Source: Cloeon dipterum
Lineage: Eukaryota; Arthropoda; Insecta; Ephemeroptera; Baetidae
NCBI RefSeq assembly: GCF_949628265.1
Contig: NC_088786.1
Location: 8,246,001-8,310,000 of the forward strand
Reading direction: 5' to 3'
Length of the DNA stretch: 64,000 bases
Shown here: in pieces, positions 1-64,000 of the stretch
How the letters are laid out: each line of letters begins with the position of its first letter
Position numbering within the stretch: the first letter of the stretch is position 1
Translations under genes and position numbers: made by a program
The notes under the pieces: model-generated
Told to the model about the DNA's origin: nothing
The model's input: only the letters and a program-made list of their open reading frames with translations
Databases searched by the model: none

Positions 1-294
1 AATTGATCAGTAGATTAAGGAATTTTAGTTGACTATACAGGCTGGAATACTTGTTCATAAGAGATGATAAAATTATTCTGGCTCAAAATAGTTATTTTCT
101 AGAGCAGCATAAATTTAAATTTCAAGCGGTTCAAACTATTGAAATAGGGAAAACAACTAAATTCAGCCTTAATTAAGCTATTAGTATTTTTAAATAAATC
201 AAGTTAAGTTACAAAATCACTCAGCAAAATTATTTATTTAGTCAATTCCACCAAATTATATTTCCTAATAAAAAAATCAACATTTTTATCTCAG

Positions 295-3200
295 GTGAGC
301 GGTTTGCCGATCAAGAACGAGCGTCACGCAGGCGAGATAGCGTCGATGGCGCTGGACCTGCTGGCTGCGGTGAAGAGCCACCGGGTCGCGCACCGTCCGC
401 AAGAGACGCTGAAGCTGCGCATCGGCATCCACTCGGGCCCGGTGGTCGCCGGCGTGGTGGGGCTGACGATGCCGCGTTACTGCCTCTTTGGCGACACGGT
501 GAACACGGCCAGCAGAATGGAGAGCAACGGCGAGCCGCTACGCATCCACATCAGCAACCAGTGCCGCGACGCGCTCAACAAGCTCGGCGATGGTCTATAC
601 GTGATGGAGGAGCGCGGACCCGTCTACCTCAAGGGCAAGGGCGCCGTCACCACGCACTGGCTGCTCGCCGCAACGCCGCTCGCCATCCAGCGCAGAAACG
701 TCGACACCAACGACATGCCGCCACCGCTCTTCTGCAGGTCCGACCTCAACGCAAGGTACGACAAATAATTTAACAATGGAAAATTTTGAGTTTTAATTTT
801 TATAGTACATACCTACAAAAAGTTTAGGTTCGTCCTCTTTTGATGATTGCACGTTGTAACCAAAAATTCTAAATATTTACGATTTTTGATGGATTTATTT
901 TTAGGTTTGATCTAATATTTTTGAATTTATTTCGAAAAAATATGTAATTTAAAATCCTCTTGGCAGTGCAATAATAGTGAAAGAAAAATCTATACTTATG
1001 GATCCAAATTGGGAATTAAATCCATCAGCTTAATCTTATATTTAAATTTGCCAGAATAGTCAGGAGTCAGGATCAAATGGCTAAATATTAATAAAATTCG
1101 AAATTATTTATTATGTAACGATATTTATCTAAAAAAAATATTTAATTTGAATTTTAGGCAATCAGGCTCAGTGTTAGGCAACGCTGGTGGAATCGGCACG
1201 CCAGTGCGCAGGCGCGTGGGCATCAGCAACAGTCTTGCGCCGCAACCGACGTCCGCGCTGGCGCAGGAGGGAGCGAGCGTTCTGCGCGCCACGGCCTCGC
1301 TGCTGGACACGGCGGCCGCGGCGGACAAGGCGAGCGTCGACGGCCTTTCGTCGTCGGCCACGTGTCCGCTTGAGGTGGCCGCCGTGCCGTGCATTTCGCG
1401 CTCCTTTGACCCATTCCCCCTGGTGCGCGGCCAGACGGCCAAGCAACTGGTGCCGCCGCGCGTTGCCAAGTCGCTCGAGGACTGCACGGCCGTCACCTCG
1501 TCGAACGAGCCGCAAATTATGCCCAACGGCTGGCTAGACAAGCAGCAGCCGCACGAAAGCGCCGAGTCCATGGCCAATTCTGGTGAGGGCACTCCACTCA
1601 TTCCCCCCAAAAGGTTTGTCATTCATTATTTTGCCTTATAAACAGCATAATTTTATTTATAAATTCAATTTGTTATGGAGATTAAATTTTTAAGTTTATA
1701 AGCTTCATTATGTAGGAAACAGGTTTAAGTGTAGTCGCATGTCGGAATACAAAAAATTAAATAAAAAATTATCTCTTTGAATAATTATATAACGTGTTAA
1801 ACCTTGTCTCAAGTCTCAAGCACTAAACCATTAAAACGTTACAATCAAATACTATGATATTTTGTTAATAATCTTTCAACATTCAATTTTAAATACTATA
1901 ATTTTTATAGTAAATATTGTTTTAAACAATTTAATCAACTACAAATTAAAATGCAACTATATGTACTTTTTACAAAATTTATATATACGATTTTTTAATC
2001 AAATACGTTTGCAAGAAGCAATTATTATATAATTTTCAGAGAGCTCATAAATTTCATGAATTGTGTTAACTTGACAAATATTTTAAAAGTACGATAAGAA
2101 TGTTAAATTATATTATTGTTATTAGCTGCACATTTTATTGAATACAATCGCAGCAACCACCTTTCCCCTTCCCCCACAATAGATCGCGCTACACAATATA
2201 TTACACTTACATTTTTCTCTTGATTCACGTATTTGAAAACTAATGAATCACTCAAAGAAAATTAAACTGCTGGAAAATTAATTTTGGTTGAACTGCGCAC
2301 AGACGATAAGAAAACTGCTTTTAAATTAACTCTCATTCAAAGTGAGAATAATTTATTCTGTCTGATAAAAGTGATAAAGAGTTCATATTAAAAGAATTAG
2401 CATAACAATTTTCAAAATTTCCTGTCTCATATATAAATTACATAAGGAATTCGTTTAATTTATTTATTTCAAAGTAGCTCATATAATCGCTTCAAACTAT
2501 TTAATTTTTTAAGGTTCCATTTATTTTTCTATATTCTTTTCCACACTCGTTTAAAACTCTATTTTCTAAGTTCACATTTTCAAAACTTTTTCTTGTGGTG
2601 CTGAAATTCGTTTTTTTTTTAAAAAAAAGAAAAATTATCTTAAAAGATAATTTTTCTTTTTTTTAAAAAGTTTCAAAAAACTTAATACGACTTAAAGACT
2701 AGTGAATGTTAAGTTGTATCTTAATTAAGAAAAAATAAAAAGATGTCAGGTATTTTCTGTAGATAAAATCCTCCCGTTAAATTAAAATTGTTTTCTCACC
2801 CTCCATATAATTGTATGTCCTAAACAGGATTTAAAAAAAAATCAATTTGTTGAGACTAAAATGTTTTTTGAATGAATGGTGCAAAAGAGCTCAATTTACT
2901 TCCCCAAGAAAATCATAAATTCACCATTTTCAACGAATTTTAACCACTAATTCCCATTTGATGCATTTTTCTATGCGGTTAAATCTTGTAATTAAAAAAA
3001 TAGTCTGCAGTTCTGACTTGATTTATTATTGTTGATCATTACACCTTATAAATACAAAATAATTACTTACGTATACACGCATATGTGTGTGTATCTCTTC
3101 TGCCATTTTTTAACTGAAATCTATATACCGTTTGTATCAGGTGGCGTTCCCTAGAAGAGCACGAGCTGCCAGTGGAGGAGTCGGAGCCAAAAACAGGAAG

Positions 3201-3414
3201 TGGACAGAAGATAGGCGGAGGCGGCGGCCACAGGGGCTCACTCAAGTCGTGGCTAGTCGGCATCCTGAACGGTGGCAACGGCCTCAAGGGCAGCCACTCG
3301 GCCAACAGCAGCCAGACGTCGCTGCGCAAGAATGTCTACAGCCTGCCCAGCTCGATGGCCTCGGCCACACCGACAACTTTCCTTGAGCCTCCCAATGACG
3401 AGAGCGTTGTCTGA
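295..3414 (+). CDS. Receptor-type guanylate cyclase, C-terminal part (5' end outside window)
   Basis: Makes cGMP from GTP at the plasma membrane. Three exons (295-755, 1158-1613, 3141-3414) join in phase; both internal junctions split an Arg codon. They encode the last 396 residues. The first exon follows an acceptor at 293-294 and starts inside the class III cyclase domain. It carries [15 protein letters not shown] and [15 protein letters not shown], which include the Asn/Arg transition-state residues and the Cys typical of GTP-specific cyclases. The wording [13 protein letters not shown] is that of receptor cyclases, not soluble ones. The two later exons encode a long Ala/Pro/Ser-rich cytoplasmic tail with no recognised domain. 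It ends in ESVV, which fits a class I PDZ ligand (S-x-V). Among insect receptor cyclases this tail suggests Gyc76C, but the extracellular and kinase-like parts are missing, so I give no symbol. Confidence 0.93.
2616..2669. repeat. Short AT-rich perfect hairpin in an intron
   Basis: Two 20-nt arms (2621-2640 and 2645-2664) are exact reverse complements around a 4-nt loop, and complementarity continues for a few more T/A bases outside. It lies in the 1.5-kb last intron of the guanylate cyclase gene. It could be a tiny inverted-repeat element or simple AT-rich sequence. The rest of the intron shows nothing recognisable. Confidence 0.7.
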
Positions 3415-5827
3415 TCCGCACAAACGTCTCCTTCCTCGCCGATTTAATGTTAAAAAAATTCAGAGTTACATTCGAATTTCTCTTGAAAACTTTGTTACTG
3501 AAGATGAAGCTTAAATTCCAATTTCGCCTGTAAGGGACTTTAAACCAAACTTAAAAAAATTAAATGTTAGTAGGAAAAAACCCGTGGATGGAATCATCAT
3601 TTTTTTTCAAAACATTTAAAAAAATGCACGAAGAGAATAATACTTTAATTCTCTTCTGTATATTTTTTAATAATTACAATACTGCGGCTGTATCAAACTG
3701 AAAAATTTCTTATACCTTTTTTAGTATTTTTTTTTAATTTACAAAATTTAAAAAAAAATTCAATGTTGTCTTGTTGATGAAAAATCAAGGTGAAATTCGA
3801 TGTGGACGCAGTTCCCTTCCATATCTCCGACAAACAATGGAGAACGAGAAGACTTTCCTGTGCAAAAATCAACCCCAGAGTGTGCATTTTTCTGTGTCAG
3901 TCCTGTTTCCGGAAAAAAGTTAAGGCACAAGCGTCTTTTGCAATGACGGAGCAAGAAAAGTTCCCTAGTGCAGTGGGGCGAAACTTTTGAAACTCACGAG
4001 TCAAATCGTGAATATGTGAGTGTGTACCATGTTAGTGAGTAAGGAAAGAAAACCCCCGTAATCTTAATTTCAAATATGGCTGTGAGTCCACTTTTACTGT
4101 TAACAATGTGAATTCTCTAATAAGCAGAAGCAGAGCAGGTGTGAAAAGACAAATTGAAATACGGATTCCTTGGTTGAGCCAAACCGCCATTTGTAACCCG
4201 CGGCAACCCTTGTGTGTGCTGTCGTGAATTTTTGTTGTAACGCATTAAAGCACCGCGCGGCTCAACATATTTAATTATTTTTGGACTGGACTGGTTGCGT
4301 TAGCAAATTCAAAAAAAAAGGAAAGCTTTTGTGGTTATAGAGAGAAGAATGAGGTGCCAACTAAATTCATCGGTTTTCCAGTCAGATTGAATTCTAGAAG
4401 AGTTTGTACATGTCATTTCAAGTTACGCCAATCAATAAAATGAAAATAAAAAAAACAGTGATTTTTTTTAAATAAACACCAAGAGGTTTTACTCAAAGTA
4501 TTTTCCAATGCAGTACAAGAAAAGTGCAAAATTTCATTCAGTACATGAGAATGAATCATACTAAAAATTAAAAAATAACGCAATATTTGCACAATTAAAT
4601 AGCTTGATACCGAAAGATACATAATTTTTGGAACAAACAATTTTCAGGCTTATTTTTAGTTCAAATAAAACATGCAGTAATATTTTAACCCCTTTGTAAT
4701 ATAATTTTACAATTTCTGTTTTTGAGCCCGGTATTTGAGGGTGACAATCTATATTTGTAAAAAAAAATGATTTTTAAATTTCAAAGTAGAATTTTCAAAA
4801 ACGAAAGCTAAAAATAAACTATAAGATAGCTCTCTCGTGCCATTGAGAATGCATTGATGAGTCTTTCTTGATTTTTAAGAAAATAAATAAAGGATAAGGC
4901 GATTGTTTCAAAATTACGAAAACCACCATTTTGCCCAGTAATAACCTTCAACCCTGACCGATGATCTAAAATTTGCTGTTTAATTGATCTTATTTTACAA
5001 TATACTTTTTTAATCAACGTCGAGGAGATGAGACATTGCTCCCAAAATTGCCCGTTACAAAGACGCAAATATTTAAATTTTTATGGAGTTTTTTATCCTC
5101 ATCAGCTGTGTAAGCTAATGGTTCATGCATTATAAATTTATTCGATTAAATATGCATGCGGCTCTGTTAACGAGACATAGTTTGTAATCGAAAATTTCCC
5201 TTTTTAGCTATCATGAAATGTAATAATTATATATGCTGCTCGTTTGATAAAATATTGGAATTAAATAATTTAATACCTCCAGGTAAAACTGAAACGCAGA
5301 CTTGTAACGAATGTCGAATAAATAACTTTATTGGAAAGCATTCCTCAGCAAACACTCCTTTCACGCGCTTGCTTCCGACGAAAAAATACAAAAAAATGTA
5401 ACAGGGTCAACAAATTCATTTCCAGTTTTTCAGGGATGGAGGCTTGAAGCAAACATGACAATACAAAAACCGTTTTGGGGGTGATATAGACACACGCACA
5501 GCACACGCGCTCGTACAGACATTATTTAAATGGAATGAGAGCGTCCACCTTTGGTTGCAGCAGAATCGGACGTAATTCAATCATCAATTGCACAAACACA
5601 CGAAACACGCGCGCACGACTATCTCTGTTGCACCGGATTCGCGATGCGGCGAACCTTTCAGGCACTGTGCATTCGAATCAGGGCCAACCTGAAGGTGGGG
5701 GGCAGACCTAAGAGTGTAAGTATTTATTTCTTCAGGGGATAAGGGTTCATACAGCGATAATTTTCTTCTTTGTGTGCGTCGATTTGAGACTGGGCGGGCA
5801 CGAGAGCACAGCTTCTTCGCAGTCGGG
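3415..5827. other. Intergenic region between two convergent 3' ends; no gene seen
   Basis: This region follows the guanylate cyclase stop and precedes, on the opposite strand, the HYOU1 stop, so it should hold the 3' UTRs of both. A TTTATT at 5723-5728 reads AATAAA on the minus strand and could be the HYOU1 poly(A) signal. An AATAAA near 4434 could serve the cyclase gene. Short open frames (for example 5551-5742) lack coding character and splice support. Confidence 0.6.
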
Positions 5828-8800
5828 TTACAGCTCCTCCTTCGGAGCCGTCTGAGAGTCTGAAAAAATAAAGTCAGCTAATGTCAGAGAGGAAAACTCA
5901 ATTGTCCCGGTTAGTTGGAACCCAGGAAGCTTGAGTTAATTTGAAGTTTGAATATCAATACATCGTTGGATTGAAATATGATAGCAACTTCAATCTAAAC
6001 CAGTGAATTTTTTTATCTATCTAAAGGGTAATTGTAGTTGACAAAATATTTTCCTAAACTGGGAAACTACGATTCAAAGTTTTATTTCTAGGTAAATCAT
6101 TGATATTGTGTCCAAATCAGAGATTGGCCAAATTGCCGCGGCGTCTCAAAACACGATTAACATAGGTGCACAGGCCTTAATGGCGGAAGCCCAATCCAGA
6201 AAAAAGACCTGCTCGTTTTAAGTCCCACAAGCATAAAATTCCAAAGAGCCCAGGGTTAGAAAAGGGTGCATTAAATGCAACATTGATTTAAGTGTTAGCA
6301 AGAATTCATGACTCTTTTTTTACATAGTGGTGGCAGTGACAAACCTAGTTTGGGGGTTTCGGGGGAGCTAGGTTCAGGGTAATAAGTAATCGGAGGCCAG
6401 TTGGAAGAGGATGTGAATTGTGGTGACAATGAGGGCGGAGGTGAACCACGAAGGCTCTCCTGCAACACAATGCACGTGTGGCGTGGGACCAGAAGCGAGC
6501 AAAAACCTACCTTTCTCCTTTTTCTCTTCCGTTTCCGCCGCAGCTTCGGGCTCCTCCTCTTGAGACACGGCGCCGTCCAGCTCCAGCACCGGCACCTCCT
6601 CCTTTGGTTGCTGCTCTTCGGCCTCCTTTGTGGCGTTCGCTTCAGACTTTTCTGCGGCGGCTGCTTCTTCTTCTTCCACTATTTTCTCAGATTCAGTCGC
6701 GTTTTTATCCTCTGCAAGAAGAGGATTGAAATACAACTTTTATGAGATGTGCTGATTTAAACTTGAAATTGTAAATGGTGGGATAATTCAGTAATTTAAC
6801 TGACAATTTATCCTTTATTATTTAACGTTTAATTTTTGCAAGAAGCCTGCCCATAATTTGAGAAAAATTCCTTATTATAGTCATTTTTCTTGTTTAAGAG
6901 AAATTTAATTCATCTCACCCTTTTTGTCCTCCTTAGCCTTCTTGGGCGGCCTCCAGTTCTTGGCCTTGTTGACTAAGTATTTGACTTCCCTGTCCAGGGC
7001 GTTCATTTTCTCGACAATGGCCTTCACAGTCAGCTTCGGATTCTCGTGAAGTGGGATTGCCGCCTGCTCCTCCACCTTTCTATTCTTCCACTCCTGCAAC
7101 ACAAAAAATTAGGGTTGATGAAGGATGGGACAATGATTATAAACCATTTTGTTCTTTTAACAACTGCCACCCTTTGAGTTCAGTGTAACTTGGATTAAAT
7201 TCATCTATCAAATATAATTTATTCTTTGTCCTAAAAAGGTCATTTGGTCGCCAATCACAAGCTTTCAATTTACAATTATTTTCGTTGTTAATAGGAAATA
7301 TTTGAGAGAAAAGTAAAAAAATAAATGAAAGCGGCAATTTCTATTTTTTTTAAATTTATGTTTAAATAATCTGTTAGATTTGCTTATGCTACAAATCTTC
7401 CTATTTTAGTATTTTTCGAAATCAAATTAATATGTCATCAAGCCTAAATAAAAAATACAGAATATTGAGCAAAAATGAACTTAAATCACCTCTGTGTCCT
7501 TGATAGTCTTCCTGAGAGTGGTCAGTTCATTCTCAGTGAAAACCCTCTCATCTTCAGCAGCGTTCTGCGTCTGGTTGTCAGCCATGGCCAGGAACTTCTT
7601 GCTCCCCTGGAGTCCCATCTCCAAGCCGGCCAGCGCCTCAGGTCTGTTCTGGTGCTCCTTGACCCTGCGCATGATGTCCTTGGCACTGTCGTGCAAAACC
7701 TTGAGCTGATTCTCCAGCTGCTCCGTTTCCGCGGTGAAGCCCTCATCTTCAAGCCAGTCGGAGGCCTTGCTCAGGGCGGCGCTCAGGGCCTCACGCTCGG
7801 ACTCGCTGCCCGCGGCCTGATACTCCTCGTTCTCCAGCCGAATCCGTGAGTCCAGAATAAAGCTTTCCAGGGAGTTCAGGGCGCCTTCGTGGCGTTTGCG
7901 CTTCTCGTCGGCTTCGTCCAGTGTGTCAAGTCTGTCAATTTGGAGAAGCATCAGTAAATGAATGCGTTATACATTTAGGAAGAAAATTAACAGAAAATTT
8001 AAGGTCAAATACTGACTTTGTTTTTGAGCTTTCAAACTTTTCCCCTTGCAAATCAAGCAGGTCAAGCTTCTCCTCGCCGACCTTGAGGTTCTCCTTGACG
8101 ATTGCCACTTTAGGCTTGGGCGCCTCCGTGACAGTCTCATTCTTTTCGCCCTTAACCGCAGGGGCAGGAGTGGTAGTGGTGCTGCTGCTGCTTGCACTCG
8201 GCTCGGCCTCTTCCGCCTTCTCGGCGGGGGCATCAGCCGGCTTCTCATCTTCTCCAGAGAAGAGCTTGCTGATGGTGCTGCCCAGCTTGGATAGAGTTGA
8301 GTCGAGATCCTCTTCCTCCTCCTTCTTGGCTTCCTCGGCGGTCACAAGTTTTTCAAAGCTTAGCTCGGCGCCCAGAAGTTGCAGGATGCCGCTCTCGTCC
8401 AAGTTAAAGTGCGCTTTCACACCCTTTGCTTCCACGTTTGGACCCTGGTGCTTCTCAAGTGCGGCGGCAATGCCGCTTAGCTCCACCTGGCTCAGGCTCA
8501 AAGATCCAAGGGCCCTGAAACAGAGAGGATTTGATAATTAAAACCCACGAAAAGGGCTTCAAATCATCTAAGATTTCAGCAGTAATATTAAGTTTGGGGG
8601 TGAAATTTCAACAGAAGACACGTTAAAAAAATATAAGTTAATAAAATGAGGACTGTATTTTAATACTTATTTTAAATAAATATTAGAAAAATAGCTATTT
8701 TTAAAAGTGAAAATAATAATCATAAAATTTCGCACCTTTAACAATTTTCTTAATACATAAAAAGTAATTCTACTTAATTTAAACATTGTACAGCGGTTCT

Positions 8801-11531
8801 GACGTCAAGAGTGAGGTTGTGAAACCAAATTCTTAAACAAACAAAAGGTTTGAGCGAAAAGAAAACAAGTTTACCGACACAATACCGGCAAAAAATGAAA
8901 AGTTTTGTAACAGTGTCGATTTTATCTAGGATCTAGGGTTGTGAATATTTAGACACCAGCAAACAAATTTTTCTCTGACAAAGAGACTAAAAGGATTAAA
9001 TATGGAATAAAATTACAAGGACAAATAAAAATCTAATCAAATGAGTCTAAAATTTGACTGGAACCTTAGATGACGCAAAATAATGAAGAAATGTCAAAAT
9101 AAAACTTTTAATTCTCATTCTCAGGCACGTGAAACAGGGATTTGAAATAAATAATATTTGGAGAAAACTTACTCAACATCTGCGGCGCTAAGGTGGTCGA
9201 GTTCAGCATAGTTGACGCTGAAGGAGAAGTCCTCAGAGTTTTTGTTGAAGGTCAGCACTTTTTTCTGAGGGAATGGATTCATTTTGCTGAAAAGCATCCT
9301 TTTCACAGTCTTGAACACCGGGTTCTCTGGAGTGCCTTCAGTGTCCAGCTTTCTCTCAAACACAACCTGAAATACGTAAATAACGGTAAAAATCAGGTCA
9401 CATCATTTTTAGGTTTAAGTTCCACAAATCATTTTAATTTCAATATGAATTCTTAGTAACAGAAAGAAAACTTTCTTAATAAAATCAAACCTCATTTTTC
9501 CAAAGTGCAAAGTTTTTTTTAATTTTCAATAAAAAAAATAATTTTAAGTATTATTTGTTTGCAGTGAGAAATTCTTGAAAAGGTTGTAAATTTGCTCTAC
9601 TTAAACAACTCTCACCTGAATCGGATACAGAACAGCATCCTTGGTGATAAACCGCTTGACCTTGAAGCCTGAGCTCAGGTCAGCTGCCTTGTAAACAGCA
9701 CCCATGGCGGCGGCTTCGTCAGCATTGATATTCTTGCTGAGGGTTACTCCAGTCGCCTTGGTCAACGCCTCCTGTACCTTGGGTACCCTGGTGCCAGCGC
9801 CTACAAGAATCACCTGACTGATGCTGTCCATGGTGAGGCCGGCCAGTGCAAGAGCCTCAGTCACCGGCTGCCCAGCCCGCTCAAATAGATCAGTGCAGAG
9901 TTCTTCAAACTCTTCCCTTGTCACCGGCAGCTTAAAGTCTTGTTCGTCTAACAGCCCCTCCACCTAAATGAGAAAGGCCAGGTTGATTAGCTATTATATT
10001 TGTTAGTAAAATAAATTTAATGCTGTAAAAAGACATGAGATGATCGTTTGGTACAAATTTTTTAAAATATTTAATAAACTCTCAGCAGAGACTTTGTGTT
10101 AAAGCCTGGCTACTTTTCCTAAAAGACATTTAAAAATTAAATACCTGAGCATAATGGTTGGCGTTGGCACTGAGCACGTTCTTGAGCCTTCCAGCTTCCT
10201 TAAACAGCTTGGCCAGGGCCCTTGGGTTCTTGAACACGTCATTGGGCGTCTTTTTCATCTCGTTGAACTTCTTTCCCAAATAATCCCTGAGCCTGAGCTG
10301 CATTTCCAAGCCACCCAAAGAGCGGTCAACCCTGTTTAAATGACGATGATATTTTAATTTGTATAAAATTCTAGGTTTTTATCAGCACACCTGACGCCAA
10401 GAATCGCCGCCTGGGGGTCAGCGTCTCTTCCCTTGCCAACAGAGTAGCTAACCACGGCGGCCGCAGTGCTCGTAGCGCCCATGTCGTAGAATATCACATT
10501 TTGAGCCGTGTCATTGAAGTCCTTGCGCCTGAAGATGCCATAGTTGATGGCCACTGCAGCAGGAATTAAAAATTAGAACCAAATAAAATATTTTCAACAA
10601 CTGTTTTTTCTCACATCAAGTCATTTTTGACCAATTTTTAGCGCAAGGATAACGAGAAAGACAAAATATTTGATTTTATTTCTCGTGAAATAAATGTTTT
10701 CTGTTTTTTTCTTTAAGACAGAAAAAATATTAAATTAAAAATTGAACAGAAATTTTTTAAAAATGGACTTTAAATAATGGTTTTGTCCCTGATCTAAATA
10801 AATAACAAAAATTGAACAGTATATATACCAGCCATGTAGTCATTGATCAGCTGGAGTGGCTTCAGTCCGGCTAGCTGGGCAGCCGAGAGCATCGCCCTCC
10901 GCGACGTCTGTCCAAAATAGGCCGGCACAGTGAGGACAACCTCACTAACACTCTGTCCAACAGAAATTTCCGCGTCCCGCTTGCACTGCTGGAGCATCAT
11001 AGCCACCAGTTCCTCAGGGGTGAATCGAGTGTCACTAACATTAAAAAAGAATTGCATTTAAAAAGTTTAAAAGCGGATTTTTAACTCACTCGTCATGTCG
11101 GAAGACGACTGTCCCTCGCTCAGGGTCTTCCTCGATTTTGTAGTAAGGGAACTGCTTCTTGTACCTCTCGACAACGCTGCTGTTGGCCTTTTGGCCAAGC
11201 AGGGGCAGGAGGTAGCTGTACGTGTTTTGGGGGAACCGGACCCCCAGGTTGAGAGCGTCCTCGCCAAAGAGACGCTCTCCGTTTCGGAATGCGATTGCTG
11301 CTGGGGTCTTCCGCTTTGATTCCTTGTTCAAAACAATTTCCATGGGTACACCAGGCTGAAATGGTTATTAAATTATAGCTTTCTGGTGGAAAGAATGACT
11401 TAAAATATTACAGAGACGATTCCAACTTTGATCCACTCTCCTCCAAAGTCAACGCTCATCACAGCAATCGAGTTGGCGAGCACGACGAAACTCGCCAGGC
11501 AGAGCAAAGCTCCAATCCAAAACTTCCCCAT
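5828..11531 (-). CDS. HYOU1: HYOU1 / Grp170 (hypoxia up-regulated protein 1), ER lumenal Hsp110-type chaperone
   Basis: Complete 12-exon model, 943 aa, all phases agreeing: 11531-11412, 11355-11090, 11034-10829, 10553-10391, 10331-10145, 9963-9616, 9366-9173, 8514-8017, 7931-7490, 7093-6919, 6711-6511, 5859-5828. A signal peptide ([19 protein letters not shown]) leads into the Hsp70-like ATPase domain ([62 protein letters not shown]). A beta domain, an acidic Ser/Thr-rich loop and a helical lid ([20 protein letters not shown]) follow. It ends with a very acidic stretch and KEEL, a KDEL-like ER retrieval signal. Length matches the family (human 999, fly about 920 aa). The protein acts as co-chaperone and nucleotide-exchange factor for BiP. 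The last exon is only 32 nt and supplies just the tail with KEEL. Reading on from the exon-11 donor gives a different tail. A 5'-UTR intron (acceptor just upstream of the ATG, donor near 11863) is likely. Confidence 0.97.
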
Positions 11532-11864
11532 TATGGACTCTGTCTAAAAATCGAAATAAACAGTAATTACATACGTGTTATGCACATACAAATATGGAAA
11601 CACATAAATGCAGAAAGTGAAATTTTAATCATGCTAAATGAATAAAAGGAACGGGGAAAATTGAAAATTCGTTTTGAAAATGGGATCAAATGTTATACGT
11701 TGCTAGACGGAAATCATGCGGGTCAGTCAAAAGCAACGGAAATGTGGAAAACACGGCTGGCAGGTAGACCAGGTAGACACAAGCCAGACCATTTTAACCA
11801 CTGTGGTGTCCCGAAGACACCAAGTGCGAGGAACTTGCCAGGCGCACGAATAAATCAGCTCACC

Positions 11865-12490
11865 TATAAAATTAGTTAAATCAGGTCGATGGGAGCGAGG
11901 GAGAACGCGGCCGTCGGTCAAAGGCGCGAATAATTGCACATTAGGGATGCGAAAGCGGTGACATGCAGGCAAAATCGAGCCGGACAGATGCGTAAGGACG
12001 TGGATGTTGTCGATTGGGCCAATCAGCGCACGGCACCGATACGTTGTACTCTCTGATTGGTGCGAGTATCCGCATTGTTGCTGACTGCTGGAGAACAGCT
12101 GCGCAGACGGGGGCGTGCCTAGACGGCGCGACTTTCGATTAAATGAACTCCAGCCGATCGATACGCAAAACGAATGTCGCATTACGAAATTTGTGATTTA
12201 AATTGAATCACTCAGCTCTTGAATGGAAAAAATTGTGAAATGTGGCTAATAGACAACAGCTAAAGTGAGTTATGCAACACCATTGAGATTTTCGTTTGAT
12301 TATGACAGGAAAATTATATAATTGAGAATGAAATGCCGAATAAAGAATAAAAGGCTGGGCGTTGTGTTTATTTACATGAAAAACTAAGTTTTTTGGCTGT
12401 TTCAGTAAAGATAATCGATGTTATCCCATGGCTAAGTCAGGAGATTTAATTTTCAGTGAGATGGACAAATTTTAAAAATCAGGACAGAAA
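11865..12490. promoter_or_regulatory. Divergent HYOU1/PIGZ promoter region
   Basis: This GC-richer segment separates two head-to-head genes whose products both work in the ER. A likely HYOU1 5'-UTR exon ends at a GT donor near 11863, so the HYOU1 start site should lie close to 11870-11950. The region holds three CCAAT motifs: a back-to-back pair forming ATTGGGCCAAT (12013-12023), and a third read on the minus strand at 12056-12060. The perfect ERSE is listed separately. No TATA box is obvious near either start. Confidence 0.6.
11999..12017 (-). promoter_or_regulatory. Perfect ER stress response element (ERSE), HYOU1 orientation
   Basis: The plus strand reads CGTGG, nine bases, ATTGG. The minus strand therefore reads CCAAT-N9-CCACG, an exact match to the mammalian ERSE consensus bound by NF-Y plus ATF6/XBP1. 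It lies about 470 bp upstream of the HYOU1 ATG and, if the 5'-UTR intron is real, about 50-130 bp upstream of the probable transcription start. A second, one-mismatch copy (CCAAT-N9-CAACG on the minus strand) ends at about 12042-12060. Unfolded-protein-response control of HYOU1 is well known in animals. That this site drives it here is inference. Confidence 0.8.
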
Positions 12491-15375
12491 ATGACGCATG
12501 ATGCAGATGAGCCTAAAAATTATGGGAGGAGGAAAAAATCTTCCGAAGGAATACCCGCTATGGACAAGAGCGAAGGGCTGCAATGGTTCAAACTCAAACT
12601 GTACTGGCTTCTTGTGGCGTTGCGGTTTTTCCTCACCATCATCCCACAGAATGGCTACATCCAGCCTGACGAGTTTTTCCAGTCAGTGGAAATCGTCGCC
12701 GGTAAATTTCATTCACACAAATTAATCCCCTTCAGGCTTCATTATGCATAATTAACTTTTCAAGGTGACATTTTCGAGTTGGATGTCAACCGAGTGTGGG
12801 AGTTCAACACCTCCTTCCCCCTGAGGAGCGTGGCACTGCCTTTTTCCACCTTCGGGGTGCCCCTGCAGATTCTAAAATTGGCAAACGGCCTCGTGGAAGA
12901 CACCCTAGGCTTCACGCTGGTCACCCCATACGTGCTGATGGTGCTGCCAAGGCTGGTCATGTGCTGCCTTTCCTTCATCTGTGACTTCTGTCTGTGGCAC
13001 ATGTGCCAGTCCTTTGGCCAGGACTACTCCTCCAGGCTGCTTGTCTTTGCCAGCTCCTACTGCGCCCTCGTCTTCGGCACCAGAACGTTCTCTAACACTT
13101 TTGAAATGATTTTACTAGCTGTCCTGCTTGCTCTGGTTCTTGACAGTATGCACCATTCAGATGAGGTTGGTCTCTATCTAAATTACATTCTTAGTTTTTT
13201 GTCTATTTAATGAATTATTCCATTTCTACTGAATGCCTGCGCGCACTCAAATTCAATTTTATATTTTTGAAATTTTTTCCAAATTATTATAAATAACTAT
13301 CTTTTTTAATGAAATATGTTTCCACCAATAAAAATATGGAACTATTAATTAACTTAATTTTTATTAATTGTAATTAGAGTTTTAACTCTGGTGTTCTCAG
13401 GTAATCTGGCGGGAGGACCTGATCATCGAGAAATACGACAAACTGGGTCGGCAGCACCCGGTGGAAAGGGCTAAGTTGGCGCGACTTCGAAGCTCCCTGC
13501 CCAGTCACACGGTGCGCCACTGCGCCCTTATCGCCTTCGTCACTGTGGTCGGCATCTTCAACCGGCCGACCTTTGCCGGCTTCGCGGCACCAGCCCTCTT
13601 TTCCTGGCTGCACAGGGGCATGGGCTCCAGGGCGGTTGACTGGTTGCATTTTCACCTCAGGGTCGCGTCCCTCTGTTTCTTTGGTGCCATCTCTGCCCTG
13701 GTGCTTGTTCTAATCGACTCGTTCTACTATGGATACCTCACCATGGCTGAACTGTCCACCTCACAGATCTCTCTTGGCTCCAATTTTGTCGTTACGCCAC
13801 TAAACTTTCTCCTGTGAGTACTTGTAGTTTATTAAAAACGCTGGTAGTTAAAAAAGTATATATAAAACAAAACTAAAATGCAAAATTGGCGAACCCTGTA
13901 ATTCCAATGTTCCTGCAGTTTTTTTCATTTCCTGATTAAAATTAATTATTTCTAATAATATTTGTATTTCATCTGCCCTCAGGTACAACTCGCAGACATC
14001 TAACCTGGAGAACCACGGCCTGCACCCGCGTTGGCTTCACGTTGTGGTGAACGCACCGCTGATGTTTGGGCCGCTGTGTGTGGCGGGCTACCTGGGCCTG
14101 CTGAAGATCGCGCGGCATGTCGTGGCGCGGCGTTGGGGCCACCTGCCCAAAGTGCAGTCGGCCACTGCCCTGATGAACGCCAGCGTGGCCGTGCCACTGC
14201 TCGCGCTGTCCATCTTTCCGCACCAGGAGCCGCGCTTCCTGCTGCCGCTGGTCGTGCCGCTCGCCTTCCTGCACGCGCACACCGTCCTCAACTGCCGGCG
14301 CTGGCTCAGGCACACCTGGTACCTGCTCAACGCCATCTCGCTGCTTTTCTTCGGCTTCCTCCACCAGGGCGGAGTCTCCTTGCTGGCCGCGCACATGCAC
14401 GACTCTGGCCTCGCGCACCCCAAGCCTCTCAATGCTGTCCATCTAGTCACCAGTCACATTTACATTGTGCCCAGGTAATTTGAAAAAAAAAATATATTTT
14501 GTAGCCAATTTTTTGAAACAGACGCGTATAGATTTGTTTACCTCCTAATTGCTTATTTTAAAATTGAGACTTGAATTTAGTCCTTTATAAGTGGCGTTTC
14601 CATCTTAATTTTGGCATTTCATATATATGTATTTCTTGCACTACTTAATCATAATTTTAAAAATTAAAATTATCACTTTTTGTCGATCTACAACTTAGTT
14701 TATAGTTTCAAGTATTTTTTTCACTCTTCAACACTTTGTTTTGTGTTTATGAGTACAAATTAACTTGAATTAACCAGAAAAAAATGCTATAGTGTGTAGT
14801 CATAAATTGTTTTGATTGAACCAAAAATTGATACGCTTGCTTGATGGGAGCTTGAGTAAATTTTTAAATCATCATTATTCAAGTAACAAATTTTTAATCG
14901 CAATAAGACCGTGAAATCTGAAAGATAAATCATTTAAATTAAAAAAAAAACAATTTTCAGATTCCTGATGTTAACCCCGAGTCCGTCGAGAGTGTACTTA
15001 AGCCCGAGCGGGCGGCGGTACAAAGTGAGCCGGCGCTTCCACGTGCACGAAACCGGGCTGGCTGGTCAGGAGGTGGGCGTGAAGAAGGCGCACAAGGTGC
15101 TGCAGCAGTGCCACAAGGATTGGCAGAAGCTGCGGCTCAAGTGCCGCGTGTTCTGCGCCTTTCCAGGCTCTATGGCGTGGCGCTTCGAAAAAGCCCTCCG
15201 CAGGCACAACATGACGCAGAAAGCCCAGAGGCGGAGGTTCTATCCACACCTGAGCACGGAGGCCATGCCCAGGTGGCGTACTTTTGAAAAAGCTGGGCTG
15301 TTTACATCGGTTGTGAAAAACTCGCAACAATTCAGCCTCGTCCTCACAGAAGTCAGTCTCATAGACACCACTTAA
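12491..15375 (+). CDS. PIGZ: PIGZ, GPI mannosyltransferase 4 (GT22 family)
   Basis: Five exons in phase (12491-12701, 12765-13165, 13401-13813, 13983-14474, 14961-15375) encode 643 aa. This ER membrane enzyme uses dolichol-phosphate-mannose to add the fourth, side-branch mannose to GPI anchors. The sequence shows a multi-pass hydrophobic protein with the lumenal-loop acidic motif GYIQPDEFFQSVE, then a WEFNTSFPLRS stretch, NRPTFAGF, LNFLLYNSQTSNLENHGLHP and the family hallmark HQEPRFLLPL. The phrase LLYN...NLENHG matches PIGZ/Smp3 better than PIGB or PIGM. It is a little longer than the human protein (579 aa), mostly because of the basic C-terminal extension. It is divergent from HYOU1 across about 960 bp and convergent with HDAC6. 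An AATAAA sits at 15420. Confidence 0.92.
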
Positions 15376-15729
15376 AGACTTTAATTTACGCTTTTATATT
15401 TCAATTCTTTTGTACAAAAAATAAAATGCTTTTATGTTAAGTGTTAAATTATGTGTTTATTGATTAAAAATAGAAGCTAAGAAGCACTAGTGCAAACAGT
15501 ATGACTTCAAATAGTAAAATGTCGTCTCCAATCACAGAGCAGTTTGAGGTTATTTCAATAACCTTCTACGTTCTATTATTAATATAACAATAATCTAGTT
15601 TGGTCCACATGTTCTGAGCATTATCTCCTCAGCTACAAGGCACTTTTTGGTTATGAACAGTTAACACAGTGTCAATCTACGACCCCCTTCCCTGCTTTGG
15701 TAAAAGAAACTGGCGAGAAAATTAGTAAA
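15376..15729. terminator. Convergent 3' ends of PIGZ and HDAC6 with opposed poly(A) signals
   Basis: AATAAA at 15420-15425 on the plus strand follows the PIGZ stop by 45 nt. TTTATT at 15456-15461 (AATAAA on the minus strand) lies about 270 nt past the HDAC6 stop. The two signals are only about 30 nt apart, so the 3' UTRs probably overlap. No coding sequence is seen. Confidence 0.6.
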
Positions 15730-18700
15730 TTATTCCATTTTAATGGTCTCTCCGTACGTCCACGGCTTCTCAGTGCCAAACTTGGCCAAGTGAGCTGCAT
15801 TTTTGGCTTCATGCACAGCCTAGAACAATATTAAAATTTAATTCCTGCAGATTTGAGAGTTATTTAGCACAAACCGGCGCGTCAACGTAGCTTTCGCAGC
15901 CGTAACACCAGACAGAGAGGTCAGAAAAGCTGAGAACCAACGGGTGCGAGTGCTGCTCGCTGTGCAGTTTCATGTGTCCTTCAACATACCGTCCGCACAT
16001 CACCTAAATGGGCAAACATCAGTAACAGAATAAACAATTTAATAGCACAAACCGAGTAGCAAGTGAGGCAGGTCCAGTTCTCCGCCTCAGATTGGCACCC
16101 GGCACACTTCTCACTCAAGTCGATTCCCTTCTCAGGTAAGGGCTCTACCCTGTCCAAATGGGGACAGTCGGAAATAGGGACAACCAAGCTAAACTCATCT
16201 CCTTGCTGCCGGTACGATAAATCAATTACATAAAATGATCAAAAATGTCATTAATACCGCTTGTAATTCACGAAGATAATCCTCCAGAGTTTGGCCAGCA
16301 GCTTGTTGCTTCTAGAAAAAAAATTTGATACACAATCTAAATGAGAAAAAATCCTCAATTTACCTCTCCTGAGTCGAGGGTGATGGTTTCCCCTTCAGGT
16401 GACGAAGCCGCACTGGAGGAGATGCCCTGAGAGGTGCTCGCTTCCGAGAAGCTAGGCTTGTCCGAGTCGACAGGGGACTGTGTCGAGGACACGCCAGGGG
16501 AAAGCGAGGAGGACAGACTAAGACTGGACATGGCCTGGTCAAGCTCGTCGGTCTCTGTCTTTGAGTCGTAACTGTAAGAGCAATTCATGAGAAATTTAGT
16601 TTGGAATGACATTGAAATTTCTTCTAAGAAAGCAATTCGAGAACGGGAATGTTGTGTAATAAATAATTGAGAAATTGCGTTTCTTTGAAAAATATTTTGA
16701 TGATCGTATGATTTTTCCCTGTTACCAAATAAACATAAATATTTTGTTATTTTTGTTTTTGTTCTAAATGTGGGAATGTCTGGGGCATAGTTGCTCTGCT
16801 GATCCGCAGTAAAATTACTTTTAAATCTAAATCAGTTGGGGAAATCAATAAATTTCGTTTATGAACTTTTTAATTAAACATTTTTACCTTCCAACATGAA
16901 GCTTTTCCAATAAATAACTAATAATGCTAATTTAAAAAAAAAAACTATTTGAAAATGGCTCCTTGCTACTCACAATTAGATACAAAAGGGCTCTATGATT
17001 CTATTCACACAGACTAAGAGTGCTATTCAAATACTTCATATGGCTAAAAATACAAGTTTCATTTTGAAACTAAATCTCACCTTCCCATAGGGACCTCTCC
17101 ATCTCGGTTAGGCAGACAGTAGTCGTAAAATTTAAGGCAGGACCAGTGCGGCTTGTGCGCCTGCTGCGTCTTGCGGATGCTGGCGACGGCACTCTGGTTT
17201 GGCGCCATCCTTGTCGACTCCACGCTGGCGATAGGGTCGCCGAGTAGGGCCTTGCTGCACATGGTGAAGCCGTAAGAAATGCTTGTAACATTGTAACCTC
17301 CCTCCAGGGCAACCACCAGCCGGCCCCCAGCCAGACCCTGCAGCCACCGCGTCATCAGACCATACATCTCTGGACTGACCTTGCAACCTGAGAAGAGAGT
17401 TCACAAACCATTTTAGGCAGGAAAGCAGGTGTACAAACAAAATTTTAATCAAAATAAAATTATATAAGTTTGGGACACATGACAAATCTGTATGGAAATT
17501 TAGAACGAATTTGTTCAGACAAGAAAATATAAAAATTTAAATAGTACTATATTTCCTAATGCCTCAATCAGATGCACCACATTTTATTTTAATATATAGG
17601 AAGGATCCATATTAAGTGAACCCCTGTTTGGCAAGTGGTCTTCAGATCTTGATGAAATTCGGTGGAGATGATGCCCTAGGGAACCTAAGTTAAACCCTAA
17701 AATATTAGGTCAAAATTCCAAAAATTGTTCATTTTACAGGGGTTCAAAATTTGAGATTTTTGAAAAAGGTGATGTTTTCGGCGATTTGTAACTTGGACTC
17801 TGTTTATAGAAAACACAAAAATTAGGTATCCAAAATATTTTACGTTTGATGCCAAACAACTTTCCCACGATGACCAACTTCGTAGGTCAAAGGTCAAGGT
17901 CACTAAATTGGGGTCAAACTTTTCAAAAAAATCCCACATACCCAAGTACATAAAATTTGGGAAATTCAAAATAGCCAAAATGTGCCTCATATCCATGGTA
18001 ACAACATATAAAAAATTGGCGATACGTTTTTTTTTCGTTTTCGAGATATTTTGAATTGAGTGTTTAAAATCGATGTTTTCCGAGTCTTCTGATCATCAAT
18101 AAAAACACGTTTTCCGCTTAATCTCAGCTTCTATGGGTCCGATTTACAAAAACCGCACACCGTTTGATACGTAATGACCTCCCCTAGGTAATGCAAGTGA
18201 TCATAAGGGTGCCCACCCCCTTCAAACCCTTAACCACCCCCTGGAAATCCGAAAAATTAATTTTTTCATATTTTTAACCTCTATCTCGACAAATTAAGCG
18301 TGACACCAATCAAGTATGTCGCAAAATAGTTACAATAATAAATATTATTATTTTCTTTGTAGAGGAAACCTTAAAAAAAATAAAATTGCTAATATGAAGA
18401 TATTAAAAAAATTATTTAGGTTTATTTTAAAATAGCATTATATTTGGTTTTAGTTTATTTAAAATAACTTGATTAAACTTTATTTATTAATATTTTAAAA
18501 ATAAATTTAATATTTCACACTGTTCTTTTATTATTATAAATAAATGCAACCAATACAAAATGTAGAACCATCATAATTTGGTGCATATGGTGTGCAATTT
18601 CAGATATTTGAATTGGTTGCATTTATTAATTTATTTTTAAAATATTAATAAATAAAGTTTAATCAAGTTATTTTAAATAAACTAAAACCAAATATAATGC

Positions 18701-21700
18701 TATTTTAAAATAAACCTAAATAATTTTTTTAATATCTTCATATTAGCAATTTTATTTTTTTTAAGGTTTCCTCTACAAAGAAAATAATAATATTTATTAT
18801 TGTAACTATTTTGCGACATACTTGATTGGTGTCACGCTTAATTTGTCGAGATAGAGGTTAAAAATATGAAAAAATTAATTTTTCGGATTTCCAGGGGGTG
18901 GTTAAGGGTTTGAAGGGGGTGGGCACCCTTATGATCACTTGCATTACCTAGGGGAGGTCATTACGTATCAAACGGTGTGCGGTTTTTGTAAATCGGACCC
19001 ATAGAAGCTGAGATTAAGCGGAAAACGTGTTTTTATTGATGATCAGAAGACTCGGAAAACATCGATTTTAAACACTCAATTCAAAATATCTCGAAAACGA
19101 AAAAAAAAACGTATCGCCAATTTTTTATATGTTGTTACCATGGATATGAGGCACATTTTGGCTATTTTGAATTTCCCAAATTTTATGTACTTGGGTATGT
19201 GGGATTTTTTTGAAAAGTTTGACCCCAATTTAGTGACCTTGACCTTTGACCTACGAAGTTGGTCATCGTGGGAAAGTTGTTTGGCATCAAACGTAAAATA
19301 TTTTGGATACCTAATTTTTGTGTTTTCTATAAACAGAGTCCAAGTTACAAATCGCCGAAAACATCACCTTTTTCAAAAATCTCAAATTTTGAACCCCTGT
19401 AAAATGAACAATTTTTGGAATTTTGACCTAATATTTTAGGGTTTAACTTAGGTTCCCTAGGGCATCATCTCCACCGAATTTCATCAAGATCTGAAGACCA
19501 CTTGCCAAACAGGGGTTCACTTAATATGGATCCTTCCATAAAATTTTAATTTGAATAAGAAACCAATAAAAAATTTTAATTTTTCTATATCCATTTTTTC
19601 AACTCTGGGTGTTGTTTAAAATCCAAACACTCAATTTTTGGCTTACCTCCAAGAGGATCATCAACGGCAGCGTCAAAGCCAGCAGATACCAGCACCAGTT
19701 GAGGATTGAACTGGTACGAAATGGGCAAAACCACCTGCAGGAAGGCAGCCAGATATTCTGGGTCTCCCATTCCCTTCTGCAGGGCAAAAACGAATTGATT
19801 AATGCCAACAATTTACAACCATTCCAGTTGATATGATCACCTTGTTCCACGGGATGTTGACGCAATAGCCCACGCCCTGTCCAACTCCGACGTAATCCGC
19901 ACTTGCTGCCTCTGCTTCCTGCGTGGAAATATTGGCAGGGAAGAAGGTGCCGTTGTCGTACCTGTGCATTGATACATACAGCACCCTTGGATCTTTCTTG
20001 AACATCTCTTGCGTCCCATTTCCGTGATGGACATCCCAGTCAAGTAGCAATATTCTGTTGATTTGAATTTATTAATTTTTATTGTAAAATTTATGAAAAT
20101 AAACCTAACCATACCTACTAACCAAGTTAAAATTAATTAGAATGATTTACAAACAAAAATCACGTCATTCTGAAGGAATATTAATTTTACCTTTCAAGGT
20201 TGTATGTGTCGAGCGCATGCTGGGCAGCGACGGCAACGTTATTAAATATGCAGAAACCACAAGGGGTGGAGGCGCTGGCGTGGTGTCCTGGCGGACGGAC
20301 GATAGCCGCTGCGGCTCGACACTTTCCTGTCATCACAGAGTCGACAGCCTGAAGTATTAATTGCGATTTTTAGTTAAATTTTCTTATTAGACAATTAAAA
20401 AGTACCTGCACGACACAACCAGCAGCTAGTTCAGCGCATTTGAAAGTTTCCTTGTTGAGGTAGATAGAATTGAAGGCCTGCGCCATGTCTGCCAGCACGC
20501 CTGAAGACTTCAGGCTGGTGTTTTGCATCCTCTGCACGTGACTCTCCGAGTGTACCTTCTTCAACTGATCCAAGCTTGCTTTCTTTGGCTTACAATATTT
20601 AATGACATTATATCCTGTGTTCGCCACTTTTAAACAGTGCAAAATGCACAACTGGTTTATAGGGGATTTTGGGGTTTCCAATAATGAAGAATGTGCAAAA
20701 TTAAAAAATGAGGTATTCAATCTCCCAAAATTGTTTTTTTTTTTAAATACCTGCAGAAGGAGGCAACGCTCTAGCAAGGCAAATTCTTTGTGCCTTTCAT
20801 AGATGGTAGAAATGCGTTTGGGGCTCTCAACATGAGTTATCTCGCCCTCGTTCACGTGGTCCATCATGGACTCGCAGTAGACCAGTCCCAGGCGGTGAGT
20901 AGGAAAACTCAGGTCATAGCCTACGTCAGGGCAGTAAAAACAATATACATTTTTTAAATAGCCTTCTAAGTTGATCTGGAAAGGTCAACATTTTATTATT
21001 TTAAATCTTGCAACAACTCACTTCAAAACAATTAGATTTTTAGAAATTTCTGAAAGAATTTATCAGTTTGACAATGATACCATTGATTTCAATTTATTCG
21101 TCAATAACTTTCAAATGGTAAGCCAATTATGAGGCAAATTTCTACTATGCCAAAATATATCATGAATTTCAACAGGGAGACTTTGCTCGCCGTTTAATTA
21201 GCATGAAATTCAGTGAGCCGACTTACTTTAAATTTAAACTGTAGCCTGGAAATATTTTACATTCTTCATAAATTGCCGAGGATGTTTTAAAATAAAACTT
21301 TAGTACTATTTTTAGAATTTTCCAACACAAACCATTCATGATGGAGTCGAGTTTAGCGTTGACGCGGGCCTTAAACTCGTCGCTCTGCAGCGGGTAGCAG
21401 TCCCTGGTGGCAAAAACAGTGGCAGGGGGCTCGTCAGGCCCCTTCCACACCACCTCAGGGAAGTGAATCTTCAACTGGTCGGCGCGTTCGTCCTTCAAGT
21501 TGGGATGGTACTTGAACACGTCCCAGAAGGGCCGTAGGGAATACAGCGTGTTGACGATCGACTCGCAAATGCTGTCGGAGGGAGCAGGCAGGCTGCCTAG
21601 CGGTTGGCAAGGGTCACCCAGCAGCGCTCGCAGGGTGTGAGCGGCCGACTCTGCGAGGGAGCGGAGACAATATCCACCCTGAAATCCGACAATACTCATA

Positions 21701-24700
21701 AATTAATATAGTTGATATAAAAAATTTAACTTATTGGTTTAACTTTGTCACACTTTTTTTAATGTAGAAAATCGCAAGATATTAATAATTTTTGACTAAA
21801 TTAAATTTGAGAATGATTAATGTTTTTTATTCTTTGCTGAAAAGTTAACTTTTTCAGTAGAGTCCTTAATTAGACAAAATTTCCTTTTTTTAGGTAATTT
21901 TTCCTGCCAAACAAAATATTTGCAGAGACGAAATTTGGTTACCAAAGAAACTCATTATTCTTTAAAACAAATATAGAGTATGAACTCCTAATTCTAACCG
22001 TACTTTGCTCAAATTCCCAAGAATTATGAGATTTCCGAGTTAATTAAACTCTTCTGAAAACAAAATTAAATGTGACGGTCAGAACTTTATTTTCGGGATG
22101 AAATGTTTCTAGTGTGGAAAAATTGACAGTTTGATAAGAAAATTAAACCAAATTGTTGATTTATGTCCTTATTTTTGGGGATTTTTGAGTCAAAAATGTC
22201 AATATAGTCTGATTATTTGCATAAAAATCGAGTTTACAACTTACAAGGCACTTCTACACATATCAGAAATTAAATATTCACATTTTCCCTCTACAGAGAT
22301 TAGAAAAAAGCAATCGGCTTAAACTTCAGACATTATTTGAACAAATCAAAAACAAAATAACAAGAGAAAAATACTACCTCCATTAAGATGGCGAGTTTGC
22401 CATTGGCGAGGACAGATAGCATGTTGGTCAGATGCGCGTAAAGAGCAGGAGTCAGGTTCATCTCACCCTGAAAGTGAGAGTTAGTCGTGAGTTGCGGCTC
22501 AAAAGGGACCAAACAAAAAAGCAACCTAGAATTTGGCAAGCAATGTACCTTTTCATCGCCGAGAGCTGAGTCATAGCCAGCGGAAACCAAAACAAGATCT
22601 GGTGCGAACTGAGAATTTTAAATAAAATTGCAGGATAAGCGTTAAATAAAAAAATTAATGTGCAAAAGGGCAAGAGAAAATACATAATTATGCCAAAATT
22701 CTAGGTGCTGGATGAATTAGAATAACTCATCGCACCTCAGGACAGCCGATTGCAGCATCATAGCCGGCGGAAACAAGAACTAAATCAGGCTGGAACTGAG
22801 AAGGACACAAAGCTATATTTACAAGGGATTAAAAAATAAGCAAGAATGTAAGTTTTCTCGCAACATGCACCAGTAACATAATTTTGGCTGTAAAATTTAA
22901 AATACTGAATTTTTCTGAACACCCATACATAAAAAAACAATATTTAAATAAAAAAGTAACCATTGTTTAGAAGGTTGGAAGGTTAATGTATTTCTAAAAA
23001 TTTATGGTTGAATTTTTCACCAAAAATAAACTCTTTTTTCAATGAGCAGAACAAAAATTAATTCGATAAGGGAGATAATTTCAACCGTGTATAAATCAGT
23101 AAAAAATATAATAAAACCCCAAAACTTTCAAAATTGTACAGCACTGAGAGTAAAATTTAAAATTACAAATCCAAAATAAAATTTAAACCACATACCTGGT
23201 GTGCAAGAGGCAAAAGCAGGTGGTGAAAAATAGCTAAGTAGTCCGCGTCGCCCATTCCAGTGCGGTTGAGCGGGACGTTGGCATTGCAGCCAGCGCCGGG
23301 CCCCGCGCCCACGAAGTTGAAGTCGGACTCCTTGAGGTTGGGCCAGAAAGAGCCATGCTCGTAGCGGTGCACTGAGAAGTAGAGGAGGCGCGGATCAGAG
23401 TAAAACTGCTGCTGCGTTGCCTGGCCGTGGTGCACGTCCCAGTCCACGACAAGCACCTTGCGCGCCCAACCGTTGTCCAGCGCTTTTTTGGCGGCCACAG
23501 CGACGTTGTTGAAGAAGCAGTAGCCGCAGAAGGCGTCCTCCATCGCATGGTGACCTGGAGGCCTAAAATTGTGGGTTTTATTAGATTTCTACATATATCA
23601 ATTTAAAGGAAAAATTCCATTGATCAGGATCTTGTTTAAAATTTTTTATATGAAGTGAAGATTTCATACAATAGTTTTCTCAATAAAGTCAAAGCTGTGT
23701 GTGTATGTGTAGCATTCAAAATATAAAATTTATGTCAAAGTTACATTTTAGCAGAGAAATTTGGCTGGAAAATCCGAAACAATAATTTCTTGCGAAATTG
23801 GTTTGAATAACTGGTGAAAAACAGGTGGTGAGAAAATGCAACCCTTCATTACAGCTATTAAAATGCGTCTCCTGCATTCTCATGCAATCTAAATTAAATT
23901 AATTTTTTTCTAATGCACAATATGATAGATTGTTAAATAGAAATTATTTTCATGTTCCAAAAAAAATATTAAAAGAGTTTTTAGTTAAATATACCTGATG
24001 AGGGCCATGCCATTTTGCGCCTCTCCCTTACAGACAGCCTCCACCAGCTTTGTGGCGGAGCCAGCAGCGAGAAAAGCCATTTCATAAGTAGTCTGCAAAA
24101 TAAATTAAGGTATGAAATTAGCAAGATCGGACATTTTGGGATCTGCTGTGTCTGTTTTTTCCTGTTAGATTGATTTTTTAAGTCCAATTTAAAACTGAAA
24201 AATTGAATGCCTCCTTCAACGAAAATTTTTAATTTATCAGCATAAAATAGGGCTCATATTATTTTAAATAAATTTCTTGGCTTTTCAACCATGTAAAATC
24301 TTTTAATCTAGCTCAAATTAGCATTATAATCCTTTTTGAAAATTGAATGGTAAGAATAATTATCCTAAATAGACAAAAATAAAATCTTCTAGAGCAAAAA
24401 TAAATAAATTAAAAATCAATACCGGGTGGATATAAATGGCGTCGTATCGAGAAGAGATCTCCTCGAGTTGGTCCCAGTTCTCGCTCTTGTCGGTGCCCTT
24501 GAGCAGGTTGACCAGCTTCTCCGTGTGAATGGCCAACACGTCCTCAGTGGAGGCAGAGTAAGGCTGTAGGGAAGAGCACCTGTCCAGCAGGCCGAGCTCC
24601 TTGCACCGTTCCACGGTTTTGGTTAGCCGTTCCGGGCACTCGGGGTAGCTGCGATCCCAGTGGCACAGGTGCTCTGCCATTCGCGGTTCGGAAATCATGG

Positions 24701-25155
24701 CCGTCGCTCCCTGGACTCTGTCCTTTGACTCTTCAGCCTGAACAACGCACATCATAAATGATTATTTCTTGATGTTTCAAATATGAACATGGAGATGCGC
24801 TTTCATTAGACATGTTGATCCGTTTAAAATGATTTATTTAACAATAATATTTGTCACGTAAAACCAAAAATCCAAAACCTATATCAATAAAGTAGTATTT
24901 TCCGTATTTTCGTCAAGAATTTACAGCAAAGTTTAAATATATTTTTGATTTAAATATTATGTATGTGCCTACCACTTGGTAAGGGTTGGCGACGAGGACG
25001 TCCCTGCTGGAGGCCTTTTTGTGGGCCTGCTTGGCCTGTCGCATGGCGGCCAGCAAGGCGGGTGACTTTCTGTTTGGAGCCGCTCGTTTGCTCCCCTTCA
25101 GCAGATCTTTCTCTGGGTTTTTCTTGCCAACTTTCTTGTTCTCGTCAGTGACAAC
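15730..25155 (-). CDS. HDAC6: HDAC6, cytoplasmic tandem-domain lysine deacetylase with ubiquitin zinc finger
   Basis: Eighteen exons in phase: 25155-24973, 24737-24423, 24092-23995, 23562-23196, 22795-22736 (or 22608-22549), 22467-22378, 21678-21333, 20920-20751, 20588-20406, 20348-20191, 20054-19841, 19776-19647, 17387-17081, 16571-16364, 16311-16258, 16205-16053, 16003-15875, 15819-15730. They give about 1,084 aa. Domain 1 has [31 protein letters not shown] and MEGGYC. Domain 2 has [24 protein letters not shown] and LEGGYN, so both keep the His pair, the zinc ligands and the catalytic Tyr. A Ser-rich linker leads to a C-terminal ZnF-UBP ([42 protein letters not shown]) that binds the free ubiquitin C-terminus. 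Known substrates are tubulin and cortactin. The first coding exon is not found: exon 25155 begins mid-frame behind an acceptor, with no ATG in phase upstream nearby. Confidence 0.97.
17599..19537. mobile_element. Giant fold-back (long terminal inverted repeat) element in an HDAC6 intron
   Basis: The left arm 17599-18507 and right arm 18628-19537 are reverse complements over about 910 bp. The only difference I found is one base in a homopolymer (9 T near 18027, 10 A near 19100). The spacer is about 120 bp and contains a second small inverted repeat (18540-18554 with 18612-18626). The ends read GGAAGGATCC, and both flanks show ATA, a possible 3-bp target duplication. No transposase is present. 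A 99-codon open frame in each arm is identical because the arms are. This fits a non-autonomous fold-back or long-TIR DNA transposon that arrived recently or is kept uniform by gene conversion. It lies wholly between the HDAC6 exons at 19647 and 17387, so the reading frame is untouched. Confidence 0.85.
22549..22608 (-). other. HDAC6: HDAC6 alternative exon B (CD1 zinc-ligand segment, Lys version)
   Basis: A second 60-nt, phase-0 exon with a TTCTCAG acceptor and an AAG|GTACAT donor. Its 20 residues run from FAPDL to LGDEK and also contain SAGYD. It can replace exon A exactly. Including both would repeat the segment and should break the fold, so mutually exclusive use is likely. Seven residues after the zinc Asp it has Lys, as in vertebrate HDAC6 CD1 (the DPKGEM stretch). 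Confidence 0.9.
22736..22795 (-). other. HDAC6: HDAC6 alternative exon A (CD1 zinc-ligand segment, Glu version)
   Basis: A 60-nt, phase-0 exon bounded by a TTCTCAG acceptor and a GAG|GTGCGA donor. Its 20 residues run from FQPDL to IGCPE and contain SAGYD, whose Asp is a zinc ligand. It joins the upstream exon ending LAHQ to the downstream exon starting GEMN. It shares 14 of 20 residues with exon B, 127 nt further along the transcript. Seven residues after the zinc Asp it has Glu. Confidence 0.9.
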
Positions 25156-26245
25156 CTGTCCAAAATTCAGATTTTCAGACAAATTTCTGAGACAAAATGG
25201 AACAAATAAATGCTCCCCTTTTGTTTGCGTTTTTTGGTTTGATTTTCAGCTATCAGACGCTGATAAGATAAAAATGAATTTTAATTTTCCGACCACACAA
25301 AGTGAGTGGGTGCATTTGTATTGTCTTAATTCTGATAAGTAAAATCTCTTGCTGTTTTCCATTACTAATTATTGAACCAGAAATTAGGTTATTAATTAAA
25401 ACAATGCCGTGAAAACACAACGAATGTTCTCAATTAACACGGGAGCAGAGCCTCACGAACTGTTGCGTGTGAATTGTTAATATGTCATTCAGCAGCAAGT
25501 TTTGTAAGTATGTAATTAGAGAAAATAAAATTTTAATTAAACCGGAGTCAATTAATGTGTAATAGATACTCGCCATGATGGTCAAAGAGCTGGAATCGTG
25601 GCTGAAGGACACTCAATAAATGGAGAAATCTAAACAGATTTTTAGAATGATTCTGCGCGCATCCTTCACGTCAGGGCACCACCTACGAACTATTACGTTG
25701 TGTACGACGAAAAAGGCGAAAGAGGTCAGCAGATCGCGCAGAACATTGCTGTCCCCCGCATTTGCGTGAGACCAGCGAGATGTAAACAAACGCGCGCGCC
25801 CACTCGACGTTGAAATCGGACACACCTACCAGAGAAGGGAAATGCGCGCCAAAGCCGCCGGGGAAATTCTTTTATAATGCTTTTCTTCTCTGAAGAAGAA
25901 GAAACAGTTAAGAACGAAGGAAGAGAGGAGGAGAGTTTAAAAACTGATATTCCACACATTGAATGATTGTTGCGGGTTAGTTATTAGGTGTTGTCGATTG
26001 ATAACTATTCAATGTTGTTTGTTGTTTGATCAATAATAATTATCATAATAATCATGGTCAGAAAACGCCTGCAAAACTGGCAAGCCAGCAACCTGCGTGA
26101 CACTCGCTTTAGGAATCACCTTTTTTTTAGCAGATTTTAATATAATGTTCTAAATTTCCTTGCTATTGATACTGCTATAAGACTCAGAAAATAAAATTGA
26201 ATAGAACTTAAGGATCCGACAATCATTGTAATTCTCGTAATTCTT
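25156..26245. promoter_or_regulatory. HDAC6 upstream region, head-to-head with the coiled-coil gene
   Basis: The region includes the missing HDAC6 5' exon(s) and probably a shared promoter. A CpG-rich stretch near 25690-25860 is the best promoter candidate. An ATG at about 25575 on the minus strand lies close to a GT, but its phase does not fit the exon ending at 24973, so I did not use it. No repeats or other genes are seen. Confidence 0.45.
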
Positions 26246-27396
26246 ATGGAGGGGGAAACAGGATTTTTGGCTCATTGGGCTCATTGTTGGATCCTAATCT
26301 CTATCATCATTATTACAAACAAATTTAATGTTGATCAACTGCTTGTAGAAAATAATTTTCAATTCTTGCCCTGTGTTAATATATCCACTTTTACAAAAAT
26401 GCAATATTATTGTGATAGAGAGTCAAGCAGGTTGGCAGAGAATATCACTTCAGTGGGTTTAAAGAAATTCTTGAAAAATTTCGAAATAGAGATCGATCTC
26501 ATCCAATCCAGGAAACAGGTTTTGACCAATTCAAACTTCAGCTTTATCAAACGCTTTGCAAACAAAACAAAAGCCGAGATCGCCAAGTTAAGAGACATTG
26601 TGGTCAGCGTGGAAAATGAGACTCGTCGGTGCATCAGCAGGTCGAAGAACGGAACGAGTTCTGGTGTCGTGCAGCTGAAGAAAATAATTACTGAGAGCGG
26701 GCGGGAGTTGGAAAATCTGAAAGAAGTATCCTCGCAGCTCGCCTTTGAGCTGGATCTGCTTGTAAAAACGCGAGCAGAGCATCATTTGAGCTTGAAGCAG
26801 ACGAAATCTGTTCAAAAGCAAGACGAAGGGCAGCTTGTGGACTTGGTTGGGGTAAAAAGACGACACCCAGAGGGAATGGAGGGTGCTGAACAGAAATATC
26901 TTCAAGAAACGGTAACATAAAAATAGTATATGAGTTACAAAAAAAAAATCAAAATAATCTGATATCTAAATTATTTCAAGAGTTAAATGTTAATTTTTGC
27001 TAAAAAAAAAATGAATCTGCACAACAGAAAATGACGGATTGCGAAGAGGGACAAAAGAAAGTGGAACGAATTGAAAGGACAATAATTAGCGCCATGGAAA
27101 AGAATATGTCGGCGTTGGTCAACGAAATAGGACGTATGAATCTTGAGAAAATGTCCAGAGAGTGGGCAAAAAAATTGAAAGATGCAGTGCAAGAGGGAAT
27201 CAATCTTCGGGAAAAGCAGGCTGAGTGCCAGAATGAAATTTTCAACATCAAGGAACACATGGAGATACTTGATGAGAAAATCTTTGTATTGAGAGAATAC
27301 GAGGTTGAAACGATCGAGAAACTCGAACAGATAAATGCATGGCTCAAGGAGGAGACAACATTTGCCACAGGTGACAATAGCCTGCTTCCTGTTTAG
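26246..27396 (+). CDS. Unrecognised coiled-coil protein
   Basis: Two exons (26246-26911 and 27028-27396) join in phase 0 to give 344 aa. The second half is long, charged and heptad-rich (for example EKMSREWAKKLKDAVQEGIN and EKLEQINAWLKEETT), as in coiled-coil proteins. The first 50 residues are unlike the rest: a hydrophobic run (CWILISIIIITNKF) that could be a false N-terminus, with translation starting further in, for example at the ATG of TKMQYYCDRES. I do not recognise a family. It lies head-to-head with HDAC6. An AATAAA lies just after the stop. Confidence 0.65.
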
Positions 27397-29704
27397 CGTA
27401 TTTGATATTTAAAAGCATAATAAAGCCTCTTTACTAAACTAGCCTAAAATTTCTGAAACACTATAATCAGTGTAGTGCACCTCACAAAAGGAATTTTCAG
27501 AAGGAAAAAAATTATGTTAACGGAGAAATCAAGTGAGTTTTAGTTACTTTGTATTAAGAGCCCCTATTTTGGAGAGCCGCAAGCATAGGCAAACGGCACG
27601 TTACCGCAGATATAGCATAATATATAGATAAAGCAAAGTTTTAGAAGAATTAGCTTTGTGTCAGTGGTGTGACTTACAGAAAAAACGGAAAAGAAAAATG
27701 AAATTTGTTTAATCAGCTGTAGAAGTTTCTAATAAAAATAAACACATCATGAGTCCGCCCGTCACCTTAGCAGTGCTTTACAAGTTGCATGCAGAAAAGT
27801 CGGTTTCTTATTTCCTTTCCTTGGGCCTTTATATTTAAAACTGCAACTGGTCGACGGGCAAATTTAAGGAACAATTAATCAGAAAAAATCGAATTAATTA
27901 ATGTCTTAATTCGAATTTCGAATTTATCATTATTTATTTTTCTGAATTTAGCATCACAAATGTGTGTTAATTTAACCGTATTGTATTCCTCTTCAAAAGT
28001 GCAATAATTTAAAATTAATTTTTGTTGCATGGATGTCTCACATCATATTATTTTTTTCAGACCATCAATGAGACTTTATCTTTATTGTCAGCCTATGCCC
28101 TTGTTGGTATTGCTGAGAAGGCATGATGCAACTAAATTAGAAAATATTTGTGTTACAAATGATCATTATTCAATGAAATTACTTCACTGGAGACGATTAT
28201 GTCGTGATATTATTCGAGCGCAGGGCCGCAGAGGGAGGAATGCTGCGCTCGCTCAGGTGGTCTTTTTGTGAAGTAATTCCACCACCAACCGCTGAGACCT
28301 GAAGCGCTAGGTGCCAGGGGAAGCGACAGCATAATAACAAACCCCCATTCACACTTCTCCCTACACTACAGCTGTTGGCAGTGTCGGTGCACGCGTGACG
28401 CTCGAATTTTTCAAGCTGCGGAAATATTTCGACATTCAATTTATAATTCTGTAAGTATAACTCTTTTATAGGCCCTCTTAGCGACATGAATCAATGGCAA
28501 AATCAATTTTGTGATTTATTAGCGAGTGTGTATGCATACCCATGATAAACCCGCGCTATTTATTTTCATAAAAGTCCCTTTATTAATGAACAGAGCAGAC
28601 ACACGTGGGGAAAAAAGAATGCCCACGAAGCACTAATTTCGGACTTTTATTATTTGCCCAAATAGAATTCTACAGAGTCAACCAAACTTGATTATCACTT
28701 TTACTGTAAATAAATTAAAGTTAAGGTAACCCCACGGGTGGATTTTCAGGGTTGGATGTGTGAGATATTTTTAGTGGATGGGAGCCTACAAACATAATCA
28801 CTTCTACAAAAATCCAACACCCTGTTGACGTTATTATGGTTTTGGAGCGGCAGTTGCGTATGTTCCCCTCCTCAATTTTTGAGGGAGACACACGGCCGTT
28901 GAAATTATTGAGTTAAGGAATTTAAGACAGCTTTTATTACAAAATGATTTTAGGGCCAAATTGAATTATTTCAGACGTTTTAAACCTTCTTGCAGGTCGT
29001 TTTTCTGACCGAAAAAACACGGATTAAGTAATGTAACATTAAATAGTTAATTTTTCGTGTTCCAAAAAAACGTTTATGTTAAATGGTGGTCGTTAATTTT
29101 CTCGATAGATTTTGATAGTCTTATTATTGATTATATTTCGGATATTTTAGGAAATCTAATTTAAAGCCTCAACTCTGTTCAGCCGAAAAAAAAACAAATT
29201 AAAGAAAAGGTCGGTTAATTTTTAACAATCTTTTAAATTAATTTAAAAATTGAATTCTAGAAATAACGACGATGCTTAAAATCATATTTTAACTGATACT
29301 ATTTAGAATTTGCATTCATTTGAGTAGCTAAAAAATGAATGGAAAAAATAGAAGAAAATATTATTGGACGCGATTTTTAGCGAATTATATAGGTTTTTGA
29401 GGTAAGTTCAAGGGCGATTTGGGCGGCTGGTTTAGACGGTATAAATTCAAACTTCTCTAAATAAGTACTTAATTTGCGCTAAGTTCATGCCCCAAAGAAA
29501 ATTATACGAACAGAAAAATACACTGTTGATCGTCTTAAATAACCATTAAAAACCTGCATTTATATCTCCAATAAATTTTTTTCAGACAGCCTTCCGAGGA
29601 AAATAAATAATATTGCTTTTTTAATAATGCACTCTTTAAACATGCGTATCATATTTTTTACTAACAATAAGTCTCTTTTGATTGCAGGAATTCAGCAAAG
29701 CGAA
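27397..29704. other. Gene-free stretch; likely promoter and 5' leader of the ankyrin gene
   Basis: No convincing coding sequence. A GTAAGTAT donor near 28450 and a TTGATTGCAG acceptor at 29679-29688 could bracket a 1.2-kb intron in the 5' UTR of the ankyrin gene at 29705. The GC-richer patch at 28200-28420 would then be its promoter. The rest is AT-rich and featureless. Confidence 0.4.
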
Positions 29705-30559
29705 ATGGCTGAGAATAGGATCAACTTTGAGAAGATGATATGTGAGATGATGCGAGCGGAGATCACCTGTGACAATGACAATTTCCAGAAAAAGTTGACA
29801 TTTATCAAGGATAATGGCATGACGACGCAACTACACAAATACACCAAGATGCTGCTGCTAATCGGTTTCCTTAACAAAAGCGACAGAAATTCATACGTTG
29901 AATCAATTAAAAAACTCGACGCGGAGAGAAGAGCAGAGTGGCTCGCAGTATCGCCAATTCTGATCGCTGCAAGATACGGAGACAAAATGATGTGTGAATG
30001 GCTGCTTGAAACGGATTTATTCGACGTCCACGCCCGAAACTCAAAAAACCAGTCTGCCTTGCACTTGTCAGTGGAAAACATTGACCACGCAGTAGAGCTG
30101 GTTCCCTACTTCGTTTCCCTTGGTCTGGACCTTAATGCAAGAAGTTTTTCGGAGAAAACACCGCTACATTACGCCCTGAAAAATAAAAGACTGGATATCG
30201 CGGAGGTGCTTGTTCAATCGGGAGCGGATTTGAAGGTCAAAATAGAGCAGGAAAACTTGCTGCACTTTTGCACCTACAGAGATGCCTTGGAAAGCGCCAA
30301 ATTTACCGTCAAAAGGGACCCGGATCAGCTCAATGAACGTGCCTGCGGAGGAATGACCGCGCTCCACATCGCAGTGCAGTGGGCAAGCAGGGAATTCGTC
30401 AAGTGGCTCGTAGATGCAGGCATCGACAAGTTCGCCAAGACCAGCGACGGGAAGTTGGCATCCAATCTTGTCCAGCCGTGTAACTTTTTAGGAATTCTAC
30501 CGCCGGTCAGAAGAATTAGAACCAGGGAGTGCCCATTAGCAATAATTACTGAAGAATAA
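29705..30559 (+). CDS. Ankyrin-repeat protein, single coding exon
   Basis: An intronless frame of 284 aa starting at MAENRINF. This ATG follows a good acceptor at 29688; the frame is open 26 codons further upstream, but that part looks intronic. From about residue 80, ankyrin repeats are clear: SPILIAARYGDKMMCEWLL, SALHLSVEN, TPLHYALKNKRLDIAEVLV, NLLHFC and TALHIAVQWASREFVKWLV. The N-terminal 80 residues are helical and carry no domain I know. There is no signal peptide or membrane segment, so it is probably a cytoplasmic interaction protein. Its partner cannot be told from the sequence. Confidence 0.88.
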   Translation: MAENRINFEKMICEMMRAEITCDNDNFQKKLTFIKDNGMTTQLHKYTKMLLLIGFLNKSDRNSYVESIKKLDAERRAEWLAVSPILIAARYGDKMMCEWLLETDLFDVHARNSKNQSALHLSVENIDHAVELVPYFVSLGLDLNARSFSEKTPLHYALKNKRLDIAEVLVQSGADLKVKIEQENLLHFCTYRDALESAKFTVKRDPDQLNERACGGMTALHIAVQWASREFVKWLVDAGIDKFAKTSDGKLASNLVQPCNFLGILPPVRRIRTRECPLAIITEE

Positions 30560-31579
30560 AAATAATTGGTTTTAAAAATATGAGTAATTTCTAAATCTAC
30601 AATTTTTTGAAAGATTGTAAGGATTCAGTACAAAATAAATTTAGTGGGCATTTTTTTAATAATAACAGGTAGAGAATTTTTATTTAATGTCAAATTGCAT
30701 CACCCTCTGCTAAACAGAATTACAAAATGGAACGATATAATACGCTTTGAAAGACTGTTCGGCGGCGCAGCTTCCCTCGCTGTGCAAGACGTTTTACTTT
30801 ATGGATCGAATGTCACCCTCTCTTAGAAATGTTCCTATTTTCGATCAAATGACTGTTTTTTTAAATGAATATTTTATTAGAGGAAAAGAGAGAATAATCA
30901 ACTTTGATAAATTATTTTTGTAAATTAATAAAATTGTTTTAACACAGATTTTTTGCGACAAATTTCTTTGATTTTTGATCACTTTATTCGAAAATTTTCA
31001 AGTTTTTAAAATTATACTATGCCATTTACCGATCAAAGTAAGAAAAATTAATAATGAAAATATGGGCAATGCGGAAAATATTCGACTGTTTTTTAACTTC
31101 CGTTCACTATAAGCACGAAAATCCACTAGGACGCTATTTAAAACCTACTCAACTTCACAGCCCTGTAGAAATAATAGTTCAATCTCCATTTCTGAAATAT
31201 TTGTGATTTCTTATAATCTGTAAGATCCGAGTTTACACGTTTGCCGCCTGCTAAATGAATGTATATTATTTGCGTTGCGTGACTGTCCTGCCGGTTGCAT
31301 ATACTTCGTTTTCATTGGACTTTATCGCTGAACAAAACCACTCAGATGATGGGATTTGAAATATGTGTAAGAAAGCAAACATTTTCAGGGTTTTTTCCTT
31401 CAAACGCGTAAAAATTGCGAGAATTTAAAAATGGAATTTGCTTATGAAATGTAGAGAACTTACAGAATGTAAACACACCGATTCAAAAAATAATTTTGAA
31501 CCATAAATTGCCTTTCAGTCATTCTGCCTCTTTCAACCACTAGCATGACAGCCTAATCCGCTCAAATAATTGGAGAAAA
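30560..31579. other. Intergenic; holds a fragment also found at 38929-39140
   Basis: Between the ankyrin gene and the zinc-finger gene. 30743-30960 matches 38929-39140 (listed as a repeat). The remainder is AT-rich without coding features. Confidence 0.5.
30743..30960 (+). repeat. Duplicated fragment, copy 1 (left part of the tandem unit)
   Basis: This matches 38929-39140 over a GC-rich core. Both copies translate to a similar peptide: RFERLFGGAASLAVQDVLLY here, RFEKLFGGAVSLAVQGVLLY in the other. A shared AT-rich tail (ATAAATTATTTTTGTAAA, then GCGACAAATTT) follows. The core may come from a coding sequence or an element I cannot identify. It marks the left end of the duplicated C-type-lectin unit. 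Confidence 0.65.
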
Positions 31580-32314
31580 ATGAGTGCAAGTAGTACAACA
31601 CCTAACTTTAAGAAAGTCAAGAGGTAAATTTCAAATTATTAAAAGCCGTGAATTGATTTTCTTTCGCAGATCTGTTCCAGAATCAGGGCGGAAAGGTCAA
31701 ACAAAACCAAGTTCAAGCGGTAAACATTTAGCAAAAAATATACAAAGCAATTTTATTTCGAGATCTGGGATTGTTCATTTACAGTTGGCCACACTTCTGC
31801 CGCAAACTCCGAGAATCCAGAGGAAAAGGATGAGCTAGTCATTGGTGTAATATTGTTTTTATTTTTAATATCCATTAAGAAATTTAATTTCATATAATGA
31901 TTATTTTCTTCTTTTGCAACTGGAGACGACACTTCGCACATTTCCCTTTACAAAAGCGGCGTGTGTCAGTTAAATTGCGAAGTCCACATCGGCAACATGC
32001 GCAAGCACATGAAAACCGTCCACTCCGACTACGAGCGTTGTCCCTCACACGGATGCTACGAGTATTTCAAATCCGGTTCCGGTCTAGACGAGCACCTGGC
32101 GGCGGACCACTCGAGCAGAGTGAATTGCGAGTTTTGCGGAGGATCGTATGGGAACGAGAGGTCGCTGAGCGTTCACGTCACGAGGAGCCACAGATGCCGT
32201 CACTGTGGCTGGTCCATTTATTATTATGAGCGAGAGGAGCACTTCAACGCCCAGTGCCGAAAATGCGGAGCTGAGTTCGAATGTGCTCTTCTCATGGACC
32301 AGCACATTTGTTAG
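31580..32314 (+). CDS. Small zinc-finger protein (degenerate C2H2 / C2HC fingers)
   Basis: Four exons in phase (31580-31623, 31670-31719, 31785-31844, 31926-32314) encode 180 aa. The first 60 residues are Ser/Thr/charged and disordered-looking. The last exon holds successive fingers: CPSHGC...H-x4-H, CEFCGGSY...H-x4-H, CRHCGWSI...H-x4-C and a final CRKCGAEF...H-x-C. A further N-terminal CQLNC...H-x4-H is probably also a finger. The mixed C2H2/C2HC spacing resembles adaptor-type fingers (XAF1/TRAF-like) as much as DNA-binding ones, so function is open. It lies inside the left copy of the lectin duplication and has no counterpart in the right copy. Confidence 0.75.
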
Positions 32315-33299
32315 AGAGAGAAATTTTTCATGTCAGGTTGCGTTCATTTTCTTTTTTTTTTTAACAATGGGAAGAGTTACCCAGCAGAACCAAATATTTC
32401 AAATTTATTTTAATACATTTAGGCTAAAACGTTGCAAACATGAACGTTTCCCGATGATCCTTTTGACAAAATTAATTGATTGATGGAAATTAAATGTTAC
32501 CGATAATTCTTGGTGACGAATTTTTGGAATGAAGTTCATTCGATTTCACCGTACCATGAAATGCTACTAAAAAGAGAATGGCTGCATGACACTTTTGAAA
32601 TTAATTTATAAATTTAAGAAAAATAAATTTATGCATACAAGTTTAATTTTTATAATAATTATAAGATGATCCCAAGAATTAAAAAACTGCAAATAAAATT
32701 TGTTTGATAACAATATTTAAAAATCCGTTCATGATTTTAATTCAAGCTTCTCCTCTTATTCCAGAACTCTGTCGTAAAATGAAAACCATATTGGTAATTA
32801 AAAAACGATGTTATTTGCAAATCAAAGGAGTCAAAAAATGTTTTCTTTCATAAAAAATAAATAAATTACCTAAAATGTTGACACATAAAAGGTGTGATAA
32901 AATTGTGGTGCTCTGCCAAAGATCATGTTTCTCACTAACAAAAAGTAAACGTTTTTATTGGGGGTTTTTAATGTTTTAATCATAAAATAGAACCAATAAC
33001 TAATAAATTTTAATTTTATCTCATCCAAAACCATCATTTATCATGAAAGGTATAAAAAAATTTCATCAATTTCCGATTAGTTTCCTCGTGAAAATCACAA
33101 AAATTAACTACCACGTGTGAATATACCAAACGGTGGTTTGAAGTAGCCATGTTTAGTTAATTAAATGGAAGCTATAAAACTAGAAAACGAATGACGCACA
33201 CCATCACGCCATTTCCTGCAGAAGCGAGGAGCTTGTTTCACCGTTCACTGATTTTAACGCAGCGCTCTCAAAGTGAGAGTGTGTTATTGAGCTTCAAAA
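32315..33299. other. Intergenic, promoter side of lectin-OBP gene A
   Basis: AT-rich. From about 33065 it is similar to 39275 onward (GTGAAAATCACAAAA, AAACGGTGGTT, GAAAACGA motifs shared), so it is the conserved 5' flank of the tandem lectin genes. No coding sequence is seen. Confidence 0.5.
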
Positions 33300-36200
33300 A
33301 TGAGGCAGATCTTGCACATCGCGCTCGTCGTATTTTTTTTAATTATTGTAAAATTTGTCATTTTTAAAGTTAAATATTTGTGTTAATAATTTCTTCTCAG
33401 TATATCTTCCCAGACTGCAATGGACGGAGAAGTTTACAGGGTCTTGTTTTTTATAGTTTTTTAAAAAAATTATTAGTTTGACCAAAGCTTACAGGTAGCA
33501 AGGTCATGCGAAGGAAAACAATAATAAAATGCTGCGGGAAAAAAAGTTGCCTTTCCGTAAGAAGGAAAACCCACCCGCGGAACATCACCAGGGAAACGAC
33601 TGTGATTTACAACGTTAAATTTATTACCAATTCAATTATTTTAGCAAAAATTAAAGGTTTTCAGCTCAAAACAAAGTCCATTTGAAGTCCAGAAGACGAC
33701 TGAAACGAGTGGTAACGTGATATTTTAATATAATAATTAAAAAAATCAGTGAGAGGGTTCGAAATGGCAACAGATGATGTGGAAATTGAACTAGGAATGA
33801 CTGATGAAACAACGCAAATTGACCCTGGTGCTGGCGTTGAAATTACCACCAATGTGCAAGAGAATTTGAAACAAGATGTTACTGCAGATTCTGGTAAAGC
33901 TTTTTTGTTGAGCTGACTTTTAAATACTCCTGCATCACCTTCAGCGACAACACCAGAAGTATCGAAAATTCCAATCTCCAAGGAAGCAACAAGCACCACA
34001 GAAAAACCCTTGGTAAATGACATGAAAAAATTCAACATCTTTATTTATTATATTTTTGATAGCCTGATGGGATACCAAGTTGCGGGCAACCCTTACTCGA
34101 TAGTTGTCAAACACAGGTTAAATACGATTTTTTAAACTACATATTGAATTGTTAAAAGCACGTTTGTTCGTAAAATTTATCAGGGGAAAGTTTTGCAAAT
34201 GCAGTTGGGTACAGGTATTATAGTTTTCAAAATTTCTGTTTCATCTGTTGATTTAAACATTATTTCCTCTAATTGTAAGATTCAACTGAAGGGAGGTATC
34301 TAAAATCATTCGGAAGGAAATATTTCATCAGCAATCTAAAAGTATGAAGGCATTTAAAAAGATAAAACAAAAATAATTTATGTGTGGTCGATAACAAGTT
34401 GAATGTGACGACGGCTAAAAGAGTGTGCTGTGCTCAGAAAATGCAGCTCTTAAGCATCACGTCTGCCTCAGAGCATCAATATGTGGCTTCACTGAATGGT
34501 ACGTGCTTTTTCAGCAAACCTATTGGTCAAATTAGATTTTGAATTATTGTAGACGTTTTGAAACAATCGGCAATGACATACTGGACAAGTGGAACTGTTG
34601 GGAAAGGAGGGAGCTTTTGGTGCTCATCGGAACAACTGGTTCCGATTCCAAATAATTTGAACTGGCTGCAAAAAAACGCTTCCAATCCAAATTCGGAATT
34701 TTGTCTGACATTTGAAATGAACGTTGGTGATGCCTCGAAGAGCGGTCTCAAGTTTGCAGATTGCAATGCGGAAAAACTCTTCATTTGCGAGGTTGAACCA
34801 AATAATTTATTTACCTGCACGCCTCAATAACTAATTTTCAGACAACTGAACCAACATGCCCAACCCCAGCAATCTCTAAAAATGTAAATAGTGGATAATT
34901 ATTACGCAGTTGTAAATTTTTAATGTTGCAATAGACCGCCATGTTTGATGAGGACGGCAATATTTTAAGTATATGACCACAGATAATGATGTCGCTTTCG
35001 ACTGTGTCGACATTTAAAACGACACATTAATGTTTCACAGCTCCACAAGTACATGGTATATGGGAAAACGGCGCAAATGCCACGTTTCTCTTTGGATTTT
35101 CCCTGGCCACTTGGTCTGAAACTTGGAAAGAATGCTCAAAATTTGGCATGATGCCTCTGTCATTTTCTTCAAAAATTGAATTAGACTTTGTTTTCGATCT
35201 TCTCGGAGGTGAATGATTATTTTTATTTTCAAAAGTTAACTCTTAACCTACATGATAATTGTTTTATTTTTTGCATATTAAATAATTTTAAAGGTTGGGG
35301 CAGCAGCATTAATTACTGGACCGCTGGCACTCGAGAGGACTACGCGACGAAGGGTCCAGTATGGTGTACAGATCGAGCAGAAATTAACAAGGCTGTCGTT
35401 CATGTGCAAAACGCCGCTAACGAGTCGATAATGGGAAAATTCGATTGCATTGCATTTTTGGTCAAAAAAATCGCTACAAATGTTTTGATTACGTTTGACG
35501 GATCATTCGATTTTCGGAATTGTAGTATTAGACAATTTCTAGCCTGCAAAGTGAGACAGTTTATTTGAACTCTCGTTGATTTTTACTGAAAATATATCTA
35601 GGGCCCTCTGACACCAAAACCATCTTTCTTTAGACAGACGTGCCCTAGAAACATTGCAAGAAATGTATATAAATTTCTAGCATGTATTATACAGGTCTTT
35701 AAAAAAACTGTTTTCAGTTATCTCTATTCAACTTATCAACAGGATTTTTAAACGGTATAAAATGCCTAAATATTTTGAACTGTTTTAAACGTTGAGTTTC
35801 AGAACCATCTTCGTTTGGTCAATGGGTGTCAAAATGCAACAAATTCTTTGTTATTGCGGATCCGACGACGGATCAGACCAATGAAACAGTAAATTCACGG
35901 AAAATTCTCCTTTCTTCTATTTAAATCGAACTTTTTTATCTCATTGTCAGGTGAAAATCACTTGGGACGAGGCCCGCAAAAGGTGTAATAGCATCGGGTT
36001 CAGGCTGATCAGTTTCGACTCCAGGGAAAAGTTCGATTGTCTCGTGAACGTGTCTCAAAACAATCTGGCGCCCTTCTGGACCTCTGGCGCCTATCTCGAC
36101 TGCAAAAGCAGCACGAAGTACGTGTGGTGCGGCAGTAACCGCAACCTCAACATGAACGACGTCGTTTGGGACAAAAATCAGCCTCCGCAATCCGCAACTA

Positions 36201-37918
36201 AAACTTGCATTAGCGGAGTCTTCAATTTGCAAACGGGCGTTTCCCTTCAGGCAGTCGACTGCGATTCTAGTTTGTCATTTATTTGCGAGGTAAATCAAAA
36301 TATTAGGCAAACTAATTCAATATTGTAATTTGTAATACATGGTTAGCAAAAATACTTTTATTTTATGTGCTTGCAGAACTTATCTTTTTTATAAATTTCC
36401 AATGCACAGGCTGATAATACTGAAGGCCATAGTTTGGCCTACGCAAAGTACGAGCAGTGCCAGATACTTTTACAAGTGTCAAAAGGTATAACTTTACTAT
36501 CACTATCAGTTGTAAACGCTATATGAAATTAACGAAATTAATGATATCTAGCTGAAGTGGACTCTCTTTTCTTAGGCCTAAGTTTGTCTTCGAAACTTAA
36601 AGTATTTAATTAGAGATTTTTACTTTAAAATTATGATGTGAAATTTCTCAGTGCTACATGAGATGCTTGGGCGAGAGTTTAAGTTTGGTAAACATCAACT
36701 ATAAAAGAAGGCAAATCCATTTCCTGTGTTTGACTTTTTAGATCGACTCCAACGGGAGGATTGTCGATTTAGCAATCATCAATCTCATTCAATCAGTGGT
36801 CATGAGCGTGGAGCAAGTGGAAAAAAGCTTTGACATACTTAACATTTGCAAAAATCTTAGCGGTATGAAGTAATTCAATTGACTACTGCAATTGATTTCG
36901 TGTTAAAATAAATTAGGAGCTGATGCATGTGAATCGGAGGCCCGCATATTCGAGTGTGGAATGCAGAGAGCCCCAGACAAAATATATGCCATGGTCACCT
37001 ACTCCGTAACTGATTTTCAGGCAGGTCTTCCACGATATAAAATCACCACATATTTTGATATTTGTTGTTTAATTTACGTCAATTCACGTTGAAATAATAT
37101 TTTTTGGTTTGTTTCAAAACTACAGACGGCGCCATTAATTGGATATCCAAATGATTCTTGTCCCTATGACGTGTCAACATGCACTTTAAATGCAAGTGAT
37201 GTGATATCTAGAATCCTTTTCAAATTCCTAAAAATGAAATTTCGGAAATTTCAGGCTACTGCTGCTGATAATGTTGCAAACAACAAGAGTGAGTGATGAT
37301 CAGTTTTCTTTATTTTATAATAAACTGATTGTGAAATAAAAATTGGTTTTTGCTAATTTTCAGCGGTTGATGGAATGCTCTATTTTGTTGAGGCGTGCGG
37401 GAAAAAGTACCAGGTGTCAGAAGAATCTGTAAATATTTACATTTTAATTGTTATATTTACAAATTTGACAAATATTTCAATTGGTAGAAGAATTATGCTG
37501 ACGCTGCTCGCAAGTGTTGCGAAATGGGCATGACTCACGCATATTTCAACTCTTACGATGATTTTAAGTGTTTCTTAGCTGCAGATGAAGGTTATTTTTT
37601 TATTTTGTTATAGAAATCTATAATCAATATTATACTCATAACACTATTTTTATTTGTAAAACGCTCTTTATTGCAGCCTTGAGCAAATCGAGGGCTGGAA
37701 AGCAGTACAGTGTTTCAGTCTATGCGGGCCGATCGTTGCCCATTTTTACCTGGTGTCCAAGCAAGGTTCCGGTGGAAATCGGTTTCAAGTGGGGCAGACA
37801 ACTGAATGCTCTGGTTAACAAGTGCGCCTATATTGGATGCAACAACACTTTCTTCCTTGAGCCGCTCGTCCCAGTCGCCTGTGACACCGAGATGCAATTT
37901 ATTTGCATGAGCGTGTAG
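33300..37918 (+). CDS. Secreted multi-C-type-lectin protein with embedded OBP domain, copy A
   Basis: Many small exons. A signal peptide (MRQILHIALVVFFLII, 33300-33347) precedes a Cys-rich basic segment (33495 on) and a Thr/Ser/Glu-rich linker (about 33740-34017). Then come CTLD1 34280-34791 (ends WTSG...FICE), CTLD2 35041-35550, CTLD3 35803-36289, an odorant-binding-protein domain 36458-36957, and CTLD4 37364-37918 (ends FICMSV). Each CTLD shows the usual WTSG or similar strand and closing Cys pairs. None shows the EPN/QPD-WND calcium-sugar motif, so sugar binding in the classical way is doubtful. Insect lectins with several CTLDs act in immunity or matrix. Phases agree across the exons I could trace; the junctions around 33560-33720 are not settled. 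An AATAAA sits at 38085. Confidence 0.88.
36458..36957 (+). other. PBP/GOBP-type odorant-binding domain inside lectin gene A
   Basis: The joined exons between CTLD3 and CTLD4 show six cysteines with classical OBP spacing: C1-x25-C2-x3-C3-x42-C4-x8-C5-x8-C6. The hallmark KLKCYMRC holds C2-x3-C3 and is followed by LGESLSLID. The motif ACESEARIFEC holds C5-x8-C6. Known OBPs are small helical carriers of hydrophobic ligands secreted as single-domain proteins. Here the domain sits inside a larger secreted lectin chain. Confidence 0.85.
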
Positions 37919-38712
37919 CACAATTTTCACAATATTTGCTTCAAATAATTGGAAGAGTATGAAAAAGAAATATTTTACTTTAGTGTTCTTATCTGACATT
38001 TATGCGATGATTTTCGACTCGTTTTATGCACGACATATTTTGTTTTCAACTTATATATTAATACAAATAGTCTTGGAACTCTTGAATAAAAACTTTTGAA
38101 TGACTCTAAATATTTATTCTCAATGTATATTGAAAACTCCACAAAAATTCTTTCTGCAAGTGCAGAACTTAGGTAATATTTTAATTAATCTATTATAATG
38201 GTCAGTTGTACTAAATTATTTGAAGCCATATTAGTAAGTGCGTTTCCAAATATACTGAATCAAAAGGTCGTCATAACGCCAGTCAGCTCAATTTTAAGCT
38301 CTTGTGCGGACTTTCAAAAGATATTTAACAGGTCGGCAATTAGGATAGAACCAGAGTGCAAGGCAAACAAAAAACAATCAAAAGAAATGTACATTTTTTA
38401 GTTTTAAATATATTGCGTTTTGTTGGCTAATAGGTTTTACATTCCAACGGTTATTAATTGTTAAGAAATGATTAGGGGAAATATTTACCAATAAATTTCC
38501 TGACATTTTAAGTGCAATGATTTCCCATACTAAATTTTCCCACAACAGTAGTTCTACAAAATTCTGAACGGTATTTGTTAGGTTGAAGTCTCCTTATGGT
38601 CCATACTTTTGTTTGTGATTGTAAAATTAATATTAATTTAATGTGTGTTACGTTTATTTCCTGCTCAACTACCCCTTGAGCATAGAGTTTGAAGTTTTAA
38701 CAGCAGTAAAAT

Positions 38713-38779
38713 ATGAAATTCGATTTTGAGAATGGACGAGGGCATTGGATTATTATTGCCTCTTGGACTTTGTTACCAC
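38713..38779 (+). pseudogene. Remnant first exon of a PLXDC-like gene
   Basis: Starts ATG and reads MKFDFENGRG..WIIIASW. It matches the first exon of the PLXDC-like gene at 44948 (MNFEFGNGRG..WIIFASW), including about 50 bp upstream. No further exons follow: the similarity ends in unrelated sequence before the next unit begins near 38900. It is best read as the end of the left duplication unit. Confidence 0.75.
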
Positions 38780-38928
38780 CTAACGCCCAGCAAAATGGAA
38801 ACAATTAACTGCATCTTGTGCCAAATGCTCGCCACCCTGATGTTACAGGTATGGATCTGCTGAAGACACAGGGTTAAGTTAGTGGAGTGGCTAAAGGGGC
38901 GGCGCCGCAGTTTGCCAATAACTTTGCC

Positions 38929-39140
38929 ACCCGCTTTGAAAAACTGTTCGGCGGCGCAGTTTCCCTCGCTGTGCAAGGCGTTTTACTTTACGACTCAAGT
39001 GTGGCCCTCTCCTCAAAATTAAATTTGCGACCAACAATTATGATTTTGATCGTGAATTTACCCTACAAAATAAGAGAGAATATTCAACTTGGATAAATTA
39101 TTTTTGTAAAATAATTAAAATGGCAACACAGATTTTTCGC
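38929..39140 (+). repeat. Duplicated fragment, copy 2 (left part of the tandem unit)
   Basis: Second copy of the fragment at 30743-30960. It sits directly before the second lectin-gene unit. The first copy is separated from its lectin gene by about 2 kb carrying the zinc-finger gene. Here only about 370 bp separate it from the ATG of the lectin gene. Confidence 0.65.
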
Positions 39141-39509
39141 GACAAATTTATTTTTTAGATAACCGAAATTTTTAATTTTTTTGGAGCAACAACAGCATTT
39201 ACCGATTAGAGCAAAAAACAAATATTGTTTACATATCTGTAACCATTACTGAAATGTATAGAAAGATTTGACCGATGTTTTAATCTCGTGAAAATCACAA
39301 AACTATATCAATGTCTATACGAGTCTATAGAACAAACGGTGGTTGAACGCAGGTGGTTTTAGTTTGTTAAAATGGTAGTGAAAAACTAGAAAACGAGTGT
39401 TGCACACGCCATCATACCTATAAACGTTTCCTGCAGATGCAGAAATTGTTTACCTGTTTCCTGATTCTAGCGCAGTGCTCTCATGATTGAAGCGAGTTGA
39501 GCTTCAAAA

Positions 39510-42500
39510 ATGAGGCTGACACTGCACATCATGTTCGTCGTATTTTGTTTAGTTGTAAAATTTGTCTTTTTTAAAGAAAAATATTTGAGTTATTAAATTT
39601 TTCTTAGCATTTCTTCCCAGCCTGCGAAGGACAGAGAAATTTAATAGGTATTATGCTTTTTTATGTGCATCATTACTTATTGACCAAAGTCTACAGGTAA
39701 TAAGGTCAGGAGAAGGAAAATAATAATAAGATGCTGTGGGAAAAAGAGCTGCCTTTCCGTAAGAAGGAAAACCCACCCGCAGAACATCACCAGGGAAACG
39801 ACTGTGACTTACAAAGTTAAATTGATTACCAATTCATTAACTTTAGCAAAAATTAAAGATTGGCAGCTCAAAGCAAACTCCATTTGAAATCCAGAGGACT
39901 ACTGAAACGAGTGGTAACGTGATATTTTTATTATAATATTTAAAAAAGTCAGTGAGAGGGTTTGAAATGGCAACTGATGTAAAAATCGAACTAGAAATTA
40001 CTAAGAAAACAACGCAAATTGACCCTGATGCTGGCGTTGAAATCACCACCAAAGTGCAAGAGAATTTGAAACAAGATGTTACTGCAGATTCCGGTAAAGC
40101 TTTTTTATTGAGCTGACTTTTAAATAATCCTGCCTTGCCTTCAGCGACAACACCAGAAGTATCGGAGATTCCAATCTCCAAGGAGGCAACAAGCACCACA
40201 GAAAATCCCATGGTAAATGGCATGAAAAATTTAACAATCTTTATTTATTATATTTTTGATAGCCTGATGGTATACCAAGTTGCGGGCAACCCTTACTCGA
40301 TAGTTGTCAAACACAGGTTAAATAAGATTTTTTAAACTACATATTGAATTGTTAAAAGCACGTATTTTCGTAAAATTTATCAGGAGAAAGTTTTGCAAAT
40401 GCAGTTGGGTACAGGTATTATAGTTTTCAAAATTTCTGTTTCATCTGTTGATTTAAACATTATTTCATCTAATTGTAAGATTCAACTGAAGGGAGGTATC
40501 TAAAATCATTCGGAAGGAAATATTTCATCAGCAATCTAAAAGTACGAAGGCATTTAAAAAGATAAAACAAAAATAATTTATGTGTGGTCGATAACAAGTT
40601 GAATGTGACGATGGCTAAAAGAGTGTGCTGTGCTCAGAAAATGCAGCTCTTAAGCATCACGTCTGCCTCAGAGCATCAATATGTGGCTTCACTGAATGGT
40701 ACGTGCTTTTTCAGCAAACCTATTGGTCAATTAGATTTTGAATTATTGCAGACGTTTTGAAACAATCGGCAATGATATATTGGACAAGTGGAACTGTTGG
40801 GAAAGGAGGGCGATTTTGGTGCTCATCGGAACAATTGGTTCCGATTCCAAATAATTTGAACTGGCTACAAAAAAACGCTTCCAATCCAAATTCGGAATTT
40901 TGTCTGACATTTGAAATGAACGTTGGTGATGCCTCGAAGAGCGGTCTCAAGTTTGCAGATTGCAATGCGGAACAACTCTTCATTTGCGAGGTTATCCCGA
41001 CATATTTATTTACCACGTCTCAACAAATAATTTTCAGACAATCGAACCAACATGTCCAATTCCAGCAGTCTCTAAAAATGTAAAAAGTGGTTAATTTTCC
41101 CACTGTAATAAAGTTTTGACTTTCATTAGACTGCCATGTTTGACGAGGACGAAAATTTAAAATGTATGAGCATGATGACGTCGTTTTAAACTGTGTTTTT
41201 CCGTTGTTGACATCAATATAACGACACATGATTTACAGCTCCACAAGTGCATGGGATATGGGAGAACGGCGCAAATGCCACGTTTCTCTTTGGATTTTCC
41301 CTGGCCACTTGGTCTGAAACTTGGAAAGAATGCTCAAAATTTGGCATGATGCCTCTGTCATTTTCTTCAAAAATTGAATTAGACTTTGTTTTTGATCTTC
41401 TCGGAGGTGAATGATTATTTTTAGTTTCAAAAGCTAACCTTTAATCTTCATGATAATTGTTTTCTTGTTTGCATATTAAATAATTTTAAAGGTTGGGGCA
41501 GCAGCATTAATTACTGGACGGCTGGCACGCGAGAGGACTACGCGACGAAGGGTCCAGTATGGTGTACAGATCGAGCGGAAATTAACAAGGCAGTCGTTCA
41601 TGTCCATGACACCGCAAACGTGTCGATAATGGGAAAATTTGACTGCATTGGGTTTGTGGTCAAAAAGGTCGCCACAAATGTGACGGTAACTTTTGACGGA
41701 TCATTCGACTATCGAAATTGCAGTGATAGACAATTTCTAGCCTGCAAAGTGAGACAGTTCAATTTAACTCCCATTGATTTTTACTGAAAATATGGAAAAT
41801 ATATCTAGGGCGCTCTAACACCAAAACCGTCTTGCTTTAGACAGACGTGCCCAAACAAGTTTGCAAGAAACGTACAAAACTCAGTATTCTTTATCTCTTT
41901 ATCAAAAAAAAAATCTGTTTTCAGTCCTCTCTATTCAACTCAACAACAGGCTTTTTATCCGGTGAAGAAATAGAAATGCCCAAATATTTTGAACAGTTAA
42001 TAAAGCGTTGAGTTTCAGAACCATCTTCGTTTGGTCAATGGGTGTCAAAATGCAACAAATTCTTTGTTATTGCGGATCCGACGACGGATCAGACAAATGA
42101 AACAGTAAATTCACGGAAAATTCTCCTTTCTTCTATTTAAATCAAATTTTTTTATCTCATTGTCAGGTGAAAATCACTTGGGACGAGGCCCGCAAAAGGT
42201 GTAATAGCATCGGGTTCAGGCTGATCAGTTTCGACTCCAGGGCAAAGTTCGATTGTCTCGTGAACGTGTCTCAAAACAATCTGGCGCCCTTCTGGACCTC
42301 TGGTGCCTATCTCGACTGCAAAAGCAGCACGAAGTACGTGTGGTGCGGCAGTAACCGCAACCTCAACATGAACGACGTCGTTTGGGACAAAAATCAGCCT
42401 CCGCAAGTCGCAACTAAAACTTGCATTAGCGGAGTCCTCGATTTGCAAACGGGCGTTTCACTTCAGGCAGTCGACTGCGATTCTAGTTTGTCATTTATTT

Positions 42501-44099
42501 GCGAGGTAAATCTAAATATTGGGCAATTAACTTAACATTGCTATATTGACAAGCAATACATAATTGTTTATGCTTTTGGATTTAATCTTATATTTTATTT
42601 TCCAACAAACAGGCTGAAAATACTGAAGGTCAAAGTTTGGCCAACGCGAAGGACGAGCAATGCCAGAAGATTTTCAACGTGACAAAAGGTTATTGTTTTA
42701 TTAATTTAATTTCTGAACTGTTTTTGATAATTATGATATGTAGCTGAATTGGACTTGGTATTCTCAAGCCTAAATTTCTCTCGGAACCTTAAAGTATTTA
42801 AATTTTAAGTTTTGCTCTGTTGAATGTTGTTGTGAAATTTCTCAGTGCTATCTGAAATGCATGGGCGAGAGTTTGAATTTGGTAAAAACCGATTAAAACA
42901 GCAAATACATTTCCTTGAGACGTTTTTTACGTCTTTTAGATCGACATTAACGGCATGACTATTGACTTTGCAATCATCAACCTCATTCAAGCAGCGATCA
43001 GAAACGTGGTGGATGAGGAAAATGGCTTTGACGTATTTAACGTTTGCAAAAATCTTGGCGGTAAGAAATAATGTCCATAACTGAGATTATTTCATATCAA
43101 AAATAAAAAAGGAAAGGGGGAATGTGAAGCGGAGGCTCGCTTGTTTAGGTGTGGAGTGGAAAAGGCCCCAGAAAAAGTGGCAGCTATGATTGACTACGCC
43201 GTGCATGATTCACCAGTAGGTCATCTAAGATGAAAAATGGACACATTTAGAAAATTGCTGTAGTAAATTTTCAGTGGGTTTGATTTGTTTTAAAAATTAC
43301 AGCCGGCACCATTCATTGGAAGTCCAGATGATTTTTGTCCCTTTGGCTTATCGACATGCACTTTAAACGCAACTTGATTTTTCAAATCCTCTCAAATTCC
43401 TAAAAATGAAATTACAGGCTACTGCTGCTGATAATGTTGCAAGAAACAAGAGTGAGTGATGTTCACAAACTGGTTTTCTTCTTTTTTAATAACTTGACCG
43501 ATGAAATATAAATTGGACTTTTTCTCATTTTCAGCGGTTGATGGAATGCTCTATTTTGTTTCGGCGTGTGGGAGAAAGTACCTAATGTCCGTCGAATCTG
43601 TAAATATTTAACATATAGGTTTGATGTCTCTCCAAAACTTGAAAAATATTTCAATTGGTAGAAGAACTATGCTGACGCGGCTCGCAAGTGTTGCGAAATG
43701 GGCATGACTCACGCGTATTTCAACACTTACGACGATTTTAAGTGCTTTTTAGCTGCAGATGCAGGTAATTTTTTATTTTGTTAAAAACTCTACAATCATC
43801 ATGGATAGTAACACCATTCAAATTTTTTAATATACAATTTAACGCTTTTTGTTGCAGCCATAAGCAAATCGAGGGCTGGAAAGAAGTACAGTCTGTCGGT
43901 CTATGCGGCCCGGTCATTGCCCATCTTTACTTGGTGTCCAAGCAAGGTTCAGGTGGAAACTGGCTTCAAGTGGGGCAGACAACTCAATGCCCAAGCTAAC
44001 AAGTGCGCCTACATTGGATGCAACAACACTTATTTCCTTGAGCCGCTTGTCCCAGTCGCCTGTGACACAGTGATGCACTTCATTTGCATGAGCGTGTAG
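39510..44099 (+). CDS. Secreted multi-C-type-lectin protein with embedded OBP domain, copy B
   Basis: Tandem paralog of the 33300 gene at an offset of about 6.2 kb, with the same exon order: signal peptide (MRLTLHIMFVVFCLV), Cys-rich segment, Thr/Ser linker, CTLD1 40480-40990, CTLD2 41239-41748, CTLD3 42019-42505, OBP 42661-43152, CTLD4 43535-44099. CTLD1 and CTLD3 are almost identical to copy A. The OBP domain and the linker before CTLD4 are the most divergent. One donor seen in copy A (after CTLNA, GCAA|GTGATG near 37195) is missing here (GCAACTTGATT near 43370). Unless another donor is used, that exon reads into a stop, so copy B may need alternative splicing or be impaired. An AATAAA lies at 44276. 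Confidence 0.85.
42661..43152 (+). other. PBP/GOBP-type odorant-binding domain inside lectin gene B
   Basis: All six cysteines are present in the same spacing class as copy A: C1 at 42661, then NLKCYLKC (C2-x3-C3), NVCKNL (C4) and ECEAEARLFRC (C5-x8-C6, ending 43152). The domain differs from copy A at many residues while keeping every Cys, as expected if the fold is under selection. Confidence 0.85.
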
Positions 44100-44947
44100 C
44101 ACTATTTTCACAATACTTAATTGCTTCAAACATTTGGAAAAGTGTGAAAAAGAAAAATTTACACTCGTGTTCTAATCTGATTTTTATGCGATGTTTTTTT
44201 TATTCTTTTCTTGCACGAAATAATTTGTTTTCTAAATGTATTTTGCTGTATAATATAGTCTTGGAACTCTGCTTGAATAAAAATAGTAAAATATAACTCT
44301 CAACTTTTAATCTCAATACCGTAAGAATTATTGATAATTTTATAAAATTTTAATATTTTCTGCTAGTGCAGGAACTTAGCTGATATTTTAATTTTTCTTT
44401 TAATGGTCCAGTTGTATATTATCCAGGTTAAGGTCTAAATATTTTTTCTAAATTATTTATAGCCATGATATTTGGTATGTTTCCCAATTTTCCGAATCAA
44501 AGGTTGCCATAACGCGCAATTCAGCTCAACCTTTTTAAGCTTTTTATTCAGCCATTTTTAAGCTGTGTTATGCAGACTTTCAAGAGATATTTAACAGGTC
44601 GACATTTAGGGTAGAACCAGAGTGCAAGAAAACCAAAAACTTTTAAAATAAAAATTGTATATTTTTTATTTTTGAATGCATTGCATTTTGTTGGCTAATC
44701 ATTTTAACATTCCGAAATGGTTATTAATTGTTAAGCAATGATTAGAGGAAATAATTACCATAAAATTTCCTGTTATTTTAAGTGCAGTATGAGTAGTAAA
44801 AAATTCTGACCGGTATTTGTTAAGTCGGAGTCCATAGCCAATAATGAGCACTTGTTTATTTGATCGGAAATAACATTGTTTGTTTGTGTTTATTTTCTGC
44901 TCAACTGCCACTTGAGAAGGTTTTAAGAAGTTTAACAGCAGTCAAAT
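44100..44947. other. Intergenic, shared with 37919-38710
   Basis: Holds the 3' UTR of lectin gene B and the 5' flank of the PLXDC-like gene. It is similar along much of its length to the sequence after lectin gene A. No coding features. Confidence 0.5.
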
Positions 44948-46216
44948 ATGAACTTCGAGTTTGGGAATGGACGAGGGCTACAAGTAATGTACTGGATTAT
45001 TTTTGCCTCTTGGATTTCGATTGGTATGTAATTTTTTGTTACGTGGAATGATTACAAATGAATTGTGCCTTTTTGAATAAATTAATAATGTGGCATATAT
45101 TAAAAATTCGTATTTTTCTTTGCAGCTAGACCATTTTTGCTAGAACAAAATGGAGATAAGGCTGCCAGTTACTACAAAAGCGTCTTCATCGTCAATGATT
45201 TGCTTGCAAACTCATTCTGGGTCAACATGGAATCTGCGGTAAAAATCAGCATGACCGGAGGTCACCCAAAATCCAAAGTATGATTATTTTTAACATTACA
45301 TTGAACTGAAGCTTTTGATGAATTTTTCTGGGATAATTTTATGTTCTGATTTAATTATCATTTTTTATATAGTCAGTGAATTTGTCGTTTGATTTCCCAT
45401 TTTATGGTCATCATCTGAACAAAGTGACAATTGAAGCGGATGGCTTCATCACCACTAGCAGTTTACAGTCAACTCCAGCAAATGGAATCATTGCGCCCTT
45501 CATAGCCCAATTCGATGAGTTAGACACAACGCACAGCTACATCAGATATATTGATCGAGGCAATTTCTGTTATAGTGAAAATATAAGTAAATCCAATTTA
45601 AATTCTAGAAAACTCTTTTGCGGTGGAATGGACAAACCTAAGCTTGACTAGCCCATCCTATTTCCTTCCCACCGGTTTCTACACATTTCAAGCAACCTTG
45701 TTCGAAAATGGAAACATTTATTTCGTCTACGGCGATATCCCAAATGCGACGGAACCACACGCATTTAAAGATTTTGTCCACGTGGGCCTTTTCAACACTT
45801 TCAAGGACGAGACCTCGAGTACGCTGCTTTAAATTAATTATTGGCGCCAATATATGCTCACCTAATTTTCACTGAACAGAGAAACTTCGGATCCAAAGGA
45901 ACGATTTGGGCGACATGGACCGCTCTCGCATTCAACCAGCAGCCGCGTTATTCCTTTCGCCCATACCTGCCTGCTGGAATTATAAAAAATGTTTCGCCTG
46001 CACTTCTTCGATGTTTCTGCATGTAATTTTCAGATAATATGCTGAGTAATAACCTAAAATTTAATTTTTAATCCGCAGTGTGCGTGGTGCCCGCAGGCCA
46101 GCTTGTGTTCTGACGCCTCGGACGGATCAGACAACTCGTGGGTGGAGAGCGGATGTCACATCCGAAATGTTACAGAAGGGCAAGAGTGCTCCCTCGGTTC
46201 GAGAGTGGAAAATTGA
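44948..46216 (+). CDS. PLXDC-like (plexin-domain-containing) secreted protein, short form
   Basis: Six exons: 44948-45023, 45126-45277, 45373-about 45559, 45609-45818, 45880-46022, 46079-46216; about 301 aa. After a signal peptide it shows the nidogen-like region of PLXDC1/2 (SFDFPFYGHHLNKVTIEADG, IIAPFIAQFD, TGFYTFQATLFENGNIYF). A Cys segment (PACWNYKKCFACTSSM) and a PSI module follow (CAWCPQASLC...WVESGC). PLXDC proteins are normally about 500 aa with a transmembrane helix; this one stops soon after the PSI module, so it is predicted to be secreted. The exon-3 donor is unclear. A GC-AG intron of 49 nt from 45560 keeps the frame and the family alignment, while the possible GT donors would leave introns of only 22 or 34 nt. 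Confidence 0.83.
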
Positions 46217-47085
46217 TATCAGTCTTATCTTTAAAAATTTGTTTTAATCTATGCAATGCATCAGATTAGTGTTTTACTAATAAATTTTAATTTTTGGCCA
46301 ATTCTAAGAAAATGCTAATTAATAGAATCGAGCATCGCGAAAATTTTGGTTAAGTATTTTGTTTTACATTCATGATTTCACTTATCAAGGAGAAGGTTTA
46401 TTGGACTTTGAATTGGATTGTAGAAAACTCGAGCAATATTAAACAATGAATGTTTTTGACAAACAAACAAAATAATTTAAGCAATCGAAGTTTCATTTTG
46501 TGACGACTGCTTTCTTTCAGAGGTCACAATAAACAACATATGTATTTCTCTTAAGTTTGGTGAGCCACTGAATCAATTTTTCGTGGAATATGTGTAGTAA
46601 TTTTTTTAAATATCACGATAATATATAATAAATAATATAAAATATTTCAAAACATTTTGTGTTGCGCGAACAAATTGAATTTTTTGGTATATATTTCAAT
46701 CAAGGTTAAATTATTCAAGGAAACAAGCTTTGTAAAATTTATGGAAATGGGATAATTTGCAGCAGCGTTTTATTGAGACAGCTGAGAGAAATACAATATT
46801 AAACGGTTACGCGTCCAAAGATACTAACAGAGGACAATGACACATGGCAAATAGTGTTCCTTAAAAATTGCCAACAATAATTTTTGCATCTCATGGTACA
46901 AACGTTTTAAACACCAAATAAATAAAGCGAGTGATTGTAAATTGTCTCGTCAACTCCCGTAACAAAACTTTGGTCTTCTGCAAAGATGGTCAATTTTTAC
47001 CCTTCGGCTTTAAGAATTTGGGCTATCGCGATCTACTCTCGGCCTTATAATTTTGGGTCTCTGAACCCGACCTAATAGTTTTTTT
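46217..47085. other. Intergenic between two convergent genes
   Basis: AATAAA at 46279-46284 serves the PLXDC-like gene. A possible extra 3' exon of the minus-strand orphan begins at the acceptor near 47073 and would add a few residues. The rest is AT-rich with nothing recognised. Confidence 0.5.
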
Positions 47086-47863
47086 TTAAGAAATAGAGGA
47101 ACTCACCACATCACAATAATTCTGATTTTCAGCATTGAATTGAAATTTGTCATTCATGTAGACCGACTTTTTGATCGCTCCCGATGTGATGTGAATGAAG
47201 CAGTCGATTTTAACGCCTGGCGCGTCAATGTATCTCAGGAGGGGAATTTCCTTGCAAAAACGATTAAGGAGGATTTCTTTGTCGACGTAGATCGCTTTAA
47301 TAGTCAGACACCTCAAGTTTTTCATGCCGCAAATCGAATTAATGACATCTCTGTCTAACAAGTGGTGGCCAGTTGAGCCATCAATAACCAGGTCGATCAG
47401 GTTGCAAGCATAAAAACCGACATATGACAAAAGCTGTAAAAAATTGCATTTTTTAATATAAAAGAAAATAAGACAATTTTATCCTGACCTGTCCCACCAT
47501 GTTTCTTTTCCTGTCTCTCGGACAGTAAGACATAAAGCCGAGTGTGTTGAAAAACTGTGTTCTTGTGTCCAGCAGATATTCCAGAACTCCTATCAACTTT
47601 AGAAAGTAGGCGTAATCGCCGTCAGATTTTGTGCACATCCTTTTTCCCAGGATATCAACTGTCATTTGACTCATCTCGGACGCTAAAAATTCAAATGATT
47701 TATCTGGAGGCCAAAAATAAAATACATGATACTAACTTGTGCAGAAATTGCGCAGGTCGGATTTTTGACTGGCATATTTGTCGATGTTGTGAGCTACGTG
47801 TTTTGCTATTTCATAATTCATCGCAGCAAGGGTTCTCTCCACTCTTCTGTTGTCTGGGTTCAT
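47086..47863 (-). CDS. Orphan protein with leucine-rich-repeat-like segments
   Basis: Three coding exons in phase (47863-47737, 47682-47489, 47433-47086) give 222 aa starting MNPDNRRVERTLAAMNYEIA. A 5'-UTR exon with a CAAAG|GTAAGT donor near 47972 is likely. The last exon has leucine-rich-repeat-like spacing (LIDLVIDGSTG, MKNLRCLTIKAIYVDKEI, IPLLRYIDAPGVKID), as in the C-terminal part of F-box/LRR proteins, but I see no F-box at the N-terminus. No signal peptide. The true C-terminus may instead use a GTG|GTGAGT donor just before the stop. Function unknown. Confidence 0.6.
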
Positions 47864-50243
47864 TGTGGCTCAACTTTATGGAGAATTTTCACCTAAAAAT
47901 AAGTATAATTAATATATCTTCATTAACAGTTTTTAGAATATTTTTGAAGGATATTTAAATTAGAAGACTTACCTTTGAAATAAGTCACAGAAATTTTTGA
48001 AAAAGCTTCTAATCGTTGCTCTATGCAGTGGTGCGTGCTTGATGTTGTCAAGAAATGACTCTGAAATACAACCATCATCATGCTATATATTCGATGGGGG
48101 TCAAAGTCTGCGCTGCGTTGTTTGCATTTCCTTGTTTAAATAACAAATATTAGATTACATTCAATGAATAGCTTACTTAATAACAAAGGAACAACTAATT
48201 TCACGATGCATTCATTGAATGTACTTTTTTCAATGTTATCTGTTATCTTGAAATATCTCGCCACATTTGTGCGGGATTATGTAATGAAGTTAAATATCAA
48301 TAACAAATATATTTATGTCATCGCGTCACTGAGCGCGGCTGCTTAAAAAATTAGGCGAAATGTCGGAGGAAAATCAGTCTCTTCTGTAGAATATGCAGCA
48401 TTTTTGACAAAATTGTTATTTTTACTGGTTTGACGGAACAGTTCTGGAAAACTTTGATTCAGTTCATTCTCTACCCCGTTCTGTAATTTAAAAAAAACTG
48501 ATGTACACTCGTGCTTTCGATTCCTCTCTATATATGCCAGCCCAATCGAGCTGCTGACACCAAATTTGATTATTCTACCACATTCTTATCCTTGGAAAAT
48601 AAGAAAGAAAAACACACGCAGGTATGTTTTAAATTTGATAATTATTTCTTTTGGTTTTTTTTTATGTTTTGAGTTCTACGCGACGGTAACGCGAGATGCA
48701 TAACCAAAAGGGGTGTTTTTCACAGCAGTCGCGATTTTTTACTCATTATAAGACTTTGTGCCGTTTAGTTGCATGCCATCGGAAATTGTAGAAGGGTCAA
48801 CAAGTGCCATTTTTTCGAATTTCTGCAACACAGCGAACCAGAAAATAATATTATTAGTGCTCTCCGACCTCTTAACTTACAGCTTGCAGGACTGGAACGG
48901 CTTCTGACGTGCCAAGCAAACTCGCTGACGACGCGGCTCTTATTCGTTTTCGTGGCGACTGTTTATCTCGATCATTAATTACTTATTCCCAATTCTCTCT
49001 AATTCGCTCAGCGGCCAGAAAGGCCCGTAACCAATTGGTAAATTCCAGAGCCAATTTTAGATTATTCAACGTCGAGAGCCACGCGAGGCCACAAGCTGAG
49101 AATAATCAGGATATGCCATGGTTATATTATTAAAAAATTTCAAGTGCTTAAAAATGCAGGAAAGGCTGCTCCTCAGTGAGCCTTTAATTAATGGTGGAAT
49201 ATTCAGATTACTTTGTCGTTTTTTTAATTATGCTGTTGATCAAGAAGTATAGGACAAAACTAGGGAAACAGCGCAAATTAAGCTTTTAGAAATTAAGTTG
49301 AGTTTGGTTTTTTTCATGGTGACTCTAACAGAGAGAAAAAGACTTTGATCGCGAAATTGGCCGTAAATTACGTTACTTCTGAGGTTCAAGTTAGCGCGGG
49401 CGAGAATCGAAATAAAAAAGAAAATTCTTACTGTGATTGGCAGGCAATAGAAGGTGCAGGAGATGATGCTCGGCAGCGGTCAGAAAACCATCTATCTGCT
49501 CTCGGAGCCGGCAAAATCCACCTCGAAGGCTGGGGGGGGGGGGGTGTGTTTCGTGCCAGTCAGTGATTGGAAAACAAAATTTTAGGGGGTGGAAGACGCC
49601 AAAACTACTTTAAGTTAAACAGTGCTCGCTTGTCGTTTGGGGAAAAATTAAGAAAGGCCAGTTTACATTAAACCGGTGGTTATTAGGTAGCGCCTTGGGT
49701 CTGCAGGCACGCGTTGTGGCAGATGAGGCTGAGGAGTTTTACGACAGTTATAGAAGAAAGAGCGCAGAGAGCAGGTTTACTGATCACAAATTTAAACTAT
49801 GATTTTAAGTTTATATGGAAAAACAATCCCTGATTCAAAAATAAACTGTCACATTGTAAGATTTTAATTAATAAAAAATAAAATTGCTTAAGAGATATGA
49901 CTGATAAGTTTTATATAAATTTGCACTATTATAATTACAGGTTTAGTCTTTAGTCTTCTTGAATTTTTCCACATTAACTCTATCTTTTTGTTGCGTATGT
50001 AGCAACATAATTTTTATTTTTAGCATCATGACATATTCAATAATCACTTGAGCTATTGAGCACGGAGAACAGTCTCGATGCTTACCTATTATACATATTA
50101 AAATATATAGGAGGGCCATACATGACATGATTTAGGGAAATATTCTAACTAATTTATTAATAACAAAGCCCGCGGGACTTCAACGATTTAAAATTATGAA
50201 TATTTAAAAAAAAACCTTGGAGGTAAATTTCACCCCTAATTAA
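47864..50243. other. Long gene-free stretch with a lone promoter/exon candidate and a G13 tract
   Basis: No coding gene is supported. A TATATAT at 48529-48535, then a possible start near 48560 and a strong CAG|GTATGT donor at 48621, look like a plus-strand first exon, perhaps of a non-coding RNA, but I found no matching coding exon. A run of 13 G lies at 49532-49544. The 48750-49560 part is somewhat richer in GC than its surroundings. Confidence 0.4.
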
Positions 50244-53200
50244 CTATCCCAGCGAGCATCTGTCGACGGGGTTCATCGTAGAGCCTTTTGGACATTGCCA
50301 CGCGTAAGAAAACTCGTTCATTTTTGAAAGGGCACCATTTACTCTTGCTCGGCTGGAGCGATGACCCTCTGAACTCCACTGCTCCATTCCGGAATGAAAC
50401 TCATTCGAACAGTGCATCTAAAAACAGAAGATATTTTTGGATCACAAAAACCATAATTTATTATATTTTTGGGAAGCATGAAATCTTATTTTAAAAAAAC
50501 ATTGCTTGTTTCTTTTGAGAGAAATTAAACATACAAAAAATGCAAAACATCTAATAAAAGCAAACCAAACAAGAAAATCCTCGAGTAAAATATTAGAAAA
50601 AAATCAAAGACAGTTTGCAGCTATGCTCTCACTGATTCTGCTCCCTTTTGTAATTTAAATTTTCCCCTGAGACCCAGCTTTTCACCCAAGAGCTGCCGAC
50701 TTACGCTAGCGTAACCAAGGAAGAAGAGTTGATTGTTGAGAATGTCATAAAAACCCGGTAATTCAGGCTCTGGATCTGGTCTAGCAATGACCGTTTGCGA
50801 GAACACGAAAAGAAGACTACACTGAAAACAAAAATTTTAAGTTTTTATCAGTGAAAATTTGTTTTCCTTCAATGCCAACTTAATTTTACGTAATATGTGA
50901 GGCTTACGCTCTTTTGGCTGTGTTTAAAACTTTTCTACAAATTTATTTCTTTGTTCCACTTACCTTATAATGATTGAATTTCCTAACCAAGTAATTGCGG
51001 CTTGTTTCGATTATTCCATAATCTGCTGAATAAAATACTCCGTAATCGGATTCACGGGAGCAATACTGTTCCCAAGCTTTTCCAAAAGCAGGGTTGGTTA
51101 AATTGAATTTCAGTTGATCGTAGGCGTGCAGTGCCTCACGCAAACCAACATTGTCTGTTATGCTATCGTCCTGACATTTAATCCCATTCACCTGATTTAA
51201 ACGTAAAGTGAAAACATAAATATGAATAAATAAATTCTATACAGGTTTTTTTCGACGCATCAAAAATTCTCAAAGCAATTGGTGTTGTGAGGGATACAAT
51301 TATTAATATGAAATGCTTTTCTAATATTTGAAGTGCCTTTTCTTAATAATATTTTGAAAAACAGATTGAATTAACAGATCTCAGTTTTAGACCTCATGAA
51401 ATTACTGTATTGTTTTTTTTCGTGAAGACTTAAAATGTATAAATCAGTGTCAAAAAATAAATATTTAATAGTCTCTCACCGGCACATTTCCCCTGCTGTT
51501 CTGATGAAAGATGAACATCCTGCAGTTGTTGTATTCCATCAGCGTCTTTTGGGACCACCTGTGCCTGAGGCTTCCAAACCGGGTATACTGACGTCCGATG
51601 TCGTCAAGTGCATGAGTAAAGGCATTACCAATCAGAGCGCCAACTGAACCGTACCTCAAAGCACTGCGAGTGCACAACGAGATTAAGTCCAAAATTTTAA
51701 TGACTGGATTAGGACAGGGAAGACTTGTTGTATTTTTAATCAAAAATGCAATAAGCTCCTTCTCGATAAAATTAAATATGATAAATTAATTTATATTTGA
51801 TTTAGGAGTGAGGAACGTTTTTGTAGTGTTTCATTCACCAAACAGCATCAAAATTTACGGAAGGAATAAATTAAGGAGAATACTCACTTGAGGGCGAAAT
51901 CGTTAAACGGAGCTTCCAAAATACCAGCAGGAACCACTGGAAATCATTAGAAACATTTGAGTTGTGGTTAATTTTAGATTTATAATTTTATTCCTCTCTC
52001 ACCAATTGAATTAGTTTCTCGATCGTAAAAGACATCAGTCGTGTGTGGATTGAAATCAATATTATCGTTCATTGGCATCGTCATAGGTCTCAATTTTTTA
52101 TCTTCCAAAGCGGAAAGGGTTTTTAAGTGGGACTGGAACATGTCCGCACTAAACACGTCAAACTGAAAGTATTAAATTAATTCAATATTATTTAAGTCTT
52201 CTAGTCTTCTGCTGATAAAAAAGTACCTCTGCATAGTATTTTTCTAATTCGCCGGGAACCAACAACCAGTCTGGATATCCGATGACAAATTTAATGGCGT
52301 AGATTTTTTCTAAAGCTAATTTTTTCGTGGCATCGTCCATCCAATTAAGTTCAAACAGAGTGTTTTTAAACGCCTCAAAAAGAGATTTCGCCATCGTCTA
52401 CAAAATTTTTACTATTCTTACCACAAGGTTAACGCTTTAATTTACGGTATTTACGTTTTTACGTCCTTCGTTAAAATATTTTTTGACGTAAACGAAGCCA
52501 ACAGCCATCCCGTAAGCCTTGTCGACCTTTTGCGCGCACACCTTCCACCTCGGGGTTGTGTCACGGATGCCGCTCACCTTCTGCCACAATTTTTGCTGCC
52601 TTTCACGAAACTCACTCGTAGCGTGAGGTGCCAGAGACGAGAATACTCGCCACCACACGTACAGTTCTGAATTATTAAACATAAATGTTAAGATTTTAGG
52701 TTCAAATTGCTAATACCAATTGTGGCAGGATCAGTGATCTGCAGCAGTTGCGACCAATTCTCAAAGAAAAGCTGGTTCTGCACGAAGACAAGCAAGTCAT
52801 TAGGCCCCTTACGGTGGAAATCGTAGCCATCAAACACGTTATTAAGATAATCACTCCAAACAAACTGTTAGAATAAAGTATTTTATTCCATTTTTTTCGG
52901 AATTTTGTGTTTGCTTACTCTGCTTGCGTTGTTAATGGGAATGTTACGGTCAGTGAGATTCTGCAGATCAGCAAGGGTCATTTGCTGGTCCTGTACAACA
53001 TCAGGGCTTTGCATCAGGATCCACAGCTCCCTGTGAAAGGTGTGCAAATCGCTGGCCATTCGCTTTGCGTCCACCTCTTTGCCTAAAAGCTATTGCAAAC
53101 AGTTTAAAGAGTTAAGCCTGTCAACTGTTTCATTCAAAATTTTGTTTTACGAGCAGTTCAATGTAGTCCGCGATAAAATCTTCAATCAGGTCCCATCTCT

Positions 53201-54363
53201 TCATCTCGGGCAAATCGTTGAAATTTCCTTGGCGAACCTTCAAATTTTGTAATTTAAATATCTGTGAGTTTCATTATTAGCTAACCGCAACAGGACAATT
53301 TTTAACTGAAGAAATTTATTTCTAGTTTCAATCAGAAATGGCAATGGGTTGGGACAACACAAAAAATAGATTTCTATTTTTAAAACATTCATTTGGTGGT
53401 TTCATGCCTGTAATGCGTGTTTATGGGGTTGGAACGGATGCCACGCTACTTATTCCAAGTAGAAGAAAATGCTGTCGCCCAACAGCCTTTCCGCCTGTGC
53501 GACAGCCCCTTGCCACGAGAACCGATTTTCTTTATCTTGCGATGGCACTTCTGGCAGACCCAGCGAGCGCAGCACTTTAAAAATCGGCTCCAAGCTTTTT
53601 TTCTCCGATTCATCTTTAACAACAAAACAATTTATTTACATTACGAAAATGCTCTCGAATTTCATAAAAAATAGCAAATTTTTGTAATATATATTCACCT
53701 TCTTCCATGCAGACTCTGTACAACTGCCTCGCCTTCTTTACTGGCAGTATCTTTGAATACTCGTCATTGGCCTCCAGAATTTCTGTAAATTAAAATGTAA
53801 TCAAAATCCCCTCAGAGAGCAGTGTATCCATTAGTATATTTAACCTCTGATTTTAAACAAGTTTTTATCATCGATTAACTGAAACTGGTCCACGTGCGAG
53901 GCACCGTTGGAAATCGAATGCTTCTCGATCCATCCACCACACGCGTACTCGTAAAAATCGTCGCACGGGTCGACGCTCTTGTTGATTTGCGAGAGAAGTT
54001 TTGAGCCTAGACAAAGATCAAAATTTAACCAAATTTTCGTGTAAAGCATTTCGATTTAATCTTTAACTTGTGGTGAAGCAACCACTGGTAATGCATTTTT
54101 CAGAATCATCATCTGTTCGAAAATCAGGTAATATGAAGGTGCTCATCGCCAGGCAAAGAGTAATCACAGAAAACAACAGATATGCTATTTCAATATACTT
54201 TCTGTAAATTAAAATATGTTGGTTTTACAGGCTGTAATCTGTACCAGCCGACTTACTGTATTTTACGTTGTGGCCGTGAGCCACTATTGAAGAACTGTAT
54301 AAGACACAAAAAATGATAAATTTCTGATTGCGAACTACGGCTATTTTTGGCACTTACGATCAT
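50244..54363 (-). CDS. M13 (neprilysin-like) pseudo-peptidase A, with in-frame stop
   Basis: Seventeen exons in phase; the main ones are 54294-54257, 54201-54068, 54006-53845, 53782-53699, 53613-53408, 53237-53151, 53089-52919, 52864-52717, 52666-52455, 52397-52227, 52162-52003, 51936-51888, 51663-51480, 51191-50964, 50821-50705 and 50417-50244. A 6-nt first exon holds only Met-Ile. The protein is type II: short cytoplasmic start, membrane helix (IEIAYLLFSVITLCLA), then the M13 ectodomain (DPCDDFYEYACGGW, ELYVWWRVF, VVPAGILEAPF). The zinc motif HExxH reads NAFTH and the ENxxD segment reads DSITD, so it should be inactive. The C-terminus ends CSLG rather than the family's C-x-x-W. The exon at 53613-53408 contains TAA at 53450-53452 although exon phases and downstream similarity continue, and its donor would be GC. 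It is a pseudogene candidate, or needs a splice or read-through I cannot see. Confidence 0.88.
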
Positions 54364-55688
54364 GGTTTGCTAACGAAATAAATGCTCGGTTATCTTCTAA
54401 ACTCGACAATGTTAAACTAGACTTAACGACTTATAAAGGGCTGAACGTATATAAATAAAGTCATTTAAAAAGGAAAAAATATTTTTCCTGTTAAGCATGT
54501 AATTTGAACTTGGCTAACATGTGTATAAGCGATATGGGATTGATAAGAAAATGTCATTAGAGTGCAGCAAAACAGAGAGCTAGCAATTTTAAAGTATCTT
54601 ATCAATCCTCTCTTCTCTCTTTGTGTAAAAACTGGACAGATTGATTTGATTAGCCAATGTCTTCTTTGACATGATAAGTGCAGCTAAAAAGTATTTAAAC
54701 TTGGTCTAAACATGATAAAATGGAATTTGGAAACTTTCATTCCATATTAGTTAAGGCATTTATTTGATAATTATTTTATGGAAAATATTGCAAAAAAGTT
54801 GCCAGACCGAGATTTAATTTTAAAATAATTTTAGATAATCAGCTTTATAACGCATTAATTAACTCAATTAGATTTGTGGTTTGCGAGCTGCCTTGTAAGC
54901 GACTAAATTCTAAAAGGCATACGGTTGAAGGGTTCACGGAAGAGCTCTGGAGATGTTCTAAGATGAATTCCGAGGAAAAATATTGTTGTTTCGGTAGACT
55001 TCTCATGCGGCTGTTATGTTTTTTAATAATTATAATTATAATTCAAGGTTATTATTCGCTTGTATTTTGTTATTTTTAATAAAAAATATGTTCAATTCTA
55101 AAATGAAAAGGTAAATTGTTGCTATTTTAATTAAAAATGAATCGCATATCATTTTATAAAGTGGAAAACACATTAATATTTTTTATCAAAATGCAGCGCC
55201 TGCAGTCTGCAGAACATCGAAGTTATGCAGCCTGCAAAGCTCTATCTACAAACGGCACGCTATGAGAAAGATATCCTTTGATATTTTTTTCAGGTCAGAA
55301 ATTGTTTTTCAAAATTTGAAAGTACTTAAAATTTTATTTAACTTTTGCAAACATAGGACGTACATATATGTGGTACGTGGTTTAAAAACTATTTTTTCAT
55401 TATATACTCGATCGGTTGAGAAAACATACTGGTTTTAACTTATCTTGGCACAATGTCAGCTTTTGGAATACTTATTTCTTGCTGTGAAATAATTTTTTAA
55501 TTTTTTCACGAAAGGAGTTCATGTGCATTTTTGCAAATAGGAAATTGTATAAAAAAAGAATTAAAATGAAAATAAAAAACAAGAGATTTATTTGTAGCAA
55601 AAATATCTTTCACATAACAGGTTATTTTTATTTCTGCCACACAGATTCAATATTGGCAAGGCAGATGTTATTAAACGACTGATTAAGT
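54364..55688. other. Spacer between tandem M13 genes; promoter of gene A
   Basis: TTTATAAG at 54429-54436, read on the minus strand, lies about 70 nt upstream of the gene A start codon and is a plausible TATA box. Towards 55600-55688 lies the 3' UTR of gene B. No gene in between. Confidence 0.45.
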
Positions 55689-58600
55689 TTACCACAGCGT
55701 ACACTTGACGACAGGGTTCATTTTCGAGCCTGCACGACAATTCCACAGGTCGGAAAACTCTCCCATATTGGAGACGGTGTTGATCACCCTAAGCCGATTA
55801 TGACTGTTTTCAGTTGATTTATATTCGCGAGAGCAGAACATCTGCAAAAACATTGATTTTTACAAGTGAATATTCAGAATGCTTTAAATATGTGTTGTTA
55901 AACACAATTCTTTACTTACGTTGGCGAATGCCAGGAAGAATAGATGTTCCTCGGAATGCTGTTCAAGAGCTGGAAATGCGACATTTCTAGCGACAATCAT
56001 TTCATCCAGTTTGTATTGGAGGTTTTTGAACGCCTTCAGGGCTTCCCGCAGACCGTCAACGCCTGCCACATTCTTAGCCTGTGCGGACTTTCCAATCAAC
56101 TTAATTAGAATTTTGCTATTATTCTCCCAAACATAAAAAGCTTTTCAGTTTTGAACCTCTGCTAAGCACACTCCGTGGGCTATGAGCACCACCGAGCGGA
56201 AAACATGGGGCCTAAAGGCCGCAAAGGAGCTTAGGCCTTAGTGGCCATCGTTTCACCCCCGCACCGAGGTCATTTATATTGAAATGCCAGAAATTTGTCT
56301 CTAAAAGCTGCGAAAACCCAGCAGCAATTATTGGCGAGTCGGCGCCGGTGCGCCTCCCAGCCCGTTAAGCTATTTGAGCATTTCGAGCTTACAAAAAAAG
56401 TTTTAAAAGGATTTTTGTCTCTCACCGAAAATTTTCCTCTTGGCAGTTCTCTGTTGAAACCATTTTGCTGGTCTACTGGACACCAAGAGCGCTCATTGTA
56501 TGCGGTCAGAGTTTCTTCAGACCACGACTGATTCAGGTTACCGTTGAGATCGTATTGCCGGCCAATGTTGTCTATTGCGTGAATGTATTGTTGAGCAATG
56601 AGCGCACCGATCGCTCCGTAGTTCAAAGCGCTAATAAAAATAAAACAGTTGATTTTAAACTTTAAATCGTGAAACCTTTTTACATACTCGAGTCCAAGGT
56701 TGTAAAACGGATGTTGCAAGATGGCAGCTGGGAGAGCTGGAATTAGGAAATAAATTAAGGATTTCTGAAATTTTTGCTATTTTCTTATCTTACTTATTAA
56801 ATTTGTTTCCTCGTTGTAAAAAACGTTCACGTCAGTCGGGGGGCTGAAGAAATTTTTTCTGTTCCTTTGAGTTATTTCACTCAACAAGCGCAATTTGTGC
56901 TCCTCAAAAGCGGCAAGAAGTTGCAAATTGGCCTCGAAGAAACCCTTATTGAGTATTTCAATGTTCATCCGCTGAATTTTAAAGATAATTTTTGCTTTTA
57001 TTTTTCCATATTTTTACTTAGAAATCATTAAAACGTACCTCTGCTTCAGGGTAGAATTCATTTTGCTCGCCAGAATTTTGTGGCTCTTTGGGGACACCAA
57101 TGATTATTTCAGTTGCTCTGATTTTATCCAAACTTAGATTGATAGTTTGCTCGTCCATCCAATCCTGCTTCTTCAGAGTATCCTCGATTGCATTGCGAAT
57201 TTCGTCTTTAATTTTGACCACCTGCAAAATATTAAATAAATGCAAATAATTGTTCAAAATATTTCATCCAAACTACAAAAAAATAGTTTCAGATTCACTC
57301 TACCTCATTTTTTATGCTTGCGTCAAAGTGTTTTTGAGTATACGCAGAGCCCATGGTCATTCCGTACGCCTTGTTGACCATTTCTACGCAAGTTTTCCAC
57401 CTGTGAATGACCAAATCGCGGTTGCCACTCATTTTCTGCATGAGTTTTTCCCTCATCTCGCGGAACTCGGTTATTGTGTGCGGCGCCAAGGACGAGAAAA
57501 TTCTCCACCAAATGTAAAGTTCTGTTATATTTAAAAAGTTTGCATGAAATGAGCATGCCGCTAAAATATGGTCCTCACCAATCGTTTCAGGGTTGGTATT
57601 CCGCATAATTTGTGGCCATTGTTCAAAATACTGCCCATTTCTCAAGATTATAGGAGAGTTTTTGTCAAGTTTGTCTTTAAGGCCACTCAAGACGTCATTG
57701 AAGTACTCCAACCAGACAAACTGGTGGTAAAATAAAATTTAACGGAGTGTGTCCTTAAAATTAAATTTAATGTGTATCTCACTGTTGAGGAATTTGAGTT
57801 GGTGATAGTCTGCAGTTGATTAAGAGTTATTTGCTGGAATTGTTTCAGTTGATCCTCCTCTGCATCAGATTTTGTCATAATATCCTTTAGCTGCCTTTGA
57901 AAAGTAAGCAGGTCTTTGGCCATTTGCTTCGAGTTCACCTTAGCTCCTGGAACCTTCAGTCGCAAAATTGAGTGGGAATTCAGAACAGAAAGTATTTATA
58001 ACTAGAAATTACGTGAGATACAAGCAGATCAATGTAGTTGGTAAAGAAATCTTCAACATCTTGTAAACGATCGTCATCTGGAAAATCAGCTCCAAATAAG
58101 CTATTGAAGTTTCCCTGGCGAACCTTTAAAGATAATTTGCTATTATGAATTACCGATAGAAATATTTTACTTACTTGGATGACGTGATTAGAAATGTTCA
58201 ATGGGTGTGGGATGACATCTAACATGAAGAAAATGCTTTCGCCCAGAAATTTCTCCGCCTTCGCGACCGCTTTCTGCCATGAAAAACGCTTTTCAGCCGA
58301 CGGCACATGCGGCAGTCCCATATATTGAACATGTTTTAGAAGCGGTTCGACGCCAATCTTATCCAATTTGTCTGAAATTTTATTTGATAATTTAAAAAAT
58401 AGATTTTACAATGGCTTTTACAGTTGGAAAAAAAGATTTTTGTTAGCTGTTCAAAGTGAAATTAATTGATAAAGAAAATATTGTCTTGCGTTTTTTAACT
58501 TTAAATAGAGCCCTTTTCAGTAGTACACTTATTAGCGATTTTAATATTTAAAAAAATGAATAAGCCCGGAATTTTGTTTTGATATGGTCAAGTAGTATTA

Positions 58601-59803
58601 AAGCTGACGAGGCTCGCAGGGCAAAAACAGGTATGTAAATTGTTCTTCTTTTGCAAAATAAATTCATTTAGAGCCAACCATTCCTTAAAATTTTAAATAT
58701 AGGCAACCACTCGCGGGGTTGTTTCCGTGTTGAGAAAAAAACTAGGCTTCATCCTCGTTGTTTCAATTTCGTCGTTTTAATTCTCCACCAGTTTCAACGT
58801 CATCATGGACGTCCTATTCATGAGGTTATGAAACTGGTTGAGAACTAAAACGACGAAATTGAAACAACGAGAATGAAGCCTGATTTTATTTTTTCTCAAC
58901 TATTCCTTATTTGTTTTGAATGTATGGGAGATGAAACCATTGTTAAATCTAAAATTTTAGATTCAATTACCCAAAATGGTTTCAGTTCCTCTATTTTTCA
59001 TTTAAAAGCTTTCAAATTCAATATTGAACATTAAATTATCAATTTAATTTAATGAAATCAAATAATATTTTCCCCTTTCAAAATATTAAAAACAGCGATA
59101 TCTAAAATAAAGCCATATTTATGATCATTCAGCTTATAAATAATAACAATTGAGATTATTAACCACTCTCTTAATGCTAAAAAACCCTTATTCGTTACCT
59201 TCGTCCATGCACATTCTGTACAATTCTTGTGGCTCTTTTGGCAGCGTTGGATTTCCAGACTCCAGTAACGCTGCAACCAAATTTGTCAATTTATCAAATT
59301 AAATTTAGATCTAGTTTACCTTTGATTTTGTACATTGTAAGTTCAGAGAGTATCTGGAACTCATCGATTCGAGAGGCACCATCTGGGACGAAATTATTTT
59401 TAATCCATCCGCCGCACGAGTACGCGTAAAAATCGTCGCACGGATCTACTTTCGTGTCCATAGATGTGATAAATTTGGCCTCTTTTGAAATGACGAGGAA
59501 AATAAGAAAAGTTGAGTATTAATTAGTGTTTTCCTGAACCTGTATTGATGCAATCCCGGGTCCAACATATTCGCAGTCCTGCGCGCGTCAGAGCGATGCT
59601 GGCTGCGACGTAGACCGCGAAAATAGCCACCGTAATCGCAAACCCCACGGTCATGCAAGTATATCTAAAATGGTTAAAAATATTGAAATTTGGTAGGACT
59701 TGGTTCATTAAAAAAACTGAGGAGAATAGGGGTTTCCATTTTGATTCTAATATATAACTTACTCGCACTTGGCCGTTGATTTTTTATGCTGGGGGTATGG
59801 CAT
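55689..59803 (-). CDS. M13 (neprilysin-like) pseudo-peptidase B
   Basis: Fifteen exons in phase, 725 aa: 59803-59763, 59664-59540, 59481-59320, 59270-59199, 58371-58175, 58123-58022, 57953-57783, 57720-57579, 57521-57304, 57221-57039, 56971-56794, 56736-56688, 56630-56426, 56099-55920, 55841-55689. Layout: a short tail (MPYPQHKKSTAKCE), one membrane helix (VGFAITVAIFAVYVAASIAL), then a full-length M13 ectodomain with DPCDDFYAYSCGGW, ELYIWWRIF, NVFYNEETN (cf. NAYY) and the normal ending KMNPVVKCTLW. The catalytic HExxH reads QQYIH and ENxxD reads KNVAG. Two of the three zinc ligands (the first His and the ENxxD Glu) and both catalytic acids are gone, while the framing residues (ALNYGAIGAL, AIDNIGRQY) remain. 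The open frame and conserved scaffold argue for a kept non-enzymatic role, such as ligand binding. A TATATATA near 59912 may be its TATA box. Confidence 0.93.
58729..58900. repeat. MITE-like inverted repeat in an intron of M13 gene B
   Basis: The ends GTTGAGAAAAAA and TTTTTTCTCAAC are inverted copies. Inside, CTTCATCCTCGTTGTTTC pairs with GAAACAACGAGAATGAAG, and the complementarity continues through the AATTTCGTCG/CGACGAAATT segments, so nearly the whole 172 bp can fold into one hairpin with a short loop. It has no coding capacity. It lies in the intron between exons 59199 and 58371. Confidence 0.75.
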
Positions 59804-61070
59804 CTTTTCGCCTTAATATATACCTTTCAAAGAAAAATCAAATAATTATTGAGCTAGGATCAAATTCACTAACGGGCATGTACTATCAATCCAAAAGCAC
59901 GTATGCCACTATATATAATAGTGTTTTTGCTTTCCCTCAACAGTATATAGTCGCGTGTTTTTATTTCTAGCGCCACCACTGAATGAAAAATATTTTCATA
60001 ACGTTTTCTTGTCAATATTTTTGAACTGCGTCATTTTCGAGTGATATACACAACTGTCCCAAGTGGCAATCGCTCCAAAAGTTTAAACACCATAAAAATT
60101 GCGTAAAGGTGAAGAGTATATGGCATCATTTTCGATGTGATTAAGCTTTAAGTGATCTAAAAATTCTAATATCTTAAAATGAAATAAAAATATATTGTGG
60201 AATTCCTCATTAGAAAAATTTTAAATTGACAACCACGACCTCGACAAAACCTCACAGCACCCAATAAAACGGCAACCTAACATTTCACAGCGAGACAAAT
60301 CAAGCAATACCCTGCGTCTTTTGACGCCTCTGTCCAACTCGTAGCAGCAAAATGAATTTAACCCAAAAATAACAGAAATGGTACGTCCATCCCGTCGCCT
60401 CCATACGCGCAGCCAACCTTTTGGCACTCTGACCACAGCTTCACCACAATTATCCCATATATTAAAGCTATCTCAATTAATGTTATTTATGTATATACGA
60501 ATATGTATTAATTTAGCATCACGACAAGACACCGTTCGTTACTATTTCATCGATTTCTCAAGGCGCGATATCTGCCTACCAGGCAAAAGGCATGTTATAT
60601 TAGGCACAATAATTTCTTATGGTACACGCCGAATCAATTCAATTTGGGCACTTGATTTGTTATTTCCAGTGTGTAAATTACGGTGAAATCCGCCGCCACA
60701 AAATGATCATGTTAATTGCGTGGGCTGTCTGATTCCTATCGCCACTTTATCAGTGGCACGCTGTGCAACAGGCCCGCTTGTCGCAAGTGCAGAACATATA
60801 TTCCAACACTCAGTGCTTTTTGAATGGGGAGTAACATTACACTTTTATTTAGTAACCAATCATGGATTGCGTACCCTGCCAGGTAGTTTACGTGTAGCCT
60901 CAATTTAAAAAGAACAAATAAATGCATATGTATTATGGATTTTTTTTTTAAATAAAATAATCTATTCACATTTACATTTCTATCAATTCTAAAAAATCAA
61001 GAGAATTTTGTATTTCTTCTTGATTTAGAAGAGGGTTTAGATTTTATATTTGTTCATTTCTTCTCTTTGT
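59804..61070. other. Intergenic; no gene recognised
   Basis: Holds the presumed promoter of M13 gene B and, near 61000-61070, the 3' UTR of the small secreted gene. Open frames of 60-100 codons on both strands lack splice or similarity support. Confidence 0.45.
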
Positions 61071-61966
61071 TCAACACACGTTCCAACCTGTGTACTCCTT
61101 GCAACAAAAACACGGCGGTGACGAATATTCTAAACCTTCGCTCCAATAGGTTTTCTCAATTAACTTGTCGACTGAAATGATAAAAATGATCATTAACTAT
61201 TAACATACGCCAGTGTCCACTACAAAATACTAGTCAAAATTCAACCTACCCTCTGCATCGCCTACAGTTGTTGCCACTTGGAAATAATAATTCCTTTGAA
61301 ACGGTACTGCACGGAATGAAATGGAGAAAAGCAAAAGATTAAAATTAATTTGGCGTTCTTTACACTTGGTTGGAGATGATATTAAGATTGATTTTATTTT
61401 GGTTTTCTTACCAGGTTGAGGTTTATAGTTGCCACTACTTTGGTATAACCTCATATTTTGGTATGGAAAATAGCCTGGTTGTCTAATTCCTCCTGGTCTG
61501 GGAAAGCCTGGAATTTTTAAATGTATTACATTTTACATTTCAATTCAAAGCTGTGGTGGCAAACTATTTTATTTCATATATTTCCTCACCTGAGTAACCC
61601 ATTGGCATATTTGGTCCCACGTTACTTATTCTTGAATCAATCCAGACCGGCCTTACTGCTGCATAAAAAGATAACATTTAACTAGACACGCAAAGTAATT
61701 GATTACTTAAGATAAATTTTGTAATTAAAATAATTGGAATTTAAACTCTGTTTGGAAAAGCGCTGCTGGGCATTACCTCGATTTTGATCCATATTGCATG
61801 ATTGTTTATTCTTGGGAGCATTCTCTAATTGCCTCAGTGTGTACCTTCTGACGACTGGAATATCATCAAATAGGATTAAATTTTCATAGAAACTACTTTC
61901 AGCTCGGCAAAGAGCGCACACTTGGGTGATAATTGTAATAAAAAAAATAAAAAAGAGTTTAACCAT
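61071..61966 (-). CDS. Small secreted protein of unknown family
   Basis: Five exons in phase (61966-61777, 61655-61590, 61507-61412, 61306-61250, 61171-61071) give 169 aa. A clear signal peptide (MVKLFFIFFITIITQVCA) is followed by a region with a VVRRY basic site, then a Gly/Pro/Tyr/Gln-rich middle (GFPRPGGIRQPGYFPYQN) and a Cys-rich end (CFCCKEYTGWNVC). The second exon has a tandem CAGCAG acceptor, so one Ala may be included or skipped. This could be a cuticle-, silk- or peptide-precursor-like protein, but I recognise no family. Confidence 0.65.
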
Positions 61967-62090
61967 AATATCTACACGGCCTTTTAGTTAAATTGAATTC
62001 CACAATTATTATCTCATTTCAGACTCAACAAAAAATTAAAAATTAAACTCATTTGCATTAGTAGAGCAGTCATTCTGTACAACTTACTAA

Positions 62091-62582
62091 TCATCTTTTG
62101 GCGTTTAATATTCGACTCCTGGGTAATTTTCGGGGCTGACTGGCGAGCCGTTTCATCCTGAAGGAATTTCTGCTCAAAAGCATTTGCTGAGAGATTTGAT
62201 TAACGGCAGATTCGCTTTTAGATATTTTTACTAACCAAGAAAACTCCACGCATGGACAGAGTGTGGCGGAACTCTGCAATGAAAAATTCAATATAATCTC
62301 AAATTGTATAAGATAATTAATTTTTGCTATTTTTACCCATCGTCTGGTGATCTGCAAGGAGTGTTTATAGCAATATCCATGTTTTGGCGCTCCTATATAC
62401 ACTATTGAATGGAAAGAGCAGGAAGCCGGTCGTTGCGTAGATAGTGCTGGTGTCTGAACTATAGGATGGTTGTGTATTGTTAAGGGATATAATGTACTAT
62501 TTTTAAAAATTTGGGTAGTAGGAATCGCCGTGACGTTGTTATAACTTTCTAAATGATGTTTTTGTTTTTTCCTGTTAACCAT
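62091..62582 (-). CDS. Hypothetical protein, weak support
   Basis: A frame of 163 codons starting MVNRKKQKHHLES. An optional 63-nt GT-AG intron in frame (near 62275-62337) would shorten it to 142 aa. There is no signal peptide or known motif, and the C-terminal part is Arg/Ser-rich. The following gene on the same strand begins only about 120 nt further on. It could be chance; I keep it because of its length in AT-rich DNA and the plausible intron. Confidence 0.3.
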   Translation of the reverse strand: MVNRKKQKHHLESYNNVTAIPTTQIFKNSTLYPLTIHNHPIVQTPALSTQRPASCSFHSIVYIGAPKHGYCYKHSLQITRRWVKIAKINYLIQFEIILNFSLQSSATLCPCVEFSWLVKISKSESAVNQISQQMLLSRNSFRMKRLASQPRKLPRSRILNAKR

Positions 62583-63401
62583 TAACGGTTGCGATCTGTG
62601 CTTATCAAATCAGTATCAACAATTGAAAATGTTTTTAAATTCGTTTAGTAAATATTTTTTAATTTGGTTATTTTGTTGTTCGTGTGGTTATTTTGTCTTT
62701 ATTCGGTTCCTTCTTTAGAGTTCAATCTAAACACTGTTCGGTTTGTAGAGGAATTCCTCCATTCAAGAAAATAAAAACACGATTTCCAAGCTGGCAAAAA
62801 AGAACGCTAATATTTTGAAAATCATTAAAACCTCCGAGCCAGCCAAACGCCAGCCTGAACAGATCGCGGCAAAAATGTGCTCGACTATCGCGTTGTTAAT
62901 ACTGAATGATATTCCACCTGTGATGAAGACCTACGTAGTGTGGCGTGTAGTTCACTCCGCTCTGCAAGGAATACGTAATTTCAAGATTTTAAAAAGTCAG
63001 TGATACAGTCTGGGCCCGCTCTGGCTCTATCCTCATGGACAGGGTGTTTGTAATTTGTTTGCCAGGAGGATATATGAAGTGTTGCCTTAATTGCTCCCAT
63101 GCTTTTATAATTTTTATTTGCTACATGCCATGACATGATTTTATTTCGACAAAATGTGATAATAAAACCACAATAATTATACAAGCTGATTTTACCGTAA
63201 TTTACGTGTCAAGCTGTAGCTAAATTTTAATTCCAAATAAGTTTAGCAAGTCAAAAGCTTCATAAATTTTCTTGAAATAAGCCACATATCAGGATTGCAA
63301 AATTGCAATAAAATTGTTTTGCGGTTAACAAACTTTAATCAGTAGATCTTTATCATTTACAAAAAAGAATTTCGATGTAGCATTTACTGAGAGAACGCTA
63401 A
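62583..63401. other. Intergenic, upstream of the GPCR gene
   Basis: A 62-codon frame at 62815-63003 is the only open stretch and has no recognisable features. Otherwise AT-rich. Confidence 0.4.
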
Positions 63402-63491
63402 ATGATTCATTTCCTGGTTGGTGGTCTCGCCTGCATGGAAGGGAATTTTAATTTTCAGCTTTATCACAAGATCACAGGTCTCGGAACGAAA

Positions 63492-63931
63492 ATGTCGACT
63501 GCTCCTTCCAATTACTACTTTTTTGCTGCCACGATCTTAATATCAGTTTTCACTCTAGGCGTGAACGCAATCACCATTATCGCAGCGGCTACGAAAAAGT
63601 CGCTCGACAAACCATCATACAAATTCATCCTCGGACTCGCTGTTTCAGACGGAATGGTATATGAATTTGTTGGGAAATTATTCCGGAAGTTTTTAATAAT
63701 TTTATTTCATAAGATGGGCTTTTTCCTCCCCGCCGACATAATATACAAAACCTTTTACGAAGAGCATCATGTGAAGGACACTTATTTGAAATATTTCTGC
63801 CACTGCTTTTTGCCTATTTTCCCGGTCTTGACTCTAAGTGGAGTCTCCAATTTCATTCAGATGATCATTGCGTTCGACCGTTGTATGTCTATCAGGAAAC
63901 CTGTGCTGCATCAGACCTTTCTCACTAAAAG
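63492..63931 (+). CDS. Rhodopsin-type GPCR, N-terminal exons (continues beyond window)
   Basis: From MSTAPSNYY, exon 63492-63656 and exon 63714-63931 join after removal of a 57-nt intron. That intron is itself in frame, so the unspliced frame also stays open. Helix 1 is FAATILISVFTLGVNAITII, helix 2 KFILGLAVSDGM plus MGFFLPADIIY, and helix 3 VSNFIQMIIAFDRCMSI. Helix 3 carries DRC in place of the usual DRY. A GT donor at 63932 leads out of the window. The frame is open upstream to 63402, so the start is uncertain. The ligand class cannot be told from this part. Confidence 0.72.
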
Positions 63932-64000
63932 GTACCTTTAAAATTCCCTTAAATTGGTCCTCTAGAATGAATGAATTTATTTTATTAACTGAGCGTGTTT

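Follow-up and report, generated by a model that had tools for sequence, protein, structure and literature searches.

The locus described here raises the question of whether an odorant-binding protein (OBP) signature that lies between the exons of C-type lectin domains (CTLDs) is a gene in its own right or part of one larger secreted protein. OBPs are normally stand-alone; they are viewed as small free carriers, and their number is used as a measure of chemosensory capacity. The window analysed is a stretch of 64,000 nucleotides (C1:8246001-8310000) from the 190-Mb genome of the baetid mayfly Cloeon dipterum, and positions given without a contig are those of the window. A preliminary description had placed OBP exons between the third CTLD of one gene, here called gene A (CTLD3, ending at 36289), and the fourth (CTLD4, starting at 37364), and the exon map bears this out.

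Gene models were built from the DNA alignment of gene A with its tandem neighbour, gene B, before any annotated protein was used, with exon ends set by the donor consensus. In these models each gene has 25 exons, splice sites and phases correspond between the two, and the encoded proteins, of 870 (A) and 869 (B) residues, are open throughout. Exact spliced alignment of the RefSeq protein LOC135934020 (P0001, 948 residues) places gene A at 33300-37918 on the + strand in 29 exons. The 21 exons that run from CTLD1 through the stop codon are identical in the DNA-derived model of gene A and in LOC135934020, GC donors included, and the differences lie in the N-terminal exons and in two residues of the linker before CTLD1. 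The start of the gene had been put too far downstream: it lies upstream of 33764, with the signal-peptide exon at 33300-33347. The features of gene A are as follows.

33300..33347, + strand: exon 1, signal peptide MRQILHIALVVFFLII, from the spliced alignment and called by eye (gene B counterpart at 39510-39554)
33401..34012, + strand: exons 2-6, N-terminal region with the IIKCCGKKSC motif and a Ser/Thr-rich stretch, from the spliced alignment
34063..34791, + strand: exons 7-11, linker and CTLD1, from the spliced alignment; the best PF00059 stretch
34842..35550, + strand: exons 12-15, linker and CTLD2, from the spliced alignment, with homology and the structural model
35602..36289, + strand: exons 16-19, linker and CTLD3, from the spliced alignment; NQPPQ replaces the QPD of other members
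36410-36485, + strand: OBP exon O1, with C1; phase 0 in, 1 out
36552-36601, + strand: O2; phase 1 in, 0 out
36652-36687, + strand: O3, with C2-x3-C3 (CYMRC); phase 0 in, 0 out
36742-36862, + strand: O4, with C4; phase 0 in, 1 out
36917-37020, + strand: O5, with C5 and C6; phase 1 in, 0 out; GC donor CAG|gcaggt (GT in gene B, CCA|gtaggt)
37126..37288, + strand: linker exons L4a (37126-37191, GC donor) and L4b (37255-37288), in the same phases as the linkers before CTLD1-3
37364..37918, + strand: exons 27-29, CTLD4 and the stop codon, from the spliced alignment; dN/dS against gene B 0.16

The predicted protein thus consists of a signal peptide, an N-terminal CCGxxSC motif, a Ser/Thr-rich stretch, CTLD1-3, a six-cysteine PBP_GOBP domain and CTLD4, and no membrane segment was noted in it by eye. 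Two short linker exons, of phases 0-0 and 0-1, stand in front of each CTLD. The OBP exons O1-O5 form a phase 0-0 module that comes after CTLD3 and ahead of the ordinary linker pair of CTLD4. The shared strand and fitting phases reported earlier for the OBP region hold through the whole of gene A. GC donors occur in two of its introns (after 37020 and after 37191); the donor after O5 is GT in gene B, LOC135948142 and LOC135942195, as is the donor after L4a in the latter two. The same phase 0-0 module was found in the four Cloeon genes that were mapped exactly (a fifth locus, L024, was left out).

The six-cysteine signature had been read correctly from the DNA, since the spacing C1-25-C2-3-C3-42-C4-8-C5-8-C6 is exact. 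The profile search that had been proposed as a check matched PF01395 to the spliced 129-residue OBP part with an E value of 2e-9, its 38 bits lying above the cut-off of 22, and to the long spliced protein at 3.1e-8. A chance arrangement of OBP-like cysteines is ruled out by PF01395 matches in many members of the family. In PF01395 score, in cysteine spacing and in belonging to a secreted protein, this part resembles the classic six-cysteine insect OBPs; it differs from them in being an internal module, between CTLDs, of a 948-residue protein, without a start, signal peptide or stop of its own, whereas OBPs are small stand-alone secreted proteins with their own signal peptides. The gene A part qualifies as an OBP domain but does not amount to an ordinary OBP gene. 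Mosquito D7 proteins of the saliva, which contain two OBP-like domains and no CTLDs, likewise place the OBP fold in a larger secreted protein.

Genes A and B form a tandem pair that can be aligned over 5.9 kb at 81% identity. A 74% repeat has one copy before gene A (30743-31045) and one before gene B (38932-39218). Gene B comprises the following.

39510..43374, + strand: gene B, RefSeq model LOC135934124 (P0003), with a signal peptide, three CTLDs and an OBP domain; TGA stop in the L4a intron
42613-42688, 42744-42793, 42846-42881, 42940-43060 and 43112-43215, + strand: OBP exons O1-O5 (PF01395 5.1e-9, 36.7 bits)
43418..44099, + strand: L4b and CTLD4 exons, open and conserved, outside the RefSeq model

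The L4a donor of gene B would be GC-ACT, and the RefSeq model reads through it to a stop, without CTLD4. Over 43303-44099, CTLD4 has been dropped by RefSeq even though its exons are open, which would be either a recent loss or missed splicing. Against solved OBPs, the OBP part of gene B gives a weak sequence match (best E 0.0015).

Comparison of the two genes revealed that their parts have diverged unequally. Identity is 92-98% in the exons of CTLD1-3 and 91-97% in the introns within these domains, against 75% in the OBP exons and 60% in the OBP introns. The near-identity of CTLD1-3 (34063-36289 and 40263-42505) looks, from the alignment, like gene conversion between A and B that stopped at the end of CTLD3. 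In the OBP part dN/dS is 0.74 (0.49-1.21), compared with 0.16 (0.08-0.26) in CTLD4. As dS is alike in the two (0.38 and 0.40, respectively), the OBP part evolves much faster, although its frame and cysteines have been kept between A and B. The raised ratio could reflect relaxed constraint. That gene A is a pseudogene peculiar to the window is ruled out, the gene being intact and its CTLD4 constrained.

Protein searches identified P0002, P0003 (gene B) and P0005 as the Cloeon fusions besides gene A, together with four from Neocloeon triangulifer (P0004, P0006, P0007 and P0008), which have the same CTLD-OBP order. Besides the tandem pair, the fusion is shared by two annotated loci in other parts of the Cloeon genome. 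All eight multi-domain fusions (P0001-P0008) exceed the PF01395 cut-off, and seven of them retain the six OBP cysteines, C3 being absent from P0008. P0009 has CTLDs with no OBP match, and P0010, a partial model, was the only protein found when an OBP part was searched alone. These searches require shared five-residue words and so are no proof of absence in other taxa. In the tree, whose root is arbitrary, P0005 groups with P0006 (100/100) and P0004 with P0001-P0003 (100/99); P0007 and P0008 form long branches of unsure placement. Since both groups mix the two genera, the fusion is older than the split between Cloeon and Neocloeon, both of which are Baetidae. An inverted pair of closely similar fusion genes lies about 97 kb apart on another Cloeon contig (C4:31.081 Mb, + strand, and 31.178 Mb, - strand); the gene at 31.081 Mb fits LOC135942195 exactly, and the O3-O4 intron is missing at this site.

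The N-termini of P0001-P0009 have in common an I-[IV]-x-CCGxx[SK]C motif ahead of the Ser/Thr-rich stretch, which possibly has a role in disulfide multimerisation. The fraction of Ser, Thr and Pro across residues 61-170 of these proteins is 0.33-0.52, and each of P0001-P0008 carries 11 to 21 N-glycosylation sequons.

As to the lectin-like part, a PF00059 search had also been suggested, and its outcome was mixed: gene A scores 46 bits against a cut-off of 22.6, with two stretches passing and the other two of the four CTLDs falling below the Pfam cut-off. A predicted AlphaFold model based on a 10-row family alignment has a mean pLDDT of 57.9 and a whole-model pTM of 0.35; the CTLDs lie mostly at 50-85 and the OBP part, in which helices alone are modelled, at 36-49. 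Owing to the low confidence in that part, we do not count the model towards an OBP fold or pocket. A Foldseek search with the whole model gave CTLD structures, both tandem and single, at E values from 3.2e-15 to 5e-6 among the best 50 rows, in agreement with a CTLD fold for the model taken as a whole. The matches include the mannose receptor, PLA2R and Endo180 group, which, as in gene A, has several CTLDs in one extracellular chain. That group consists of membrane receptors that also contain CysR and FN2 domains; gene A differs in the OBP domain inserted in its chain. The QPD and EPN sugar motifs are absent from P0001-P0006, which include genes A and B, and QPD is found in P0007, P0008 and P0009. 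The term CTLD therefore denotes a fold, not sugar binding, in gene A, so that the 'lectin' domains of the preliminary description stand in the structural sense and not in the sugar-binding one. Tethering mediated by sugars is doubtful for P0001-P0006 for the same reason.

We then asked how far the association extends through the genome. A six-frame PF01395 search returned almost nothing (one place at E 0.001 and four at up to E 10), probably because the exons are short, and protein queries were used instead. The queries were the OBP parts of fusion proteins, and hits were picked by hand, at least one per place and some as weak as E 5, with the other exons of places already taken omitted. The 161 hits obtained, including two PF01395 places, were merged into 157 OBP-like places, a set biased towards fusion-type OBPs because of the origin of the queries. 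The CTLD list comprised at least 232 hits, from which repeats had been removed by hand. For at least 139 of the 157 places, a CTLD hit precedes the OBP-like match on the same strand by no more than 2.5 kb (median distance 514 bases); among the matches listed, no place has such a neighbour downstream or on the opposite strand. Random placement (200 trials, with estimated lengths for C2 and C3) gave a mean of 0.285 and a maximum of 2 out of 157. Known fusions (gene A, gene B and the P0002 locus) are among the 18 places without a CTLD hit in the matches listed, and a Lectin_C hit lies upstream at C5:3171512. CTLD hits with no OBP neighbour also occur among the CTLD matches listed. Four Lectin_C hits of identical score on the - strand of a further contig (C2:6339498, 6352950, 6366483 and 6380016) are spaced at about 13.5 kb, as in a recent tandem array or an assembly repeat.

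Regions of contig C5 were consistent with this pattern. All 17 (some of which overlap) contain same-strand CTLD exons upstream of the OBP part and no antisense hit, and the OBP part reaches E 0.01 or better in nine and is weaker in eight; a QPD or EPN lies within the matched CTLD segments of 15. At two further loci, OBP exons joined by eye matched PF01395 at 1.4e-12 and 6.9e-12. One place, C3:3625495, is a probable stand-alone OBP; used as a query it found only itself below E 0.3, giving no contrast class of stand-alone OBPs. The fusion first reported as a single case is thus upheld, and its scope had been drawn too narrowly: by position, gene A appears to be one of well over a hundred CTLD-OBP loci in this genome.

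The claim that no CTLD-OBP fusion had been described agrees with the literature as judged by titles and the beginnings of abstracts, where none was found among the matches listed; PMC5381652 and PMC8418000 contain the paired terms. In its available portions, PMC7250882 gives 191 OBP genes for C. dipterum, the largest OBP repertoire reported by 2020, from which a chemosensory role of the gills was proposed. Of the 152 OBPs assigned to expression clusters there, 121 belong to four clusters that are nymphal or pre-nymphal, and gill expression is given for 82 of 167. No word beginning 'lectin' occurs in the main text as available. Those 191 genes and our 157 places concern the same species and the same Pfam-type family and are of a similar order of number, but the former are described as OBPs, whereas here we find OBP domains within CTLD proteins. 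Judging from the numbers and positions, much of the published expansion may be this fusion family. The accessible part of PMC13205551 reports 10 OBPs of 135-252 residues in the heptageniid mayfly Parafronurus youi; these are likewise mayfly OBPs and, unlike gene A's OBP domain, have their own signal peptides, and the main text there also contains no word beginning 'lectin'. The accessible part of PMC11597413 contained no match for the four terms sought.

Taken together, the DNA-derived model, gene B, the phase 0-0 module and the RefSeq models of two genera all support the earlier proposal of one secreted CTLD-OBP-CTLD protein rather than two genes, and gene A is almost certainly a single predicted gene of this architecture. 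The alternative is a separate OBP gene, nested among CTLD exons and wrongly joined by gene prediction; OBPs are, after all, usually stand-alone, and the RefSeq models of these genes are predictions. However, the introns are short (120 bases before O1 and 50-105 for the next seven), no start codon precedes O1 in its frame, which closes just before the exon, the gene A frame continues into the linker and CTLD4, the same domain order recurs in two genera, and a same-strand CTLD accompanies at least 139 of 157 places. Given the intron sizes, the closed frame, the phases and the order shared across genera, we consider a nested gene to be effectively ruled out.

With regard to function, the types of domain, the secretion and the contrast in evolution between the OBP part and CTLD4 suggest a tethered ligand carrier. 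A phase 0-0 OBP exon module would have been inserted behind CTLD3 of a gene with several CTLDs before Cloeon and Neocloeon separated, and the resulting family would then have grown in Cloeon to, judged by position, well over a hundred loci. The CTLDs and the stalk may anchor the protein to nymphal surfaces or within an extracellular coat. The OBP domain would meanwhile bind small hydrophobic molecules and diversify, so that the members of the family might serve as ligand carriers that are tethered and exposed to the surrounding water. This mechanism, taken by itself, we rate at a little under even odds; for architecture and mechanism together, weighted to the architecture, our estimate is about 70%.

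Two other functions deserve consideration. The proteins might serve secreted pattern recognition in immunity or at barriers, the CTLDs binding microbial surfaces and the OBP domain binding microbial or host lipids, in which case the expansion and the fast change of the OBP part would stem from conflict with microbes and not from chemosensing. Large CTLD families are often immune, and the rapid evolution of the OBP part would be in keeping with this, as would the sugar motifs in P0007-P0009 and in most of the C5 regions; the absence of these motifs from genes A and B argues against it, and the nymphal and gill expression given in the available text of PMC7250882 fits either reading. On balance we think an immune role rather unlikely. 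Alternatively, the stalk and degenerate CTLDs could be the scaffold of a structural coat, mucus or adhesive in which the OBP domain is a ligand-free, disulfide-rich spacer. The lack of QPD and EPN in P0001-P0006, the missing C3 of P0008 and the abundant sequons would all suit such a material, but six cysteines are kept in seven of eight fusions while the remaining OBP sequence changes fast, and we regard this explanation as improbable.

Returning to the tethered-carrier reading, we think it probable that the 191-gene set is mostly a baetid CTLD3-OBP-CTLD invention, that is, a tethered-carrier system of more than 100 genes rather than a set of free odorant carriers. The record OBP set belongs to an early-branching winged insect, and if most of it consists of domains in large CTLD proteins, the OBP count needs to be read again; the argument for olfaction by the gills and the automatic annotation of OBPs in mayflies would need the same. 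In addition, the family provides many natural variants of a binding domain on a conserved scaffold, so that a tethered-carrier function would be directly testable.
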